Shown here piece by piece: positions 1-64,000 of a DNA stretch of 64,000 nucleotides. Source of the DNA: Flavobacteriaceae bacterium S0862 (GTDB lineage Bacteria; Bacteroidota; Bacteroidia; Flavobacteriales; Flavobacteriaceae); assembly GCA_023015825.1 (NCBI GenBank), contig JALKAW010000004.1, positions 269,126-333,125 on the forward strand. The letters run 5' to 3'. The translations under genes and the position numbers were made by a program. The first letter of the stretch is position 1. Each line of letters begins with the position of its first letter. The notes beneath the pieces were generated by a model. It was not told the origin of the DNA. It saw only the letters and a list, made by a program, of their open reading frames with translations, and did no database searches.

Positions 1-1
1 T

Positions 2-88
2 ATTGCTGATCTTATAAAAGATTATAGGATGTTTGGTTTTACTAGAAAACCAATAGTTATGGGCAAGAAAAAAGCGAAAAATAGATAA
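2..88 (+). CDS. 3' end of an unidentified gene
   Basis: An open frame enters from the left edge and stops with TAA at 86-88, giving 28 C-terminal residues that end in a lysine-rich tail (GKKKAKNR). The piece is too short to assign a family. A strong hairpin terminator follows three bases later, which supports this being a real gene end. No function is proposed. Confidence 0.6.
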   Translation: MADLIKDYRMFGFTRKPIVMGKKKAKNR

Positions 89-90
89 TA

Positions 91-119
91 AAAAAAGCGA
101 CTTAAAAGTCGCTTTTTTT
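91..119. terminator. Bidirectional rho-independent terminator
   Basis: A 12-bp stem (AAAAAAGCGACT paired with AGTCGCTTTTTT) closes on a TAAA loop and is flanked by A and T runs. It can end both the left-edge gene on the plus strand and bcp on the minus strand. Confidence 0.85.
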
Positions 120-123
120 ATTT

Positions 124-576
124 CTACTTAAGTATTTGACTCGTGTGTTCTTTGGTTTTTACCTTGGTAATTACATCTTCAATAACACCATGTTCATCAA
201 TCACAAATGTTGTTCGATAAATACCGTCAAACTCTCTACCCATAAATTTTTTAGGTCCCCAAACTCCAAATGCATTGATAACAGTTTTACCTTCATCAGC
301 CAATAATGGATAAGGGAAATCATATTTATTTCTAAAATTTGATTGTCTTTTTTCGCTATCAGCACTTACTCCTAGTATTTCGTAGCCTGAAGACTGAAAA
401 CGTTCGTAATTATCTCTTAAATTACAAGCTTCTACTGTACATCCAGGTGTGCTTGCCTTTGGATAAAAGAATAACACCAATTTTTTTCCTTTATAATCAC
501 TTAAAGAAATAATATTACCATCTTGGTCTTTGGCTTGAAAATCTGGAGCCTTATCCCCTATTTTTAAACTCGTCAT
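124..576 (-). CDS. bcp: Thioredoxin-dependent thiol peroxidase (BCP/PrxQ)
   Basis: This 150-residue cytosolic peroxiredoxin of the BCP/PrxQ family reduces H2O2 and organic hydroperoxides using thioredoxin. The peroxidatic Cys46 lies in the motif STPGCTVEAC, with the resolving Cys51 five residues later, as in Escherichia coli BCP. The N-terminus KIGDKAPDF and the segment VLFFYPKA are typical of the AhpC/TSA fold. The frame extends 12 codons further upstream, but ATG 576 gives the family-length N-terminus. The longer version would also use most of the 35-bp gap to nth and begin beyond this gene's own -7 element. The gene is divergent from nth, so two oxidative-damage genes share one short promoter region. 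Confidence 0.95.
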   Translation of the reverse strand: MTSLKIGDKAPDFQAKDQDGNIISLSDYKGKKLVLFFYPKASTPGCTVEACNLRDNYERFQSSGYEILGVSADSEKRQSNFRNKYDFPYPLLADEGKTVINAFGVWGPKKFMGREFDGIYRTTFVIDEHGVIEDVITKVKTKEHTSQILK

Positions 577-582
577 ATTTAG

Positions 583-590
583 TATATTTG
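583..590 (+). promoter_or_regulatory. -7 promoter element for nth
   Basis: TATATTTG matches the Bacteroidetes primary-sigma -7 consensus TAnnTTTG and lies 21 bp before the nth ATG at 612. No clear -33 TTG was found. Confidence 0.5.
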
Positions 591-598
591 ATTTTTTA

Positions 599-606
599 CA
601 AAGATA
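599..606 (-). promoter_or_regulatory. -7 promoter element for bcp
   Basis: The minus strand reads TATCTTTG, a common version of TAnnTTTG, 22 bp before the bcp ATG. A TTG about 17 bp further upstream could serve as the -33 element. It sits inside the nth leader, so the two divergent promoters interlock. Confidence 0.65.
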
Positions 607-611
607 AGTCA

Positions 612-1271
612 ATGACCAAGCAAGAAAAAGTAGATTTTGTTATAAAAACCTTAAATAATCTATACCCAGAAATACCCATTCCGTTAGACCACAAAGACCC
701 ATATACATTATTAATTGCTGTACTAATGTCTGCTCAAAGTACAGATGTGAGAGTAAATCAAATAACACCTTTATTATTTGAAAAAGCCGATAATCCATAC
801 GATATGATAAAGCTAACTGTAGATGAAATACAAGATATCATAAAGCCTGTAGGACTATCGCCTATGAAAAGTAAAGGAATATTTGGGCTATCCCATATAC
901 TTATTGACAAGCATGATGGCAAAGTACCTCAAAGTTTTGAAGCTTTAGAGGAATTGCCTGCTGTTGGGCATAAGACGGCTAGCGTAGTGATGTCTCAAGC
1001 ATTTGGTGTACCTGCATTTCCTGTAGATACACACATTCACAGATTGATGTATCGCTGGAATTTAACCAATGGAAAAAATGTAGTACAAACAGAAAAGGAT
1101 GCCAAAAGATTGTTTCCAAAAGAATTATGGAACGATTTGCATTTACAAATAATATGGTATGGTCGTGAATATTCACCTGCAAGAGGATGGAATCTTGAAA
1201 AAGATATTATCACTAAAACTATTGGAAGAAAAACAGTAATCCAGAAATATTATGACGCAAAAAAGCCCTAA
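612..1271 (+). CDS. nth: Endonuclease III without iron-sulfur cysteines
   Basis: This is a 219-residue base-excision-repair DNA glycosylase/AP lyase for oxidised pyrimidines. The helix-hairpin-helix LPAVGHKTA carries the catalytic Lys121. The motif FPVDTHIHR carries Asp139. These match K120 and D138 of E. coli Nth almost position for position. The oddity is the C-terminus. The usual four cysteines of the [4Fe-4S] loop after the GR(E/Y) segment are absent, and the whole protein has no cysteine, so the cluster cannot form. Length and fold otherwise look intact. ATG 612 was chosen because the eight extra upstream codons would begin inside the nth -7 element. The stop codon lies in the terminator stem. 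Confidence 0.93.
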   Translation: MTKQEKVDFVIKTLNNLYPEIPIPLDHKDPYTLLIAVLMSAQSTDVRVNQITPLLFEKADNPYDMIKLTVDEIQDIIKPVGLSPMKSKGIFGLSHILIDKHDGKVPQSFEALEELPAVGHKTASVVMSQAFGVPAFPVDTHIHRLMYRWNLTNGKNVVQTEKDAKRLFPKELWNDLHLQIIWYGREYSPARGWNLEKDIITKTIGRKTVIQKYYDAKKP

Positions 1272-1293
1272 TAATTAGATTAGGGCTTTTTTT
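1259..1293. terminator. Bidirectional terminator after nth
   Basis: The inverted repeat AAAAAAGCCCTAA / TTAGGGCTTTTTT has an eight-base loop and contains the nth stop codon. Seen from the minus strand it ends the sigma-factor/small-gene transcript. Confidence 0.85.
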
Positions 1294-1302
1294 CGCCAAA
1301 GT

Positions 1303-1446
1303 TTAGTTTAAAAGCGCTTCAAACTTTAATTTATTATGACTGATAACACTTAAAGCCTGAGAATAATTCAGAAGAAAATTAACCGTTTCTTCCTTCGGTT
1401 TTAACGTTTCAAAATGTTTTGAATCTTCAATGTAAAGTTTTGCCAT
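1303..1446 (-). CDS. 47-residue small protein downstream of the ECF sigma factor
   Basis: This 47-codon frame starts at ATG 1446 and stops with TAA at 1303. It lies 57 bp after the sigma-factor gene on the same strand, between it and a bidirectional terminator. The product is charged at the N-terminus (MAKLYIEDSKHFETLKPKEE), then carries LLNYSQALSVI and ends in KFEALLN. It has no signal peptide or membrane segment. The composition reads as a real cytosolic helical protein rather than noise. Its place as the last gene of the sigma-factor transcript suggests a functional link, but no family was recognised and no role is assigned. Confidence 0.7.
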   Translation of the reverse strand: MAKLYIEDSKHFETLKPKEETVNFLLNYSQALSVISHNKLKFEALLN

Positions 1447-1503
1447 CTGACTAAATTAGTTGTTAATATAATAGAGTAACGTGGCATAACTTTATTTATT
1501 GCA

Positions 1504-2088
1504 TTAATTTGTCAAAACTATATTATGTTTATCTATAACCTTTCTTAAATTAATAAGTGCGTAACGCATTCTACCTAATGCAGTATTAATGCTAACACCT
1601 GTATTTTCAGATATTTCCTTAAAACTCATATCGTTATACATACGCATAACCAATACTTGTTTTTGGTCTTCAGGAAGTTCTTCAATTAAACGTCTAACGT
1701 CTTCTTGTACTTGTTCTTTTATAATTGTTTTTTCTGCATTTAAAGACGAATCACTTATTACCGAAAAAATATTGAATTCTTGATTGTTATCAAATTTTGG
1801 CATTCTGCTGTTTTTTCTAAAATGGTCAATCACCAAATTATGAGCAATACGCATTACCCAAGGAAGAAATTTTCCTTCTTCATTGTATTTCCCAAGCTTT
1901 AGTGTTCTAATAACCTTAATAAAGGTGTCTTGAAAGACATCTTCGGTAACGTCACGATCGTAAACCTTAGAATAGATAAAACTGTAAATTTTTTGTTTGT
2001 GTCTGGTAATTAAAACTGATAAAGCGCTCTCGTCGCCTTTAATGTAGTTACTTACTAACTCAGCATCTGTGATAAGTTCATTTTTCAT
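1504..2088 (-). CDS. ECF-type RNA polymerase sigma factor
   Basis: This 194-residue sigma-70-family factor carries only regions 2 and 4. Region 2 (about residues 25-95) holds DVFQDTFIKV and FLPWVMRIAHNLVIDHFRK. Region 4 (about 130-185) holds LPEDQKQVLVMRMYNDMSFKEI and a helix-turn-helix GVSINTALGRMRYAL. It would direct core polymerase to a stress or housekeeping regulon. No transmembrane anti-sigma gene is adjacent; the only co-oriented neighbour is the 47-residue protein downstream. Start ATG 2088 (MKNELITDAEL) fits the family better than the seven extra upstream codons. It is divergent from uvrA. Confidence 0.92.
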   Translation of the reverse strand: MKNELITDAELVSNYIKGDESALSVLITRHKQKIYSFIYSKVYDRDVTEDVFQDTFIKVIRTLKLGKYNEEGKFLPWVMRIAHNLVIDHFRKNSRMPKFDNNQEFNIFSVISDSSLNAEKTIIKEQVQEDVRRLIEELPEDQKQVLVMRMYNDMSFKEISENTGVSINTALGRMRYALINLRKVIDKHNIVLTN

Positions 2089-2294
2089 AATCATTACTTT
2101 AATTCGCAAAGAAGCAATCTTCTTTGTTAGGGGTTTAGAATTTAAAAAGTAATGTTATGCTATAAGCTAATAGTTTAATTTGCTGATTAATATGTTCCAA
2201 ATATAACAACAATCGTTCCTAAAAAACAAAAAAAACTCCTTTTTTTCTTAAATATTCGATGAAACATCCATTTTAAAAGCTAAGATAGAAGTGG

Positions 2295-2302
2295 TATCTT
2301 TG
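2295..2302 (+). promoter_or_regulatory. -7 promoter element deciding the uvrA start
   Basis: TATCTTTG lies 18 bp before ATG 2321. A start at GTG 2291 would precede this element and could not be on the transcript, so 2321 is chosen with a leader of about a dozen bases. Confidence 0.75.
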
Positions 2303-2320
2303 CAAAATTATTCCTTAAAA

Positions 2321-5113
2321 ATGTCGATAAATACTAGAATTATAAACGTAGATCCTAAGAAAAACATCATTATTAAAGGCGCAAAACTGCATAACCTAAA
2401 AAACATTGATGTTGTTATCCCAAGAAATAAATTAGTAGTTATTACAGGCCTTTCGGGATCTGGAAAATCTAGTTTAGCATTTGACACGCTTTATGCAGAA
2501 GGACAACGGCGTTATGTTGAAAGCTTGTCGAGCTACGCACGTCAATTTTTAGGGAGACTTAATAAACCCAAGGTAGATTTCATAAAAGGTATTGCTCCTG
2601 CTATTGCAATTGAGCAAAAAGTCAATTCAACAAATCCGCGATCAACTGTAGGTACTACTACCGAGATTTACGATTATCTAAAATTGTTGTTTGCCAGAAT
2701 TGGTAAAACCTACTCACCTAAATCTGGAGATGAAGTCAAAAAAGATACTGTTTCTGATGTTATCAATCACATAAAATTATTTAGTGAAGATGAAAAACTA
2801 TTACTCCTCGCTCCTATTCATTTAGAAGAAGGAAGAACAATGAGTGAAAAACTCAAAGTTTTATACCAACAAGGATATGCAAGAGTTAAAGTTAACAATA
2901 CTGTTCTTCGTATTGATGAATACATTCAGAGTCCTAATGATAAAGGCACTATATTTTTGGTTGTAGACCGTGTTATAACAAAACACGATGAAGATTTCTT
3001 TAATCGTTTAGCTGATGCTATTCAAACAGCATTCTTTGAAGGAAAAGGGGAATGTTATATTGAATCTTTAAATGATAATACCAGAAAACACTTTAGCAAT
3101 AACTTTGAATTGGATGGTATAAGTTTTTTAGAACCAAATATTCATTTATTTAGTTTTAACAACCCTTATGGTGCTTGTCCAAAATGTGAAGGTTATGGTG
3201 ATGTTATTGGTATTGACGAACATTTAGTTGTTCCAAATACAGGATTATCTATCTACGAAAACGCCATTTTTGCTTGGAGAGGTGAAAGCATGAGTTGGTA
3301 TCGAGACCAATTAGTAAATAATTCTCATAAGTTCGATTTTCCAATCCATAAGCCTTATTTTGAATTGACCCATCAGCAAAAACAACTTATTTGGACAGGG
3401 AACGAGCATTTTGAGGGACTTAACGGTTTCTTTGAAGAACTAGAATCTAAAGCCTATAAAATCCAGAATCGTGTCATGTTATCTCGATATAGAGGTAAAA
3501 CAAAATGCAACGTATGTAATGGTAAGCGATTACGTCCAGAAGCTAATTATGTGAAAATTAGTAATGCAACCATTACAGATTTGGTAGAAATGCCTTTAAA
3601 TAAGTTAGTCACATTTTTTCAGCAACTAGAGCTAAATGATTATGATACTCAAATTGCTAAACGATTATTAAAAGAAATATCCAATAGATTATCATTTCTA
3701 ACCAATGTTGGATTAAATTATTTAACACTAAACAGAAAATCCAACACCTTGTCTGGTGGTGAAAGTCAGCGTATCAACTTAGCAACATCACTAGGTAGTA
3801 GTTTGGTAGGCTCGATGTATATTTTAGACGAGCCAAGTATTGGCTTACATCCACGCGATACCGAACGATTGATAACAGTATTAAAGTCGTTACGTGATCT
3901 TGGAAATACTGTGATTGTTGTAGAGCATGATGAAGATATTATGGCTGCAGCTGATGAAATTATTGATATTGGACCAGAAGCTGGAACCTTTGGTGGCGAA
4001 GTTGTTGCTACTGGAAGTTACAAAGATATATTGAGTGCCGATTCTTTAACAGCCAAATACCTAAATGGTACATTTGAAATTGAAACCCCAAAAGAGCGAA
4101 GAACTTCGAAATATTTTGTAGAAATAAAAGGTGCCAGAGAACATAATCTAAAAAATATTGATGTGAACTTTCCTTTAGGAATGCTAACAGTAATTACTGG
4201 TGTTTCAGGAAGTGGAAAAAGTACTTTAGTTAAAAAAGTGCTGCATCCTGCGCTTATCAAAGAAATTGGGAGTTATGGCGATAAACCAGGAGAATTTACT
4301 TCTATTTCTGGTAATTTTAGTAATGTAAAACATATAGAATTTGTAGACCAAAATCCAATTGGTCGTTCGTCACGCTCTAATCCTGTAACTTATATTAAAG
4401 CTTACGATGACATAAGAACTTTGTACTCAAAACAAAAATTAAGCACAATTAGAGGCTATCAAGCTAAACATTTTAGTTTTAACGTCGATGGTGGACGTTG
4501 TGAAACTTGCAAAGGCGAAGGTGAAGTAACCATAGAAATGCAATTTATGGCAGATGTGCATTTGGAATGTGAAACTTGTAAAGGCAAACGCTTTAAAAAG
4601 GAAGTGCTAGAAGTCACTTTTGAAGGTAAAACTATTGATGATATTTTAAACATGACCATTGATGATGCCATTTCATTTTTTGAGGAAACCTCTCAAACCA
4701 AAATCAAGAATAAGCTACAACCCCTACAAGATGTTGGTTTAGGCTATGTGACGCTTGGTCAAAGTTCGTCGACATTGTCTGGTGGTGAGGCACAACGTAT
4801 TAAACTAGCAACTTTCCTTGGTAAAGGAAATACTAAAGAAACTGCTTTATTTATTTTTGATGAACCAACTACCGGATTGCATTTTCATGATATAAAAAAA
4901 CTACTTAAGTCTTTTAACGCATTGATTGAAAAAGGACATTCCATTATTGTAGTTGAACATAATATTGAACTTATTAAATGTGCCGATTATATTATAGATC
5001 TTGGTCCTGAAGGTGGCGAAAATGGTGGGCAACTATTAGCCTCAGGAACTCCAGAAGAGGTAGCAAAAAACAAAGCTTCATTTACTGGTAAATACTTAAA
5101 AGACAAGATTTAA
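2321..5113 (+). CDS. uvrA: Excinuclease ABC subunit A
   Basis: This 930-residue protein is the damage-recognition ATPase of nucleotide excision repair and works with UvrB. It has two ABC ATPase modules. The first has Walker A GLSGSGKSS (residues 43-51), signature LSGGESQRINLA and Walker B YILDEPSIGLH. The second has Walker A GVSGSGKST, signature LSGGEAQRIKLA and IFDEPTTGLH. Zinc-finger cysteines are visible as CPKCEGYG, CNVCNGKR and the CETCKGEG / CETCKGKR pair. The length is normal. The gene is monocistronic, and its last four bases overlap the end of the convergent DUF3667 gene. Confidence 0.98.
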   Translation: MSINTRIINVDPKKNIIIKGAKLHNLKNIDVVIPRNKLVVITGLSGSGKSSLAFDTLYAEGQRRYVESLSSYARQFLGRLNKPKVDFIKGIAPAIAIEQKVNSTNPRSTVGTTTEIYDYLKLLFARIGKTYSPKSGDEVKKDTVSDVINHIKLFSEDEKLLLLAPIHLEEGRTMSEKLKVLYQQGYARVKVNNTVLRIDEYIQSPNDKGTIFLVVDRVITKHDEDFFNRLADAIQTAFFEGKGECYIESLNDNTRKHFSNNFELDGISFLEPNIHLFSFNNPYGACPKCEGYGDVIGIDEHLVVPNTGLSIYENAIFAWRGESMSWYRDQLVNNSHKFDFPIHKPYFELTHQQKQLIWTGNEHFEGLNGFFEELESKAYKIQNRVMLSRYRGKTKCNVCNGKRLRPEANYVKISNATITDLVEMPLNKLVTFFQQLELNDYDTQIAKRLLKEISNRLSFLTNVGLNYLTLNRKSNTLSGGESQRINLATSLGSSLVGSMYILDEPSIGLHPRDTERLITVLKSLRDLGNTVIVVEHDEDIMAAADEIIDIGPEAGTFGGEVVATGSYKDILSADSLTAKYLNGTFEIETPKERRTSKYFVEIKGAREHNLKNIDVNFPLGMLTVITGVSGSGKSTLVKKVLHPALIKEIGSYGDKPGEFTSISGNFSNVKHIEFVDQNPIGRSSRSNPVTYIKAYDDIRTLYSKQKLSTIRGYQAKHFSFNVDGGRCETCKGEGEVTIEMQFMADVHLECETCKGKRFKKEVLEVTFEGKTIDDILNMTIDDAISFFEETSQTKIKNKLQPLQDVGLGYVTLGQSSSTLSGGEAQRIKLATFLGKGNTKETALFIFDEPTTGLHFHDIKKLLKSFNALIEKGHSIIVVEHNIELIKCADYIIDLGPEGGENGGQLLASGTPEEVAKNKASFTGKYLKDKI

Positions 5114-6240
5114 TAGAGTAAAAATGATAATCCTAGCATAATCATAATAGCCATAGGGACTACAAATATCATATACATAAATGTGAGCATTGAAGATTTT
5201 ATCAAACTAATAAAAAAGCCTTGTTCATAATAATTACGTACAGCAAATACCAAGTAAAAGAATGTTGATAAGAGCACCAAAAAGTCAATCCAGTCTGGTA
5301 TGTCTATAATATAATTTACTCCAAAAATGATGCATAGTACTGTAAACAAAAATGAGAAATAGTAAAAGCTAAATACTAAATGATGTGCAAATCTTCCACG
5401 TCGCCAATAAAATACTTTAAGTAAAAGCGCAAATATTGGTAACAGTATAAATAATGAAATTGGGACACTATCGAACAATGCCTGCAAAATACCCCCTCCT
5501 CTATTTTTATGAAATTTAATTAATTGTTTATAGAACTGTTTTGCTAAAAACCCAGCATCTTCTTTCATACCAACAGCTAGTAATTGCTCTTTTTCTGATG
5601 CATTAATAGCGATTAAGGAGTCCAATTTTTTGGTGTCATACCCAAAATTTATATTATTATCTGCTTTCTTTGGCTGAGATACACTTGTAATTAACGAGTC
5701 TAATTCTTGCTTTTCCTGGTCAGACATTCCAGATAATAATCCACTATCATTCTTTAAAGGAGCCTTTATTTTTTCAACGGTAGCAGAATCTATAGAATTG
5801 ATGTTAATTGAATCTTTTGACTGTTCTACCTTAAAACCTTCTTGTAATACTTTATCAAAATTGGCATTGTACTCTCTAATTTTAAACGAAAACATAAAGA
5901 AAAACACTACCGAAATAAACAAATACATTTGTGCTGGATGCAAATACATTAATCTTTTCCCACTTACAAAGCGTTTTGCTAAAATTCCTGGTTTAAACAC
6001 TAAAGGGATAAAACTTCTAAAAAAACGCGCATCGAACGAAAAATAGTTGGCAATTGTGTTATAAAATAAAACACCTACTGTTAAATCATCTGTTGTTTGT
6101 TGTCCGCAATGGGGACAAAAATCGAACTCAATATCATGCTCTTTTTCACAATTTTGACAAGTAGTAATAGTTTGCTCAAAAGCAAAATCTACATGATCAT
6201 CATTCTCAGAAGGATTGGTTATTTCGAAATTTTTAGCCAT
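5110..6240 (-). CDS. DUF3667 zinc-ribbon membrane protein
   Basis: This 376-residue protein has an N-terminal zinc ribbon (Cys28-x2-Cys31 and Cys42-x2-Cys45 in CQNC/CPHC). The DUF3667-type segment around FDARFFRSFIPLVFKPG and KRLMYLHPAQMYLF follows, and then several membrane helices (about 105-125 and four more after residue 250). The loop between, about 130-240, is hydrophilic and Asp/Ser-rich. The family is widespread in Bacteroidetes and has no established function. The zinc ribbon is probably cytosolic. The gene is single and converges on uvrA with a four-base overlap. Confidence 0.85.
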   Translation of the reverse strand: MAKNFEITNPSENDDHVDFAFEQTITTCQNCEKEHDIEFDFCPHCGQQTTDDLTVGVLFYNTIANYFSFDARFFRSFIPLVFKPGILAKRFVSGKRLMYLHPAQMYLFISVVFFFMFSFKIREYNANFDKVLQEGFKVEQSKDSININSIDSATVEKIKAPLKNDSGLLSGMSDQEKQELDSLITSVSQPKKADNNINFGYDTKKLDSLIAINASEKEQLLAVGMKEDAGFLAKQFYKQLIKFHKNRGGGILQALFDSVPISLFILLPIFALLLKVFYWRRGRFAHHLVFSFYYFSFLFTVLCIIFGVNYIIDIPDWIDFLVLLSTFFYLVFAVRNYYEQGFFISLIKSSMLTFMYMIFVVPMAIMIMLGLSFLLY

Positions 6241-6374
6241 TGAAGGTTAGTTAACAACTTTTAAGCGCTTATAAAATTAATAAAAAGAAAACTACTTCTT
6301 CATAATAATGACGAGTAATATTGCTTACTTGTTACAATTCAACGTAAGAATCTGTATATCAATTTTTTAAAACT

Positions 6375-6390
6375 TTGGCACGATAAATGA
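6375..6390 (+). promoter_or_regulatory. Sigma-54-like promoter, weaker copy
   Basis: TTGGCACG at 6375-6382 matches the -24 element of RpoN promoters. The -12 part reads ATGA, keeping only the G of TTGC. It lies 70 bp before the start of the secreted protein at 6460. The same TTGGCACGAT core precedes the paralogue at 11122. Confidence 0.45.
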
Positions 6391-6459
6391 AATCTTCAAT
6401 AACAAATAGCGTAAGCCGAAAAACTAAATGAGTAGGCATTAATCTTAAATACTTATACT

Positions 6460-7155
6460 ATGAGAAAAATTACTTTAGTATTAGCAACTATGTTACTAGG
6501 AGTAACATTTGCAACAGCATCAGAACAAGTTTCTGAATTAAACAGTAAAGATTTAAGAATTACGAAACGCTATCGTTTTAAGCAACCTATTTTGTTTGTG
6601 GAGCGTGGTGTGGAATTCTTAATCTTTCCAAATGGTGAATTCGATTTTAATACCGATGTCAATTATGGACTTTTTGGAGATTCTTATTACCAAAAATCGA
6701 GAACTAAGAATGGTAGCATTAGTGCCTCTTTTGGAGCACCAGGAGTAAGAATTAACTACAACCATCCACGTGGTGTGATTATTGCCCATAACCGATTAGG
6801 ACGTGTACGTAGAGTTGGTAATGTGTTTATTAACTACGATTATCAAGGACGTGTAAAACGTATTGGTTCAGTATATATGCAATATCGTTTTGGTCAACTT
6901 AAACAAGTTGGTGGTTTACATATACAATATAACCGTTGGGGTGATATGATTGACGTACGAGGAAGAGTTAATAGAAGTAACCAAGGTTGTGGCTTTTGTG
7001 GAATGACAGGTTGTACAACCGACCATTTCCATAAAGACAACGGTTGGGATGGTGATGGTTGGGATGGTCACAATGACGATTACTACTATTACAGAAAAGG
7101 AGATAAAACCTTAAAAAAGAAAAAGAAAGGCGTTAAAAAAAGACGCAAGTATTAG
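6460..7155 (+). CDS. Secreted repeat protein with Cys/His cluster (paralogue of 11122-12357)
   Basis: The product is 231 residues with a signal peptide (cleavage near residue 20). The motif FVERGVEFLIFPNGEFDF (residues 46-63) recurs in the paralogue 4 kb downstream. Residues 119-167 hold tandem units of about 16 residues with the pattern (V/I)G(N/S/G)(V/L)xxxY(D/R/N), probably beta strands. A CxxC-x4-C-x3-HxH cluster (Cys177, Cys180, Cys185, His189, His191) could bind a metal. The tail is very basic (KKKKKGVKKRRKY). No known family was recognised. The location is inferred to be periplasmic or outer-membrane. A sigma-54-like promoter lies upstream. Confidence 0.8.
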   Translation: MRKITLVLATMLLGVTFATASEQVSELNSKDLRITKRYRFKQPILFVERGVEFLIFPNGEFDFNTDVNYGLFGDSYYQKSRTKNGSISASFGAPGVRINYNHPRGVIIAHNRLGRVRRVGNVFINYDYQGRVKRIGSVYMQYRFGQLKQVGGLHIQYNRWGDMIDVRGRVNRSNQGCGFCGMTGCTTDHFHKDNGWDGDGWDGHNDDYYYYRKGDKTLKKKKKGVKKRRKY

Positions 7156-7189
7156 CCTATTGTTCGTAACCTACTAAAATTGGTTATTT

Positions 7190-7226
7190 AGAAACCTCAT
7201 TAGTTATTTCCCAATAACTTTTGGGG
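7190..7226. terminator. Possible terminator between convergent genes
   Basis: A short stem GTTATT/AATAAC is nested in AAACCTC/GGGGTTT and followed by TTTTC. The pairing is imperfect, but the position between two converging genes fits. Confidence 0.4.
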
Positions 7227-7230
7227 TTTT

Positions 7231-8895
7231 CTATTGCTTAATAAACTCTAAATTCTTAACTCTGCCAGCATCAACAAAAAGGCCAGTTATCTTACCATCT
7301 GTTTTAATAAATCTAAACACAATGCCATCAAATAAAAACTTATCATTATCAATTCTTTCAATTTCTTCGGGTTGTTCATTTGGTATTTTTACTTTTAAAG
7401 CATCATCATGCAATGTTAATTGATACACAGCATCAATTTCTTCACTATAATAATTACCCAAGTATGATTCTAAATTGATTTTTAATAAAGTAGTTTCTTC
7501 TTTACGCTTAGAAATAGTTTCATTGCCGTTTTGAACAACTGTAAGCACTTGTGTTTGATCATTCTCTAAATTTGAAAAAATGAATTGGATTTTATCATTA
7601 TTAGGTATCTCGAATATATTTCCGTTTATATTCACTATAGGATAAGACGAGTTGTTCCATTTTTGCAAAACATTCAACCTTCCATCTTTAATAGTAATTT
7701 CCGCATCAACTCCTTGTTGAATTTCATAAAGACCAGTCATTTGCTTTAAGGTAAATTCTGTTTTACTATTAGAGGTCGGCATAACTGGTTTCTTGACAAC
7801 TTTTTTGGGCTTTTCTTTGAAATCATCTTTTAAAATAATATCAGCAACTTGGTAACTCATCCCAGTTGGATTTGCATCATTTCTATTAGCCAAAATAATT
7901 ACAGAAAAACTCTGATCTGGAAAACGCATTAATTGCGCACGATACCCAGCTAAAGAACCGCCGTGACTAACAGTTTTTAAGCCTTTATAAGTTCCATTAT
8001 TTAGCGCAAAGGCATACCCACTACTCTTTCCATTATTAAGCAGTCCTTCTTGATGCATTTTATTAATTATGGCTTTACCTCCTTTACCTAGGGTATTATT
8101 ATAAAAATTTTGATCCCACAATAAAAGATCTTCAATACTAGAATAAACACCGCCAGAACCAACAAGATCAAACCTCATTATTAGGTTATTAAAACCTTCC
8201 CCTTCTGTTTTCTTTTCGTAACTAAACACCTTATTCTTTATAAGGTCTCTATTATCATCGTAAAAAAGTGTATTTTTCATACCTAGCGGCCCAAACATCT
8301 TTTCTTCAGCAAAATCTCTTATGGACTTACCTGCAGCTTTTTCAACAATCATTGCTAACATAAAATAACAGGAATTGCTATATAAGTACTGATCCCCAGG
8401 AGAAAAGTTTAGAACTTTTTGGCTCTTAATTAATTCATAAACCTCATCTATTTCCATATTGTCTAAATAGCTTCTCCCTTTAAGAGCCATCAACGTTAAA
8501 TAATCACGTACACCACTAGTATGATGAATAAAATGTCTAATTGTTAGTGGAGCTTCATATTTTGGAAAATCTGGTAAGTAGACTTGAATTTCATCATCTA
8601 AATTCAATTTACCTTCCTCTTCAAGTAGTAGAATAGCGAAGGTTACAAATTGCTTAGAAACAGATCCCGTATAAAAAACAGAAGATGGAGTGATTGGCAA
8701 ATCATGCTCTAAATCACTCATGCCATATCCCTTAGCATAAATTAGTTTTCCGTTTTTTACAATTCCTAGAGCAGCTCCTGGAGTGTCTAATTTATTCCAG
8801 TCTGCAAAAACTTTATCAATAGCCTCTTTATCTTTTGCTTGACCAATTGCTGTGAATGATAGGAGACAACATATTATTAAAAAATAGTTTTTCAT
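7231..8895 (-). CDS. Secreted beta-lactamase-family serine hydrolase
   Basis: This 554-residue protein has a signal peptide (about residues 1-19) and a class C beta-lactamase/DD-peptidase fold. It carries all three motifs of the family: SVSK (Ser78 to Lys81), YSN (172-174) and HGG (311-313). The C-terminal 180 residues form an extra beta-rich domain with the repeated pattern (G)LYEIQ / LGNYYSEEIDAVYQL, common in flavobacterial members. The substrate cannot be read from sequence: it may be a peptidoglycan or D-amino-acid peptide esterase rather than an antibiotic resistance enzyme. It is the second gene of an operon, ten bases after the alpha/beta hydrolase. Confidence 0.88.
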   Translation of the reverse strand: MKNYFLIICCLLSFTAIGQAKDKEAIDKVFADWNKLDTPGAALGIVKNGKLIYAKGYGMSDLEHDLPITPSSVFYTGSVSKQFVTFAILLLEEEGKLNLDDEIQVYLPDFPKYEAPLTIRHFIHHTSGVRDYLTLMALKGRSYLDNMEIDEVYELIKSQKVLNFSPGDQYLYSNSCYFMLAMIVEKAAGKSIRDFAEEKMFGPLGMKNTLFYDDNRDLIKNKVFSYEKKTEGEGFNNLIMRFDLVGSGGVYSSIEDLLLWDQNFYNNTLGKGGKAIINKMHQEGLLNNGKSSGYAFALNNGTYKGLKTVSHGGSLAGYRAQLMRFPDQSFSVIILANRNDANPTGMSYQVADIILKDDFKEKPKKVVKKPVMPTSNSKTEFTLKQMTGLYEIQQGVDAEITIKDGRLNVLQKWNNSSYPIVNINGNIFEIPNNDKIQFIFSNLENDQTQVLTVVQNGNETISKRKEETTLLKINLESYLGNYYSEEIDAVYQLTLHDDALKVKIPNEQPEEIERIDNDKFLFDGIVFRFIKTDGKITGLFVDAGRVKNLEFIKQ

Positions 8896-8905
8896 AATTC
8901 GTTTT

Positions 8906-9946
8906 TTATTTTTTATCTACTTCTTTAATAAACTTAATCAAGCCTTCAAAATACGTTTCAGCATCATCATACATAGACATATGGCTACCATCTGGGCAAT
9001 GCAAATATTGGCCGTTTTGTACTTGCGTAGCAATCCACTCCATATGTTTAGGATCCATAGTATCGTAAGCACCACCAACACTTAAAGTTGGTACTATAAT
9101 CTTTGGTAATTCTTTAGTAATATCCCAATCTTTTAACTTTGCGTCACCAACGATGCCAAATTCGCTTGGTCCTTGCATGGTTACATACAAGTTAGGGTTA
9201 AGGTTTGCAAAAGCTCTATTGACTGGATCTGGCCATTCTTCAAGAGGCATTCGCAATATATGCTCGGTATAATAATACTGAAATAAGAGTTCGGTGTATC
9301 TAGGGTTATCAAACTCTCCTTTGGCCTCTAACTCCTTAACTTCCTTTAGAACTTCTGGCGGCAACTGTGGTCCTAAAACTTCATTTGCATATTTATTATA
9401 TTCAGGAACAGACGCCATCATATTGGTAATAATTAATCCTTTTAAATTATCTTGATATTTTAAGGCATATTCCATACATAAAATGCCTCCCCAAGAATTT
9501 CCTAATAAATAAAAATTATCTTTATTTAAACCTAGAGCTTTGCGAACTTGTTCTACTTCATCTACATAACGATCTACACTCCACAAGGTACTATCGTTTG
9601 GTTGGTCACTATATGCTGATTCTAGCTGATCGTAATAATAGTATTCAATTCCTGCATTTGGGAAATACGAATCAAAAGCTTCAAAGTATTCGTGCGTAGC
9701 ACCAGGACCTCCATGAAGCAAGAGTACTTTCATTGTTGGATTATTCCCTACTCTTTTTGTCCAAACCTTAAATTCCCCAGAAGTGGTTCGTATCGGAATC
9801 ATTTTTACACCACCACTAAGTTTATCATCTCGATTGGAATAGTCTAAATAACTACTTTTTTCAGTAGCTTTAACATCTTTTGTTTTAGAATTAGTACAGC
9901 TAAAAACAAAAAGTGATAATACAATAATAAACGCTGATTTTTTCAT
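8906..9946 (-). CDS. Proline-iminopeptidase-like lipoprotein (alpha/beta hydrolase)
   Basis: The product is 346 residues. The signal peptide ends in the lipobox VFSC with lipidation at Cys17, so it is membrane-anchored outside the cytoplasm. The oxyanion motif LLHGGPG (76-82) and nucleophile elbow GNSWGG (Ser151) are typical of prolyl iminopeptidases of family S33. Asp295 in GAYDTMDP and His322 in DGSHM complete a likely triad. The expected activity is release of N-terminal proline or hydrophobic residues from short peptides. It heads a two-gene operon with the serine hydrolase, suggesting joint peptide processing in the periplasm. Confidence 0.87.
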   Translation of the reverse strand: MKKSAFIIVLSLFVFSCTNSKTKDVKATEKSSYLDYSNRDDKLSGGVKMIPIRTTSGEFKVWTKRVGNNPTMKVLLLHGGPGATHEYFEAFDSYFPNAGIEYYYYDQLESAYSDQPNDSTLWSVDRYVDEVEQVRKALGLNKDNFYLLGNSWGGILCMEYALKYQDNLKGLIITNMMASVPEYNKYANEVLGPQLPPEVLKEVKELEAKGEFDNPRYTELLFQYYYTEHILRMPLEEWPDPVNRAFANLNPNLYVTMQGPSEFGIVGDAKLKDWDITKELPKIIVPTLSVGGAYDTMDPKHMEWIATQVQNGQYLHCPDGSHMSMYDDAETYFEGLIKFIKEVDKK

Positions 9947-9996
9947 GGATACGAGTTTAAGTTAATAATATAGCACCCAATTACTTCAAGGAGATG

Positions 9997-10866
9997 CTAA
10001 TTTTTAATAAACTTATAACTTTTATTTGAGTTTTCAATTTGTAAAAAATACATGCCTTTAGAAATATTTTGAATATTAATTGGTTTTGATTTATTAACAA
10101 CGCCTTTCATTACTAATCTCCCAGTTATTGAATACACATTATATTTTTCTGAAGTCTCCAAATTAGCAATATTTATAAAATCTGATGATGGATTAGGATA
10201 AACAGAAATCTTATTTAGCTCTTTATCATCTTTAGATAAAACGTTTATCGTCCATGAAAATGCATCCAGTGCCATATAATCTAGGTTTCCTGTACTAGAA
10301 ATAACTAATTCATCAATCCCTTTAATAGAAAAGTCTGATGCTCCTTCAGTTGCAAAATCTATAAACGTGAAACCATTATTTGGTGTAAATGTAACTGGAC
10401 TTGCAAAACCTGAAGATTTAGAAAAAGAAAAAACTTCAACCCCTCCTTTATTACCAGTAATAGTTAATACACCAGTAGTAACTGTTAATGTTCTTGTTGA
10501 GCAAAAAAGATATAGTGATTGTACTGTTATTTCTGTTCCAACTGGAGTAATAGTGAAACTACTCCCATTGTTATCACCATTATGATTACCAGTATTATCA
10601 ACAAATTTTTGATCAGATGCTACTCCGTTCCAACCACAGTTAGTACAACTATCGCTACCACCTCCTCCATTTAATACTCCATGGGTAAATACATCATAGG
10701 TCTCACCAGCGCCACTGGTTATATTAAATGTTATTCCATTGTCAGAAAATGTAGTTGACAAAGCTGTTTCTGTTTCAAAAGTCTCTTTTGATTGAGCTTG
10801 AATTATTTCTCCGCTTAAAAAAATCAAACAAATTGCTATGTAATTAAAAAGGTACTTTTTTTCCAT
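9997..10866 (-). CDS. Secreted protein with type IX sorting domain
   Basis: The product is 289 residues with a signal peptide ending near residue 24 (IIQAQ). A central beta-rich domain of about 180 residues contains a short cysteine loop (SCTNCGW). Its composition of Gly, Thr, Ser and Asn suggests an extracellular beta-sandwich. From about residue 218 it carries a T9SS type A C-terminal sorting domain: VYPNPSSDFINI, then YNVYSITGRLV, ISKGMYFLQIE and the terminal KSYKFIKN. It would be exported by the Sec and type IX systems and anchored or released at the cell surface. The function of the central domain is unknown. Confidence 0.85.
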   Translation of the reverse strand: MEKKYLFNYIAICLIFLSGEIIQAQSKETFETETALSTTFSDNGITFNITSGAGETYDVFTHGVLNGGGGSDSCTNCGWNGVASDQKFVDNTGNHNGDNNGSSFTITPVGTEITVQSLYLFCSTRTLTVTTGVLTITGNKGGVEVFSFSKSSGFASPVTFTPNNGFTFIDFATEGASDFSIKGIDELVISSTGNLDYMALDAFSWTINVLSKDDKELNKISVYPNPSSDFINIANLETSEKYNVYSITGRLVMKGVVNKSKPINIQNISKGMYFLQIENSNKSYKFIKN

Positions 10867-11024
10867 GTTAATAGTGCTTTAGTTATTTATCAGTCTAAGA
10901 TCGTAAACTCTCACAAAATAAAGTAATGATTTTCATACACTTCTTACAAACTTATTAACATCTAAGTCACTCCATTCTCACTTTATTAGCCTAATATTCA
11001 AATCCTTTTATTTAAAAATATTTT

Positions 11025-11040
11025 TTGGCACGATGCTTGG
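11025..11040 (+). promoter_or_regulatory. Sigma-54-like promoter
   Basis: TTGGCACGATGCTTGG closely matches the RpoN consensus TTGGCACG-N4-TTGC. Only the last C differs, and GG and the -12 G are correctly spaced. Transcription would begin near 11051, giving a leader of about 70 bases before ATG 11122. The rest of the 10867-11121 gap shows no other clear promoter. Confidence 0.65.
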
Positions 11041-11121
11041 TAACTATTAAGTATCAAGAGAAAAACGAATTGTTTTGTAGTACATGTTAGCTGTATTGCT
11101 TAACGCAAAAATCAAATTAAG

Positions 11122-12357
11122 ATGAAAAAGTTACTATTATTTTTTGCAGGTGTGCTCCTTACAGGAGTCTCTGTTAGCGCAACATCAACCGACAACAGTA
11201 TAGATATTAATGCTCATGCACAAAACACTTATGTGAGAGGTTATGGTAATTCTTTCATCTTTTTGGAACAAGGTGTAGAGTTTTCAGTATTTCCAGATGG
11301 TCAGTTCGACTTTAACGTATTGGATTATGGTCCTCGTTTTAGTGCATATACTGATTTTAATGGTGTAAGCATCAGTTTTAATACAGGACATAGTTATGAT
11401 GCCTTTGTACAATACGATGATTATGGTGCTGTTGTGCAAATTGAAAACATTCCAATTTATTACGATTATTATGGTCGCATTGTTCGTGCTGGTGATGTAC
11501 GTATTAGATATAACAACTATGGTTATGTTAACCGTGTTGGTGGGTTATATGTACACTACAATGCATACAATAGGTTTTCGCACTGTACTGGATTTATTAA
11601 TGTTTATAACAGAGGTTATGTATATAGACCTTGGCACACCTATTATAGTAGACCGCTAATTGACTTTAGAATTGTTTTTAACAGACCATATAGAAGATAT
11701 TACGAACCTATAAGACATACATATTACAGACCTTATAGAGATAATTACAGACCAAGAGTCTCTTATAGTGCTAGCAGACGAGGAAACTCAGTAGCTCAAC
11801 GTTCTTCTTTAAGACAAAGTGATAGATATGCTCAAACACGTTCTTCAAGACGTGGTGATGCTACTACCACAAGAAGCAGCAGACGTTTAGCAAGTGTAGA
11901 TCAAAAAGCAAGAACTACTAGAAATAGCAGTGCTACAAAGTCTTCTACTAGAAGAAGTAATGATGCTGCAACAAATAGAGCTAGAACTTCTAGTGACACT
12001 AGAACTACAAGGTCTAGAACATCAAATGATGAAAAAGCAACACGTTCTAACAGAACAGTAAACAGAAATGAAAACGCTAGTAGGTCTCAAAAAAGAACGA
12101 CAACACAGTCACGATCTCAACAATCGAAAAGAAATACAAGTACAAAACCTAGAGTACGTTCGACGTCTAAAAGCACATCTAAACCAAGAACCACTCAAAG
12201 AGCGAGTACACAACGTAAAACGCAAAGTGTTAAACAACGCTCAACACGTAGCAAGAGTTCTCAAGCTAGTAAAAAGAGAGCGCCACAAGTAAGACAGAAG
12301 TCTAAATCTAGTTCTAGTAGAAGTTCAAGCTCTAAAAGTAATAGAAGGCGTCAATAA
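11122..12357 (+). CDS. Secreted protein with a very basic Ser/Arg/Thr-rich tail
   Basis: The product is 411 residues with a signal peptide ending near residue 20. Residues about 40-175 match the paralogue at 6460: FIFLEQGVEFSVFPDGQFDF, then tyrosine-rich units such as YYDYYGRIVRAGDVRIRY and YVNRVGGLYVHYN. A Tyr/Arg-rich linker follows. From about residue 213 to the end the chain is almost entirely Ser, Arg, Thr, Lys, Gln and Asn (RSSRR, RTTRNSS, SSSRSSSSKSNRRR), strongly positive and probably disordered. In an exported protein this tail could bind anionic glycans, lipopolysaccharide or extracellular DNA; that is inference. It is preceded by the better of the two sigma-54-like promoters. Confidence 0.82.
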   Translation: MKKLLLFFAGVLLTGVSVSATSTDNSIDINAHAQNTYVRGYGNSFIFLEQGVEFSVFPDGQFDFNVLDYGPRFSAYTDFNGVSISFNTGHSYDAFVQYDDYGAVVQIENIPIYYDYYGRIVRAGDVRIRYNNYGYVNRVGGLYVHYNAYNRFSHCTGFINVYNRGYVYRPWHTYYSRPLIDFRIVFNRPYRRYYEPIRHTYYRPYRDNYRPRVSYSASRRGNSVAQRSSLRQSDRYAQTRSSRRGDATTTRSSRRLASVDQKARTTRNSSATKSSTRRSNDAATNRARTSSDTRTTRSRTSNDEKATRSNRTVNRNENASRSQKRTTTQSRSQQSKRNTSTKPRVRSTSKSTSKPRTTQRASTQRKTQSVKQRSTRSKSSQASKKRAPQVRQKSKSSSSRSSSSKSNRRRQ

Positions 12358-12386
12358 TATTATAATTTTGGTTAGTTAGCTGGATA

Positions 12387-12433
12387 GTCCTGCAAGATGA
12401 ATGCTTCAAAGCACCTTGCGGGATTTTCTTTTT
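12387..12433 (+). terminator. Rho-independent terminator
   Basis: TCCTGCAAG pairs with CTTGCGGGA (one G-T pair) and is followed by TTTTCTTTTT. It lies between two converging transcripts. Confidence 0.7.
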
Positions 12434-12441
12434 AAGGATGG

Positions 12442-13896
12442 CTACTTCTTAAGGAACTTGTTAAGAATTATAGAAATATCATCAGAAAGATTCATTCTAT
12501 AAACTACCAATCCATAGCATAACCCAATTAAGATAGATTTTAAACCAATATTAATAATTGGATGAAATGGAAATTCCCAAAAATAAAAGACTATAGCTAA
12601 TATCACAATTAGCACCAACGTTTTAAACGTGTTTTCACAAAAAGGAGACATCTTAAAATTATAGTAAACAAAAGTTACTTTTGCAAAATTATAGATTATT
12701 ACAGACATAAATGTAGCAAATGCAGCACCATTAATACCGTATTCTGGAATTAACAGAGCATTAAAAACCACAGTCATAATAGCCAGTAAAACTCCTAATG
12801 CCAAAACAACTCTGTAATAATCGCTATTAAATAGGATAGCATTGTTATTACCAATAATATTGTCGGATAATTTTGCTACACTTATTAAAAGCACAACTAC
12901 CAATCCTCCTGTGTATTTATCATCAATAAGTAAGTAGAGTTGATTTATGTTTAATATAATAATTAAAAATATAAATCCACTGATTATAAATAAGTTAAGT
13001 GAGCTTTTCTTATACAGGACTTTAAGCTTATTATTCTCTCCTTCGTTAAGTAATTTAGCTGTTAATGGGTTTGTAATTTGATGCATCGAACGTGCAGGAA
13101 CACCTATAACAGTTGCTATATAAATAGCAACACCATAATAGGCTACTTTTTCGATCTCGATGTACTGACCAATCATAAATTTATCAATTTCCAATATGAT
13201 ATTTGCCACCGAACCTGCAATAATAATTAGAGCTGAATATTTCAAAACCGCTTTTAGGTTAGGTAATTTCCCAAATCTAAAAATAGGCCTTCTAACATAA
13301 AAAGCATAGAATTTCATTATTAGCATTCGTAAGACATACACACCAACCACAGCATACACAAAGGTTTCAATAGCTATAACTTGAAAGTATAAACAAAACA
13401 AAAGTATCATCACTCCTGCTCTATGGAAGACTTCTTTCATAAAGTTTCCAAACACACTGTTCATGTGTACTTTAGTCCAAGAATAGAATACCTCAAAGTA
13501 CGAAAATGCTATGGCTGCAACATAAATAAGCCACACATAATCTTTAATAATAGTATTGGTTTCAGATAGAAAATTGCTAATCACCTCAAATGCTACATAA
13601 CCCACTAACCCTAAGGGGATTATCATTAATAAAGGCAGGAATAACATCCAGGTTAAAAAACTATTGACGTTGTTTCTAGATTTATAAGACGAATAGAATT
13701 TAACCAATGAATTATGAGCGCCAAATGCTAACAAAGGCATCATTACATAAGCTGTTGATAATATGTAAGTGATAAGTCCGTAATACTGTTCAGACATGAA
13801 CTCAGTATAAAGGAATAACGTGTTAATCGCTCCAATACCAAAGCCAATATAGGTAGTGATGGTGTTTTTAAACGATTGATTTTGAACTATTCCCAT
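12442..13896 (-). CDS. Oligosaccharide flippase (Wzx/MATE-like)
   Basis: This 484-residue, highly hydrophobic protein has about 12-14 predicted membrane helices and short basic loops, as in the polysaccharide-synthesis/MOP flippase family. It would move lipid-linked glycan across the inner membrane. Segments such as NTITTYIGFGIGAINTLFLY at the start and LIPEYGINGAAFATFMS near the end are typical of Wzx proteins in Bacteroidetes. It is the last gene of the DUF4834-YfhO-glycosyltransferase-flippase operon, 10 bp after the glycosyltransferase. The glycan it carries is unknown. Confidence 0.85.
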   Translation of the reverse strand: MGIVQNQSFKNTITTYIGFGIGAINTLFLYTEFMSEQYYGLITYILSTAYVMMPLLAFGAHNSLVKFYSSYKSRNNVNSFLTWMLFLPLLMIIPLGLVGYVAFEVISNFLSETNTIIKDYVWLIYVAAIAFSYFEVFYSWTKVHMNSVFGNFMKEVFHRAGVMILLFCLYFQVIAIETFVYAVVGVYVLRMLIMKFYAFYVRRPIFRFGKLPNLKAVLKYSALIIIAGSVANIILEIDKFMIGQYIEIEKVAYYGVAIYIATVIGVPARSMHQITNPLTAKLLNEGENNKLKVLYKKSSLNLFIISGFIFLIIILNINQLYLLIDDKYTGGLVVVLLISVAKLSDNIIGNNNAILFNSDYYRVVLALGVLLAIMTVVFNALLIPEYGINGAAFATFMSVIIYNFAKVTFVYYNFKMSPFCENTFKTLVLIVILAIVFYFWEFPFHPIINIGLKSILIGLCYGLVVYRMNLSDDISIILNKFLKK

Positions 13897-13906
13897 TAAC
13901 CAAGTT

Positions 13907-15187
13907 TTAATTTATGAGTTCAGCTAATTTTTTAGTCAATGACTTTCTACTGTATTGCAGGAGTCCAATAGCGTTACTTTTTAGCTCATCGGATCTAAAT
14001 GCTTGAAACATATCTAATATGACTTCTTTTATGGCATCTTGGTCGCTATATAAAAAGTAGTTTCCTGTATTAGTCGTTCTTAATATATCATGAACATCAG
14101 ACCCTTTTGGTCCAATAGCCAGTATAGGTCTATTAGATACCATGTACTCAAATAATTTCCCAGGAATGATGCATTTGGTTTCTTCTGAATCAATTTCTAT
14201 GAGCAGCAGAATTTGTGATTTTCTTTGATGTTTTACAGCTTCTGCATGTGGAACGTAGCCAATTAAATTTACATACTGCGAAAGATTGTGCTCTTCTAAA
14301 CTTCTTAATACATCTTTGCTTACAGAACCCACAAAATTAAGCTGTAACATGGATGCAAATATTTTATTATTAGTCACAAGCTCTTCCAAAACCCTCCAAA
14401 GCACTTCAGGATTTCTATCGGATAATAAAGAACCAATATGTGCTAACGAAAACTTAGCATCTAATTCAACATTACTTATAGATTCATAATCATAACCGTT
14501 AGTAATGACTTTTATAGGTTTTTTGGTTAATGATAAGAAATTTTGCTTTGTATTATTACTCGTCACTACAATGCTATCAGCAGCGTTTAAAACTTTTGAC
14601 TCTAAAAATTTATGCTTCTTTTTTGCCATTGGCAAAAGTTTTAATTTTTTATGATAACCTATGGTTGTCCATGGGTCTCTAAAATCTGCAATCCATTTTA
14701 TATCCAGTCTGCTTTTAAGTTGCTCTCCAATTAGATGCAAACTATGTGGAGGGCCAGTGGTAATTATGGTGTCAATATTATAATCCCTTATATATGTTGA
14801 CAAATAGTTAACTGAAGGCTTTACCCATTTTTTTCGAGCATCAGGAATAAAAAAGTTGCCTCTTACAAATAACATAAGCCTTTCCACTACACTTTGCTTC
14901 TTTTTATCTGGAATAATGCCTTTACTAATTGTGTCTGACTGCCCATTTGAAATTTTGCTAGCTAATTTATAGGGTTCTACTATTGGTTGCCTAATAATTG
15001 TTAAGTCATTTGGAATCTCATCTACCAAACTTTCATCAATAATAGGGTAATTTGGGTTCATAGGAATATAAACGATTGGCTCAATATCGAATTCAGGCAA
15101 GTATTTAATAAACTTCAACCAACGCTGCACACCTGGGCCGCCAGCTGGTGGCCAATAATAGGCTATAATAAGTACTTTTTTAGGCAC
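13907..15187 (-). CDS. Glycosyltransferase, GT4-like
   Basis: This 426-residue GT-B-fold enzyme opens with VLIIAYYWPPAGGPGVQRW, the usual glycine-rich N-terminal loop of GT4-type enzymes in this phylum. The donor-binding C-terminal half has GKLFEYMVSNRPILAIGPKG, matching the E-x7-E-like segment of GT4 proteins. It should add a sugar to a lipid-linked or surface glycan on the cytosolic face. The first eight bases overlap the end of the YfhO gene, so the two are translationally coupled, and the flippase follows. Confidence 0.88.
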   Translation of the reverse strand: MPKKVLIIAYYWPPAGGPGVQRWLKFIKYLPEFDIEPIVYIPMNPNYPIIDESLVDEIPNDLTIIRQPIVEPYKLASKISNGQSDTISKGIIPDKKKQSVVERLMLFVRGNFFIPDARKKWVKPSVNYLSTYIRDYNIDTIITTGPPHSLHLIGEQLKSRLDIKWIADFRDPWTTIGYHKKLKLLPMAKKKHKFLESKVLNAADSIVVTSNNTKQNFLSLTKKPIKVITNGYDYESISNVELDAKFSLAHIGSLLSDRNPEVLWRVLEELVTNNKIFASMLQLNFVGSVSKDVLRSLEEHNLSQYVNLIGYVPHAEAVKHQRKSQILLLIEIDSEETKCIIPGKLFEYMVSNRPILAIGPKGSDVHDILRTTNTGNYFLYSDQDAIKEVILDMFQAFRSDELKSNAIGLLQYSRKSLTKKLAELIN

Positions 15188-17633
15188 TTGTTGTCGTATT
15201 TATATTTCCTTTCTTAAACTCGTAAAACAATCCTCCCAACAATAATAGCACAACGACCAAACTCATTCCTAAGGCTATGGAACTTCCGGTTTTTACAACC
15301 TGTGGTTCAAACTTAAATTCAATAATGTGGTTGCCTGAAGGTATTTCCATACCTCTCAACACATAATTTACACGAATGTGTGGTACTTCTTCTCCATCAA
15401 TATAGGCTTGCCAACCCTGTTGGTAATAATTTTCAGAAAATACAGCAAACCCTTCATTCGTATTGTTTGATTCGTATTTTAAATAGTTAGGCTTGTAATC
15501 TACCAAATTAATAGAAGCGGTTGAATCTAATTTAATACCTCCAAAAATTGGACTTCCTTTCAATTTAGATCCAAATTGGTAAGTATTTAAAACAGCAACC
15601 TTTTTCGTGTTTAGGCTATCTAATGCCAAAATTTCTTCATTTGCTGTTTCTACTGCCTTAAATGATTCAATAAACCAAGCATTTCCATTTACATCCGTGT
15701 TTGTAAATACTTGCGGTTGACCATCTTCAGCTGGTGCGATAATGTATTTAGCATTCAGCATATTAAGCACTTCCAAATGATTTCTTCTTATATAGAAATC
15801 GAAAAGTTCGTTAAATCGCTTCATTCGTGCCGCTGTATAACCATTTAACGAATTGTGAAAATAGGATGGCTTCGTGTTTCCAGTGGTCAAATCGTATACT
15901 CTATAATGCGAATTATCTTTTAAAATTTCTTGGTCAGCAGCATTAGCTTGATATGGTTTTTGCACTTGAATCGCTGATACAAAATCATCATTGTTTACAT
16001 AACGCCTATCAACACCTACCAAATCGAATACAATTAAAACAGCAAAAACAATAATCACTAATTTTTCAGATAGCTTTTCTTTTAAAAACATCCAAATGGC
16101 CCCAGCAGAAATCAATACCAATATTAATGACCTAACAGTATCAGCATTAAAAATAGCCTTTCTATCTTGCTTTAAAGCATCTATAAATGATTGTCCGTAA
16201 GCTTGTAAATATTGTCCGTCTCTAATCCCTGAAAAGTCAAATAAGCTGCCTTTAAACAATAAGAATATAAGTGCAATGCCAGCAGTAATTGCCGTGGCAT
16301 ATTTAAATGCTTTAAGCTTTACTTCTTTCTTTTCAAAATCATTGAATAATCTAACTAATGCAAAAATTCCAAGCACAGGAATACACAATTCCAAAATAAC
16401 TTGAATAGAACTTACTGCTCTAAACTTATTATATAATGGCACATAATCAATAAACAAATCTGTTAGTATGCCAAAATTCTTTCCTAATGATAATAACCAA
16501 GACAAAATAACACCTCCAACAAGCCACCATTTTAAGCGTCCTTTTACAAGAAAGAGACCAAGAACAAATAAGAAGATGACAACTGCACCAACATACGCAG
16601 GTGCCTCAACAATAGGTTGGTCTCCCCAATAGGTTGGAGCTTGCTTAACTTCATTTAAAGCTTGAATAGGAGTTGCTCCTAATTTGATAAAAGCATCATA
16701 TACATTAGAGTCCCTTCCAACATTTTCAAGCGTTCCGCCTCCCATAAATCTAGGGATAAACAAGTTGAAACTCTCCCAAATACCATAACTATATTCGGTA
16801 ATATACTCCTTGTCTAAACCATTGGTAACTTCTTTTGGGGAGCCATCAGGATTAATAGTTAGCTCGCTTTTACCTCGATAACTTTCACCAACATATTCTT
16901 GGGTTGCCAAAATACTAGTTGCATTCAGTCCAATAGATAAAATAACAGCAACAACTAAAACACCGACAGATTTAAAAAAATGAGGTAGTTCTTGCTTTTT
17001 ATAAGCATCAATTAAATAGACAATCCCTAATACTATTACCAATAACAATAGATAATACGTCATTTGAAAATGATTAGCCACGATCTCCAATGCCATGGCA
17101 ATAACAGTTAACAAAAATCCGAGGATATATTTTCGCTGAAATGTGAGCAATATTCCTGATAACACTAAGGGCATATAAGCAATAGCATGTGCTTTACTGT
17201 TATGACCAACACCCAACAAAATAATTAAATACGTGGAAAATCCAAAGGCTAAAGCGCCCAAAGCAGCGAGTTTAAAATCTATTTTTAACACCAATAGAAG
17301 AATATAGAATCCTAAGAAATATAGAAATAAATAATCTGCTGGTCTAGGCAAAAATCGTAAAGTTAAATCCAGTTTTTTAATATAGTTATGCGGATATTTT
17401 GCGCCTAATAGATACGTAGGCATTCCTCCAAATGCACTATTGGTCCAATAGGTTTCCTCACCTGTATTTGTACGGAAATCGTTTTGCTGTTTAGCCATTC
17501 CGTTATACAACATTATATCACTTTGGAATATTTGTTTGCCTTGTAAAACGGGACTAAAATATATTAAGGAAGCTACCACAAACGCTAAAAGAACTAGTAA
17601 ATGCGGTATGATTTTTTTAAAAGAAAAATTCAT
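15180..17633 (-). CDS. YfhO-family membrane protein
   Basis: This 817-residue protein has about 12 hydrophobic helices in the first 560 residues, then an extracytoplasmic beta-rich domain and a last helix near the C-terminus. The layout matches YfhO (GT-C-like; in Firmicutes the family glycosylates teichoic acid). Family-typical segments are GKQIFQSDIMLYNGMAKQQ near the start and NYYQQGWQAYIDGE followed by RGMEIPSGNHIIEFKF near the end. It probably transfers a sugar from a polyprenyl carrier outside the inner membrane. It is co-transcribed with the glycosyltransferase and flippase. Confidence 0.88.
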   Translation of the reverse strand: MNFSFKKIIPHLLVLLAFVVASLIYFSPVLQGKQIFQSDIMLYNGMAKQQNDFRTNTGEETYWTNSAFGGMPTYLLGAKYPHNYIKKLDLTLRFLPRPADYLFLYFLGFYILLLVLKIDFKLAALGALAFGFSTYLIILLGVGHNSKAHAIAYMPLVLSGILLTFQRKYILGFLLTVIAMALEIVANHFQMTYYLLLLVIVLGIVYLIDAYKKQELPHFFKSVGVLVVAVILSIGLNATSILATQEYVGESYRGKSELTINPDGSPKEVTNGLDKEYITEYSYGIWESFNLFIPRFMGGGTLENVGRDSNVYDAFIKLGATPIQALNEVKQAPTYWGDQPIVEAPAYVGAVVIFLFVLGLFLVKGRLKWWLVGGVILSWLLSLGKNFGILTDLFIDYVPLYNKFRAVSSIQVILELCIPVLGIFALVRLFNDFEKKEVKLKAFKYATAITAGIALIFLLFKGSLFDFSGIRDGQYLQAYGQSFIDALKQDRKAIFNADTVRSLILVLISAGAIWMFLKEKLSEKLVIIVFAVLIVFDLVGVDRRYVNNDDFVSAIQVQKPYQANAADQEILKDNSHYRVYDLTTGNTKPSYFHNSLNGYTAARMKRFNELFDFYIRRNHLEVLNMLNAKYIIAPAEDGQPQVFTNTDVNGNAWFIESFKAVETANEEILALDSLNTKKVAVLNTYQFGSKLKGSPIFGGIKLDSTASINLVDYKPNYLKYESNNTNEGFAVFSENYYQQGWQAYIDGEEVPHIRVNYVLRGMEIPSGNHIIEFKFEPQVVKTGSSIALGMSLVVVLLLLGGLFYEFKKGNINTTTSA

Positions 17634-17665
17634 GGATTAACTCAGTAAAAAATATTTGTAGAAAA

Positions 17666-17947
17666 TTAATCAATTTCTTCGTAATCTACGTATTCGCCAA
17701 CCTTTTTATTTGAAGATGTTTTCTCATTTGGCATTTTATCTATAGAAATTTCGCCCTCTTTCTTTTTTTTTGGCTCGGACTGTTGATATTGATCGAATTG
17801 TCCTCCAAATTTCTGTTCAGCTTTTTTAGCAACATAGCGCATTAATACAGGAGCAAATATTCTAGATAATATTTTTATTCCATACCAAACCAGCAGAATT
17901 ATTAAAATGGTTCTTAAAAACCCAGTAAGTGAAGCGTACTGCAACAT
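17666..17947 (-). CDS. DUF4834 small membrane protein
   Basis: The product is 93 residues with one N-terminal membrane helix (about 9-30, LRTILIILLVWYGIKI), then KKAEQKFGGQF and a charged tail rich in Lys, Glu and Asp. This matches the DUF4834 family, small flavobacterial proteins of unknown function that are typically encoded just before YfhO. A good -7 element lies 15 bp upstream, so this gene heads the glycan operon. Confidence 0.82.
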   Translation of the reverse strand: MLQYASLTGFLRTILIILLVWYGIKILSRIFAPVLMRYVAKKAEQKFGGQFDQYQQSEPKKKKEGEISIDKMPNEKTSSNKKVGEYVDYEEID

Positions 17948-17962
17948 GAATCAAATTTTATT

Positions 17963-17970
17963 CAAAAATA
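17963..17970 (-). promoter_or_regulatory. -7 promoter element of the DUF4834-YfhO operon
   Basis: The minus strand reads TATTTTTG, matching TAnnTTTG, 15 bp before ATG 17947. Confidence 0.6.
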
Positions 17971-18024
17971 CAATTCTTCTAATTTAAATTCCGTTTTAAG
18001 TTCATAAAAAAATAATAAAATCTA

Positions 18025-18032
18025 TATATTTG
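18025..18032 (+). promoter_or_regulatory. -7 promoter element deciding the next start
   Basis: TATATTTG lies 18 bp before ATG 18051. A TTG at 18030 would begin inside the element, so it is rejected as a start. Confidence 0.6.
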
Positions 18033-18050
18033 GTAAATAACAAATCGATT

Positions 18051-18935
18051 ATGTCATCTACAAAAACCTATTTATTCTTACTAGTTTGCCTTAGTTTTTC
18101 TATAAATTCTTTTGGGCAATACACCGAAGTAATTAACTCAAATCGTCCTGGAGTCTCACGGAGTGCTTTCTCAGTTGGAACAAATGTAGCACAATTTGAA
18201 ATTGGACCATATTTAATAAAAGAAGAACGAACTCCTGCTGCTCGTTATGAAATCTCAGGCTTTGGAGCAGATTTCGCAGTACGCTATGGATTACTTTTTG
18301 AAGAGCTCGAATTGAACATTGAAGGAACATATCAAAACGATACCCAAACATATTTTACATCCCTAAGCTCTGAGCAAAATAGAGCCAATTTTAAGAGCTT
18401 AGTTGTTGGAGCTAAATACATGTTTTTTGACCCTAACAGAAATGCTGGAGAAGATAAACCAAACCTTTATAGCTACCATGCGAATAGGGGGTTTAAGTGG
18501 AAATCGTTGATTCCAGCAATTGCTGTTGGAGCAGGAATGCATTATGACACAAAAGACAATCCTTATACTACCCCAGGGATTGAAGGTATTAGTCCTAGAG
18601 TGATGATTGCTACACAAAACAATTTTGCTGGTGGTTGGGTTTTTGTAATGAATTTTATTAAAGAGCGTATTGGTACAGAACAGTCTGATTTTCAATACAT
18701 TTTAACTTTAACGCACTCATTTAGTCCAAAATGGGTAATATTTGCTGAGACTCAGGGCATTCAAAGTGATTTTTATGCCGATAATTTGTTTAGATTTGGA
18801 GGCGCATATTTATTTGGGAAAGATTTTCAGTTAGATACTGCAGTAACATTTAATACCAAAGATACACCTTCGGTGTTTAGTGTAAATTTTGGAGCATCAT
18901 ATCGCTTGGATTTTCATAGCGATAAGGAGCAATAG
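18051..18935 (+). CDS. Outer-membrane beta-barrel protein, transporter-like
   Basis: The product is 294 residues with a signal peptide ending near residue 22 (NSFGQ). The motif VINSNRPGVSRSAFSVGTNV and regular alternating strands ending in NFGASYRLDF suggest an outer-membrane barrel of the kind annotated as a MetA-pathway or phenol-degradation transporter (PF13557-like). The substrate is unknown. Ten bases separate it from the GNAT-like gene downstream, so the two are probably one transcript ending at the hairpin near 20080. Confidence 0.8.
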   Translation: MSSTKTYLFLLVCLSFSINSFGQYTEVINSNRPGVSRSAFSVGTNVAQFEIGPYLIKEERTPAARYEISGFGADFAVRYGLLFEELELNIEGTYQNDTQTYFTSLSSEQNRANFKSLVVGAKYMFFDPNRNAGEDKPNLYSYHANRGFKWKSLIPAIAVGAGMHYDTKDNPYTTPGIEGISPRVMIATQNNFAGGWVFVMNFIKERIGTEQSDFQYILTLTHSFSPKWVIFAETQGIQSDFYADNLFRFGGAYLFGKDFQLDTAVTFNTKDTPSVFSVNFGASYRLDFHSDKEQ

Positions 18936-18945
18936 AAATTGATAT

Positions 18946-20067
18946 ATGATTATAATAAAAGAAGCACTTTCGAAAAAGGATTTAAAGAAATTTGTAAAAT
19001 TTCCATTTTCGCTCTACAAAGACTCAAAATCTTGGGTACCTCCTATTATTAGTGAAGAACTAAGAACATTCGACAAAAATATTAATCCCGTTTTTCAAGA
19101 TGCAGACGGACGCTTTTTTCTAGCATACAAAGATGGAAAAATTGTTGGTCGTGTTGCTGCTTTGATTAATTGGATTGAAGTAAAAGAACAAGAGATAAAA
19201 AAAATGCGCTTTGGTTGGTTTGATGTAATTGATGATCAAGATGTTACTAACGCACTACTTGATAGAGTAGCAGAGATTGGTAAAACTAACAAATTAGAGT
19301 TTATGGAAGGTCCAATTGGGTTTTCTAACCTAGACAAAGTTGGTGTAGTATATGAAGGTTTTGACCATATAGGCAGCATGATTACTTGGGAAAACCACCC
19401 ATATTATGTTAAGCACCTAGAAGCATACGGGATGACTTTTGGAAAAGGATATTCTGAAAATAAAATGGCTTTTAGTGATATCAAGCGTGAGTATTTTTCT
19501 AGAATTCAAGAGCTTGTTAAAAAGCGCTATCAATTAAAAGCCTTAAATTTTACTAGTAATAAGGAAATATTACCATACACTAATCAAATGTTTGAGGTAT
19601 TTACCAAGTCACACTCGGTATTATCCTCTTTTGTTGACATTAATGATGCTCAACGAGAATACTTTAAAAAGAAATTTATTGGTTTTTTAAATCCTGAATA
19701 TGTAAAATTCGTTTTAGACAAAGATGACAACCTCATTGGTTTTGGAATAGTGACACCATCTTACGCTGAAGCTTTACAAAAAATGAAAGGAAAGCTATGG
19801 CCTTTTGGTTTTAAACATTTATTACGTTCAAAAAAGCATAGTAAAACTGTTACATTTTATCTTATTGGTGTACTACCAGAATACCAAAACAAAGGTGTTA
19901 CAGCCATTATTTTTGAAGAGTTTCATAAAACTTTTAGTGACAAAGGAATCACAATGTGTATAAGAGGTCCTGAACTTGATGACAATACTGCTATTCAAAA
20001 ACTTTGGAAAAATTTTAATCCTCAAGTATTTAAAAAACGATGCACATACGTAAAAGACATAAAATAA
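18946..20067 (+). CDS. GNAT-like protein, YghO family
   Basis: The product is 373 residues and cytosolic. The N-terminus has FPFSLYKDSKSWVPP, then FFLAYKDGKIVGRVAAL, which looks like an acyl-CoA N-acyltransferase beta-strand pair. The C-terminal half has VTFYLIGVLPEYQNKGVTAI, the acetyl-CoA loop pattern of GNAT enzymes. The family (E. coli YghO type) is conserved but its substrate is not known. The gene is probably co-transcribed with the outer-membrane protein before it and is followed by a strong terminator. Confidence 0.75.
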   Translation: MIIIKEALSKKDLKKFVKFPFSLYKDSKSWVPPIISEELRTFDKNINPVFQDADGRFFLAYKDGKIVGRVAALINWIEVKEQEIKKMRFGWFDVIDDQDVTNALLDRVAEIGKTNKLEFMEGPIGFSNLDKVGVVYEGFDHIGSMITWENHPYYVKHLEAYGMTFGKGYSENKMAFSDIKREYFSRIQELVKKRYQLKALNFTSNKEILPYTNQMFEVFTKSHSVLSSFVDINDAQREYFKKKFIGFLNPEYVKFVLDKDDNLIGFGIVTPSYAEALQKMKGKLWPFGFKHLLRSKKHSKTVTFYLIGVLPEYQNKGVTAIIFEEFHKTFSDKGITMCIRGPELDDNTAIQKLWKNFNPQVFKKRCTYVKDIK

Positions 20068-20099
20068 AAAGAGCCACTCAATGAGTGGCTCTTTTTTTG
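20066..20099. terminator. Bidirectional terminator
   Basis: The stem AAAAAGAGCCACTCA / ATGAGTGGCTCTTTTT ends the GNAT-like gene and, on the other strand, the alpha-oxoamine synthase gene. Confidence 0.9.
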
Positions 20100-20115
20100 T
20101 TAATTTTTAATACTC

Positions 20116-21375
20116 TTACTCACCCATAGCAGCACTAACTGCAGCTGATAGGCGCTTATATGTTCCGTTTTCTAAACGCTCTCTAATTGCTGAAAAAGCA
20201 TTTAAAGTTATCTCAACATCTTCTAAAGTATGTGTTGCTGTAGGTATCATTCTTAGTAAAATGATTCCTTTAGGTACTACAGGATAAACCACTATAGAAC
20301 AGAAGATTCCGTAATTTTCTCTTAAATCTCTAACTAACGCCATCGCTTCTGGAATACTACCTTTTAAATATACAGGTGTTACACAACTTTGAGTAGTACC
20401 AATGTCAAAACCACGCTCTGTAAGTCCAGATTGTAATGCATTTACAATTGTCCAAAGATTGTTTTTAAGCTCTGGCATTGTTCTAAGCATATCCAAACGC
20501 TTCAATGCTCCAACAACCAACTGCATTTGCAATGATTTTGCAAACATTTGTGAACGCAAGTTATATTTTAAATAATCAATTATTTCTTTATCTGCAGCAA
20601 TAAACGCTCCTGTACTTGCCATAGATTTAGCAAAAGTTGCAAAATAAACATCTATATCGTCTTGTACACCTTGCTCTTCTCCTGCTCCAGCACCAGTTTT
20701 TCCAAGAGTTCCAAAACCATGTGCATCATCAACAAATAGCCTGAAATTAAATTTCTCTTTTAGGGCTACAATTTCTTTTAAACGCCCTTGTTCTCCACGC
20801 ATTCCAAACACACCTTCAGAAATTACTAAAATTCCACCGCCAGTTTGTTCTGCCATTTTAGTAGCGCGTTCTAGGTTTTTCTCTAAACTTTCTACATCAT
20901 TGTGCTTATAGGTAAAGCGTTTTCCCATGTGAAGACGTACACCGTCAATAATACAAGCATGTGCATCAACATCATAAACAATAATATCGTCTTTGGATAC
21001 AAGTGCATCAATAGTTGACACCATTCCTTGATAACCAAAGTTGAGCAAATACGCAGCTTCTTTATTGACAAAAGCAGCCAATTCTTTTTGTAATTGCTCG
21101 TGTAGTGAGGTGTGTCCAGACATCATTCTAGCTCCCATCGGATACGCTGAACCATAAGCAGCTCCAGCTTCTGCATCAACTTTACGCACTTCAGGGTGGT
21201 TTGCTAATCCTAGATAATCATTGATACTCCAAGTGATAACTTCTTTACCTTGAAATTTCATTCTGTTACTAATCTCACCCTCAAGTTTAGGAAATACAAA
21301 ATAACCTTCTGCTTGTGAAGCCCATTTTCCTAATGGTCCCTTGTCTTTATATATCTTTTCAAATAAATCCTTCAT
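20116..21375 (-). CDS. Alpha-oxoamine synthase, candidate cysteate acyltransferase (capnine synthesis)
   Basis: This 419-residue PLP enzyme belongs to the family of serine palmitoyltransferase, KBL and BioF. PLP contacts are visible: DDAHGFGTLG (Asp216/Asp217, His219) and the Schiff-base lysine Lys250 in FAKSMAST. The usual reaction joins an amino acid to an acyl-CoA or acyl-ACP with loss of CO2. In flavobacteria, close relatives make the sulfonolipid base capnine from cysteate (established for Flavobacterium johnsoniae), while others use serine for sphingolipids. The cysteine-synthase-like gene just upstream on the same strand favours cysteate. The assignment is inference; KBL or serine palmitoyltransferase remain alternatives. 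Confidence 0.85.
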   Translation of the reverse strand: MKDLFEKIYKDKGPLGKWASQAEGYFVFPKLEGEISNRMKFQGKEVITWSINDYLGLANHPEVRKVDAEAGAAYGSAYPMGARMMSGHTSLHEQLQKELAAFVNKEAAYLLNFGYQGMVSTIDALVSKDDIIVYDVDAHACIIDGVRLHMGKRFTYKHNDVESLEKNLERATKMAEQTGGGILVISEGVFGMRGEQGRLKEIVALKEKFNFRLFVDDAHGFGTLGKTGAGAGEEQGVQDDIDVYFATFAKSMASTGAFIAADKEIIDYLKYNLRSQMFAKSLQMQLVVGALKRLDMLRTMPELKNNLWTIVNALQSGLTERGFDIGTTQSCVTPVYLKGSIPEAMALVRDLRENYGIFCSIVVYPVVPKGIILLRMIPTATHTLEDVEITLNAFSAIRERLENGTYKRLSAAVSAAMGE

Positions 21376-21402
21376 TCAGCTATTAGTCTTAGTTAGATGC
21401 AG

Positions 21403-21410
21403 CAAAATTA
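21403..21410 (-). promoter_or_regulatory. -7 promoter element of the alpha-oxoamine synthase gene
   Basis: The minus strand reads TAATTTTG, 27 bp before ATG 21375. Together with the terminator upstream it indicates a separate transcript. Confidence 0.6.
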
Positions 21411-21473
21411 TGCAAATTAATCTTTACTACATAATTAATTTTATACACTATATGTTTATAATACTTAATCCAC

Positions 21474-21512
21474 AAAAAAACCTGTAACACTTGTATGAAA
21501 AGCATTACAGGT
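21474..21512 (-). terminator. Terminator of the cysteine-synthase-like gene
   Basis: ACCTGTAA and TTACAGGT form a perfect 8-bp stem, followed on the minus strand by seven T residues. Confidence 0.8.
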
Positions 21513-21533
21513 AGGTATGGTTAGTTATTTTGG

Positions 21534-22574
21534 TTAGTTAATATATTGTGTCTTTTTAATTGACACTTCATTTTCACTATCAAAAAAGCCTTGTTCTTCC
21601 ATCCACTTATCGCTGTATATTTTGCTCATATAACGAGACCCATGGTCAGGAAAAATGACAACTATTTTATCTCCTTTTTTAAATTCTCCTTCTTCATTAA
21701 GCTGCTTTATGGCTTGCATTGCTGCGCCACTTGTATATCCTACAAATAAGCCTTCTGTTCGTGCAATTTCACGTGCTGTATGCGCACTTTCCTCATCATT
21801 CACTTTTACAAACTTATCAATAACATCAAAATCAGTTGCAGTAGGAATTAAGTTTTTACCTAAACCTTCAATCCTGTAAGGGTAAATCTCGTCAGTATCT
21901 AATTCACGTGTTTCGTGGTACTTTTTAAGTACTGATCCATAAGCATCAACACCAATAACCTTTATATCATGGTTTTGTTCTTTTAAATATTTTGCTGTCC
22001 CAGAAATTGTTCCTCCAGTTCCGCTACAAGCTACAAGATGTGTAATTCCGCCTTCCGTTTGCTTCCAAATTTCAGGTCCTGTGGTTTTATAATGTGCTTG
22101 TAAATTAAGCTCATTGAAATACTGATTAATATAAACTGAACCTTTTGTTTCTTCATGCAAGCGCTTTGCAACTTGATAATACGAACGTGGGTCGTCTGCA
22201 CTTACATGCGCAGGACAAACATAAACCTTTGCTCCCATAGTACGGAGCATATCAATCTTATCGGCCGATGACTTAGAGCTTACAGCCAAAATACAGTCGT
22301 ATCCCTTAATAATACTTACCATAGCAATACTAAACCCTGTATTACCAGAGGTAGTTTCTATAATAGTGTCACCTGGCTTTAGAATACCTTGTTTCTCAGC
22401 TTGTTCAATTATATAAAGTGCTATTCTGTCTTTAGAAGAATGTCCTGGGTTAAAGGCTTCTACTTTTGCTAAGTAATCACCTTTAAAGTTTGAAGTTATT
22501 TTATTGAGTTTAATAAGTGGTGTTTTTCCGATAAGGTCTAACACATTATCAAATACATTTTTGTTTTGTTTCAT
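21534..22574 (-). CDS. Cysteine synthase / cystathionine beta-synthase-like PLP enzyme
   Basis: This 346-residue fold-type II PLP enzyme has the PLP lysine at Lys48 (NPGHSSKDR), the phosphate loop TSGNTG (75-80) and the glycine loop [10 protein letters not shown]. It belongs to the OAS sulfhydrylase/CBS group and lacks C-terminal CBS domains. The segment [20 protein letters not shown] is more like CBS than CysK. Possible reactions are cysteine, cystathionine or cysteate formation by beta-replacement. Its neighbour, a capnine-type alpha-oxoamine synthase, makes cysteate synthase an attractive possibility, which is inference. It has its own promoter and terminator. Confidence 0.87.
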
Positions 22575-22615
22575 AAATGTAATTTAAAGCTACGTATAGC
22601 AGCTCTTCAACTTGG

Positions 22616-22623
22616 CAAAAGTA
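22616..22623 (-). promoter_or_regulatory. -7 promoter element of the cysteine-synthase-like gene
   Basis: The minus strand reads TACTTTTG, 41 bp before ATG 22574. Confidence 0.6.
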
Positions 22624-22637
22624 CAATTTTTTTTTTA

Positions 22638-24698
22638 TTAGACTGTAATTCCTTCTAAGTCCAGTAAAAATGCAAAATCAAGTGCGTCTTCTTTTAAAGA
22701 TTCAAAACGACCAGAAGCGCCTCCATGTCCAGCATCCATATTGGTTTTAAGCAACAAAACTGTGTCGTTTGTTTTATGCTCTCTTAATTTTGCAACCCAT
22801 TTTGCTGGTTCCCAATATTGTACTTGACTATCATGCAAACCTGTTGTTATCAATATATTAGGATAGTTTTGCTTACTTACATTATCATATGGCGAATATG
22901 ATTTCATATAGTTGTAATATGCTAAGTCATTTGGGTTTCCCCATTCGTCATACTCTCCAGTAGTTAGCGGAATAGAATCATCTAACATCGTTGTTATAAC
23001 ATCTACAAAAGGTACTTGCGCTACAATACCATTATAAAGGTTAGGTGCCATATTCATAATGCTTCCCATAAGTAGTCCTCCTGCACTTCCTCCCATAGCA
23101 TATAAATGGCTAGGCGATGAATAATTTTGTGCAATTAAATGCTTTGTGCAATCAATAAAATCGGTAAAGGTATTTTTCTTCAACAGGAGTTTTCCGTTTT
23201 CATACCAAGGTCTTCCTAAATACTCGCTTCCTCTAATATGCGCAATCACGTATATAAAACCTCTATCTAAGAGCGATAATCTTATCGTTGAAAAATACGG
23301 ATCTATTGTATGTCCATAAGATCCATAAGCGTACATTAACAATGGTGTGTCTTTGCTCTTTATTGTACTTTTATGATGCACTATAGATATTGGAATTTTT
23401 GTGCCATCGTCTGCTATTGCCCAAATACGCTCAGATACATAATTTTCTTTTTTAAACTTTCCACCTAAAACTTCTTGTTCTTTTTTAATGTTTTTGGTTT
23501 TGTTAACCATATCAAAATCTATAATAGAAGCTGGTGTTGTAAGCGCATTATAGCCATAACGTAAAATGCTGGTATCAAAATCTACATTAGTACTTGTGTA
23601 AGCAGTATAGGTTTCGTTATCAAAAGGCAAATAATAATCATCTGTATTGTCCCAGCGCTTAATTCTAATATTATTTAAGCCATTTTCACGCTCGCTCATA
23701 ACTAAAAATTCCTTAAAAATGTCGATTCCTTCAAGCATCACCTCTTTTCGATGTGGAATGACTTCTTTCCAATTTTCAATGGCAGTATTGGCGACATTAG
23801 TTTTCATTAGTTTGAAATTAGTCGCATTATCCAAATTAGTTAGTATGTAGAAATGATCTTCGAAATGTGAGATACTATACTCTAACCCTCTTATACGCTC
23901 CTGAAATAGTTTAAAATTAGCATTTGGTGTGTCAGCATTTAACACTTGATATTCGTTAGTTAGTGTGCTATGACTTCCAATAATGATATATTGTCGTGAT
24001 TTTGACTTATACACAGATACGTTAAAAGTATCATCTTTTTCATGATATACGAGCTGGTCGTTTTTAGAGTCTGCCCCTAAGTGATGTTTAAACACTTTTT
24101 CTGAACGAAGAGTTTGCTCATTTTTAGAGGTATAAAACAAGGTTTTATTATCATTAGCCCAAGTTGACGAACCTGTTGCATTGGTTATCTTATCAGAAAA
24201 AAGCTCATTAGTTTCTAAATCCTTTATATGAATTGTGTATTGACGTCTTCCAACAGTATCTATACCAAATGAAACTTTTAAATTATCTGGGCTAATACTT
24301 ATTCCTGTGAGTTTAAAATACGAATAACCTTCAGCCATTTCGTTACAATTAAACAACAATTCGTCTTGAGCATCTAATGATTCTTTTCGTCGTAGGTAAA
24401 TAGGATAATTTTTACCAGTTTCAAATTTTACGATATACCAATAGCCATTGTATTTGTATGGTACAGATTCGTCATCTTCCTTAATGCGTGATTTCATTTC
24501 TTCAAACAAATCCTTCTGAAATTGTTCGGTATGCTTCATCATACCATCACAATACGCATTCTCTTGCTCTAAATAATCAATAACATCTGGGTTATCTCTA
24601 TCGTTTAACCAAAAATAATTATCAATTCTAACATCATTATGAGCAACTAATTCTTTAGGAATTTGTTTTGCAATTGGAGGGACATTATTATTTCTCAA
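22638..24698 (-). CDS. ptrB: Oligopeptidase B (S9 family)
   Basis: This 686-residue prolyl-oligopeptidase-family serine peptidase cleaves short peptides after basic residues. The likely triad is Ser538 (GGSAGG), Asp623 (GLHDSQV) and His658 (DAGHGG). The N-terminal half is the beta-propeller that limits access to small substrates. KELVAHNDVRIDNYFWLNDRD at the start is typical of the family. There is no signal peptide, so it is cytosolic. It is divergent from the YbaB gene and single-gene by context. Confidence 0.93.
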   Translation of the reverse strand: MRNNNVPPIAKQIPKELVAHNDVRIDNYFWLNDRDNPDVIDYLEQENAYCDGMMKHTEQFQKDLFEEMKSRIKEDDESVPYKYNGYWYIVKFETGKNYPIYLRRKESLDAQDELLFNCNEMAEGYSYFKLTGISISPDNLKVSFGIDTVGRRQYTIHIKDLETNELFSDKITNATGSSTWANDNKTLFYTSKNEQTLRSEKVFKHHLGADSKNDQLVYHEKDDTFNVSVYKSKSRQYIIIGSHSTLTNEYQVLNADTPNANFKLFQERIRGLEYSISHFEDHFYILTNLDNATNFKLMKTNVANTAIENWKEVIPHRKEVMLEGIDIFKEFLVMSERENGLNNIRIKRWDNTDDYYLPFDNETYTAYTSTNVDFDTSILRYGYNALTTPASIIDFDMVNKTKNIKKEQEVLGGKFKKENYVSERIWAIADDGTKIPISIVHHKSTIKSKDTPLLMYAYGSYGHTIDPYFSTIRLSLLDRGFIYVIAHIRGSEYLGRPWYENGKLLLKKNTFTDFIDCTKHLIAQNYSSPSHLYAMGGSAGGLLMGSIMNMAPNLYNGIVAQVPFVDVITTMLDDSIPLTTGEYDEWGNPNDLAYYNYMKSYSPYDNVSKQNYPNILITTGLHDSQVQYWEPAKWVAKLREHKTNDTVLLLKTNMDAGHGGASGRFESLKEDALDFAFLLDLEGITV

Positions 24699-24728
24699 GA
24701 AGATAAATTTTAAGCTTTATTTAGCCCT

Positions 24729-24736
24729 CAAAAATA
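24729..24736 (-). promoter_or_regulatory. -7 promoter element of ptrB
   Basis: The minus strand reads TATTTTTG, 30 bp before ATG 24698. Only 11 bases separate it from the opposite-facing element for the YbaB gene. Confidence 0.55.
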
Positions 24737-24747
24737 TAAAAATTAAA

Positions 24748-24755
24748 TAGTTTTG
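24748..24755 (+). promoter_or_regulatory. -7 promoter element of the YbaB-family gene
   Basis: TAGTTTTG lies 26 bp before ATG 24782. Confidence 0.6.
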
Positions 24756-24781
24756 CACTAGAAACCAAAAACTAAAAAATT

Positions 24782-25105
24782 ATGTTTGGAGATTTAATGG
24801 GTATGATGGGAAAACTTAAAGAAACCCAAGCCAAAGTTGAAGCCACTAAAGAGCGGTTAAACTCTGTATATATTGATGAAACCAGTTCTGATGGTTTATT
24901 AAAAGTTACGCTTTCAGGAAATAGAGTCATTAAATCTATTGAAATCGACGAACAACTTCTTGAAGACAAAGAACAAATAGAAGATTACTTAATTTTAACA
25001 CTAAACAAAGCAATTGAAAAAGCTAGCAATGTACACGAGACAGAAGTAGCTGCAGTTGCTAAAGAAGGTATGCCAAATATTCCTGGTATGGATATGTTTA
25101 AATAG
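24782..25105 (+). CDS. YbaB/EbfC nucleoid-associated protein
   Basis: This 107-residue protein opens with [20 protein letters not shown], the usual Met-rich helical start of YbaB. The strand pair [18 protein letters not shown] and the closing [10 protein letters not shown] follow. It is expected to be a dimer that binds DNA without strong sequence specificity. In many bacteria it sits beside recR/dnaX; here it stands alone. The last eight bases overlap the end of the convergent 3D-domain gene. Confidence 0.92.
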
Positions 25106-25505
25106 AATCTTTTATTTCTAGGCGATATTTTATAGTTACCTTTTTTCGCCCCCATTCTTTGGCCGCTTTTACGTCGTTATCCATATAAATATCAATGCGA
25201 TTTTGCCAGCGTCTATTCATTTTGTCTTTTACAAGGTAAATGCCTTCCAAACCTTCAATAGTGACTAATGTATTGTGTTTTAACCCTTGAGAAAGTAAAT
25301 CCCTAGATACTGCAATGCATTTCATTCCTGGTTTTAAAGAATCACCAAATGCTGTAAGAGTGGGCTGAGAACTTGTTTGATACGCTAAAGAATTATAGGC
25401 AGTTGCAGTCACTTCTCTAGTGTGCCAAACGTATTTTTTTGAGTCTCTAGAGTTACAACTCACAAGCAATCCAATGACACAAAACAAATAGAAGGTATTT
25501 CGCAT
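25098..25505 (-). CDS. 3D-domain lipoprotein
   Basis: The product is 135 residues. The start at ATG 25505 gives a lipoprotein signal peptide with lipobox LVSC; 14 in-frame codons upstream would bury it. The mature part has [12 protein letters not shown] and later [18 protein letters not shown]. This is the 3D motif, named for three aspartates and related to the catalytic core of MltA lytic transglycosylases and resuscitation-promoting factors. It is probably an outer- or inner-membrane-anchored cell-wall enzyme or wall-binding protein. Confidence 0.82.
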
Positions 25506-25561
25506 AAACCAGTATTGTAGTTTATTTGAAGATACGAAAAATCCCAAAAGTAATTAAGAAT

Positions 25562-26581
25562 CTAGAAAATGCTAATGGTTGAAAGTAACTTCTCATGCAT
25601 CACATCAGTATAATCCAAATGGGTTACCATGCGTAATTTACCACCTCCCATACCAATAATGTGAATATTATTATCTGTCAATTTTTGGACAAATGCAGTT
25701 TCACTAATATCTGGGTGTAATTCAAAAATGATAATGTTGGTTTCTATAGGCTCAACGATTTTTATTTGAGATAAGGAGCTCAACACCTCTCCTATTTCTT
25801 TTGCTTTTCTATGGTCTTCAGCTAGTCTTTCAATATTATTATCCAAAGCATACAATCCAGCTGCTGCAAAATACCCTACTTGACGCATACCTCCACCAAA
25901 TATCTTTCTAATTCTAATAGCGCCTTTCATGAGGTATTCATCACCAACCAACACAGAGCCAATTGGGCAACCCAAACCTTTACTCAAACAAACAGAAATA
26001 GTATCGAATACTTCTCCGTATTGCTTTGCTGTCTCATCTTTTGTTACCAATGCATTCCATAAACGTGCACCATCGAGATGGTAACCTAAGTTATGATTAT
26101 CACAAACAGTTCTTATTTTTTTGATTTCATCAAAATCCCAACAGGCTCCTCCTCCTTTGTTAGTTGTGTTTTCAACAGCCACTAAACTTGTTAAAGGACT
26201 GTGATAAAAATCTGGTGGATTTATAGACTCTTTAACTTGTTGTGTAGTAAACATACCTCTATGGCCATCTATGAGTTTACAAGAGACGCCACTATTAAAG
26301 GAGGCACCTCCACCTTCATAATTATATATATGCGCGTACTTATCGCATATTACTTGTTCACCAGGATTAGTATGTAATTTAATAGCCGCTTGATTTGCCA
26401 TACTTCCTGTAGGGAAAAACAAAGCAGTTTTCTTCCCAAACATTTTTGCAATACGTTCTTCTAACGCATTAACAGTTGGGTCTTCTTTATAGACATCGTC
26501 ACCAACTTGCGCCGATAACATAGCATCTAACATGCCTTTAGTTGGTTTGGTGACAGTATCGCTTCTTAAATCTATTGTCAT
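25562..26581 (-). CDS. ltaE: Low-specificity L-threonine aldolase
   Basis: This 339-residue PLP enzyme splits L-threonine or allo-threonine into glycine and acetaldehyde. The N-terminus DLRSDTVTKPT, GDDVYKEDPT and FPTGSMANQ are family signatures. HLDGARLWNA holds Asp170, and Lys201 in CLSKGLGCPIGS binds PLP. It has no signal peptide. It lies three bases after the zinc metalloprotease gene, so the two share a transcript although their roles look unrelated. Confidence 0.94.
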   Translation of the reverse strand: MTIDLRSDTVTKPTKGMLDAMLSAQVGDDVYKEDPTVNALEERIAKMFGKKTALFFPTGSMANQAAIKLHTNPGEQVICDKYAHIYNYEGGGASFNSGVSCKLIDGHRGMFTTQQVKESINPPDFYHSPLTSLVAVENTTNKGGGACWDFDEIKKIRTVCDNHNLGYHLDGARLWNALVTKDETAKQYGEVFDTISVCLSKGLGCPIGSVLVGDEYLMKGAIRIRKIFGGGMRQVGYFAAAGLYALDNNIERLAEDHRKAKEIGEVLSSLSQIKIVEPIETNIIIFELHPDISETAFVQKLTDNNIHIIGMGGGKLRMVTHLDYTDVMHEKLLSTISIF

Positions 26582-26584
26582 AAA

Positions 26585-28990
26585 TTAATTAGGATTGTAA
26601 TTACACATATCACTACCAATTGGAGAACCATCAGGAATTCCTGGAGCTGGAGGTAATTTAAAATCGTTTGGCTTGTCTGTAAATTGCTTCATAATAAGCG
26701 CATATTGCATTTTATAAGCATCATCAAAACTTATAGATTGCATCGCTATATCTCTAATAGTCTTGTTCGCAATTGCTTTTACTTGAAAGAATGATTGGTC
26801 GCTTGTAGCAAGATTCATTAAATACTTTAATACATTTAAATTAATCATCTGCTGAACTTCAGCTAAATAAGCATCTTTATGTGTTTTATTAAACGTATTT
26901 TTAATAAGCGTATTTAACATTTCCTCAAGACCTAATTGCTTGCCATCTAAACTTTTCTGCTGAATCATTCTATTAGCACGTTGCGGATGCAATAAAAATT
27001 GAAGTGTCATATCACTAGCAGTAGATGCAGCGCTTAAAGGGTCAAAGGCTACACCTGTTTTTCCTTTAAAAGATTCTCTACTTCTTCCATAACCCATAGC
27101 CCTTGGAGGGAATAATTCTAATTTATTCTTAGGAATAGCAAGCGTTTTAGCATCAATGGTTTGAAATAAGATGTTTAGGGCTTCTTTTTGAGCAGATACA
27201 TCAATACTTTTTACTGTCATTTGATTGTCTCCTTTTACAGCATAGTTATAATCTAATCCTCCAACAACTTTTGATGCTGCTTCTGTTTGGTAACGATGAA
27301 AGAAATATAGAGGCACAAACACATCTTCTAACATAGAATATGGTTCGTTAGTACGTATATTATCTACCGAAAAATTAGTAATAGCTTTCTTTCTAACAGC
27401 TAATACATTATTTAATTCTTCTGTTGCAGTTTTTCCATTGTCCCAAAGATGTGCTAAGGCATGAGCACCACCTTGAGCTCTTGCATCACTATCAGTTATA
27501 AAACGAAGTCCATCATTTTTTGCTTTGTCCAAAATTTTATTAAGCTCTTCTCTCTCATTTACTCCTTTGTCGAATTCAGCATAACTGTATGCAACCGTTA
27601 CTTTATCCCAATCACCAATACCAACTGCATACGCATTGCTTAAATCTACTTCGCCATTTTTCAAAGTGATTGTTGGATGAGGATAATCCATCACTGAAGC
27701 TCTACCGTTAGTACTTGCTGCAAAATTATGTGTAAATCCAATAGTATGTCCAACTTCATGAGCGCTTAATTGTCTAATTCTTGCCAAAGCCATATCCAAC
27801 ATTGGTTTGTAGTTATCATCACGTTCTGCAAAAGGTTTGTTCATTAAAGCTTGCGCAATCAAGAAATCCTGACGCACTCTTAAACTTCCTAAACTAACAT
27901 GGCCTTTAATAATTTCACCCGTTCTTGGGTCTGTTACGCTACCTCCATAACTCCAGCCTCTAGTTGAACGGTGTACCCATTGAATCACGTTATATCTACA
28001 ATCCATTGGATCTGCATCATCTGGTAACATTTTTACTTGAAATGCGTTAATAAACCCTGCTGCTTCATAGGCTTGATTCCACCATTTAGCACCATCCAAC
28101 AAAGCTGAGCGAATAGGCTCTGGTGTTCCATTGTCTAAATAATAAATAATTGGTTCAACAACTTCACTTTTTGCAGCTCCAGGATTCTTTTTTTGTAATC
28201 GATGACGAACAACAAAACGCTTTCTAATTTGTTCTTGAACTGGAGTTGAATAATCCATATAAGACATTGAAATAGCACCACTTCTTGGGTCAAACTCTCG
28301 TGATTGGTAATTATTATCTGGCAATTCTACAAATGAGTGATGCTGATTAACAGTTACTAACGAGGCTGTAGGTGTCACACTTCTTAAGTTACGACCAGTT
28401 GGCTGCCCTTTAAAAGTAAGTAATACGTCAAATTCTATGTTTTTTGGGAAGGCTTTTGTTCGTGGCAACCACATAGCGCTTTTACTCTTGTCCAAGCTAT
28501 ATGATCCTTCACGAGAGCCTCTCAACCTGTTAGCCACACCATGGGTGTCTTGCATTAAAAAAGGTGTCAAATCGATAGTATATACACCTTTGTTTTCTTC
28601 TTTAATTGGAAACCCAAAAAGTACTGATTTTGCAAAAGCCTGTTCAATACTTGCGCGTTCTAGTGCGTTATCGGTAAGTGCTCTATAATCTTGATTTGGT
28701 TGTACAAGCAATAATTTATTACCTGTTTTAATAAATTTCACAACACGCTCACCTCCTAATTGACCTCTATCTAAACCTATATCGTTAGATCCAATACCAC
28801 TAGATAACGAACTTACATACAAAAACTCTTTATCTAAATCTTTAACGTCCAATAAAATTTTGTCTTGAGATTCGTCATAAGAGAAATTAAAATATCCTTT
28901 ATAATTTTTTAATGCTTTATCAGATTTTTCTTGAGCATAAGTAAATGTCGCTGTTAAGGCAATTACTATGAATAAAATGAGTTTTTTCAT
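26585..28990 (-). CDS. Secreted zinc-dependent metalloprotease (DUF5117/DUF5118 type)
   Basis: This 801-residue protein has a signal peptide (about 1-19, FTYAQ). The zinc site is HEVGHTIGFTHNF: His411, Glu412, His415 and His421 as third ligand, the metzincin-like extended motif. The N-terminal part (DUF5118-like, then DUF5117-like, to about 200) and the long C-terminal part are those of the large Bacteroidetes secreted zinc protease family. There is no T9SS tail, so it is likely periplasmic. It is the first gene of the transcript that includes threonine aldolase. Confidence 0.9.
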   Translation of the reverse strand: MKKLILFIVIALTATFTYAQEKSDKALKNYKGYFNFSYDESQDKILLDVKDLDKEFLYVSSLSSGIGSNDIGLDRGQLGGERVVKFIKTGNKLLLVQPNQDYRALTDNALERASIEQAFAKSVLFGFPIKEENKGVYTIDLTPFLMQDTHGVANRLRGSREGSYSLDKSKSAMWLPRTKAFPKNIEFDVLLTFKGQPTGRNLRSVTPTASLVTVNQHHSFVELPDNNYQSREFDPRSGAISMSYMDYSTPVQEQIRKRFVVRHRLQKKNPGAAKSEVVEPIIYYLDNGTPEPIRSALLDGAKWWNQAYEAAGFINAFQVKMLPDDADPMDCRYNVIQWVHRSTRGWSYGGSVTDPRTGEIIKGHVSLGSLRVRQDFLIAQALMNKPFAERDDNYKPMLDMALARIRQLSAHEVGHTIGFTHNFAASTNGRASVMDYPHPTITLKNGEVDLSNAYAVGIGDWDKVTVAYSYAEFDKGVNEREELNKILDKAKNDGLRFITDSDARAQGGAHALAHLWDNGKTATEELNNVLAVRKKAITNFSVDNIRTNEPYSMLEDVFVPLYFFHRYQTEAASKVVGGLDYNYAVKGDNQMTVKSIDVSAQKEALNILFQTIDAKTLAIPKNKLELFPPRAMGYGRSRESFKGKTGVAFDPLSAASTASDMTLQFLLHPQRANRMIQQKSLDGKQLGLEEMLNTLIKNTFNKTHKDAYLAEVQQMINLNVLKYLMNLATSDQSFFQVKAIANKTIRDIAMQSISFDDAYKMQYALIMKQFTDKPNDFKLPPAPGIPDGSPIGSDMCNYNPN

Positions 28991-29142
28991 TATTTTGAAG
29001 TTGTTGGTTGCGTAAAAAGTATGTTTTAAAAAATAGATTATAAATCTACATAAATTAATTAGGAGAAAAAAGCATCAAAAAATGAATTTCTAAGCTGCAA
29101 ATAAAATTTTCAATATTAATTTTTAACACGATTTAATAATCC

Positions 29143-29150
29143 TATTTTTG
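29143..29150 (+). promoter_or_regulatory. -7 promoter element of prfB
   Basis: TATTTTTG lies 14 bp before ATG 29165. Confidence 0.6.
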
Positions 29151-29164
29151 TTGAAAATTGAATC

Positions 29165-30272
29165 ATGATTACATCCGATCAAATAAAAAATCTAAATACA
29201 CGTCTTGACAAACTAAGGCACTATCTTTGACATTGATGCCAAACTTATAGAAATTCAAAACGAAGAAGAACAAACGTTTGATCCGAATTTCTGGAACGAC
29301 TCTAAGCAAGCCGAAATCGTTATGAAATCGATTCGTGAGAAAAAAAGTTGGGTTGAAGATTATAAAACTTCTAAGACATTAATTGAAGACCTCGAAGTGA
29401 TTTACGAATTTTTCAAAGAAGACGAGGCTTCCTCTGAAGATGTTCAAAATAGATATGACAAAGCATTAAACCTTATTGAAAAATTAGAGTTTAAAAACAT
29501 GTTGTCAGAACCAGGCGACTCACTTAGTGCTGTTTTACAAATAACCGCTGGTGCTGGTGGTACTGAATCTTGTGATTGGGCGAGCATGCTTATGCGCATG
29601 TATTTGATGTATGCTGAAAAGAGCGGTTTTAAAGTTAAAGAACTAAACTTTCAAGAAGGTGATGTTGCTGGAATAAAAACAGTCACTCTAGAAATTGAAG
29701 GCGATTATGCATTTGGTTGGCTAAAAGGTGAAAATGGTGTACATCGCTTAGTGCGAATTTCTCCGTTTGATAGCAACGCAAAACGTCATACCAGTTTTGC
29801 CTCGGTGTATGTATATCCTTTAGTAGATGATACCATAGAAATTGATATCAATCCAGCAGATATAGAGATTACTACTGCTCGTTCTAGTGGTGCTGGAGGA
29901 CAAAACGTTAATAAAGTTGAAACTAAAGTTCAATTATTGCACAAGCCTTCAGGAATACAAATACAATGTTCCGAAACAAGATCACAGCATGATAATCGTG
30001 CTAGAGCCCTTCAAATGCTAAAGTCACAATTATATGAAATTGAACTACAAAAGCAAATGGCTCAACGTGACGACATAGAGGCTGGAAAAATGAAAATTGA
30101 ATGGGGAAGCCAAATACGTAATTATGTAATGCACCCTTACAAATTGGTAAAAGACGTGCGTTCTAATCATGAAACTGGAAACGTAGACGCAGTAATGGAT
30201 GGAGACATTGAACCGTTCTTAAAATCGTATTTAATGATGATGGGGCAAAAAACCGAAGACAAAAACCTATAA
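29165..30272 (+). CDS. prfB: Peptide chain release factor 2, with programmed +1 frameshift
   Basis: The gene begins at ATG 29165 and reads 21 codons to TAT CTT TGA. It then continues one base ahead (GAC from 29229) to the stop at 30270-30272, giving 368 residues. RF2 ends translation at UGA and UAA. The anticodon tripeptide SPF is at residues 199-201 and the peptidyl-hydrolysis motif GGQ at 244-246. The downstream frame alone would lack the N-terminal helical domain and is not the real product. The gene sits one base before the arsC-like gene. Confidence 0.96.
29225..29231 (+). promoter_or_regulatory. RF2 autoregulatory frameshift site CTTTGAC
   Basis: CTT TGA C is the conserved slippery stop used to sense RF2 level: slow UGA termination lets the ribosome slip from CUU to UUU and continue in +1. 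In E. coli a GGGGG-containing Shine-Dalgarno-like stretch lies just upstream. Here the matching codons are AGG CAC TAT, so that stimulator is largely missing. Confidence 0.93.
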
Positions 30273-30273
30273 T

Positions 30274-30615
30274 ATGATTCAAATATACCATAACAACAGA
30301 TGCAGTAAATCTCGTTGTGGACTACAAATTTTAGAAGATTCAGGGAAAGAATTTCAAGTGGTTAAATACTTAGAAGAAACACCAACAAGTGAAGAATTAA
30401 AAAGCATTATCAAGCTTTTAGGCATTTCGCCAATAGATTTGGTTAGAAAAAACGAAGCCATTTGGAAAGAACACTACAAAGGTAAAAACCTAACTAATAA
30501 TGAAATTATTGATGCAATGACTAGTAACCCAAAACTCATTGAAAGACCTATTGTTATTAATGGCAATAAGGCCGTTATTGCTCGTCCTCCTGAAAGCATT
30601 TTAGATATTATTTAG
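30274..30615 (+). CDS. ArsC/YffB-type arsenate-reductase-like protein
   Basis: This 113-residue thioredoxin-fold protein has the single N-terminal active cysteine Cys10 in NNRCSKSR and the conserved arginine in LIERPIVI. ArsC enzymes reduce arsenate with glutathione or glutaredoxin, but many members of this length outside ars operons have no proven arsenate role. No ars genes are nearby. It is probably translated from the prfB transcript, starting two bases after the prfB stop codon. Confidence 0.88.
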   Translation: MIQIYHNNRCSKSRCGLQILEDSGKEFQVVKYLEETPTSEELKSIIKLLGISPIDLVRKNEAIWKEHYKGKNLTNNEIIDAMTSNPKLIERPIVINGNKAVIARPPESILDII

Positions 30616-30701
30616 TTTTGTTTAATTATTTTTGTTTATCAATTAACAAAACAATCATTTCTTTTAACATAAGTTTAACCAAACATGGTTAAACCTTCGG
30701 C

Positions 30702-30709
30702 TACTTTTG
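30702..30709 (+). promoter_or_regulatory. -7 promoter element deciding the TonB-receptor start
   Basis: TACTTTTG lies 33 bp before ATG 30743. A TTG at 30707 would lie within the element, so it is not a start. Confidence 0.6.
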
Positions 30710-30742
30710 CGGTCTAAATCGCAAAAATCACACAAGAACAAC

Positions 30743-33178
30743 ATGAGCAAATTAACTCTAACCATCCTTTTTATAGGATTATTCGTGAATAATTTAGTTG
30801 CACATCAAGGACCAAGTCCTTCAAATGTGCTAAAGGATGTAAAAATAACTGGTAAGGTTATTGACAAAGAAACCAAAGAGCCTTTGGAATATGCCACAGT
30901 TGCATTTTTTAGTAAGCAACAAAATAAAATTGTAACAGGTGGTATAACCGACATAAAAGGAAATTTTAGCATTCCTGTTCCTGCTGGAGTTTATGATGTT
31001 TCAATAGAATACATTGCATTTAAAAAGATAACATTAACAGATCGCCGTCTATTAGATGACATTAATCTTGGGACTTTCGAAATGGAAGTTGATGCGCAAT
31101 CTCTTGGTGAAGTAGAGGTTATTGCAGAAAAAACAACTGTTGAAATTAGACTTGACAAAAAAATATATAACGTTGGTAAGGATTTAACTGTAAGTGGTGG
31201 AACTGTAAGTGATGTATTAGATAATGTACCGTCAGTTTCTGTAGATGTTGAAGGTAATGTTGCTCTACGAGGAAATGACAACGTACAAATACTCATTAAT
31301 GGTAAACCTTCAGGTTTAGTTGGTTTAAATTCCACGGATGCCTTACGCCAATTACCAGCTGAGTCGATTGAAAAAGTGGAGGTTATCACCTCTCCTTCTG
31401 CAAGATATGAATCTGAAGGTACTGCAGGAATTTTAAATATTATACTCCGTCGTAGTAAATTACAAGGTTTAAATGGCGCTATAACGCTTAATGCTGGTCA
31501 TCCTGATTCTTATGGAATCAACGGTAACATCAATTATAGAACTGGTGATCTTAATATTTTTAATACATCGGGATATAGATATAGTAATTCTCCTGGAAGT
31601 TCTTTATCGTTGACGGAATATTATGGAACGAATAGTTTTGTAGATGAATTTAGAGAAACTGAGCGTATTAGAAAGGGTATCAATACTAATTTTGGTGTAG
31701 AATGGTATATAAATGACTCAGCTTCATTAACTAATTCAATTGTATATAGGGATAGTAATAATGAGAGTACAACACTTAATGAGATTTTTCAATACGACAG
31801 TAATCGCAATTTAACTGGGGAAAGTACACGTTTGGATCCTCAATTTCAAGATAACAAAACTGTTCAATTCACTTCAAATTTTACAAAAAACTTTGAAAAC
31901 GATGCGAAATTCACTTTAGAATTTCAATTAGAAGATACTAATGAAGATCAAGAGTCGAATGTGATTGTTGAAAGTCTTAACTCCGAAATTGTTACAACGC
32001 TTAATGAACAAGAACGTATTTTGTTACAATCCGATTATGTACTTCCAATTGGTGAAAATACTCAGTTTGAATTAGGATACCGTGGAAGTTTTAAAGACAA
32101 TATTACAGACTACACCGTTGAGCTTTTAAATGACATGACCAATAATTTTGAAATCGACACAAACCTTTCAAATGTTTTAAATTTCAAAGAAGATATTAAT
32201 GCTTTATATACTCAATATGGTACTAAATTTAATAAGTTTTCATTCTTATTAGGTTTACGTATGGAAAATACAAGAATAACTATTGACCAACCAACAAGTG
32301 GTGATTATATTAAGAAAAACTATACAGGTTTATTCCCTACTGTTAATTTAAATTATGAGATAAGCGAGACCGAAAACTTAACTTTAGGTTATAGTAGACG
32401 ATTACGTCGTCCTCGTTCATATTTTATTAATCCTTTTCCATCAAGATCAAGTGTAACAAGTGTTTTTACTGGTAATCCAGATTTAGACCCAACTTACTCT
32501 GGAACTTATGACTTAGGATATTTAAATCGCTTTGGTAAATTTGTATTAAGCACCTCTATTTATCATACGCATTCAACAAATTCTTGGAACTTTATTAGCT
32601 TTGATACTGGAGAAACTGCCACAGTAAATGGACAAGAAGTTCCAGTAATACAACGATCGCCTATAAACTTGTCGACTAACGATCGCTTTGGCTATGAGTT
32701 TAACTTAACCTATAGTCCAAGCAGAGCATGGCGTATTAATGGTGATTTTAACTTCTTTAAATCTATTGACAGAGGTGAATTTAATGGGATAAACTTTGAT
32801 AATGAAAACGTTAGTTATAGAGCACGTTTAAGTAATAAATATACATTACCAGCCAAGATTGATTGGCAAACTACGATATCGTATAGAGGCCCAAGTGAAG
32901 GAGCACAGTCTAAAAGCAAAGGAGTCATCTCAACCAATATGGCCTTTAGCAAAGATGTATTTAAAGGTAATGGGTCAATTTCTGCAAGAGTAAGTGATTT
33001 GTTTGACACAAGTATGCGTCAATCAGAAACGTTTACTGATACTTATGAGAGCTATGGAGAATTTAGATGGAGACAACGTAGTTTTAACCTATCATTCACT
33101 TATAGATTCAACCAGAAAAAGCAGCGTCAACGACAAAGTCGAGAAGATATGGGTGGTGACGAGGAAATGATGTTCTAA
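30743..33178 (+). CDS. TonB-dependent outer-membrane receptor
   Basis: This 811-residue outer-membrane protein has a signal peptide (about 1-20), then a carboxypeptidase-regulatory-like beta-sandwich (ITGKVIDKETKEPLEYATV to about residue 110). A plug domain with VSDVLDNVPSVSVD, GNDNVQILINGKP and YESEGTAGILNIILR follows. The remaining 550 residues form a barrel of the outer-membrane beta-barrel family 14905 type, ending unusually in a Gln/Arg/Glu-rich tail and MMF instead of the usual final aromatic strand. The ligand is unknown. No SusD-like partner is adjacent, so this is not a polysaccharide-utilisation pair. Confidence 0.9.
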   Translation: MSKLTLTILFIGLFVNNLVAHQGPSPSNVLKDVKITGKVIDKETKEPLEYATVAFFSKQQNKIVTGGITDIKGNFSIPVPAGVYDVSIEYIAFKKITLTDRRLLDDINLGTFEMEVDAQSLGEVEVIAEKTTVEIRLDKKIYNVGKDLTVSGGTVSDVLDNVPSVSVDVEGNVALRGNDNVQILINGKPSGLVGLNSTDALRQLPAESIEKVEVITSPSARYESEGTAGILNIILRRSKLQGLNGAITLNAGHPDSYGINGNINYRTGDLNIFNTSGYRYSNSPGSSLSLTEYYGTNSFVDEFRETERIRKGINTNFGVEWYINDSASLTNSIVYRDSNNESTTLNEIFQYDSNRNLTGESTRLDPQFQDNKTVQFTSNFTKNFENDAKFTLEFQLEDTNEDQESNVIVESLNSEIVTTLNEQERILLQSDYVLPIGENTQFELGYRGSFKDNITDYTVELLNDMTNNFEIDTNLSNVLNFKEDINALYTQYGTKFNKFSFLLGLRMENTRITIDQPTSGDYIKKNYTGLFPTVNLNYEISETENLTLGYSRRLRRPRSYFINPFPSRSSVTSVFTGNPDLDPTYSGTYDLGYLNRFGKFVLSTSIYHTHSTNSWNFISFDTGETATVNGQEVPVIQRSPINLSTNDRFGYEFNLTYSPSRAWRINGDFNFFKSIDRGEFNGINFDNENVSYRARLSNKYTLPAKIDWQTTISYRGPSEGAQSKSKGVISTNMAFSKDVFKGNGSISARVSDLFDTSMRQSETFTDTYESYGEFRWRQRSFNLSFTYRFNQKKQRQRQSREDMGGDEEMMF

Positions 33179-33201
33179 TAAGATAGAATAATATATAAAC
33201 T

Positions 33202-33232
33202 AAAAAAGGAAGCCAATTGGCTTCCTTTTTTT
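33202..33232. terminator. Bidirectional terminator
   Basis: AAAAAAGGAAGCCA / TTGGCTTCCTTTTTT forms a long stem with flanking A and T runs, between the receptor gene and the small membrane protein. Confidence 0.9.
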
Positions 33233-33250
33233 ATATGATAAAACACAATA

Positions 33251-33433
33251 TTACTGTGTTAATGCGTCGCGTTTTGCTTTCTTTTCAGCTTTAATTTCTC
33301 TAAGTCGCTCTATTAACGAACCTCCAATCCAGTAGGGCACTACAAAGGTTATTAAAAAAATCATTAACCAGAAACCTATGGTTAAAATGGTTAAAAAAGC
33401 TAAAAATCCTAAATATTGGTCAAATTCAAACAT
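33251..33433 (-). CDS. 60-residue membrane protein
   Basis: The protein is small, with a hydrophobic segment at residues about 9-40 (FLAFLTILTIGFWLMIFLITFVVPYW broken by no charge, one long or two short helices) and a basic helical tail RLREIKAEKKAKRD. It is a credible gene, not noise: it has its own -7 element (TATCTTTG) and a terminator. No family was recognised. It is likely an inner-membrane protein with the charged tail in the cytoplasm. Confidence 0.72.
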   Translation of the reverse strand: MFEFDQYLGFLAFLTILTIGFWLMIFLITFVVPYWIGGSLIERLREIKAEKKAKRDALTQ

Positions 33434-33462
33434 AATTGTGGTCTATTGTTTTAAACTGTGTA

Positions 33463-33470
33463 CAAAGATA
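33463..33470 (-). promoter_or_regulatory. -7 promoter element of the 60-residue membrane protein gene
   Basis: The minus strand reads TATCTTTG, 29 bp before ATG 33433. Confidence 0.65.
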
Positions 33471-33563
33471 AGTTAACAAATATTGTTATACAATAGGAAA
33501 TTTCAAATTTATTAACAGGATATGAACGGTTGGATTTTGTAACCTTGAATCGTCTATTAGAAT

Positions 33564-35099
33564 CTAATCTAATACTTTCCTTGGCACCATCTCTTCATTT
33601 TCTGATAACTTATAAATCGTCCAAGCTAAAATAACGGCGTTCTTCATAATATCTTCTTCTGGCACATACTCTAACACATCTAATTGTGTATGGTGTGTCA
33701 CATTACCATAAGCGAGCTCATCTTGTATAAATTGAAACGCTGGAATATTATAATGGTCGAACGTTTCATGGTCAGTCGACAAAGTATTCTCAATAGTTAA
33801 TGCACCTTCACTTAAATTAGCGATTGCTTTAAAAACATCTTCAAACACAGGCCGTGCCAACTCATTATTTTGTAAATACAAACCTCTAATAGCTCCTGCA
33901 CCATTGTCTAAATTCAAATACGCTGAGATTTTCTTTGACGCATTATTAGGTTTTTCTAGCAAGCCTCCAAAATGTTGTCTTGCATAAGCCGCAGAACCCA
34001 AAAAGGCTTGCTCCTCGCCTCCCCAAAGCCCCATTCTAAGGGTACGTTTTGGTTTGTAACCAATGGCTTTTAAAATACGTAAGGCTTCAACTAGTACAAC
34101 ACTGTTTGCCCCATTATCTGTAGCTCCAGTGCCAGCATGCCAAGAATCGAAATGTGCACCAATTAATATAGTCTCAGATTTTAATTTAGAATCTGTTCCA
34201 GTTAACTCACCGATTATGTTCACATTATTACTTTGTTCATCATAAAATTCAGTTTCTAGATTTAACCTTATTTTTGGTGTAACACCAAGCTTAATCATTC
34301 TAGCTAATCTGCCAAAATGTTCAGGCATAATTGTAAAATAAGGCAAAGGCTTTAATACGCCGTTTTGATAATAATAAGTACCATCCGGATGAAGTATTCC
34401 AAGTAAAATTGAACGTGATTTCAGAACAGCTAGAGCACCTTCAGATTCAACAAATTCAAGAAATTCTTTATCATAGACGTCACTAGTTTTCCAGCCTTCA
34501 AATAAATCAGGTAACGGAGTTTGTTTGGTTTTAGGAACTAATTTGTCTTCCATTTTGTCCAATTCATCATCAGTATAGCGTTTTTGAACATCTCCAGTAA
34601 GCAATTTTTTAGCTGGTTCAGAACCTAACAAGATAACTTTTCCATTCAATTTACCAGAATACTCAGCTCTTAAAGCATCCATATTTCTAAAACTCTTAAT
34701 ATGAATCACTTCACCTTCTACTATCCCATTACTACTCTTAGCCATAGCTAAAGGATATGCATTTATATGCATGAAATTTGGTGCTATCATTTCTACGTTA
34801 AAGCTTTTCATGCTCCAACCTCGACAATTATCACAATAGTTCTCAAAACGAACATTTTGCAATCCAGATTCTTTCATCTTATTTGACATCCATTGTGCAG
34901 CAGCATAATACTCTCTAGAGCCTGTTAAACGTTGTCCATAAACATCACTAAGCTCTTCAAGCATATTCATTACTTGCGTGTTTAAGAAACCCTCCGTTCG
35001 TATTTGGGCTAATATTTTCTCGTCTTTAACAGTTTGAGAAAAACCATTAATAAATGTCGCAAAAAATGCTGCAATTAGAAGAGTGTTCTTTAATTTCAT
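33564..35099 (-). CDS. Secreted M28-family zinc aminopeptidase
   Basis: This 511-residue protein has a signal peptide ending near residue 21 (INGFSQ). Zinc-binding and catalytic segments of family M28 are present: GAHFDSWHAGTGATDNGA (His, Asp), GLWGGEEQAFLGS (paired Glu), YLNLDNGAG (Asp) and TDHETFDHYNIP (His). An inserted PA-like domain lies in the first half. It probably trims amino acids or dipeptides in the periplasm. ATG 35099 is preferred over an in-frame TTG six bases upstream. Confidence 0.9.
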   Translation of the reverse strand: MKLKNTLLIAAFFATFINGFSQTVKDEKILAQIRTEGFLNTQVMNMLEELSDVYGQRLTGSREYYAAAQWMSNKMKESGLQNVRFENYCDNCRGWSMKSFNVEMIAPNFMHINAYPLAMAKSSNGIVEGEVIHIKSFRNMDALRAEYSGKLNGKVILLGSEPAKKLLTGDVQKRYTDDELDKMEDKLVPKTKQTPLPDLFEGWKTSDVYDKEFLEFVESEGALAVLKSRSILLGILHPDGTYYYQNGVLKPLPYFTIMPEHFGRLARMIKLGVTPKIRLNLETEFYDEQSNNVNIIGELTGTDSKLKSETILIGAHFDSWHAGTGATDNGANSVVLVEALRILKAIGYKPKRTLRMGLWGGEEQAFLGSAAYARQHFGGLLEKPNNASKKISAYLNLDNGAGAIRGLYLQNNELARPVFEDVFKAIANLSEGALTIENTLSTDHETFDHYNIPAFQFIQDELAYGNVTHHTQLDVLEYVPEEDIMKNAVILAWTIYKLSENEEMVPRKVLD

Positions 35100-35195
35100 A
35101 ATCAATTTGATTTTTTAAAATTCTGAAATCGAATATAGGAAAATAAAAACATATTGAAGTATTGAAAGAATATATTCTCAGGCTCTTCATACGAG

Positions 35196-36167
35196 TTAAT
35201 CATTATTGCGTATTACCTTTAAAATTTTGGTTATACTCTCATCAAATTTACTGGTTCTAATATCTAGACAAAGACTATCTCTTAATCTTCCAATAATTCC
35301 ATCCAAGTTATTTCTAAGAGCCAATAATCTTGAATTCTGATTATTCAAATCTCTAGTATCTATCATTTTATCATGATATTGAGCTATTAATTCTTGGTTT
35401 TGTTTTATTTGATCATCAATATCGTTTATTGCATTTAATGTAAAATTTTTATTGAAAAAATCATCATCTAGAAAACACCCAATAAACTTTTTGTTTTTTG
35501 AAAATATTTTATGGTAAAATGAATTTACTGTTTCCATTGCCACCCAAGCAGATTTTAAGCTCCTATTGGAAATTATAGAAATTGTTATAGTTGAATTATT
35601 TATAGACTCATTAATAAAACTGCTAATATTTTCACCAGCTAGCATATCCTCTTGATCAATTATAACATCAATCCCTTCGGCTTCAATAGAATCACGAATA
35701 TTCAAAGCAATCTCACTATCGTTATGGTTATATGAAATAAAAACAATAGGGTCTAACGACTCCTCATTTTCATTTTTATAAGTCTTAATCATTCTTTTCC
35801 ATATTGAAAAAATAATAATTAATTCAAGTGGTATTAAAAAGGCGAATGATCTTAATAAAATTTTAGACGGAGCAATAATATCAGAAAGCAAAGGCTGTAT
35901 CAAAAGAACTATTAAGCCTGAAACATTAAAAAGTATTATAAATAAAAACACATAGAGTCCATCAACTTTAGAATTAATATTTTTGACTTTTAATAAAACA
36001 AATAATAAGGGAAAATAAACAAATACTAACCATACCCAAGGTGCGTATGCCAAATCTTGATATATCTGACCTACAATTGATTGTAATAACAAAATTAAAA
36101 ACACTAAAACAAAAGCTATTAATGTAACTCTTAACAATCTTTTTTTTTGTTGACCAATTGTTCTCAT
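35196..36167 (-). CDS. Membrane-anchored TIR-domain protein
   Basis: The product is 323 residues. Four hydrophobic segments (about 13-32, 41-62, 70-92, 105-124) precede a cytosolic TIR domain from residue 140: IVFISYNHND, then ALNIRDSIEAEGIDVIIDQED. The segment SAWVAMETVNSF (Trp208, Glu212) matches the W-V-x-x-E-x-V helix that carries the catalytic glutamate in NAD-cleaving TIR domains such as SARM1. After it the domain has an unusually long charged helical insertion (about 235-295). NADase or cyclic-ADP-ribose production is therefore plausible but unproven. Its start abuts the stop of the upstream secreted-protein gene, so the two form an operon. Confidence 0.85.
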   Translation of the reverse strand: MRTIGQQKKRLLRVTLIAFVLVFLILLLQSIVGQIYQDLAYAPWVWLVFVYFPLLFVLLKVKNINSKVDGLYVFLFIILFNVSGLIVLLIQPLLSDIIAPSKILLRSFAFLIPLELIIIFSIWKRMIKTYKNENEESLDPIVFISYNHNDSEIALNIRDSIEAEGIDVIIDQEDMLAGENISSFINESINNSTITISIISNRSLKSAWVAMETVNSFYHKIFSKNKKFIGCFLDDDFFNKNFTLNAINDIDDQIKQNQELIAQYHDKMIDTRDLNNQNSRLLALRNNLDGIIGRLRDSLCLDIRTSKFDESITKILKVIRNND

Positions 36168-37187
36168 TTAGTTCTTATTGAGTGTCCCTAATATTTTTGA
36201 TTTTTCCAAGTGCTTTTTTCCCGATAATTCACTCGGCATCGATAGTAAAGCAGCTTCTTTATTTTTATTCAAACGATATTCATAAATTAATGAAATAACT
36301 TCATGGTTTTCTGTAAACTTAGAGTTAGCTAATTCAGGTTCTAAAAAAGGTGAGCCTCTTATCAACCATTCCAAAGCATCTTCTCTACTTGCTTTTTGAA
36401 TGGAGTTAAATTGTTCATCTACAACCACAAATACAATTACTCTAAAATAACCAGGTCTCGTAAAAAAAAGCGCTTGAATATAATCACTTATAGAAGAAAT
36501 ATCATTTGAAACTTTTGCACTCCATCTATGCTTTTCTCTTTTTGATGATCCATTTTTATTTATTTGTTCCATCTTGGTAACTGTTGCAAATCCATTTAAT
36601 TTTCTTGGATTTGACAAATCCTCTAGCATTCCCATATATACTATTTCTTCATATCCATTCTCTTCCAGAGCATTTTTAAGTTTAAATTGAACATCACTAA
36701 ATGTATTACATCCTTTGAATAATTCTCTAGACAAAGAAATTTTAGCCGAGGCAATAGGTGGAGGCCAAGGAAAAAAATAATCCATAACCTCAGGCGGCAT
36801 ATAAGAAGCCACTAGCACAAGCTCTAAGTATAAATCAACTTTTTGCTCTTGATTACTTACATTAGTGGTAACAAAACTTTCTATATCTTCTCTGTAACTT
36901 TCTTTTCTACCTAATAAGGAGTAATTTTTATTACATTCCAGTACAAAACTAAAATCCCCAGATTGATTCGTAATATAATAACCAATAATTTTTCCTGATT
37001 CGTCAATTAATGAAACTGCAGCGCCAGTAATTGGCTCCATTGTTACTTTATTAAACACATGGCCATTCAATATTTGCTTACAGCCCTCAATAATACCACT
37101 CTGCGAATAAACAAACTGGTTCAAAATAAGAAGAGTGCATAATACCAGTTTATAAAATCGATTGTTACAAAATAAAATTTTACTCAT
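36168..37187 (-). CDS. Secreted regulatory-like protein, partner of the TIR protein
   Basis: The product is 339 residues with a signal peptide ending near residue 28 (FVYSQ). A carboxypeptidase-regulatory-like beta-sandwich follows (about 38-118, LNGHVFNKVTMEPITGAAVSL). Then comes a domain of about 200 residues not recognised by family. Its features are FPWPPP, a helical DVQFKLKNALEENGYEEI, HRWSAKVSNDISSISDYIQAL and a hydrophobic strand YFRVIVFVVV. With the TIR gene immediately downstream it could be the periplasmic or lipid-side sensor of a signalling pair; this is inference from gene order only. Confidence 0.72.
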   Translation of the reverse strand: MSKILFCNNRFYKLVLCTLLILNQFVYSQSGIIEGCKQILNGHVFNKVTMEPITGAAVSLIDESGKIIGYYITNQSGDFSFVLECNKNYSLLGRKESYREDIESFVTTNVSNQEQKVDLYLELVLVASYMPPEVMDYFFPWPPPIASAKISLSRELFKGCNTFSDVQFKLKNALEENGYEEIVYMGMLEDLSNPRKLNGFATVTKMEQINKNGSSKREKHRWSAKVSNDISSISDYIQALFFTRPGYFRVIVFVVVDEQFNSIQKASREDALEWLIRGSPFLEPELANSKFTENHEVISLIYEYRLNKNKEAALLSMPSELSGKKHLEKSKILGTLNKN

Positions 37188-37362
37188 GCCATTTTTAGAA
37201 TTTATAATTACTTCAGAGATTGCAACTTAATAAATAATTAATTATTAGTCTTAGTTCACTAATTTACTAATTAAAAAATATTTACAAATATATCCACGAT
37301 TTATGGTGAATAAATTATTAAGATTAAGTACTAGTTTAGGTGTTAAAAATATTTAAAAACGT

Positions 37363-37370
37363 TAATTTTG
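37363..37370 (+). promoter_or_regulatory. -7 promoter element deciding the fumC start
   Basis: TAATTTTG lies 23 bp before ATG 37394. The open frame runs back to 37340, but that start precedes the promoter. Confidence 0.6.
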
Positions 37371-37393
37371 CAGTAATAAATTTAAGAGTAGTG

Positions 37394-38791
37394 ATGAGTT
37401 ATAGAATAGAAAAAGATACCATGGGCGACGTTAAAGTTCCTGCCGAAAAATTATGGGGAGCACAAACTGAACGCTCTAGAAACAACTTTAAAATTGGAGC
37501 ACCAGCATCAATGCCTTTAGAAATAGTTTATGGGTTTGCATATTTAAAAAAAGCAGCAGCTTATACAAACTGTGAGCTTGGTGTATTACCTAATGATAAA
37601 CGTGATTTAATTGCTCAAGTTTGTGATGAAATATTAAGCGGAAAGCATGATGCACAGTTTCCATTGGTAATTTGGCAAACTGGTTCTGGAACACAAAGTA
37701 ACATGAATGTAAACGAGGTCATTGCCAATAGAGCGCACCAAATTGCTGGAAAAGTAATTGGAGAGGGCGATAAAACCATTCTGCCTAATGATGATGTCAA
37801 TAAATCGCAATCATCAAACGATACCTTCCCTACAGGAATGCATATTGCAACTTATAAAAAGATTGTAGAAAACACTATTCCTGGAGTAAAGCAATTACGA
37901 TACACACTCCATAAAAAAGCTAGTGATTTTAAGAGCGTTGTAAAAATTGGTAGAACGCATTTAATGGATGCCACACCTTTAACACTTGGTCAAGAATTTT
38001 CTGGTTATGTGTCTCAATTAGACCACGGATTAAAAGCACTAGAAAACACCTTACCACATTTAGCTGAATTAGCTTTAGGTGGAACAGCTGTTGGAACTGG
38101 CTTAAACACGCCAAAAGGCTATGATGTCTTAGTCGCCAAATATATTGCTGAATTCACTGGATTACCATTTATAACTGCCAAAAATAAATTTGAAGCCTTG
38201 GCAGCTCATGACGCCATTGTAGAGTCGCATGGTGCTTTAAAACAACTAGCTGTATCACTTAATAAAATAGCCAACGATATTCGTATGATGGCTTCTGGGC
38301 CACGCTCGGGAATTGGAGAAATTATTATTCCAGCCAACGAACCAGGAAGCTCAATTATGCCTGGAAAAGTAAATCCTACTCAATGTGAGGCATTAACTAT
38401 GGTATGTGCTCAAGTTATGGGGAACGACGTAGCTGTAACTGTAGGGGGCACACAAGGGCATTATGAACTAAATGTCTTTAAACCAATGATGGCTGCCAAC
38501 TTATTGCAATCGGCTCAATTATTAGGAGATGCTTGTGTAAGCTTTGATGTGAACTGTGCAATAGGTATAGAGCCTAATCATGCTGTAATTAAAGAGTTAT
38601 TAAACAATTCTTTAATGCTGGTAACTGCTTTAAATACTAAAATAGGGTATTATAAAGCAGCAGAAATTGCCAATACCGCTCATAAAAATGGAACAACTTT
38701 AAAAGAAGAAGCAATAAATTTAGGCTATGTAACTGCTGATGATTATGACGAATGGGTAAAACCTGAAGATATGGTTGGAAATTTGAAATAG
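37394..38791 (+). CDS. fumC: Class II fumarate hydratase
   Basis: This 465-residue iron-independent fumarase converts fumarate and malate in the TCA cycle. The superfamily signature [16 protein letters not shown] is complete. [18 protein letters not shown] and the segment [16 protein letters not shown] are the substrate-binding regions. Length and motifs are typical. The start [11 protein letters not shown] matches the family N-terminus. It is monocistronic and is followed by a decayed gene. Confidence 0.97.
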
Positions 38792-38840
38792 AAATGCTCA
38801 AAACAATTAAATAAAAAATATTAATCTTAATAGCGCTATT

Positions 38841-39922
38841 ATGAAAAACAAATTACATTTTTTTTATTATCCTTTTTTGTGTATCTATTGTTGCAAATGC
38901 ACAAACAACCTTTAGCTCATAAAATATAATTGCCCTTACTGGAGACCAACCTTACAGAATGGTTTCTGGAGGTTTTAATAACGACTGTAATATAGATTTA
39001 ATTGTTTCGACCTTTGGAGATAATACCATCGAGTTGTATAGCAATGATGGTAGTGGTAACTTTTCATTATTCTCTTTATTACCAAACACGTTAGGTGGAA
39101 TCACAGGAATTAAATTTATTGATTTAAATGGTGATACTTTTGAAGACATTGTGGTTTGTTCTTATAACAATGATAAAGTGGTTTGGTTTGCCAACGATTG
39201 TGGTGGTGGAAATTTTAGTATTGCTGGTGAAAAGTAATATCGATTGTTGTAGATGGCGCAAGTGGCTTGGCAGCAGGTACAATTGATGCTGGCCCTACAA
39301 ATGACATAGTTGTTTCGGCTTTAAATGATACCGATATTCTAAGGTTTAGTAACAATAGCTCTGGGACATTTACTGGTCATAATACTAAATCCAGTCAATC
39401 CACTTACGAGTCCAGACACCATTACTTTAGAGGATTTAGATGGAGATAACGATTTGGATGCCTTAGTGGTTATTGGTCAATACAACTCTATGAATGCTGT
39501 GGAGATATTTAGAAATAACGGTACTGGAAGTTTTGGACCTGAACAAGTAAAAGACAATATACAAAATCAAGCATATGTGTTTGAAGTTGCAGATTTTGAT
39601 AATGATACCTATTCCGATATTGCAAGTTCTGCTTATAATGATGACCATTTAAATTGGTTTGAAAATCAATATTACATTTTAGGATTGGATGATAACGACA
39701 AAGATTCGTTTGGTATTTATCCTAACCCAACATTAGATAGATTGAATTTTAGGAGTGCTGATTCTGAGGATTTTAATATCTCTGTTTATGATTTGCTAGG
39801 CAAAAAGTCATAGAAACCATTAAAATGTTAATTCACCTTTAGATGTTTCTACTTTAGAATCTGGAATCTATATATTAAAACTTTACGATTTTAGCAAAGC
39901 CTATAAGTTTATAAAACAATAG
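38841..39922 (+). pseudogene. Broken FG-GAP/VCBS-repeat protein with type IX sorting domain
   Basis: Reading across frames restores one protein: a signal peptide (MKNKLHFF..., ending in VANAQ), FG-GAP/VCBS-like repeats (FNNDCNIDLIVSTFGDN, DLNGDTFEDIVVCSYNND, DLDGDNDLDALVVIGQYN, DNDTYSDIASSAYNDD), and a T9SS sorting domain (IYPNPTLDRLNF ... SGIYILKLYD ... AYKFIKQ). It is interrupted by a frameshift at an eight-T run (38858-38865), an in-frame TAA at 38920, and further shifts near 39235, between 39361 and 39390, and near 39805-39830. A functional copy would be a surface-exposed beta-propeller. Several independent lesions make sequencing error alone unlikely. Confidence 0.85.
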
Positions 39923-39943
39923 ATACAAATACATAATTAATGC

Positions 39944-39979
39944 AAAAAGCAGGTAAACATCAAGTTTCCTGCTTTTTTC
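39944..39979. terminator. Terminator
   Basis: AAAAAGCAGG pairs with CCTGCTTTTT around a 14-base loop, downstream of the pseudogene. It may still end antisense transcripts from the Crp-like gene. Confidence 0.75.
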
Positions 39980-40052
39980 AATTGGTTAGTTAGCTATTAA
40001 TCTTCTCTTAGGATAATTATGTAATATGAAGTGTAAAAATATTATTCTCAAA

Positions 40053-40649
40053 CTAATTCTTCATTAACATATGTTTATAGTTTAGTTTTTTTCTAACTCT
40101 ACTCAATTGTACAGGAGTGATGTTTAAAAAAGAAGCAATTTGAAATTGCGGAATAAGCTCATCTATATTAGGAATTCGTTTTCTTAACTTCTTATATCTT
40201 TCTGTCGCATCCATTGACATGAGTTCTATATTCCTCCTTTCGTATTCAATAAAAACATTTTCAAGAATTTTATTATATAAGTTCGAAATTCGAATATCTG
40301 ACTTACATAATTCTAAGAAAGCTGAAAAATCTATTTCTACAGCCTCACACCTAGTTAAAGTTTCATAGGTCAGTTTCGATGGTTTTTTTGTTATATTAGC
40401 TGTTAAAGATCCAACAAAAGATTTAGGAGAAAATATTTTTTTATTATGCTGCTTTCCAGATTCAGAGTTAATATAAGCTCTCATAATCCCAGACACTAAC
40501 ATAAATACCTTATAAGATGGAATGTCACCTTCTTTAGCCAATACAGTATTTTTATTTAATACTCGAAACTTAGATATTTTAGAAAGTTTGTTAAAGGATT
40601 CTTCATCAATGTTAGCAAATGAGTTTAAAAAAGCGAAATTAGCATTCAT
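40053..40649 (-). CDS. Crp/Fnr-family transcription regulator
   Basis: This 198-residue protein has an N-terminal cyclic-nucleotide-binding-like barrel (about 15-115, VLAKEGDIPSYKVFMLVSGIMRAY) and a C-terminal helix-turn-helix (FQIASFLNITPVQLSRVRKKL). It lacks the four cysteines of FNR, and the barrel lacks a clear cAMP arginine motif, as in many flavobacterial paralogues, so the effector is unknown. It starts two bases after the racemase gene and probably forms an operon with it. Confidence 0.87.
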   Translation of the reverse strand: MNANFAFLNSFANIDEESFNKLSKISKFRVLNKNTVLAKEGDIPSYKVFMLVSGIMRAYINSESGKQHNKKIFSPKSFVGSLTANITKKPSKLTYETLTRCEAVEIDFSAFLELCKSDIRISNLYNKILENVFIEYERRNIELMSMDATERYKKLRKRIPNIDELIPQFQIASFLNITPVQLSRVRKKLNYKHMLMKN

Positions 40650-40651
40650 AA

Positions 40652-41344
40652 TTACTTGTCTAAAGCGCTATTAAATGCTGCATTTGCATGTATGGTTGTA
40701 GTATCAAATACAGGAACCAAGACATCTTCTTGTTTAATTAGCAAGGGAATTTCGGTACAACCTAAAATTACACCTTTTGCGCCATTGCCAATTAATTTAT
40801 CTATTATTTGCAAATAAATTTGTTTAGATGCATTATTTATGATGCCTTTTGATAATTCTGTGTAAATAACATCATGTATTTTTTCTCTCAGTTCAAAATC
40901 TGGAATAATCACTTTAATCTCATTAGACAGTAAAATATCTTTAAAAAATTCCTTCTCCATAGTATATTTTGTTCCTAATAGAGCTACTTCATTAATTTGC
41001 CGTTCTTTTATTTTATATGCTGTTGCTTCGGCTATATGTATTATTGGTATTGAAACCACTCCCCTTACAGCATCAATGGACAAATGCATAGTGTTTGCAC
41101 AAATAATAATAAGGTCTGCTCCTGCTTTTTCCAGACTTTTTCCAGCACCCTTCATTATTTCATTCAATGTATCCCAATCATCTTGTGATTGAAGTCTTGA
41201 AATGTCTCCAAAATCTAAACTATGGATTATTGTTTTACAAGAATGATTTCCTCCAAACTCCTTATTGGCTAAGTCGTTTAAGATTTGATAATACAAAATG
41301 GTAGATTGTGGTGTAATGCCTCCAATAAGTCCAATAGTTTTCAT
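40652..41344 (-). CDS. Aspartate/glutamate-racemase-family protein
   Basis: This 230-residue cofactor-independent racemase has the two catalytic cysteines Cys82 (IICANTMH) and Cys196 (LGCTEIPLL), each in its usual context, and the N-terminal IGLIGGITPQST. It interconverts L and D forms of aspartate, glutamate or related amino acids; the substrate cannot be read from sequence. It is not in a peptidoglycan cluster. The regulator gene follows on the same transcript. Confidence 0.88.
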   Translation of the reverse strand: MKTIGLIGGITPQSTILYYQILNDLANKEFGGNHSCKTIIHSLDFGDISRLQSQDDWDTLNEIMKGAGKSLEKAGADLIIICANTMHLSIDAVRGVVSIPIIHIAEATAYKIKERQINEVALLGTKYTMEKEFFKDILLSNEIKVIIPDFELREKIHDVIYTELSKGIINNASKQIYLQIIDKLIGNGAKGVILGCTEIPLLIKQEDVLVPVFDTTTIHANAAFNSALDK

Positions 41345-41461
41345 AAAATCATATTTGTTAGTAGAATCTCTGCAAATAACAAAATTAATTTAAGCTATAA
41401 TTTATTAAGCATCATATTTATTCTAAATTTATAGCTCGAAACAGAATTATTCAAAATTTAA

Positions 41462-42700
41462 ATGACCACACTCATAATTAATATTAAAGAATTACTTCAA
41501 ATACGTGATATAGGTATCGACAAAGTTTCAGGAAATGATATGAAGCATTTACCAACCATTAAAAATGCCTTTGTTTTAATTGAAGATGATGTTATTATAG
41601 ATTTTGGAGAAATGCAAGATTTACCAAAAGCACAAACAGATAAGCTAATTAATGCTAAGGATAAAATAGTATTACCAAGCTGGTGCGATTCGCACACACA
41701 CATTGTTTATGCTGGAAATAGAGAGCAAGAGTTTGTTGATAGAATTAATGGTTTGAGTTACGAGGAAATCGCCAATCGTGGTGGAGGTATCTTAAATTCT
41801 GCAAAAACACTTCAAGAAACGTCTGAAAATGATTTATATAACCAATCTATTCCTCGTGTTAAAGAGGTCATGAAACTTGGTACAGGCGCCATTGAAATTA
41901 AATCTGGTTATGGCTTAACAACCGAAGCTGAAATTAAAATGTTGCGTGTTGCCAAAAGAATTAAAAAGGAGTTTCCTATATTAGTTAAAACCACTTTTTT
42001 AGGTGCTCACGCACTTCCCTTAGAATATAAAAACCAAAAAGATAAATATATCGATTTGATAATTAACGATATGTTGCCAAAAGTTGCCCAAGAACAATTG
42101 GCAGACTACATTGATGTATTTTGTGAAAAGGGCTATTTCTCATTAGAAGATACCGAACGCATTTTAGAAGCTGGAAAAACGTATAATCTAATTCCTAAAA
42201 TTCATGTTAATCAATTTAATGCATTTGGAGGCGTTGCACTTGGTGTAAAACATAATGCTTTATCTGTAGACCATTTGGAAGAATTGAATCAAGAAGACAT
42301 TACTGCCTTACAAGACAGCAACACCGTTCCTGTGGCTTTACCTTCTTGCTCCTATTTTTTGAGTATTCCTTATACTCCAGCTAGACAACTTATTGATGCA
42401 GGTTTACCATTAGCTTTAGCAACCGATTATAATCCAGGTTCTACACCAAGTGGCAACATGAATTTTGTAGTGAGTACAGCTTGTATAAAAATGAAAATGA
42501 CTCCTGAGGAAGCCATTAATGCTGCAACCATAAATGGTGCTTATGCTATGGGGCTATCTAACAAATGTGGCAGTATTACTAAAGGTAAAAAAGCTAACCT
42601 CATAATTACGAAAGAGATTCCAAGTTATGGTTTTTTGCCTTATGCCTTTGGAAATAACCATATTGACTCTATTATTCTTTCTGGAAAAGTATTGACATAA
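41462..42700 (+). CDS. hutI: Imidazolonepropionase
   Basis: This 412-residue amidohydrolase-fold enzyme of histidine degradation hydrolyses imidazolone propionate to formiminoglutamate. Metal ligands are in DSHTHIVYAG. NREQEFVDRINGLSYEEIA, HVNQFNAFGG, DHLEELN and ATDYNPGS are family segments. Other hut genes (hutH, hutU, hutG) are absent on both sides, so the pathway must be completed elsewhere in the genome. Confidence 0.93.
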   Translation: MTTLIINIKELLQIRDIGIDKVSGNDMKHLPTIKNAFVLIEDDVIIDFGEMQDLPKAQTDKLINAKDKIVLPSWCDSHTHIVYAGNREQEFVDRINGLSYEEIANRGGGILNSAKTLQETSENDLYNQSIPRVKEVMKLGTGAIEIKSGYGLTTEAEIKMLRVAKRIKKEFPILVKTTFLGAHALPLEYKNQKDKYIDLIINDMLPKVAQEQLADYIDVFCEKGYFSLEDTERILEAGKTYNLIPKIHVNQFNAFGGVALGVKHNALSVDHLEELNQEDITALQDSNTVPVALPSCSYFLSIPYTPARQLIDAGLPLALATDYNPGSTPSGNMNFVVSTACIKMKMTPEEAINAATINGAYAMGLSNKCGSITKGKKANLIITKEIPSYGFLPYAFGNNHIDSIILSGKVLT

Positions 42701-42737
42701 AAAAAGCCTTAGCAATAATGCCAAGGCTTCTTTTTTA
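42699..42737. terminator. Bidirectional terminator
   Basis: GCCTTAGCA and TGCCAAGGC pair with one mismatch around ATAA, flanked by A and T runs, between converging genes. Confidence 0.8.
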
Positions 42738-42756
42738 TCTAAACCTAATTAAAGGA

Positions 42757-43647
42757 TTATTTTAGTATAAATTCTGTAGAAGACACTAAATCCTTTTGGT
42801 CAAAAACGTTTACAACATAACGTCCTGCGCTAAACTTATCTGCTCCTCTTGCATCAACAAACTCACATACATCTAAATTTCTTGACTCATAATTAAACTT
42901 GCTTATTAAGCTGTAGTTTAATGTTGTTTCTTCAAATTTAATTTGCTCATTTAATCCCAAAACATTGCTTTGTGGATCCAATACCTGTACAAAGAACTCT
43001 TTATCACCTTTTTCAACTAAGTTGTTTTTAGCCACTGTATAGCATACTCTAATTTTATCTACTCTTCTAGCTCTTTCCATTGGAACTAATTTTCCAGAAG
43101 TACGGACCAATACACCATAACCTTCCAATTTAGCTGCAGTTAAAACTGCTGCGTTTTCAACGATATCAGCTAATTCAGAGTTTTGAACCAATAAAGAGTC
43201 GTTAAACATAGTTGTAGATTCAAGCTCAATTTTTGTACTGTCTAAAGATGATGCCAATAATACGTTCTCTACTTTTAAAGAATCATTTTCAGCTAGAATC
43301 ACATCCATTTCAGATTGAAGATCTAAGAATTTCTTTTTGTATCTCCATAAACTTCTCACTGAGTTTTCCGAAACTTTTAAAGAATCCATTAGGCCTTTAA
43401 TACGTTCTCTAGCTTCCACTAGCTTTTGGTTTGCAACCTCGTTTTCACCAATTGCCACATCAAACTGAGCAGCCATATTGTTAAGGTCTTTTAATACCAA
43501 TTCTTTTTCTTCTGTTAATTGTTTTTTTGTATCTACACTATCGTTGTATAATGAGTACGAATAAAATGCTGTACCTACTAGTAATAATACTGCGATGCTT
43601 AAAATTACTTTTAAACTTCTGTTGTTTTCTGCAGCTTTGTTTTCCAT
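42757..43647 (-). CDS. Membrane-anchored coiled-coil protein
   Basis: The product is 296 residues. One N-terminal helix (about 13-32, SLKVILSIAVLLLVGTAFYS) is followed by a long heptad-rich coiled coil (about 35-175). A C-terminal beta-rich domain contains KIRVCYTVAKNN, FFVQVLDPQSNVLG and SAGRYVVNVFD, which resembles a small immunoglobulin-like fold. ATG 43647 (MENKAAENN) is preferred because the 24 upstream codons are AT-rich leader without family character. The coil would lie in the periplasm. The function is unknown; such proteins are common in flavobacteria. Confidence 0.78.
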   Translation of the reverse strand: MENKAAENNRSLKVILSIAVLLLVGTAFYSYSLYNDSVDTKKQLTEEKELVLKDLNNMAAQFDVAIGENEVANQKLVEARERIKGLMDSLKVSENSVRSLWRYKKKFLDLQSEMDVILAENDSLKVENVLLASSLDSTKIELESTTMFNDSLLVQNSELADIVENAAVLTAAKLEGYGVLVRTSGKLVPMERARRVDKIRVCYTVAKNNLVEKGDKEFFVQVLDPQSNVLGLNEQIKFEETTLNYSLISKFNYESRNLDVCEFVDARGADKFSAGRYVVNVFDQKDLVSSTEFILK

Positions 43648-43969
43648 AATTGATAATTGTTTTGTTAATTGTTTTATAAATCTAATTAAAACTTTAATGT
43701 TTGTTTTTGTAATGAGCAAATAATTATAACCATGTAATTAACAATTACTAATTAAAACCTCATTCAGCATTATATACGACAAACTAAAAAGTTTAGATGT
43801 CGAACCCTATTGAATATCTTTTACAAACTAACATCGATATTACAAAACATCGATAAATAAAGCGATAGCACCATTTTAGTTTGTAGTAAAAGTTTTGTTA
43901 AAATTTAAAACGAAGTTTGTTTTCGTGTAACTTTTTTAGAATATCTTCGTCGTATTTGAAACTAAATCT
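43648..43969. other. 322-bp divergent intergenic region
   Basis: It separates the coiled-coil gene from the VTT-domain gene and should hold both promoters. No exact TAnnTTTG element, hairpin or small gene was found. TATCTTCG near 43946 is one base off the consensus and may serve the plus-strand gene. Confidence 0.4.
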
Positions 43970-44530
43970 ATGTCTCCAAAAACACAAAAACTATTAAAAT
44001 GGTTGTGGATTAGCCTTATAGCTATATGTATTACCGTGTATATTATTGACCCTGCAGTTTTTAAAAATGACACAATTGCAGCATTTATTAGCAAGTTTAA
44101 TGGCTATGCCTGGAGCATTTACTTCTTAATACATCTGTTAAGAGGTTTTGTATTATTACCAAGCACACCTTTAATTTTTGCAGGTGTCATTTTGTTTCCA
44201 GATCAATTAATTTGGGTTTTATTAGTGTCTCTAATAGGTATTCTGGGTTCATCACTACTTATTTACTATTGTTCTGATAAGCTTGGGTTTTCAAGCTTTT
44301 TTGAAAGTGAAAGCAAAAACATAAAACTCATTAAAGAGAAACTATCAGGAAAATATGGTTTTTATTATATCTTGTTTTGGTCGTTTTTTCCAATAGTCCC
44401 AACTGATATTATTTGTTATGTGTCAGGGGCGTTACGTATAAAACTACCTGTGTTTGTTAGCGCTTTATTATTGGGAGAATTGGTACTATGTAGCGTTTAT
44501 ATTTTTGGAGCTAGTTATTTTATTAATTAA
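43970..44530 (+). CDS. VTT-domain (TVP38/DedA-like) membrane protein
   Basis: This 186-residue protein has about five hydrophobic segments. The motif LRGFVLLPSTPLIFAGVILF and the following GSSLLIYY are characteristic of the SNARE-associated VTT family. Members of this family move or scramble lipids, such as undecaprenyl phosphate or phospholipids, between membrane leaflets. The specific cargo is not evident here. The gene stands alone and converges on the seven-gene unknown operon. Confidence 0.85.
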   Translation: MSPKTQKLLKWLWISLIAICITVYIIDPAVFKNDTIAAFISKFNGYAWSIYFLIHLLRGFVLLPSTPLIFAGVILFPDQLIWVLLVSLIGILGSSLLIYYCSDKLGFSSFFESESKNIKLIKEKLSGKYGFYYILFWSFFPIVPTDIICYVSGALRIKLPVFVSALLLGELVLCSVYIFGASYFIN

Positions 44531-44559
44531 GTTATAATAACTACCAAAATAAAAATTAT

Positions 44560-44587
44560 TGTAGATTCCGCATCAAGTGCGAAATGA
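44560..44587. terminator. Possible terminator between convergent transcripts
   Basis: ATTCCGCA and TGCGAAAT form a hairpin with one mismatch and a five-base loop at the end of the seven-gene operon. The T tract is weak. Confidence 0.4.
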
Positions 44588-44591
44588 AAAG

Positions 44592-46286
44592 CTAATTATC
44601 AACTTGCTTCAACGAATCAATTTTACGTTGCAAGGCGTCTATTTGTTCTTGGTTTTTGCTAGTATTTGGAATGTTTTTAATAGTATCGGTCACTGCTTTG
44701 ATTAAATCGATATCGACCGTTGGTTTCTCCTCATAATAATACCCAATACCTTCACTAGAACGCCACGCCTCAGATAATTGATCATACACAGTCTTATCCC
44801 AAGTGCTTGGACGCTTTACATCTATCCAAACCACATCACGATATTCACTATCAACCAACGCTAAATCAGGTGTTGCAGAACCATCAAAATTTCCAGAACC
44901 TTCTTTTACCGCAGACACTGTTCCTAAGAAGAACATTCGCTTTCTTCCAGCAATATCTTTAATATATGGTCTAAACTCTACAGGTTTATTTACAGACCAA
45001 TCAAATTCTTTTCGAGATTCAATTATCTTTAAAGGCATTGCAGACACACCTGCATATCCTTGTTTTTTGGCTGCATGGTCAAAATAATACAATTTATCAG
45101 TTCCATCTGCAGGAATAAAGACACTAAAAGTTAAACTTGTTCGCTCTACTCCTACTGGTTCTAACCCAAACCAATGGTATAAACCACTATAAGCATCAGT
45201 TAGTGAACCTTCAAAATTAAAATCGGTAACAAATGGTTGTTGATTTTGGTCATCTGGTAAATCTGGAATTTTAACAGCAGTTTCCATATTCCAAGGCAAC
45301 GGGTCGCTAAAACCTCCCAAAAATTTTAAAGATTCTGCTTGCAAACGTGATACTTTTTCAGATAAGGTATTTTGTTTGGTTAAAAAGGGATAGTTTTTCA
45401 TATCCTCAGGACTAATGAAAGTGCCTTTACCTATCAAAACACGTTCAAGATAATCGTTAAAATCGTGTGCACCATTTTCAATAATAACTACACCTCCAAA
45501 AGTTGGATAAGGAAAGAAAAAACCTTTCCAATTAATCAAACTCACGACTTGAACCCATTCACCATCATCATTTTTCATATAAAACACATCTCCAGGTTCT
45601 GTTGAGAATAGTTTTGCAATTCCGAAGCGTTGTACTACTGCATTATAAGTGTTTCGACTAAATTTTAATGATTCACCAATGGAGAATGTTACAGGTATTC
45701 TATTTTCACTAGAAAACCTCGGAAAAGGGTTTGTACTGGACACTGAAAATACTTCTTCGGTATTATCGCTTATTCGTTGCCAAATATATTTTACTGTTGG
45801 TTGAATAGCCATTGTCCATTGGTTTTCTCCATCGACTCTTACTAAATGTGGCAACGATACATCTTTGGTTTCTCCAACAGATTCGTTTGCCATGGAGAAA
45901 ATATTGCGTAATGGTTGTATGCGTTCGTTTTGAGTAAGTGGTAACTCATGAATTTCAACTTTATTTAAATCATTAAATACATTATAGGTTTTCATGTAGT
46001 CGTACATTTTATAATGCCAACCAACGACGTAAATTATTCCGAAGATTACCACTAACAAACCTAAAATAGCAAGGCGTTTACCAGAACTGGGTGTTCGTCT
46101 GAATTTTTTTAATAAAAAGAACAGAATTATTCCGCTTAATAAGATAACAAAAATGAATTTTCTAATAAACAGCAAAAAAGGTTGGTATTCATCACGAAGA
46201 ATAAACAATAAGAATAGCAAAATAATACTACCAATAATAGTAATTCCTTTTTGCTTTTTTCCTTTATTCCAATATCGTTTTATCAT
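44592..46286 (-). CDS. Large membrane protein, last gene of the unknown AAA operon
   Basis: The product is 564 residues with three hydrophobic helices near the N-terminus (about 14-30, 37-60, 70-92). A domain of about 430 residues follows, probably outside the cytoplasm, with no recognised family. Readable segments are GDVFYMKNDDGEWVQVVSL, WFGLEPVGVERTSLTFSVF and GRKRMFFLGTVSAV. The last 30 residues form a short coil (EQIDALQRKIDSLKQ). It is 15 bp downstream of the 63-residue gene and may be the membrane output or scaffold of the seven-gene system. Confidence 0.75.
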   Translation of the reverse strand: MIKRYWNKGKKQKGITIIGSIILLFLLFILRDEYQPFLLFIRKFIFVILLSGIILFFLLKKFRRTPSSGKRLAILGLLVVIFGIIYVVGWHYKMYDYMKTYNVFNDLNKVEIHELPLTQNERIQPLRNIFSMANESVGETKDVSLPHLVRVDGENQWTMAIQPTVKYIWQRISDNTEEVFSVSSTNPFPRFSSENRIPVTFSIGESLKFSRNTYNAVVQRFGIAKLFSTEPGDVFYMKNDDGEWVQVVSLINWKGFFFPYPTFGGVVIIENGAHDFNDYLERVLIGKGTFISPEDMKNYPFLTKQNTLSEKVSRLQAESLKFLGGFSDPLPWNMETAVKIPDLPDDQNQQPFVTDFNFEGSLTDAYSGLYHWFGLEPVGVERTSLTFSVFIPADGTDKLYYFDHAAKKQGYAGVSAMPLKIIESRKEFDWSVNKPVEFRPYIKDIAGRKRMFFLGTVSAVKEGSGNFDGSATPDLALVDSEYRDVVWIDVKRPSTWDKTVYDQLSEAWRSSEGIGYYYEEKPTVDIDLIKAVTDTIKNIPNTSKNQEQIDALQRKIDSLKQVDN

Positions 46287-46301
46287 GTATAGTAATTTTA
46301 T

Positions 46302-46493
46302 TTAATTTTCACCACGCTTATTAACATGCTTAATACTTAAGACCATAGCAACAATCATCAGTACTTTAGATAAAGGTCCTAGAACGTTTCCCCATGAAAA
46401 TACCTTATCATAATCAACAGTGTAAATAAAATCTAGTATTAATAAAATACCAAATAAAACAATCATGATATATCGGAACTTATTGTTAATCAT
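46302..46493 (-). CDS. 63-residue two-helix membrane protein
   Basis: The protein has two hydrophobic segments (about 9-26 and 37-55) joined by a short loop and ends in a charged tail VNKRGEN. It lies one base from the gene upstream and 15 bp from the gene downstream, so it is firmly within the operon. No family was recognised. Confidence 0.75.
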   Translation of the reverse strand: MINNKFRYIMIVLFGILLILDFIYTVDYDKVFSWGNVLGPLSKVLMIVAMVLSIKHVNKRGEN

Positions 46494-46494
46494 G

Positions 46495-47049
46495 CTATTT
46501 TAAAAACCCTTTATCTTTTAAGCGCTCTCTAGCACTTTTCTTTTCTTCTTTTGGTGCGTCTTTAACTTCCGGAGCATCATCACTCTCTATTACGTTTTCG
46601 TCCACATTATCATCTTTTGTAGTGATATCATCTAGAAATTCTTTACTCTTTTCAATAGTTTCACTAACCATATCAGTTAAAGTATCACTTTTTTCGTCTA
46701 CAATTTTTCCAGACTTTAATACAAAATTGGCTAAATAGGTGCCTATAACAGTTCCAACAACACTAGAAGCAAAAGTAGAAACGCCATTGTAGCTTCCAAA
46801 AGGTTTAAATGGCGTAAAAAATTGTAGCACTAGGGACACCATTAGAAATAAAAACGCAACATAAACTATACGCAACAGAAATTTTTGCTGAAATACAAAT
46901 CCTGTTCTGTCGTTTTCTTTCATTTGCAATTCTTTATAATTAACAATCTTGTTTACAAAACGATACAAGCCATTTCCATTGGATTCTCTCCAATATAACA
47001 GCACGCCAAATAAAATGGCTGAGATAAATACAATGAGTTCTATGGTCAT
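46495..47049 (-). CDS. Membrane protein with charged C-terminal tail (AAA operon)
   Basis: The product is 184 residues. An N-terminal hydrophobic segment (about 3-20) and two central helices (about 60-80 and 90-110) are seen. The last contains small-residue spacing (GVSTFASSVVGTVIGTYLA), suggesting tight helix packing. The C-terminal 70 residues are acidic then basic and likely disordered in the cytoplasm. No known family was found. It is 46 bp after the DUF6638-like gene. Confidence 0.75.
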   Translation of the reverse strand: MTIELIVFISAILFGVLLYWRESNGNGLYRFVNKIVNYKELQMKENDRTGFVFQQKFLLRIVYVAFLFLMVSLVLQFFTPFKPFGSYNGVSTFASSVVGTVIGTYLANFVLKSGKIVDEKSDTLTDMVSETIEKSKEFLDDITTKDDNVDENVIESDDAPEVKDAPKEEKKSARERLKDKGFLK

Positions 47050-47095
47050 AACTTATACTTTTAGTGACTATTCCTATAAAGTTAGTCTATAATTT

Positions 47096-48331
47096 TTAAA
47101 TATTGTTACTAATTGTCTCAATTACCCAATCTTGAAAGGACTCATTCCAAGTTTCGTAACTCTTGTAAAACTGTTCTTTATCATACCAATACAGAAATAA
47201 CACATCTTTTGGGGATACATTAATTAAAAGTCTCCAAATTAAATCGTATTGTTTTATATCTAACGATGAATGTGGTTGATGCAAAGCAAAATAAAAGCTC
47301 TGGTCAACTAAATCGGCAATTTTAAAAGCATTACTTCGCTCTATCCGTTCTAAGTATATTTCTACACCTGTTACACGTTTTAAAGCGTTTGCATCAATGG
47401 TATTTAAATATCTACGGAATAATACTTTATCATTCAAAATATCCTTAATTGGATGCTCAGTTTTCTTTAATTCATTAAATAACATTACTTTTTTAATGCG
47501 GTCGTATCGCTTGTCTTTTACAACCTCATCTAAGTTACATTCAATAATTAAGTGATCTCTTAATTTATCCATCAATTCTGGTTGTGAAATATGGTAAATT
47601 AACACATCGTGAACTGTATCTTTAATAGCCTCTTTATGTGCTTCTTCATCTTGAAACACTACAATTGGCGAAATAAAATCACGCAACACATAAATACCAC
47701 CAAAAGCCTTAGTAAAAAAAGAATTAGTCTTAAATTCAATAGGCTTTAAGTATAATTTTCGATGACGTAAATCACCATGTTTTTTTGCCGAATCTAATAA
47801 TTCTTGATGAATTGTTTCATTAACAAAATTATTGCCTTGATTAAACTTTTCGACTAGCTCTAATTGTTCCTCTTGAATATGAAATAAGTTATTTATTAAA
47901 TGAAAATTAATAGAAACAGTATCATATTTCAATACATCTAATGGTCCAAAAAACGTGTCTATGTGTTGGTCGAAATCTATACAAATGGCACAATCTCTGG
48001 TGATATCGCTTATAGCATCTCCATGCTCTTTAAAGATAAGTTGCATCATATCTCTATCAAACGTGTGGGTTGGCACATATACAGGTTTGCCCTTTTGCAA
48101 TGGAGAAATAATGATTCCATGAGGGTTAGCTTCACCATGATTAAGATACTGTAAATCTTTCTTTTCTTCGGCAATTTCTGGACTCCAACCTAAACCATCT
48201 ATAGAAAAGGTTTTAAGCTTAGTCGCTTTAAAGCCCAATTTTTCTAAACATAAGTTATAACGCTCAACCATCTTCCCACTTACTGGAATGAGCTCGCTTC
48301 TATATAAATTTGCTGCTTTTAGTTTTTTCAT
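47096..48331 (-). CDS. DUF6638-like protein (AAA operon)
   Basis: This 411-residue soluble protein has no signal peptide or membrane helix. I associate it with DUF6638 from memory of flavobacterial annotations; that link is uncertain. Distinct segments are GLGWSPEIAEEKKD near the start, GIIISPLQKGKPVYVP, a Cys/Asp stretch ITRDCAICIDFD, and LDIKQYDLIWRLLINVSPKDVLFLYWY near the end. It contains no obvious catalytic motif. It follows the AAA ATPase gene after a 225-bp gap on the same strand. Confidence 0.75.
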   Translation of the reverse strand: MKKLKAANLYRSELIPVSGKMVERYNLCLEKLGFKATKLKTFSIDGLGWSPEIAEEKKDLQYLNHGEANPHGIIISPLQKGKPVYVPTHTFDRDMMQLIFKEHGDAISDITRDCAICIDFDQHIDTFFGPLDVLKYDTVSINFHLINNLFHIQEEQLELVEKFNQGNNFVNETIHQELLDSAKKHGDLRHRKLYLKPIEFKTNSFFTKAFGGIYVLRDFISPIVVFQDEEAHKEAIKDTVHDVLIYHISQPELMDKLRDHLIIECNLDEVVKDKRYDRIKKVMLFNELKKTEHPIKDILNDKVLFRRYLNTIDANALKRVTGVEIYLERIERSNAFKIADLVDQSFYFALHQPHSSLDIKQYDLIWRLLINVSPKDVLFLYWYDKEQFYKSYETWNESFQDWVIETISNNI

Positions 48332-48556
48332 TTTCTATTAAGGTATCTTTTTCTACTTATTTATAGTTTGCCAAAATAGTTTCATATTCTTAGAATCTAT
48401 GTTCTCTTATTGGTTTAACATAAGGCTCAGTATTAAAATATAACAACAGACAAGGAGAAATATTTCTATATGAATCCATAAACTCTTGATTAATTAATTC
48501 ACTATTCGCAATTCTCTTTTAAATAATGTTATGATATGGATACATCTTCCTTATAA

Positions 48557-50518
48557 CTAGTTTTTACCAAACTGTTCTCTTGCCTCTTGATCAATGTTTA
48601 ATTGATTAACTCGTGCATCCACTTTTCGTTTAAAATCCGTATCTGCAATGGTTGCTACATTATCTAAATAACGCACTACTTCTTGTCGTCTAATTTCAGA
48701 GAAATCCAAACCTTTCATATTGGCTCGCATCAATTCTTGTAGCATATTAAACTTAGTGTCGTAATCTTTCTTAAAGTAGATATCTGGGTTTTCAAACCAA
48801 TCTTCTTCCAAGTCGAAATCGGTTAAGCGCAATGACACTGCACTTTGAATGTTTCTCACATCACGTGATGAGAAAAACGGGAATATCTTTTGAATTTCCT
48901 TATATAAATTCGCATAAAACAAATGCTGATTTGTTTTAAAGTTCTTCTCTACCTTATCATAGGCTTCTAAAACTAGCTCTTCTGCTGGCTTATCTGTTAT
49001 TTTTAGGATTTCTCCCATATTTTTTGCCAAGCCTTGATCTTGCAAATAACTATAGTTTTCTGGCCCTTGCATATTTACAAAATCTGGCATAGTATCATCC
49101 AATTTTCGCCACCATAAATGATCTTGATCTAAGAAGTCATGTTCCGTTCGTGCTCCATCAATTAAAAATCGCCCTTGAACACGCGAAATCACTGCTTTAT
49201 CTAACATCTCAGGAAGGTTAGTAAACAATCCAATAGAACTATTTCCATAGTTTACAGCATAAGCACCTTCGGTATATCTCAAAAACACGCCTATAACTTC
49301 TTTGACACCAGCAGAAACCCCTTGTGCAGTACGCTCTTGCAAGTTGTTTTCGGCATCATCAATTGGAGCAAAAATCAAACGTGTTGGGTCTTGTAAGGGT
49401 TTCATCCACTCTACCATTTTCTCAGCAGAGCCACCTTGAAATGTACTAATTAACGTATCAGGCATTGGATGAAACAAAAATGGAATATCTAGATTATCAC
49501 AATGTTCTTTTAGTCGTGTAGCAATCGCAGCAATCAACATACTCTTCCCAGTACCTGGAATTCCGTAACCCATAAATACTGGCATAAAGCCACCTAATTC
49601 TTGAAATGGGTTTTTTTGAGCTGCAAAATCGTAGCTCAACATGCGTTCGGTTAAACGACGAGCAAAATGTTTTGCATCTCTGTTACCAACTATTTGTTCA
49701 AATTGTATTTTATTAAACTCTACACTTTTGGCAGCTCCTGCAAATACATTCTCCCAACCTGAAACCGCAAAATCTGAGTTTTCAAGTTTATATGTTCTGT
49801 CGAGAATAGTTTCGGTATATTCTAAAGAACTCTTGCGCAATTGAATTTCATCAATTAGTGCTTCAAAATATACAATCGTAAAATCAATTACATCTTTATC
49901 AGTCTTTACAATATCTGGATGGCTTAAATACTTGTCATAATAGAATAAAGCACAAGCAATTCCTTTAAGAGGCGACATAAAGGATACTTCAGGAATACCT
50001 GCGAATTTATTTTTCATAACGCTTAAATCATCTGAAGCATGTGGTTGTAAATTATGAAGAATATTATATGCTGTTGCAAATAACATAAAAGCAGTTGCTG
50101 TATGCATTTTACTTTCGTACTCACGCTTTCCAGCATTATCGAGAAAAGATTTACGTTCACTCAAACTAGATAATCCAGAGGCGTCGTAATAACTGTCTTT
50201 TATCCAAATTCCTAACGTTAATCCCTCTTGAACAGCAAATAAAGTTTCATTTAAGTGAATGGGGATTGCCACAGAATCTGGTAATAAGCGTTTTTTCAAT
50301 GCTAAAATAGTTTTAGATACAGAGGTGACTTCAACACCTCCATTACCTCCTTGGGCTCTTGATAAATACAATAAAATAGATTCATCTTTACCATTATTTT
50401 CTTTGTTTTTTGCACGTTGACCTTGTTCCCATTGTACACTTTTTATATACGACGTCGCTTCGTCACGAAGTGCATCGAGCTCATTTTGTTTTATTGGAAA
50501 TGTTGAGTTGTGTTCCAT
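48557..50518 (-). CDS. AAA-family ATPase, core of the unknown operon
   Basis: This 653-residue protein has an N-terminal domain of about 300 residues with no recognised family. It carries one classic AAA module: Walker A GIPGTGKS (319-326), a pore-loop-like TFQGG (359-363), Walker B-type LIFAPIDDAEN (Asp387, Asp388, Glu390), sensor-1 Asn434 in LFTNLP, and arginine fingers Arg446 and Arg450 in ISRVQGRF. The pore loop and fingers suggest a hexameric ring that threads or remodels protein, like katanin- or ClpX-type machines, rather than a DNA helicase. Neighbours encode a coiled-coil protein and membrane proteins, which may be its substrates or anchors. Confidence 0.88.
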   Translation of the reverse strand: MEHNSTFPIKQNELDALRDEATSYIKSVQWEQGQRAKNKENNGKDESILLYLSRAQGGNGGVEVTSVSKTILALKKRLLPDSVAIPIHLNETLFAVQEGLTLGIWIKDSYYDASGLSSLSERKSFLDNAGKREYESKMHTATAFMLFATAYNILHNLQPHASDDLSVMKNKFAGIPEVSFMSPLKGIACALFYYDKYLSHPDIVKTDKDVIDFTIVYFEALIDEIQLRKSSLEYTETILDRTYKLENSDFAVSGWENVFAGAAKSVEFNKIQFEQIVGNRDAKHFARRLTERMLSYDFAAQKNPFQELGGFMPVFMGYGIPGTGKSMLIAAIATRLKEHCDNLDIPFLFHPMPDTLISTFQGGSAEKMVEWMKPLQDPTRLIFAPIDDAENNLQERTAQGVSAGVKEVIGVFLRYTEGAYAVNYGNSSIGLFTNLPEMLDKAVISRVQGRFLIDGARTEHDFLDQDHLWWRKLDDTMPDFVNMQGPENYSYLQDQGLAKNMGEILKITDKPAEELVLEAYDKVEKNFKTNQHLFYANLYKEIQKIFPFFSSRDVRNIQSAVSLRLTDFDLEEDWFENPDIYFKKDYDTKFNMLQELMRANMKGLDFSEIRRQEVVRYLDNVATIADTDFKRKVDARVNQLNIDQEAREQFGKN

Positions 50519-50590
50519 ATGTTTTAGTGTTCAGCTACAGTCGCAGTCAACAGTTCTAAATACTAAGACTGGAGAGACTGAGAAATACTT

Positions 50591-51646
50591 TTATATTGTT
50601 TTTAAATCAGCCATTTGAATTGGTGGTTTTGCCAACATATTCATAATATCTGGTGTTTTATTATAGAGCATTTGTATAATGCGATGTGGTGCAAATACAT
50701 ATTCTTGCTTTACAACATCACTCCAGTTTTGTAGGGTTTGTTTACTAAAAAAACTACCTTCTTTAAATTCGCAACCAGAAAACACTTCATCTATTTTTAG
50801 AGATATTGCGTACGATTCTAAAGGGATTTCTTTTTTGCCAATGCCATCAAGAATTGCGTGTGTAATCTCATTTTCATCCTTTGCAAATACATTATGCAAA
50901 GGCCCTAAGTCTATTCGTTTTATATGCTTTGGAAAAAAATTTGGTAGCTTTCTATCTATAGCATAAGCCATAGTATCTAAAGACATGTTTCTATCTGCTA
51001 CGTTTTTTAAAACCTCATATACTTTATCTTTATAATCGAGAAATTTTTGACCATCATAATCAAAATACATAAAGCAGATAAATGGTCTGTTAAGTGATAC
51101 ATCGTAGAAACTCCAGCTAGTTAATAATTCTCCTTGACTATGCTTTGGTGCCGAAATAATTTTGCCTTGGACAAATCGATTAAAAATAAATTTCTGCTGA
51201 ACAGATTTATAATACACTATAGATGCAGCCTGAAAGAGCTTGCTTTTCTTAACTTGTACTTTTTTACGCATTAAGGTGTCCAAAAATTCTTTTTTTAATG
51301 CTTCAGCAGGAATTAATTTATCTAAATATTCAGTTCTTAATGATAAATCATTGAACAAATAGCGAAACTCTAAATAATTTGGAAAACCAGAATCGGTTAA
51401 ATCAATCTTCATATTATCCTCTTCATCGTACATGTATTTTACACGCATGGCTTCTATAGAATATAGCAACAAATCAGAGTATTGCTTAAAAAAGATTAGT
51501 TCTTTCTCATTACATATTTGCTGACGCTGAACATTAACTATGAGTTCTTTTAAAGTGAAATCTACCATTTTATGGTAAAACACATATTGCTCTTTAGAAT
51601 CGAGTTCTGCGGAATCTAATGGTGTTACAATGTGGTTAATAGACAT
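50591..51646 (-). CDS. Unknown soluble protein (AAA operon)
   Basis: The product is 351 residues, cytosolic by lack of signal or membrane segments. It is mainly helical in the first 130 residues (FYHKMVDFTLKELIVNV). A mixed domain follows with NRPFICFMYFDYDGQKFLDYKDKVYEVL and HAILDGIGKKEIPLES. The family was not recognised and no catalytic motif was found. It is placed between the coiled-coil gene (68 bp) and the ATPase gene (72 bp), so it may be an adaptor. Confidence 0.75.
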   Translation of the reverse strand: MSINHIVTPLDSAELDSKEQYVFYHKMVDFTLKELIVNVQRQQICNEKELIFFKQYSDLLLYSIEAMRVKYMYDEEDNMKIDLTDSGFPNYLEFRYLFNDLSLRTEYLDKLIPAEALKKEFLDTLMRKKVQVKKSKLFQAASIVYYKSVQQKFIFNRFVQGKIISAPKHSQGELLTSWSFYDVSLNRPFICFMYFDYDGQKFLDYKDKVYEVLKNVADRNMSLDTMAYAIDRKLPNFFPKHIKRIDLGPLHNVFAKDENEITHAILDGIGKKEIPLESYAISLKIDEVFSGCEFKEGSFFSKQTLQNWSDVVKQEYVFAPHRIIQMLYNKTPDIMNMLAKPPIQMADLKTI

Positions 51647-51714
51647 TACTAATTAAGAAAATGGTTAAAAAATTTAATAAGAAAAATTGTGCCTCTCGAA
51701 AGAAGCACAAATTA

Positions 51715-53055
51715 TTATGATAACAAATCGTCGTCTCCTTCAGGTTTAGGATTTGCTCTTTCGCCTCCATCATCTCCAGCTGGAGGATTGTTTTCTGCTT
51801 TATAATACTCTTCGAAAATCTCTTTCATATCGATGCCATAACGGTCAGCAAAATTCTTCTGAATTTCAGCATCCTTCACACGGATTTCTTGTAAAGCCTC
51901 AGCATAACTACCATACACGCCTTGCATTACTTTTTCGTGCACAGGAATATTGTCCATCATTTCTTGTCTGGCCTTAGCAGAAGCAGTATGCATTGCTGCT
52001 AAAGTTTCACCAATATGCTCATCGGTTTTTACACCTAAGTGCTCTAAAATAGCAGCAAATTCTTGGTCTGTACGTGCTTTTAATGCAACAACATAACCAT
52101 CGTAATATTTTAAACGTTCTTCGGTGTCGGATTTTAATTTGGCTCTATGAGTCTGTAGGTTACTTCTTAACGATGTTAATACCTTAATTGTCAAGTTATG
52201 CTTATGCACAAAACTGTCTTTAGAAGCGGCTAAAGTGGTATAAGCGTTTTTCAAACCTTCCAATTCTTCTACTTTTTGTTCTAACTGTGTCACTTTTCCT
52301 ATAGCCTGAGCATAATCTGCAGATTGTTTATCTACAATTTCTTCTAGTTCTTGACGTGCTTGCTTTAAAAGCGCATATTTTTCTTCTAAAAGGCTTTCTA
52401 CTTCTTTCTTCTTCTCAAGAGCCTTAGTATGGTTTTTAGTTGCTTCGACAATGGCATCTTGAAGTTTATCTTCGACCTCTTTAATCTCTACTTCACGATC
52501 TTTTAAACGTTTAACGGCTGCTTGACTTTTAAAAGATAATTCGTTTAATAATGTTTGTACATCAGCATTTTCTATACGCTGCTGAAATAAGGCTTTTGCT
52601 TTATTATCTGCCTCATCACGAGACTTTTGAGCTGCTTTTAGTTCGTCTTGCGCTTTTTTAATCTTGCTTTTTCTTCCCCAAAGGTTATTCCACCAAGTAT
52701 CTGGTTTATTTTCAGCATCTTCAAGTTCAACTCTCGCACGCTCTAAACGCTTAATAGCACTATCAATAATTTTCTGTTCATCACCATTTAACGAGGAAAA
52801 GTTTTCGAAAATAATCCCTACTTCATCTTGGTAGTCTGTAAGATCCTTAATGGCATCTAATAAAGACGTTCTGTCTTTTTCAGCCATATGAACAACATCA
52901 TCCAATGTAGCATTTAATATTTTTTGACGCATTTCAGGGTCGTCTTCCTGAGCTAATTTCGATTTCATTGTATCGATAGCTTTTCCCCAATTTACATCTA
53001 CTTTTTCTTGTTTCTCGTTAGAATTGGTTTCTAATAAATCAAAATCATCAGACAT
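51715..53055 (-). CDS. Coiled-coil protein, first gene of the AAA operon
   Basis: The product is 446 residues, nearly all helical. Long heptad regions (about 90-330) contain KKAQDELKAAQKSRDEADNK and KKKEVESLLEEKYALLKQ. A C-terminal helical part follows (KYYDGYVVALKARTDQEFAAIL), then an acidic, Gly/Pro-rich tail. A tryptophan-rich spot (DTWWNNLWG, about 137-145) breaks the first coil. ATG 53055 (MSDDFDLLE) is preferred over 17 upstream codons. Similar proteins are annotated as microtubule-binding-like in flavobacteria only because of coil content. It is probably a structural scaffold for the ATPase. Confidence 0.8.
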   Translation of the reverse strand: MSDDFDLLETNSNEKQEKVDVNWGKAIDTMKSKLAQEDDPEMRQKILNATLDDVVHMAEKDRTSLLDAIKDLTDYQDEVGIIFENFSSLNGDEQKIIDSAIKRLERARVELEDAENKPDTWWNNLWGRKSKIKKAQDELKAAQKSRDEADNKAKALFQQRIENADVQTLLNELSFKSQAAVKRLKDREVEIKEVEDKLQDAIVEATKNHTKALEKKKEVESLLEEKYALLKQARQELEEIVDKQSADYAQAIGKVTQLEQKVEELEGLKNAYTTLAASKDSFVHKHNLTIKVLTSLRSNLQTHRAKLKSDTEERLKYYDGYVVALKARTDQEFAAILEHLGVKTDEHIGETLAAMHTASAKARQEMMDNIPVHEKVMQGVYGSYAEALQEIRVKDAEIQKNFADRYGIDMKEIFEEYYKAENNPPAGDDGGERANPKPEGDDDLLS

Positions 53056-53197
53056 ATTGTGTAGTATTTTTTTAAGTAGTTGAACATAATGTGAATAGTT
53101 AAGCAATTTCGTTAAAAAATATGATTTTTTAAATAGAAACTCCTCAAAATATTTGTAGTAGTAAAGTGAAAAATGTTACAGATAATATTGAAATAAA

Positions 53198-53235
53198 AGA
53201 AAAAAGCGATTTCAAAATATTGAAACCGCTTTATA
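53198..53235 (-). terminator. Terminator of the FadL-like gene
   Basis: AAAGCGATTTCAA / TTGAAACCGCTTT forms a 13-bp stem with one mismatch. On the minus strand it is followed by a T-rich tract. Confidence 0.75.
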
Positions 53236-53260
53236 AAATTTATTAAAAGGCTAATTCATA

Positions 53261-54601
53261 TTATTGTTTTGCCTCCTTTTTGTTAAAAGTATAACTCATA
53301 CCAAATTGAATCATTGAAGTTGTCATATCGTAAGCTACTTCACTTCCAGGTATTGCTCCATATGGAGGGAAAGTAGGAATGAAATTCGGATTAAGAATTT
53401 GTCCGGTTGTTTTACCTCCACTTGAACCATAATGATATACAGCATCGATTTGCCAGTTATTATTTACCTCATAACTAAATCCAAATTGAAAAGCATTCTT
53501 AATAATTGCAGTCGCTGGAATATTATAAAATGTCAGCTCTTCTGGAATAGGATTTGAACTATATGTATATCCAAAGCGCAATGGCAGTTTATCTATCCCT
53601 TTATATTGAATACCTGCAGATACTATTGAAATGTTTTCCCATCCAAAACCTGCAACAACTACTGGAAAACCTTGTGCTGGCCCACTTGTTGCTGGTATCC
53701 AGCCACTTTCTTTAAAGCCATTTGTATTTTCATAATTAACTGTTCTATAATCTAGCGCTAAATCGATTGCATCATTAGAATACCCTAAGCCAAATGAAAG
53801 AATGGAAGGATAATCCATATCAAAATTATTGTCATCTCCAGCTGAATTATCAAATTCAAACTCACTAAAATTTTGTGTTGTTTTATAAGATGCACCTGCT
53901 TTAAATCCAACACCTGAGTCATAGAATAAACCAAATTGTCCACCGAAACCTGTAGCCTTGGCTTTATTAGTAGATGGATAACCTGTAGCTGTTGGGCTTG
54001 CTGTAGGGTTTGGTTCTAATTGCAATGCAGCATAATTAAAAGTTGGCTCCACACCAATAGAAAATTCATCTGATAATTCATAGGCCCAAGTAAAACCAAT
54101 TTGTAATAACATATAATCGGATTCAATATGCCCAAATCCTCCGGCGCTCTGAGGAGCATTAACAGGGTTGGTCATGTTTTCTGGAAAAGTAACCCCAAAC
54201 CCACTGATACCGAATGCGGAAGCACCAAAAGTATGCTTACTGTCTTCTTTCCCCCAAACCATAGCTAATGCAGGCATTGGTGAAACACCTCTGTCATCTT
54301 TAGTATTACCACTAAAGAAATTTCCAGTAGGCTGCCCAAAAGCGTCAAATTCAGGAACAGTTGAATATAATTCAGGTGACGAAAAGAATAATCCCAAATC
54401 AAATTTTAAAATTTTTGAATCAAAAGTACTAATAGCAGCAGGGTTCCATTGCATAGCACCTGAAATATCTAGCGGTTGAGCGGTTGAAGCCCCACCCATT
54501 GACATATTGACGGATCCTACTCCTTGCATAATATGTCCAGATTGTGCATATAAAATTGTTGAAAAAAACAATGCAAATAGTTTAAATAAATTCGATTTCA
54601 T
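53261..54601 (-). CDS. FadL/OmpP1-type outer-membrane transport protein
   Basis: This 446-residue outer-membrane protein has a signal peptide ending near residue 20 (ILYAQSG). After it comes GVGSVNMSMGGASTAQPLDISGA, the conserved N-terminal hatch segment of FadL porins (with NPAAIS), then an amphipathic 14-strand-type barrel ending in MTTSMIQFGMSYTF and a short basic tail. The family takes up long-chain fatty acids or other hydrophobic compounds. ATG 54601 (MKSNLFKLF) gives the proper signal peptide. It is monocistronic. Confidence 0.9.
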   Translation of the reverse strand: MKSNLFKLFALFFSTILYAQSGHIMQGVGSVNMSMGGASTAQPLDISGAMQWNPAAISTFDSKILKFDLGLFFSSPELYSTVPEFDAFGQPTGNFFSGNTKDDRGVSPMPALAMVWGKEDSKHTFGASAFGISGFGVTFPENMTNPVNAPQSAGGFGHIESDYMLLQIGFTWAYELSDEFSIGVEPTFNYAALQLEPNPTASPTATGYPSTNKAKATGFGGQFGLFYDSGVGFKAGASYKTTQNFSEFEFDNSAGDDNNFDMDYPSILSFGLGYSNDAIDLALDYRTVNYENTNGFKESGWIPATSGPAQGFPVVVAGFGWENISIVSAGIQYKGIDKLPLRFGYTYSSNPIPEELTFYNIPATAIIKNAFQFGFSYEVNNNWQIDAVYHYGSSGGKTTGQILNPNFIPTFPPYGAIPGSEVAYDMTTSMIQFGMSYTFNKKEAKQ

Positions 54602-54907
54602 AATATGAGTGTTTTTAGTTAATATCATTTAATAATAATCTGTACTAACAAATTACTTTGGTGAAGTTAATACTAAACAACTATCTAAATCATGACAAAA
54701 ATCACTAAACCTTCTTATGTAACTTAAGTTACATATAATGGCGCTATGTAATAATATGCTAAATACAATGTTGTAATTTGTGTTATTATAAGAATATAAT
54801 AGAGTAAACTTTGAAGTGGTACTTTGCCAATAATTTATTCATTTCAAGTAAATTAGTAAAATATTTATGCTATATTTGAAAATGATTAACCCAAATCACT
54901 CTATAAA
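54602..54907. other. 306-bp intergenic region
   Basis: It holds the promoter of the small plus-strand gene (54871-54878) and presumably that of the FadL-like gene, for which no exact -7 element was seen. No small gene or hairpin was found. Confidence 0.4.
54871..54878 (+). promoter_or_regulatory. -7 promoter element of the 79-residue protein gene
   Basis: TATATTTG lies 29 bp before ATG 54908. Confidence 0.55.
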
Positions 54908-55147
54908 ATGCTACCAATCAACCTACTAATAACTCATTTTAATTCAATTTTATTGATAGAGCAATCTAGCATCGTCACTGTATTAATAATTACTGTGGTA
55001 TTCTTTTTAATCCTTTTAATATTGGGTGTGAGAAAGTCCTACAAACTAAAAGCTGAAAACGAAAAGCTAAGTAAAAAATCTTATTCGTCTTCTTCTAAAG
55101 ATAATGAAATTTATAAAGATTTTACTGAGGGTCATTTATATGATTAA
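54908..55147 (+). CDS. 79-residue membrane protein
   Basis: The protein has one strong membrane helix (about 21-42, VTVLIITVVFFLILLILGV) followed by a Lys/Ser/Glu-rich cytosolic tail of about 35 residues ending GHLYD. Its own -7 element and the strong hairpin after it mark a real single-gene unit. No family was recognised. Confidence 0.7.
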   Translation: MLPINLLITHFNSILLIEQSSIVTVLIITVVFFLILLILGVRKSYKLKAENEKLSKKSYSSSSKDNEIYKDFTEGHLYD

Positions 55148-55165
55148 GATATTTATAAACATAAA

Positions 55166-55200
55166 ATAAAAAGAGCCAGCAAATGCTGGCTCTTTTTATT
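55166..55200. terminator. Bidirectional terminator
   Basis: AAAAAGAGCCAGC / GCTGGCTCTTTTT closes on a four-base loop between converging genes. Confidence 0.9.
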
Positions 55201-55205
55201 TACAA

Positions 55206-56897
55206 TTATCTCACTAATTTTTTATACTTTATTCGTTTTGGCATTAAATCGCCTCCTAAACGTTTTTTCTTATTCTCTTCATAATCACTAAAACTTCCTT
55301 CAAAGAAATAAACTTGGCTATCTCCTTCAAAAGCTAGAATATGTGTACAAATACGATCTAAAAACCATCTGTCATGCGAAATCACCACTGCACAACCTGC
55401 AAAGTTCTCCAAACCTTCTTCTAAAGCTCTTAGTGTATTGACATCAAGATCATTAGTAGGCTCATCTAAAAGCAATACATTACCTTCTTCCTTAAGTGTC
55501 ATAGCCAAATGTAAACGGTTACGTTCACCTCCAGAAAGCAAATTCACCTTTTTGTTTTGTTCACTTCCAGAGAAATTAAATCGACTTAGGTAAGCTCTAG
55601 AGTTTACTTGCTTTCCTCCCATCATAATCAACTCCTGTTCATCACTAAAGTTTTGCCAAATAGTTTTATTTGGATCTATATTAGAATGTTTTTGGTCGAC
55701 ATAAGCTATTTTTGCTGTATCACCTACTTTAAACTCGCCTTTATCTGGTTCAATCTCTCCCATTATCATTTTAAAAATGGTCGTTTTACCAGCTCCATTC
55801 GGTCCAATTACACCAACAATGCCTGCTTGTGGAAGATTGAAATTTAAATCTTCGTAAAGGAGCTTATCATCATAAGCTTTACTTACACCAATTGCTTCAA
55901 TCACGTTGGTTCCCAAACGAGGTCCATTTGGAATATAAATTTCAAGTTTTTCATCTAACTGTTTTTGGTCTTGACTCATTAACTTGTCATAGTTTTTCAA
56001 ACGTGCTTTTTGCTTTGTTTGACGACCTTTAGCTCCTTGTCTAACCCATTCCAACTCTCGCTCTAAAGTTTTTTGACGTTTTGAAGCTGTTTTACTTTCT
56101 TGAGCCATACGCTTAGATTTTTGATCTAACCATGATGAGTAATTTCCTTTCCATGGGATTCCTTCACCTCTATCAAGTTCAAGAATCCAACCTGCTACGT
56201 TATCTAAAAAGTATCTATCGTGCGTTACTGCAATTACTGTTCCTTTGTATTGCGCTAAGTGATGCTCTAACCAATGTACAGATTCAGCATCCAAGTGGTT
56301 TGTTGGTTCATCTAATAATAATACATCTGGTTCCTGCAATAATAAACGACATAAAGCCACGCGGCGTCTTTCTCCACCTGACAATACACCTATTTTCTTG
56401 TCACCATCTGGAGTCCTAAGTGCATCCATGGCAATTTCTAATTTGGTATCTAATTCCCAAGCATTGGCTGCGTCTATTTGATCTTGAAGTTCAGCTTGAC
56501 GGTTCATGAGCTTTTCCATTTTATCTGGGTCGCTATAAACTTCTTCTAAACCAAATTGATCATTTATTTTATTGTACTCATCAAGTATAGCAACAGTTTC
56601 AGCAGCTCCTTCTCTAACAACCTCCATAACCGTTTTATTGTCATCTAATTGAGGCTCTTGCTCCAAATACCCAACAGAGTAATCTTGTGAAAAAACTACA
56701 TCTCCTTGATAGTTTTTATCAACTCCTGCTATAATTTTAAGAAGTGTAGACTTACCTGAACCATTAAGTCCTAAGATTCCTATTTTAGCTCCATAGAAGA
56801 AGCTTAAATATATGTTTTTTAAAACTGGTGTATTTGCACTTTGATATGTCTTTGTAACACCAGACATTGAGAAAATTATCTTTTTATCATCACTCAT
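55206..56897 (-). CDS. ettA: Energy-dependent translational throttle protein EttA
   Basis: This 563-residue ABC-F protein binds the ribosomal E site and gates the first peptide bond according to ATP/ADP. Module one has GLNGSGKST, LSGGERRRVAL and LLDEPTNHLD; module two has GPNGAGKTT, LSGGERNRLHL and LLDEPTNDLD. The linker between (about 245-320, LEWVRQGAKGRQTKQKARL) is the P-site tRNA interaction motif typical of EttA. There is no membrane domain. The ATG overlaps the stop of the 60-residue membrane gene by one base, so the two are coupled. Confidence 0.95.
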   Translation of the reverse strand: MSDDKKIIFSMSGVTKTYQSANTPVLKNIYLSFFYGAKIGILGLNGSGKSTLLKIIAGVDKNYQGDVVFSQDYSVGYLEQEPQLDDNKTVMEVVREGAAETVAILDEYNKINDQFGLEEVYSDPDKMEKLMNRQAELQDQIDAANAWELDTKLEIAMDALRTPDGDKKIGVLSGGERRRVALCRLLLQEPDVLLLDEPTNHLDAESVHWLEHHLAQYKGTVIAVTHDRYFLDNVAGWILELDRGEGIPWKGNYSSWLDQKSKRMAQESKTASKRQKTLERELEWVRQGAKGRQTKQKARLKNYDKLMSQDQKQLDEKLEIYIPNGPRLGTNVIEAIGVSKAYDDKLLYEDLNFNLPQAGIVGVIGPNGAGKTTIFKMIMGEIEPDKGEFKVGDTAKIAYVDQKHSNIDPNKTIWQNFSDEQELIMMGGKQVNSRAYLSRFNFSGSEQNKKVNLLSGGERNRLHLAMTLKEEGNVLLLDEPTNDLDVNTLRALEEGLENFAGCAVVISHDRWFLDRICTHILAFEGDSQVYFFEGSFSDYEENKKKRLGGDLMPKRIKYKKLVR

Positions 56898-57079
56898 TAT
56901 ACTCTACCTTTTAATGCGTTAAACACCCATGCTATTGCAAAAAAACCTATGCCAACAGTTGCAAAACCCCAACCTGCAACATCATCATACCTATAAGCTC
57001 CCATTAATATTAAAACTATTCCCATAATTACCATTAGCACAGTTGCCCATGCTAATACTGTGTTCTTATTCATTGCCAT
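56897..57079 (-). CDS. CAL67264-family small membrane protein
   Basis: The product is 60 residues with two hydrophobic helices (about 9-28 and 36-55). It matches the small Bacteroidetes family named after Gramella CAL67264: NTVLAWATVLMVIMGIVLI, then GWGFATVGIGFFAIAWVFN. The function is unknown. It is encoded directly before ettA and overlaps it by one base (ATGA), which suggests a stable partnership in expression. ATG 57073 is an alternative start. GATATTTG upstream resembles a -7 element with one mismatch. Confidence 0.8.
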   Translation of the reverse strand: MAMNKNTVLAWATVLMVIMGIVLILMGAYRYDDVAGWGFATVGIGFFAIAWVFNALKGRV

Positions 57080-57136
57080 AATCTATTCTTAGTTTGTTTT
57101 GATAGTTAGTCGAAACACAAATATCGCATTTTTATA

Positions 57137-57169
57137 TAAAAAAAGCATCCTTTATTAGGATGCTTTTTA
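57137..57169. terminator. Terminator of the pirin gene
   Basis: AAAAAAAGCATCC / GGATGCTTTTTAG is a hairpin with a seven-base loop directly downstream of the pirin gene on the minus strand. Confidence 0.85.
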
Positions 57170-57184
57170 GTGCCTGTGTAATTA

Positions 57185-57910
57185 TTACAGCTCAAGCAAT
57201 GGTACTTCAATAAAAAGCAGTTGAGAATCTTCTAAAACGTTAATGTCAAAATCTTCAGTTTCAGAAACCCCAATAGCATCACGAGTCTGTAAACTATTGC
57301 TATTAATCATTACATTCCCATGTATTGTCATTACATACACGCCATGCTTTTCACTTTTTAATTCATATTTAAATGTCTTACCTTTATCTAAATCTATTCT
57401 AGACAAAATTGCATCTTGATGAATTTTTAAACTGCCTTCATTATTTTCATCAATGGAAGTTACTAAGGTTTGCAATTTGTTTTTCCTGTTTTCTTCTAGA
57501 AAGGTTTTTTGATCATAGCGAGGTTCAATATTTTGTTTATTAGGAATGATCCATATTTGAAATAAACTCAAATGCTTATCAACAGATCCATTAATTTCAG
57601 AATGTTGGACTCCTGTTCCAGCTGACATTACTTGTACTTCTCCTGGAAACACAGATTGCCATTCATTATGCATTGAATCTCGATGTTTTAACTCTCCCCC
57701 TAAAGGAATTGTTATGATTTCCATATTATCATGAGGATGAGTACCAAAACCCATTTTTGGTGCTATAATATCATCATTTAATACTCTTAATGCTCCAAAA
57801 TGAACTTTTTCAGGATTATACCAATTGGCAAAACTAAACGAATGGTTTGCTTGTAACCAACCATGATTAGCGAATCCTCTACTCTCTGCTTTATGAATTA
57901 TTGTTTTCAT
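57185..57910 (-). CDS. Pirin-family protein
   Basis: This 241-residue bicupin has the metal ligands His58 and His60 (GTHPH), His103 and Glu105 (VQHSE), aligned with the Fe site of human pirin and E. coli YhhW. RGFANHGWLQANHSFSFANW is the family N-terminus. Some bacterial pirins show quercetin dioxygenase activity and others act in stress control; the role here is unknown. A 17-bp perfect palindrome lies in the 47-bp gap to the MarR gene, suggesting direct control of this gene. Confidence 0.92.
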   Translation of the reverse strand: MKTIIHKAESRGFANHGWLQANHSFSFANWYNPEKVHFGALRVLNDDIIAPKMGFGTHPHDNMEIITIPLGGELKHRDSMHNEWQSVFPGEVQVMSAGTGVQHSEINGSVDKHLSLFQIWIIPNKQNIEPRYDQKTFLEENRKNKLQTLVTSIDENNEGSLKIHQDAILSRIDLDKGKTFKYELKSEKHGVYVMTIHGNVMINSNSLQTRDAIGVSETEDFDINVLEDSQLLFIEVPLLEL

Positions 57911-57928
57911 CTTTCTTCCTTTCTGTTT

Positions 57929-57945
57929 TAGTTTACTGTAAACTA
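57929..57945. promoter_or_regulatory. 17-bp perfect palindrome, probable operator
   Basis: TAGTTTAC-T-GTAAACTA is perfectly symmetric (8+1+8) and lies between the MarR gene and the pirin gene, 19 bp before the pirin ATG. The size fits a MarR dimer site. Confidence 0.65.
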
Positions 57946-57957
57946 TTTGATTAATTT

Positions 57958-58395
57958 TTAGCGAATTTTATCCAGCAAGTCGCTTAATATTCCTGCTTCT
58001 TTTTCATTGATATTTTCTAATAAATCAAAATTCATCTTTTTAGAAATATCGTCAAGTAATTTCAAGCCTTCATCAGTAATTGCTATATGCACTACTCTTC
58101 TATCTGTAGGACAAGGAATGCGTTCAATTAAATTTTTGGCGGACAATTTATCCATCAATCTTGTAGCATTGGGAGCACGTTCTAACATGCGTTTTTTAAT
58201 GGTTTGCACTTTTAAAGGCTCACCTGCACCTCTTAAAATTCTGAGAATATTGAATTGCTGTGGCGAAATACCAAAAGGCTTAAAAAACGTATTTTGATGA
58301 CGGTTAATCCAATTGCTTGTGTAAATAATATTCAATAATGCTTTTACTTTGTTATTTGGAAAGCTAGAATTAATATCTTTTGAAATATCTCCCAT
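57958..58395 (-). CDS. MarR-family transcription regulator
   Basis: The product is 145 residues with a winged helix-turn-helix: FNILRILRGAGEPLKVQTIKKRM, ATRLMDKLSAKNLIERIPCPTDRRVVHIAITDEG (recognition helix, then wing). The single cysteine in PCPTDRR, next to the wing, could be redox-sensitive, but this is speculative. The ATG overlaps the end of the FMN-reductase gene by one base. Palindromes before the operon and before pirin are candidate binding sites. Confidence 0.9.
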   Translation of the reverse strand: MGDISKDINSSFPNNKVKALLNIIYTSNWINRHQNTFFKPFGISPQQFNILRILRGAGEPLKVQTIKKRMLERAPNATRLMDKLSAKNLIERIPCPTDRRVVHIAITDEGLKLLDDISKKMNFDLLENINEKEAGILSDLLDKIR

Positions 58396-58925
58396 TATAG
58401 TGCCATTTCAAATTTAGTAATAGCTACTTTTAGTTGTTGATCTAATTCTTCTTCTTTAATTCCTTCATCCGAAAAATTATTTCCAAAGAATGGTAATGAA
58501 AAATCTGATACAATATTTCCTCCCATATAAGGAAAACGTCCTTTTGCAATCTCCAAAACGGTCGCTCCTCCTCTACCTCCTGGTGAAGTAGCCATTAATA
58601 GCATTGGTTTATCACTCCAAAGTTTTCCATCAATTCTAGACATCCAATCAAAAATGTTTTTAAATACTGTTGAATAGGCTCCATTATGCTCAGCTAATGA
58701 CAGTACTATACCATCAGACAATTTTATTTTATCAAGAAATACTTGAGCATTATCTGGTATTCCATGTTCATTTTCCAAATCAATGTTATAAAGTGGTAAT
58801 TCAAAATCGTTTAAATCTAAAACTTCAACTTCAGCGTTATTTATTTGATTTGCAACATAAATTGCCAATGTCTTATTTATTGAATTCTTGCTGTTACTGC
58901 CTGCAAAGGCTATTATTTTTTTCAT
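58395..58925 (-). CDS. NADPH-dependent FMN reductase
   Basis: This 176-residue flavodoxin-like protein has the FMN phosphate loop GSNSKNSINKTLA near the N-terminus, then LPLYNIDLE and SPGGRGGATVLE. It belongs to the NADPH-dependent FMN/quinone/azo reductase family. It would detoxify quinones or supply reduced flavin. It heads the transcript with the MarR gene; pirin follows with its own operator. Confidence 0.9.
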   Translation of the reverse strand: MKKIIAFAGSNSKNSINKTLAIYVANQINNAEVEVLDLNDFELPLYNIDLENEHGIPDNAQVFLDKIKLSDGIVLSLAEHNGAYSTVFKNIFDWMSRIDGKLWSDKPMLLMATSPGGRGGATVLEIAKGRFPYMGGNIVSDFSLPFFGNNFSDEGIKEEELDQQLKVAITKFEMAL

Positions 58926-58942
58926 AAACTAATTATTTGATG

Positions 58943-58950
58943 CAAATATA
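58943..58950 (-). promoter_or_regulatory. -7 promoter element of the FMN-reductase/MarR operon
   Basis: The minus strand reads TATATTTG, 17 bp before ATG 58925. Its -33 region falls in the palindrome at 58964-58983. Confidence 0.6.
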
Positions 58951-58963
58951 CAAAATAAAATTT

Positions 58964-58998
58964 ATATATTCCATGGAATATATTCCCATGGAATATAT
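58964..58998. promoter_or_regulatory. Double operator: 20-bp palindrome plus a repeated half
   Basis: 58964-58983 is a perfect 20-bp palindrome centred on CCATGG. Thirteen bases from it (CCATGGAATATAT, 58971-58983) recur at 58986-58998, giving two sites 15 bp apart. They lie over the -33 region of the FMN-reductase operon, where a bound MarR dimer would repress. Confidence 0.75.
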
Positions 58999-59064
58999 AA
59001 ATACAATAATCTATCTTTTATAGCAACAAGTTCTTTTGTACTTTAGCATCAAACAAAAGAATTA

Positions 59065-60693
59065 ATGGATATTAACTTCAATAAAAATGAAGATCATAAT
59101 AAACTTTTAGTATCAGATTTAACGAAGCGATTTGCTAAAGTAAAGCTTGGAGGTGGTAAGAGTCGTATAGTAAAGCATCATGCTAAAGGCAAAATGACAG
59201 CCCGTGAACGAATTGATTACCTTCTAGATGCCAAATCAAAAAGTATTGAAATTGGAGCATTTGCAGGGGATAATATGTATGAAGAACATGGTGGATGTCC
59301 CTCTGGAGGTGTTGTCGTTAAAATTGGTTATGTAAAAGGAAAGCAATGTATTGTAGTAGCAAACGATGCAACTGTGAAGGCTGGAGCTTGGTTTCCTATT
59401 ACTGGAAAAAAGAACTTACGTGCTCAGGAAATTGCTATAGAAAACAAATTGCCAATTATTTATTTAGTTGATTCGGCTGGTGTGTATTTACCAATGCAAG
59501 ACGAGATTTTTCCTGATAAAGAACATTTTGGTCGCATTTTCAGGAATAATGCTGTGATGAGCAGTATGGGAATAACCCAAATCGCTGCAGTTATGGGAAG
59601 TTGTGTTGCTGGAGGCGCTTACTTGCCTATTATGAGTGATGAAGCTTTAATCGTTGATAAAACTGGTAGTATTTTCTTAGCTGGAAGTTATTTAGTAAAA
59701 GCAGCCATAGGTGAAACCATCGATAACGAAACACTTGGTGGTGCTACGACACACTGTGAGATTAGTGGTGTAACCGATTATAAAGCTAAAGATGATAAAG
59801 ATGCTTTAGATACCATTAAGAACATTATTGACAAAATTGGTGATTACGATAAAGCTGGGTTTAATAGAGCTAAAGCTGAGTTCCCAAAAGAAACACAAGA
59901 AGACATCTATGGTATACTGCCTAAAAGTCGTGCAGACCAATATGACATGTACGACATCATAAAGCGTTTGGTTGATAATTCTGAATATGATGAATATAAA
60001 GCAGGCTATGGAAAAACCATCATTACTGCTTATGCAAGAATTGATGGTTGGGCAGTTGGTATTGTTGCCAATCAACGAAAATTAGTAAAAACCAAAAAAG
60101 GTGAAATGCAGTTTGGTGGTGTTATTTATAATGACAGTGCAGATAAGGCAACACGCTTTATTGCCAATTGCAATCAGAAGAAAATTCCGTTGGTGTTTTT
60201 ACAAGATGTTACAGGTTTTATGGTTGGAAGTAAAAGTGAACATGGAGGTATTATAAAAGATGGTGCTAAAATGGTGAATGCTGTGAGTAACTCTGTAGTG
60301 CCAAAATTCACTATTATTATTGGTAATAGTTATGGTGCAGGAAATTACGCTATGTGTGGGAAAGCTTATGACCCAAGGTTGATAGTCGCATGGCCAAGTG
60401 CTGAGTTGGCTGTAATGAGTGGAAACTCAGCGGCTAAAGTGTTACTACAAATCGAAAAAGCCTCGTTACTTAAAAAAGGTGAAAAAATTACACCTGAAAA
60501 AGAAGAAGAACTCTTCAATAAAATAAAAGATAGATACGATAACCAAGTATCCCCATATTACGCAGCTGCAAGACTTTGGACAGATGGTGTCATAGACCCA
60601 CTTGATACAAGAAAGTGGGTAAGCATTGGTATAGAGGCTGCAAACCACGCTCCTATTGAGAAACCTTTTAATTTAGGAGTGATTCAAGTTTAA
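59065..60693 (+). CDS. Acyl-CoA carboxylase beta subunit
   Basis: This 542-residue carboxyltransferase moves CO2 from biotin to an acyl-CoA (propionyl-, methylcrotonyl- or similar). The N-terminal crotonase-like half has MTARERIDYLLD, GGVVVKIGYVKGKQC and GSCVAGGAYLPIMSDEA. The C-terminal half has GFMVGSKSEHGGIIKDGAKM and GNSYGAGNYAMCGKAYDPR, closest to methylcrotonyl-type (MccB) enzymes. No biotin carboxylase or biotin carrier subunit lies next to it. The upstream region is shared with the FMN-reductase operon, where TACTTTAG near 59039 is a one-off -7 element. Confidence 0.92.
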   Translation: MDINFNKNEDHNKLLVSDLTKRFAKVKLGGGKSRIVKHHAKGKMTARERIDYLLDAKSKSIEIGAFAGDNMYEEHGGCPSGGVVVKIGYVKGKQCIVVANDATVKAGAWFPITGKKNLRAQEIAIENKLPIIYLVDSAGVYLPMQDEIFPDKEHFGRIFRNNAVMSSMGITQIAAVMGSCVAGGAYLPIMSDEALIVDKTGSIFLAGSYLVKAAIGETIDNETLGGATTHCEISGVTDYKAKDDKDALDTIKNIIDKIGDYDKAGFNRAKAEFPKETQEDIYGILPKSRADQYDMYDIIKRLVDNSEYDEYKAGYGKTIITAYARIDGWAVGIVANQRKLVKTKKGEMQFGGVIYNDSADKATRFIANCNQKKIPLVFLQDVTGFMVGSKSEHGGIIKDGAKMVNAVSNSVVPKFTIIIGNSYGAGNYAMCGKAYDPRLIVAWPSAELAVMSGNSAAKVLLQIEKASLLKKGEKITPEKEEELFNKIKDRYDNQVSPYYAAARLWTDGVIDPLDTRKWVSIGIEAANHAPIEKPFNLGVIQV

Positions 60694-62027
60694 TTCCCCT
60701 GATGGTCTTTAACTCTCGGAATAGTTAACAACTTTGTTTGTCTACCGTTTACGTATCTAAAACCATCTTTACCAAAAAAACCAGCTTCTTCGAACATGAT
60801 ACGAATATCACGTTTCCATTCAGGAATATTCACGGTTGTATTCAATTCAATGGCATAAACCGTGTTTATATGTAATGGATAATCGCCATTTACAGGAACA
60901 CCACCTTGAGCATCCCACATACCTAATGTGGTTCCAGACGAATGTCCATAACTACCTAATGGATGTGTATAAATAGATGGACGTAATCCAGCAGCTTTAG
61001 CTTCTTCTAGAGATTTTAATAAAATTTGATTTCCAGTAGCGCCTTCTACAAAATTATTAGTAAAAATATCTTGAAGTTTATTTCCTTCAGCAAAAGCATC
61101 CGATAAAAACTTTGGTGGTGCTTTTTCTTCTGGTTTTAATACATACGCCAATTCTTGACAGTCGGTATTTAAGCGTAAATAAGTAATTCCGAAATCACAA
61201 TGCAATAAATCTCCTGGCAAAATCACCATTTTTCCTGGTCTATCGGAAAAAGAATATAAGTGGCCTTCTAATTCTTCACTAGTTCTTTGTACATCAACCG
61301 TTGGGTGAAACCAAGTTTCTAGATCTAATTGCGTTACTTTGTCACGCATCCACCACTCTACATCTGTTGTTGTTGTAATTCCAGGAGTAATCACTTTTTC
61401 TGAAAAGGCTTCAGCAATAATATCATGTGTAATATCTACCAACTGATTAAAAATAACCATTTCACGTTCTGTTCTGGTTTCTATCCATCCTGTAGCCAAT
61501 GGTTGTGCCGAAGTCACTCTTTTTTCAAACTTTTTTGGTAAGTAGGACATGAACTCATCATAATCAGTTTTATCCAAGCCATCGGCTATATTAAAATGCT
61601 TAGAATAGTTGAGCCCTATTTTATCAGGATTTCGTTCCTCAATAAGCTGCATGAGTCGTTTCCATTGGTTTGGTTCTTTCTCTTTGTCCCATGCCGAAAT
61701 GATATTTTCGCCAAAATTATATCTGGCAACTGCTAATTTTTCAATTGTATTTTTTGCTTTATCTCTATAGAATAGAATAATTGTTCGTCTGCGTGCATTT
61801 AACCAAGTAGCTGGCAACATGGTTCTAAGTACTGGATCCTCATTATATTCTCTTGATATTAGAATCCACATATCTATTCCTGTTCTATCCATTAATTGAG
61901 GCAACAGATAATTGAATCTATCAGCTAAAATTTCATCGACTACTCTAGCTCTTTCTCGTTCTGGCAAAATACGTTGTGCATTAATTTGAAGAGTGATTAA
62001 AAAAACAATGAAGCATACTTTTTTCAT
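60690..62027 (-). CDS. Secreted M24-family metallopeptidase (Xaa-Pro-like)
   Basis: This 445-residue protein has a signal peptide (about 1-17, LQINAQ). The pita-bread metal ligands are seen as CDFGI and NTDCQE (two Asp), SYGHSSG (His), YAIELNT and MFEEAGFF (two Glu). Family members are aminopeptidase P-like, but the substrate of these exported flavobacterial versions is not established. The end overlaps the acyl-CoA carboxylase gene by four bases on the opposite strand. Confidence 0.9.
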   Translation of the reverse strand: MKKVCFIVFLITLQINAQRILPERERARVVDEILADRFNYLLPQLMDRTGIDMWILISREYNEDPVLRTMLPATWLNARRRTIILFYRDKAKNTIEKLAVARYNFGENIISAWDKEKEPNQWKRLMQLIEERNPDKIGLNYSKHFNIADGLDKTDYDEFMSYLPKKFEKRVTSAQPLATGWIETRTEREMVIFNQLVDITHDIIAEAFSEKVITPGITTTTDVEWWMRDKVTQLDLETWFHPTVDVQRTSEELEGHLYSFSDRPGKMVILPGDLLHCDFGITYLRLNTDCQELAYVLKPEEKAPPKFLSDAFAEGNKLQDIFTNNFVEGATGNQILLKSLEEAKAAGLRPSIYTHPLGSYGHSSGTTLGMWDAQGGVPVNGDYPLHINTVYAIELNTTVNIPEWKRDIRIMFEEAGFFGKDGFRYVNGRQTKLLTIPRVKDHQGN

Positions 62028-62083
62028 GTTAACAATTTTGGTTGGTTAGGATATAAAAATATCAAAAAAATACTATATAAAAC

Positions 62084-63193
62084 TTATTCATTAAAATTCA
62101 ATAAATGCAACGTTTGTTTACGTAGAAGTTTTCCTGAATTAGTCTTAGCAAACTGGGGGATACAAAATATCTGTTTTGGAATTTCGTAGGCATTTAGATT
62201 TAGGAGTTTTTTTATATTTTCAGTAATATGTTCAATATCACAAGAACCTTCTATAACTAAAATTAGGCACTCACCTAGTGAATCATCTTTTTTTGCTGCT
62301 AAGAAAAAAGAAATATTAATTATCTCAGATAGTTTTTTTTCAATCTGTTCAGGAAATAATTTTATACCACCAGAATTAATGACGTTATCGATACGACCAA
62401 GCAGTTTAAAACTGTTCTTAGAACAGAGTTCAATAATATCGTTAGTCACTACTGGAACATCTGTTAATTGAGGCGCATTGATTACAAGACATTCTCTATC
62501 ATCTTTTGATATGCTTATATTTGGGAGTGTTTCAAACGTTTCATCATCAGGTTGTTTTGTCGTGCTTCCTCCCAATGACGAAAAATTATTTAATTTCTTA
62601 ACAGCAATATGCGTAATGGTTTCGGTCATGCCGTAGGTTGCATAAATATCGCAACTGGTTTCTTGAATTTTATTTTGGAGCTTGTTTGATACAGCTGCAC
62701 CTCCAACAATAAGCGTTTTTATATCACGTAATTGATTTATCGAATTCTGCAGTTGTAAAGGTACCATTGCACAGAAATCATAAGGTTTATCAATATACAA
62801 CAAAGGCTTTGCGCTTGGTTCTACTAAATCTAGTTCTAACCCTAAAATTAAAGCTCTTACCAACATCATTTTTCCTGCAATAAATCCTGTAGGCAAACAA
62901 TGCAATGCTGTATTTCCTGGCGCTAGACCAAAATAATCGCCAGTCGCTAGAGCCGAATGCACCATAGACTGCTTTTTTAAAGCCAATAATTTTGGGGTTC
63001 CAGTAGAGCCAGAAGTCCTTACAGATATGGCATCCTTATCATTTAACCAGTCCAATAAAAAATCGCCAATCACTTTTTGAAATGGAAGGCCTTCTTTAAT
63101 AAAATCGCAAGCAACTTCCTTTAAGGTACTTTGGTCATAATGCTCACCATTTAATTTGAATTTGTTATGAATTTTGTCGAAACTTGGAATCAT
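62084..63193 (-). CDS. menE: o-Succinylbenzoate-CoA ligase-like AMP-binding enzyme
   Basis: This 369-residue adenylate-forming enzyme has P-loop RTSGSTGTPK, the A5-type ATYGMTETITH, and the C-terminal GRIDNVINSGGIKLFPEQIEK with catalytic-lysine tail KTNSGKLLRK. It is short for the family (E. coli MenE is about 450), as is usual for flavobacterial MenE. It would activate o-succinylbenzoate for menaquinone synthesis. Other men genes are not in the window, so the name rests on size and phylum. Another small acyl-CoA ligase is possible. Confidence 0.78.
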   Translation of the reverse strand: MIPSFDKIHNKFKLNGEHYDQSTLKEVACDFIKEGLPFQKVIGDFLLDWLNDKDAISVRTSGSTGTPKLLALKKQSMVHSALATGDYFGLAPGNTALHCLPTGFIAGKMMLVRALILGLELDLVEPSAKPLLYIDKPYDFCAMVPLQLQNSINQLRDIKTLIVGGAAVSNKLQNKIQETSCDIYATYGMTETITHIAVKKLNNFSSLGGSTTKQPDDETFETLPNISISKDDRECLVINAPQLTDVPVVTNDIIELCSKNSFKLLGRIDNVINSGGIKLFPEQIEKKLSEIINISFFLAAKKDDSLGECLILVIEGSCDIEHITENIKKLLNLNAYEIPKQIFCIPQFAKTNSGKLLRKQTLHLLNFNE

Positions 63194-63711
63194 TAACTAA
63201 GTGCTTTTCTTGATACGAAAATATTGCATTTACAGCAATTTTAATATTATATAAAGGTTAAATATACTTAGATATACGTATTGACTTCATAATTAAAAAA
63301 GGCCACCTCCATTTAACGTTTGCTATAAGTCATTAAAATGACGTCATATTATTGAAGTTAAACGAATCACCAAAATTTCACTTAATACTAAAAAAAAGCT
63401 GCATCCAAATACATGAAGCAGCTTTTAAAATGGTTATTCTTAATTAATAGCAAATGTTTCTTTTTAGGGATACGAATTTCACGTATTTAATTTATGTTTC
63501 ATTTTAAAAAAAGTACTAACCAATTATAGTATTGCAAATCTCGTACCAATACTTTAATTTTCCAATCGGTTAATACAAATTTAAGTGCGATTCATCGAAA
63601 AGAGTGTTATTAACTACTTTATAACCCTCTTGTATTGGTAGTTTACCATGTTGCAAATGGGTTATAGACACATATTTAGTAAATTAGCTGTTAAACTAAC
63701 TAACAACCATA
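63194..63711. other. 518-bp gap with a lone terminator
   Basis: It contains a good hairpin terminator (63393-63430) with no gene to end on either strand, a 10-bp palindrome ATGACGTCAT at 63338, and on the minus strand only broken coding fragments with stops every few codons. It may hold a lost small gene or an unseen small RNA. Confidence 0.45.
63393..63430. terminator. Orphan terminator
   Basis: AAAAGCTGC pairs with GCAGCTTTT around a 14-base loop, with A and T runs on both sides. Confidence 0.7.
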
Positions 63712-64000
63712 ATGAAACTATTAAAACTATTTTTAGTATTGCTGTTTTTAACTTCGTGTGAGTCAAAACAAGCTACATCTCCTCGATTTAATCATGTAAT
63801 GCTTAGTGTTTCTAATTTAGAAGCGTCTGTAAAATTTTACACTTCAGGTTTTGATTTACAAGTAACCAACCAATTAAATAAAATTGAAGTTTTTAATGAA
63901 GATGGAAGTACCATTAGTCGAGATGTAAATATGGCATTCCTAAAATTTCCAGACCAAAATTTTGTTTTAGAATTATCTGAAACTCCAAATATAAATTCAG
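63712..64000 (+). CDS. VOC-family lipoprotein, 5' part
   Basis: The frame runs off the right edge after 96 residues. The signal peptide ends in the lipobox FLTSC (Cys16), so it is a lipoprotein. Residues from about 26 (FNHVMLSVSNLEASVKFYT) are the start of a glyoxalase/bleomycin-resistance (VOC) fold, with the first metal-ligand His in FNHVML. The substrate is unknown. Exported VOC proteins are less common than cytosolic ones. Confidence 0.82.
   Translation, partial: MKLLKLFLVLLFLTSCESKQATSPRFNHVMLSVSNLEASVKFYTSGFDLQVTNQLNKIEVFNEDGSTISRDVNMAFLKFPDQNFVLELSETPNINS

Follow-up and report, generated by a model that had tools for sequence, protein, structure and literature searches.

Seven open reading frames, A to G, in the Flavobacteriaceae bacterium S0862 window (the whole stretch of 64,000 nucleotides analyzed here) comprise a four-gene core, A–D, which is common with Proteobacteria, together with a membrane part that varies by lineage, E–F–G being lineage-specific. 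Judging from sequence, we tentatively propose, at somewhat less than even confidence, that the products form a membrane-tethered AAA machine that would remodel, or work through, a coiled-coil assembly. The literature that we searched contained no paper describing the A–G system; a broader search led to papers on ESCRT, PSP, Streptomyces and archaeal genes.

All seven frames, and all features given below, lie on the minus strand. The order and coordinates assigned by a first-pass annotation were reproduced in full from the ORF list of the window. The intergenic distances from A to G are 68, 72, 225, 46, 1 and 15 bp, so that the tight spacing noted there holds for several short gaps but the block is tight in part only: C and D are 225 bp apart, a Nudix gene (NudK type) lies between them in 55 of the 78 loci searched for it, and in the window a terminator-like hairpin is located directly 3′ of A. 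The Nudix gene is counted as a neighbor and not as a part of the machine, because it is found near EttA without A–G in one genome (G162) and with G alone in another (G272). A hairpin in the gap after A was observed in 7 of 76 loci, compared with 2.7 expected from simple mononucleotide shuffling; we make no general claim of attenuation, or of A being made in excess, from a hairpin restricted to so few loci. The Bacteroidota-type promoter pattern gave 4 matches versus 3.6 expected and none upstream of A.

A, B, C, D, E and G were all present in 77 of 80 Flavobacteriaceae loci examined. The three incomplete loci, L070, L106 and L112 (3.4, 12.0 and 6.9 kb, respectively), lie on short or cut contigs. 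Since order and strand are collinear in every one of the 77 complete loci, a chance neighborhood is ruled out; conservation of the neighborhood in related genomes had been named beforehand as the check on the operon. In 299 Flavobacteriaceae genomes, C and G were found together in 94, C alone in none, G alone in one and neither in 204. Olleya and Algibacter are among the genera with the operon. One single-contig genome (G220) has the block split into A-B-C, D-E and G. Its parts are scattered and yet all retained, and therefore depend on one another beyond mere linkage. This pattern of inheritance indicates that the products function jointly, as a single machine. The single complex suggested at first is thus backed by joint inheritance and gene order for A–E and G, while F falls outside the conserved set. 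Across loci, median identity is 86% for A and 87% for C versus 54–76% for B, D, E and G.

Gene C (48557..50518) encodes a classic AAA ATPase of 653 residues with a PF00004 score of 34.1 bits (cut-off 21.2); the C proteins of Vibrio and Sinorhizobium score 50.0 and 41.8 bits. The Walker A motif GIPGTGKS (residues 319–326, 49541..49564) occurs in 80 of 80 loci, and P321–K325 is invariant in a 12-sequence cross-phylum alignment (A1). Pore loop 1 is formed by F360-Q361-G362 (49433..49441), with F or Y at the first position, and aligns to the YYG/WVG of a VCP-like ATPase. The surrounding motif STFQGGSAE is found in 79 of 80 loci and the aromatic position is kept in 12 of the 12 aligned sequences. 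The sensor 1 Asn is likewise present (12/12 in the alignment; motif counts of 79–80 out of 80 loci). R446 and R450 (49169..49183), also invariant in the alignment (12/12), are candidate arginine fingers by position. The pore loop and arginine fingers of the first-pass annotation are hence retained, whereas the Walker B motif LIFAPIDD (residues 381–388, 49355..49378) turned out to be non-standard. Its D387-D388 pair is invariant (12/12) and aligns to the IDE of the VCP-like ATPase, and IFAPIDDAEN is present in 80 of 80 loci; an Asp replaces the catalytic Glu in every sequence of both sets, and domain membership stands. With this substitution the motor may be slow or may act as a switch.

The closest solved chains, for the AAA domain only, were VCP-like/Cdc48 proteins, proteasomal ATPases, Vps4, PCH2 and katanin, with an FtsH included. 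C shares with the Cdc48/VCP, Vps4, katanin, PCH2 and proteasomal group the AAA domain, the aromatic pore loop, the sensor 1 Asn and the arginines of the second region of homology. It differs by IDD in place of IDE, by a two-residue insertion ahead of Walker B and by a long N-terminal region without a significant Pfam match. Neither an MIT nor a Vps4_C domain was found by Pfam at E ≤ 1 in the C proteins of the window, Vibrio and Sinorhizobium.

Gene A (51715..53055) encodes a coiled-coil protein of 446 residues with homologues in 78 of 80 loci. We read its start as the ATG at 53055; an in-frame TTG is located upstream at 53106. Conservation extends along nearly the whole length of the protein. 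It ends in the peptide DDLLS (51718..51732), and DD[LM]L[SG] terminates all 76 sequences counted (70 DDLL, 6 DDML), preceded by a polar linker that varies; a length/start filter had removed the other two of the 78. Searches of A with Pfam (E ≤ 1; window, Vibrio and Sinorhizobium) and NCBIfam (window) gave no match to ESCRT-III, PspA or a known filament; a relation too remote for Pfam may still exist. TelA (PF05816) comprises helical proteins of about 360–390 residues, close to the lengths of proteobacterial A. A relationship of A to TelA was unsupported: the hhalign probability was about 0.1 with shallow profiles, and the S0862 genome has no TelA match despite having A.

Gene B (50591..51646, 351 residues) is without a known family in profile searches. 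Pfam, NCBIfam and PADLOC gave no match at E ≤ 1, and one PHROG matched at 0.022. In its AF2 model (pLDDT 85.0, pTM 0.83) residues 160–320 follow the order strand-strand-helix-helix-strand-(helix)-strand. This part resembles tunnelling (T-) folds weakly, with Z ≤ 4.5 and an rmsd of 3.9–4.0 over 104–117 residues, values within the described noise of the tool. Many of the best structural matches were urate oxidase, pyruvoyl-tetrahydropterin synthase, dihydroneopterin aldolase and GTP cyclohydrolase I; Foldseek returned none at E ≤ 0.001.

Gene D (47096..48331, 411 residues), described earlier as DUF6638-like, is a true member of that family (PF20343, 114.5 bits against a cut-off of 27, E 7.3e-33), as are the D proteins of Vibrio, Sinorhizobium and Shinella. 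The family itself has no assigned function, and no paper naming DUF6638 or PF20343 was found in the literature searched. For the AF2 model of D (pLDDT 81.8, pTM 0.70), neither the PDB nor viral structures yielded a match at E ≤ 0.001, and VIA-align reached a best Z of 3.9 across about 40 residues (145–187). A comparison of B with D did not support a mutual relationship. The initial statement that the genes lack assigned roles agrees with our searches of families (B, D, E and G), PDB sequences (B, D and G) and structures (B and D), which placed none of these four in a known pathway.

Three membrane proteins had been annotated, of 184, 63 and 564 residues; hydropathy bears this out for E and G, whereas F is not conserved. 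Gene E (46495..47049, 184 residues), present in 77 of 80 loci, has a hydrophobic N-terminal part and a charged tail. The latter contains ARERLKDKG (46507..46533), and AR.RLKDKG lies at most 3 residues from the C-terminus in 77 of 77 sequences. An exact-match DNA pattern for the tail occurs once in the S0862 genome, at E. The median identity of E is 54%. Its third membrane segment is borderline, with a hydropathy of 1.55 in the window and at least 1.6 in 52 of 77 sequences. Were this segment absent, the tail would lie on the outer side and E could not dock through it as proposed. ORF F (46302..46493, 63 residues) has two hydrophobic stretches and was found in 5 of 80 loci at E ≤ 1e-8, or, with a loose limit, between E and G in 7 of 77; the E–G gap reaches 195 bp in 10 of 77 loci. 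Gene G (44592..46286, 564 residues; 77 of 80 loci, median identity 76%) has three N-terminal hydrophobic stretches followed by a large domain, which the positive-inside rule would place outside the inner membrane. The tails of A and E, acidic dileucine-type and basic, respectively, are near-invariant or invariant behind variable linkers and are also kept in distant relatives. They look like docking tags, and we propose them as such here for the first time.

Ten proteobacterial records with C were found, all of them plasmid records, and six Vibrio and rhizobial loci were read. A-B-C-D has the identical order in all six, and the systems are carried on large plasmids. The A proteins share 20–23% identity with A of the window (blastp) and are without the DDLL tail. 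The coiled-coil partner of the first-pass annotation is supported; its Trp-rich break lies opposite a gap in the three proteobacterial A proteins aligned. E–G was not found in the six loci. Three of the four rhizobial loci contain an unrelated DUF2333 membrane protein instead; in the literature, DUF2333 appears in a paper on an orphan hcp locus of a type VI secretion system. A relationship of G to DUF2333 (PF10095) was unsupported (no match at E ≤ 1; hhalign probability of 0.2 against the rhizobial proteins, with shallow profiles). No obvious membrane gene adjoins A–D in R. leguminosarum, where the neighbors were judged by eye, or in two Vibrio loci. Membrane attachment may therefore not be general.

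From the gene set, its order and co-occurrence, the motifs and the conserved tails we infer the following arrangement, which includes ring formation, threading, docking, topology and a role in remodeling a membrane or polymer. C would assemble into a ring that uses ATP to thread or pull protein through its pore. A probably forms an ordered assembly that would serve C as principal client or track; the acidic C-terminal peptide of A is the likely handle. B and D would be dedicated adaptors that connect the ring with the coiled coil and the membrane. The anchor to the inner membrane would, in Flavobacteriaceae, be E, acting through its basic C-terminal peptide, and D is the first candidate for reading that tail because the two genes remain together in the split genome G220. 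G would provide the link between the machine and a large domain beyond the membrane. The unrelated DUF2333 membrane protein of some rhizobia lies at the position expected for E–G.

A role in protein quality control is unlikely in our estimate. C, with B and D as adaptors, would then extract or unfold damaged or misinserted envelope proteins, with A as a scaffold and E–G as envelope sensors. This would agree with the complete set of threading motifs in C, with the membrane part in Flavobacteriaceae and with the solved structures related to the AAA domain of C, which include Cdc48, proteasomal ATPases and an FtsH. A, however, shows the strongest conservation of all partners, as would be expected of a specific client more than of a scaffold; Pfam and NCBIfam detected no protease domain in A–G, and 204 of the 299 family genomes sampled have neither C nor G. 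We give still less credence to A being a cytoskeletal filament and C a katanin-like severing ATPase, with a role in cell shape or positioning and with the membrane part as an anchor only. Katanin and Vps4 are among the solved relatives of the AAA domain of C and conservation runs along A, but A matched no filament family in Pfam or NCBIfam and Pfam found no MIT-type domain in C. It is also improbable, and slightly more so, that C is an activase or assembly factor remodeling B as a tunnelling-fold-type enzyme or ring subunit, in the manner of Rubisco activase. Rubisco activase also has an Asp in place of the Walker B Glu, and the topology of B with its T-fold matches points the same way; those matches are at noise level, and the coiled coil and the membrane part would be left unexplained.

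An anti-phage or other conflict system, to which the patchy presence in the family, the plasmid carriage in Proteobacteria and a weak score of C with IetA models (6.2e-5) might point, is very improbable, because the IetA matches span generic AAA sequence only, the remaining proteins give nothing or coiled-coil likeness (A–JetC 0.0009), EttA lies in the upstream flank of 58 of 66 full loci, and C distances correlate with those of hutI (r 0.72, n 26) and dn_320 (r 0.76, n 60). Among IetAS and the other PADLOC defense systems, none had more than one gene confidently matched. C and G had no match in phage records and viral contigs yielded no relative; the Vibrio C matched 8 phage records over 22–30% of its length only. 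Descent of the block looks vertical, with losses.

The membrane-tethered machine that we favor resembles the ESCRT-III/Vps4 and PspA systems in having one AAA domain, a helical coiled-coil partner and a short C-terminal peptide on this partner. Such a peptide is also borne by the ESCRT-III partner. In contrast to these systems, A has no Snf7 or PspA match, C has no MIT domain, and B, D, E and G are extra. The two systems are treated in PMC11237479. It is possible, though we consider it doubtful, that the block represents a second type of bacterial engine for remodeling polymers or membranes, with a client unrelated to ESCRT-III or PspA. It would consist of an AAA ring with its own coiled-coil polymer, two dedicated adaptors of unknown family and a plug-in membrane anchor for which different lineages use unrelated proteins, recruited through short C-terminal peptides.

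The tails of A and E allow single-mutation tests of the assembly of the machine, and genomes such as G220 and G272 serve as natural experiments for the mutual dependence of its parts. For the Flavobacteriaceae, the block would be a multi-protein, ATP-driven system, found in 94 of the 299 sampled genomes of the family, with a core that is held together across two phyla.

All seven genes placed by the first-pass annotation were recovered by reading the open reading frames of the window. They lie on the minus strand and encode the coiled-coil protein A (51715–53055), B (50591–51646), the AAA ATPase C (48557–50518), D (47096–48331) and the membrane proteins E (46495–47049), F (46302–46493) and G (44592–46286). 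The genome containing them comprises 3.35 Mb in 38 contigs. According to Pfam, C contains the AAA domain PF00004 and D is a member of DUF6638 (PF20343). Searches of Pfam, NCBIfam, PADLOC and PHROG with A, B, E, F and G gave no match beyond chance or coiled-coil likeness; a DUF4199 match on the hydrophobic part of G stayed below threshold (0.00016; 22.6 bits vs. a cut-off of 32.3). The C profile matched PDB chains of Cdc48/VCP-like, proteasomal, Vps4, PCH2 and katanin proteins, in the AAA domain only. Nothing significant was found in the PDB with profiles of B and D or with G as a single sequence.

A contig scan of one genome per species (84,980 species) yielded 306 stretches encoding relatives of C, of which the best 80 were retained, so that the locus counts cover the closer relatives of C. 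The closest named ones, Gaetbulibacter (98% identity in C) and Pontimicrobium (96%), place the source of the window within the Flavobacteriaceae. The gene order proved to be conserved: A, B, C, D, E and G are all present in 77 of these 80 loci and collinear on one strand in 77 of 77. The loci with missing genes (L070, L106 and L112) are 3.4, 12.0 and 6.9 kb long. F, counted as a member by the first-pass annotation, drops out of the conserved set, with matches in 5 of the best 80 loci at E ≤ 1e-8; under a looser limit it is matched in 7 of 77. Between C and D, 55 of 78 loci looked at among the best 80 carry a Nudix gene of the NudK/YffH group (e.g. L057:4865–5548), which was matched anywhere in the locus in 56 of the 80; the C–D gap of the window measures 225 bp only (48332–48556). 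Such a gene also lies near EttA in genome G162, where the operon is absent.

Several loci contain small genes in the operon gaps, mostly B–C and D–E (L103:13915–14343, L068:14232–14570 and others), which presumably resemble four-helix (23S intervening-sequence) and GIY-YIG proteins. Two distant relatives have four additional genes between C and D (L148:8067–12089, L149:8311–11815), which we take to be amidohydrolase-like, SnoaL-like, signal-peptidase-like and a small membrane protein. A terminator-like hairpin with a T tract directly follows the stop codon of A (51687–51710, minus strand); it is kept in the nearest relatives L047 and L048, and a few other loci have different hairpins.

The Walker A motif, the aromatic pore loop, the sensor-1 Asn and two Arg residues of C are invariant or nearly so across phyla (12-sequence alignment; also counted over the best 80 of 306 loci). 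Classic AAA proteins carry the sequence IDE, whereas every C checked has IDD, preceded by a two-residue insertion. From work on other AAA proteins, Asp for Glu at this position should slow hydrolysis; plant Rubisco activase has Asp at the same position.

With tblastn, C was found in 10 of 72,556 plasmid records (Vibrio 4, Sinorhizobium 4, Shinella 1, Rhizobium 1), and Vibrio C and Sinorhizobium D as queries returned the same ten. Six of the ten were read, and all six loci (L127, L128, L129, L137, L138, L139) contain A-B-C-D in order on one strand. Their proteins are 20–28% identical to those of the window; between Vibrio and Sinorhizobium, A, B and C are 31–38% alike and D 26%. Neither E nor G was found in these six loci, and G had no match in plasmid or phage records. 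A DUF2333 gene lies 3′ of D in L128 (PF10095, 58.7 bits), L129 and L138, and not in L137, L127 and L139. At its N-terminus the rhizobial DUF2333 protein carries two hydrophobic segments; a relation to G could not be detected. L128 carries a transposase and an endonuclease-domain gene between C and D. Both Vibrio megaplasmids read have mfd (transcription-repair coupling factor) directly 3′ of D (L127:13130–16591; L139:13295–16756). In R. leguminosarum a sigma factor gene, presumably RpoD-like, follows the four-gene core (L137:9503–11539).

Full-length C occurs in 94 of 299 genomes of the family (7 others with weak AAA matches only) and G in 95, one further weak match having been dropped. Both are present in 94 genomes, G only in one (G272), C only in none and neither in 204. 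In G272 both the Nudix gene and G lie near EttA; searches for A, C and D gave no match. A phylum-wide draw, counting the window's own genome, contained full-length C in 3 of 148 genomes, all from the same family (6 more weak AAA matches). DUF6638 was found in 4 of 296 genomes, again counting the window's own and from the same family, and in 0 of 14 control genomes. In some genomes the block is broken. On the single contig of G220 the genes fall into three groups: A-B-C close to EttA (1.83 Mb), D-E (2.58 Mb) and G (2.68 Mb). G376 and G251 carry A–D on one contig, which extends more than 10 kb beyond D, and G on another (E–G in G376). C is separated from D by other genes spanning about 4 kb in G291 and G435. 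That every part is kept even where the block has come apart is the best evidence here that they share a function.

A mobile block fits less well than vertical descent with losses, since the distances of C track those of its neighbours and operon-free sites exist. Pairwise distances of C correlate with those of dn_320 (r = 0.76, n = 60) and hutI (r = 0.72, n = 26), and less with those of EttA (r = 0.47, n = 61). Among 66 full loci (best 80 of 306), 58 have EttA in the 10-kb flank upstream, 52 have dn_320 in the one downstream and 50 have both. Sixteen genomes lacking C were searched for EttA, and its flanking DNA was read in 10. In L155, L157, L158 and L159, EttA, a gene we take to be formimidoylglutamase-like and dn_320 are clustered without any of A–G; in L160 and L156 the three are farther apart. 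L162 and L163 are without dn_320 beside EttA, and L161 and L164 retain little of the neighbourhood. The dn_320 gene (42757–43719) encodes a coiled-coil protein with one hydrophobic segment and no significant family; it is often found beside hutI and EttA, whether or not the genome carries the operon. Vertical descent with losses would thus probably account for the inheritance of the block.

Over the best 80 of 306 loci, the median identity to the window is 86% for A, 87% for C, 76% for G, 74% for B, 68% for D and 54% for E (neighbours: EttA 95%, hutI 73%, dn_320 62%). A is conserved along nearly its entire length and as much as its ATPase, which suggests that it forms an ordered assembly. All 76 A sequences read have the C-terminus DD[LM]L[SG] (70 DDLL, 6 DDML; L050 and L057 dropped by the filter), behind a variable linker. 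E ends in AR.RLKDKG plus 1–3 residues in 77 of 77, behind a variable charged stretch; a DNA pattern for this motif occurs once in the entire own genome. More distant relatives keep the tail of A (L146, L148, L149, L151, L152, L154) and that of E (L148, L149, L151, L153; small changes in L150 and L166). The Vibrio and rhizobial A proteins have different ends. As short conserved ends on variable linkers, both tails resemble docking peptides and may bind a partner.

The model of D (pLDDT 81.8, pTM 0.70) gave no match at E ≤ 0.001 among PDB and viral structures. In the model of B (pLDDT 85.0, pTM 0.83), residues ~160–320 show a weak likeness (Z ≤ 4.5) to tunnelling folds known from several enzyme families. 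Since such folds build rings and tunnels, one might speculate that a B ring is stacked on the C ring. By hydropathy, G has three N-terminal hydrophobic segments. E has two clear ones and a borderline third near residues 93–111 (1.55; ≥1.6 in 52 of 77 relatives). Following the positive-inside rule, the large domain of G would lie outside the inner membrane, and the tail of E inside if its third segment spans.

The block is a real, conserved AAA machine, of which we found no description in the literature searched. The data fit a membrane-tethered machine that would remodel a coiled-coil assembly, with the tail peptides serving as its docking points. We hold this reading tentatively, somewhat short of probable and with slightly reduced confidence because of the borderline topology of E.
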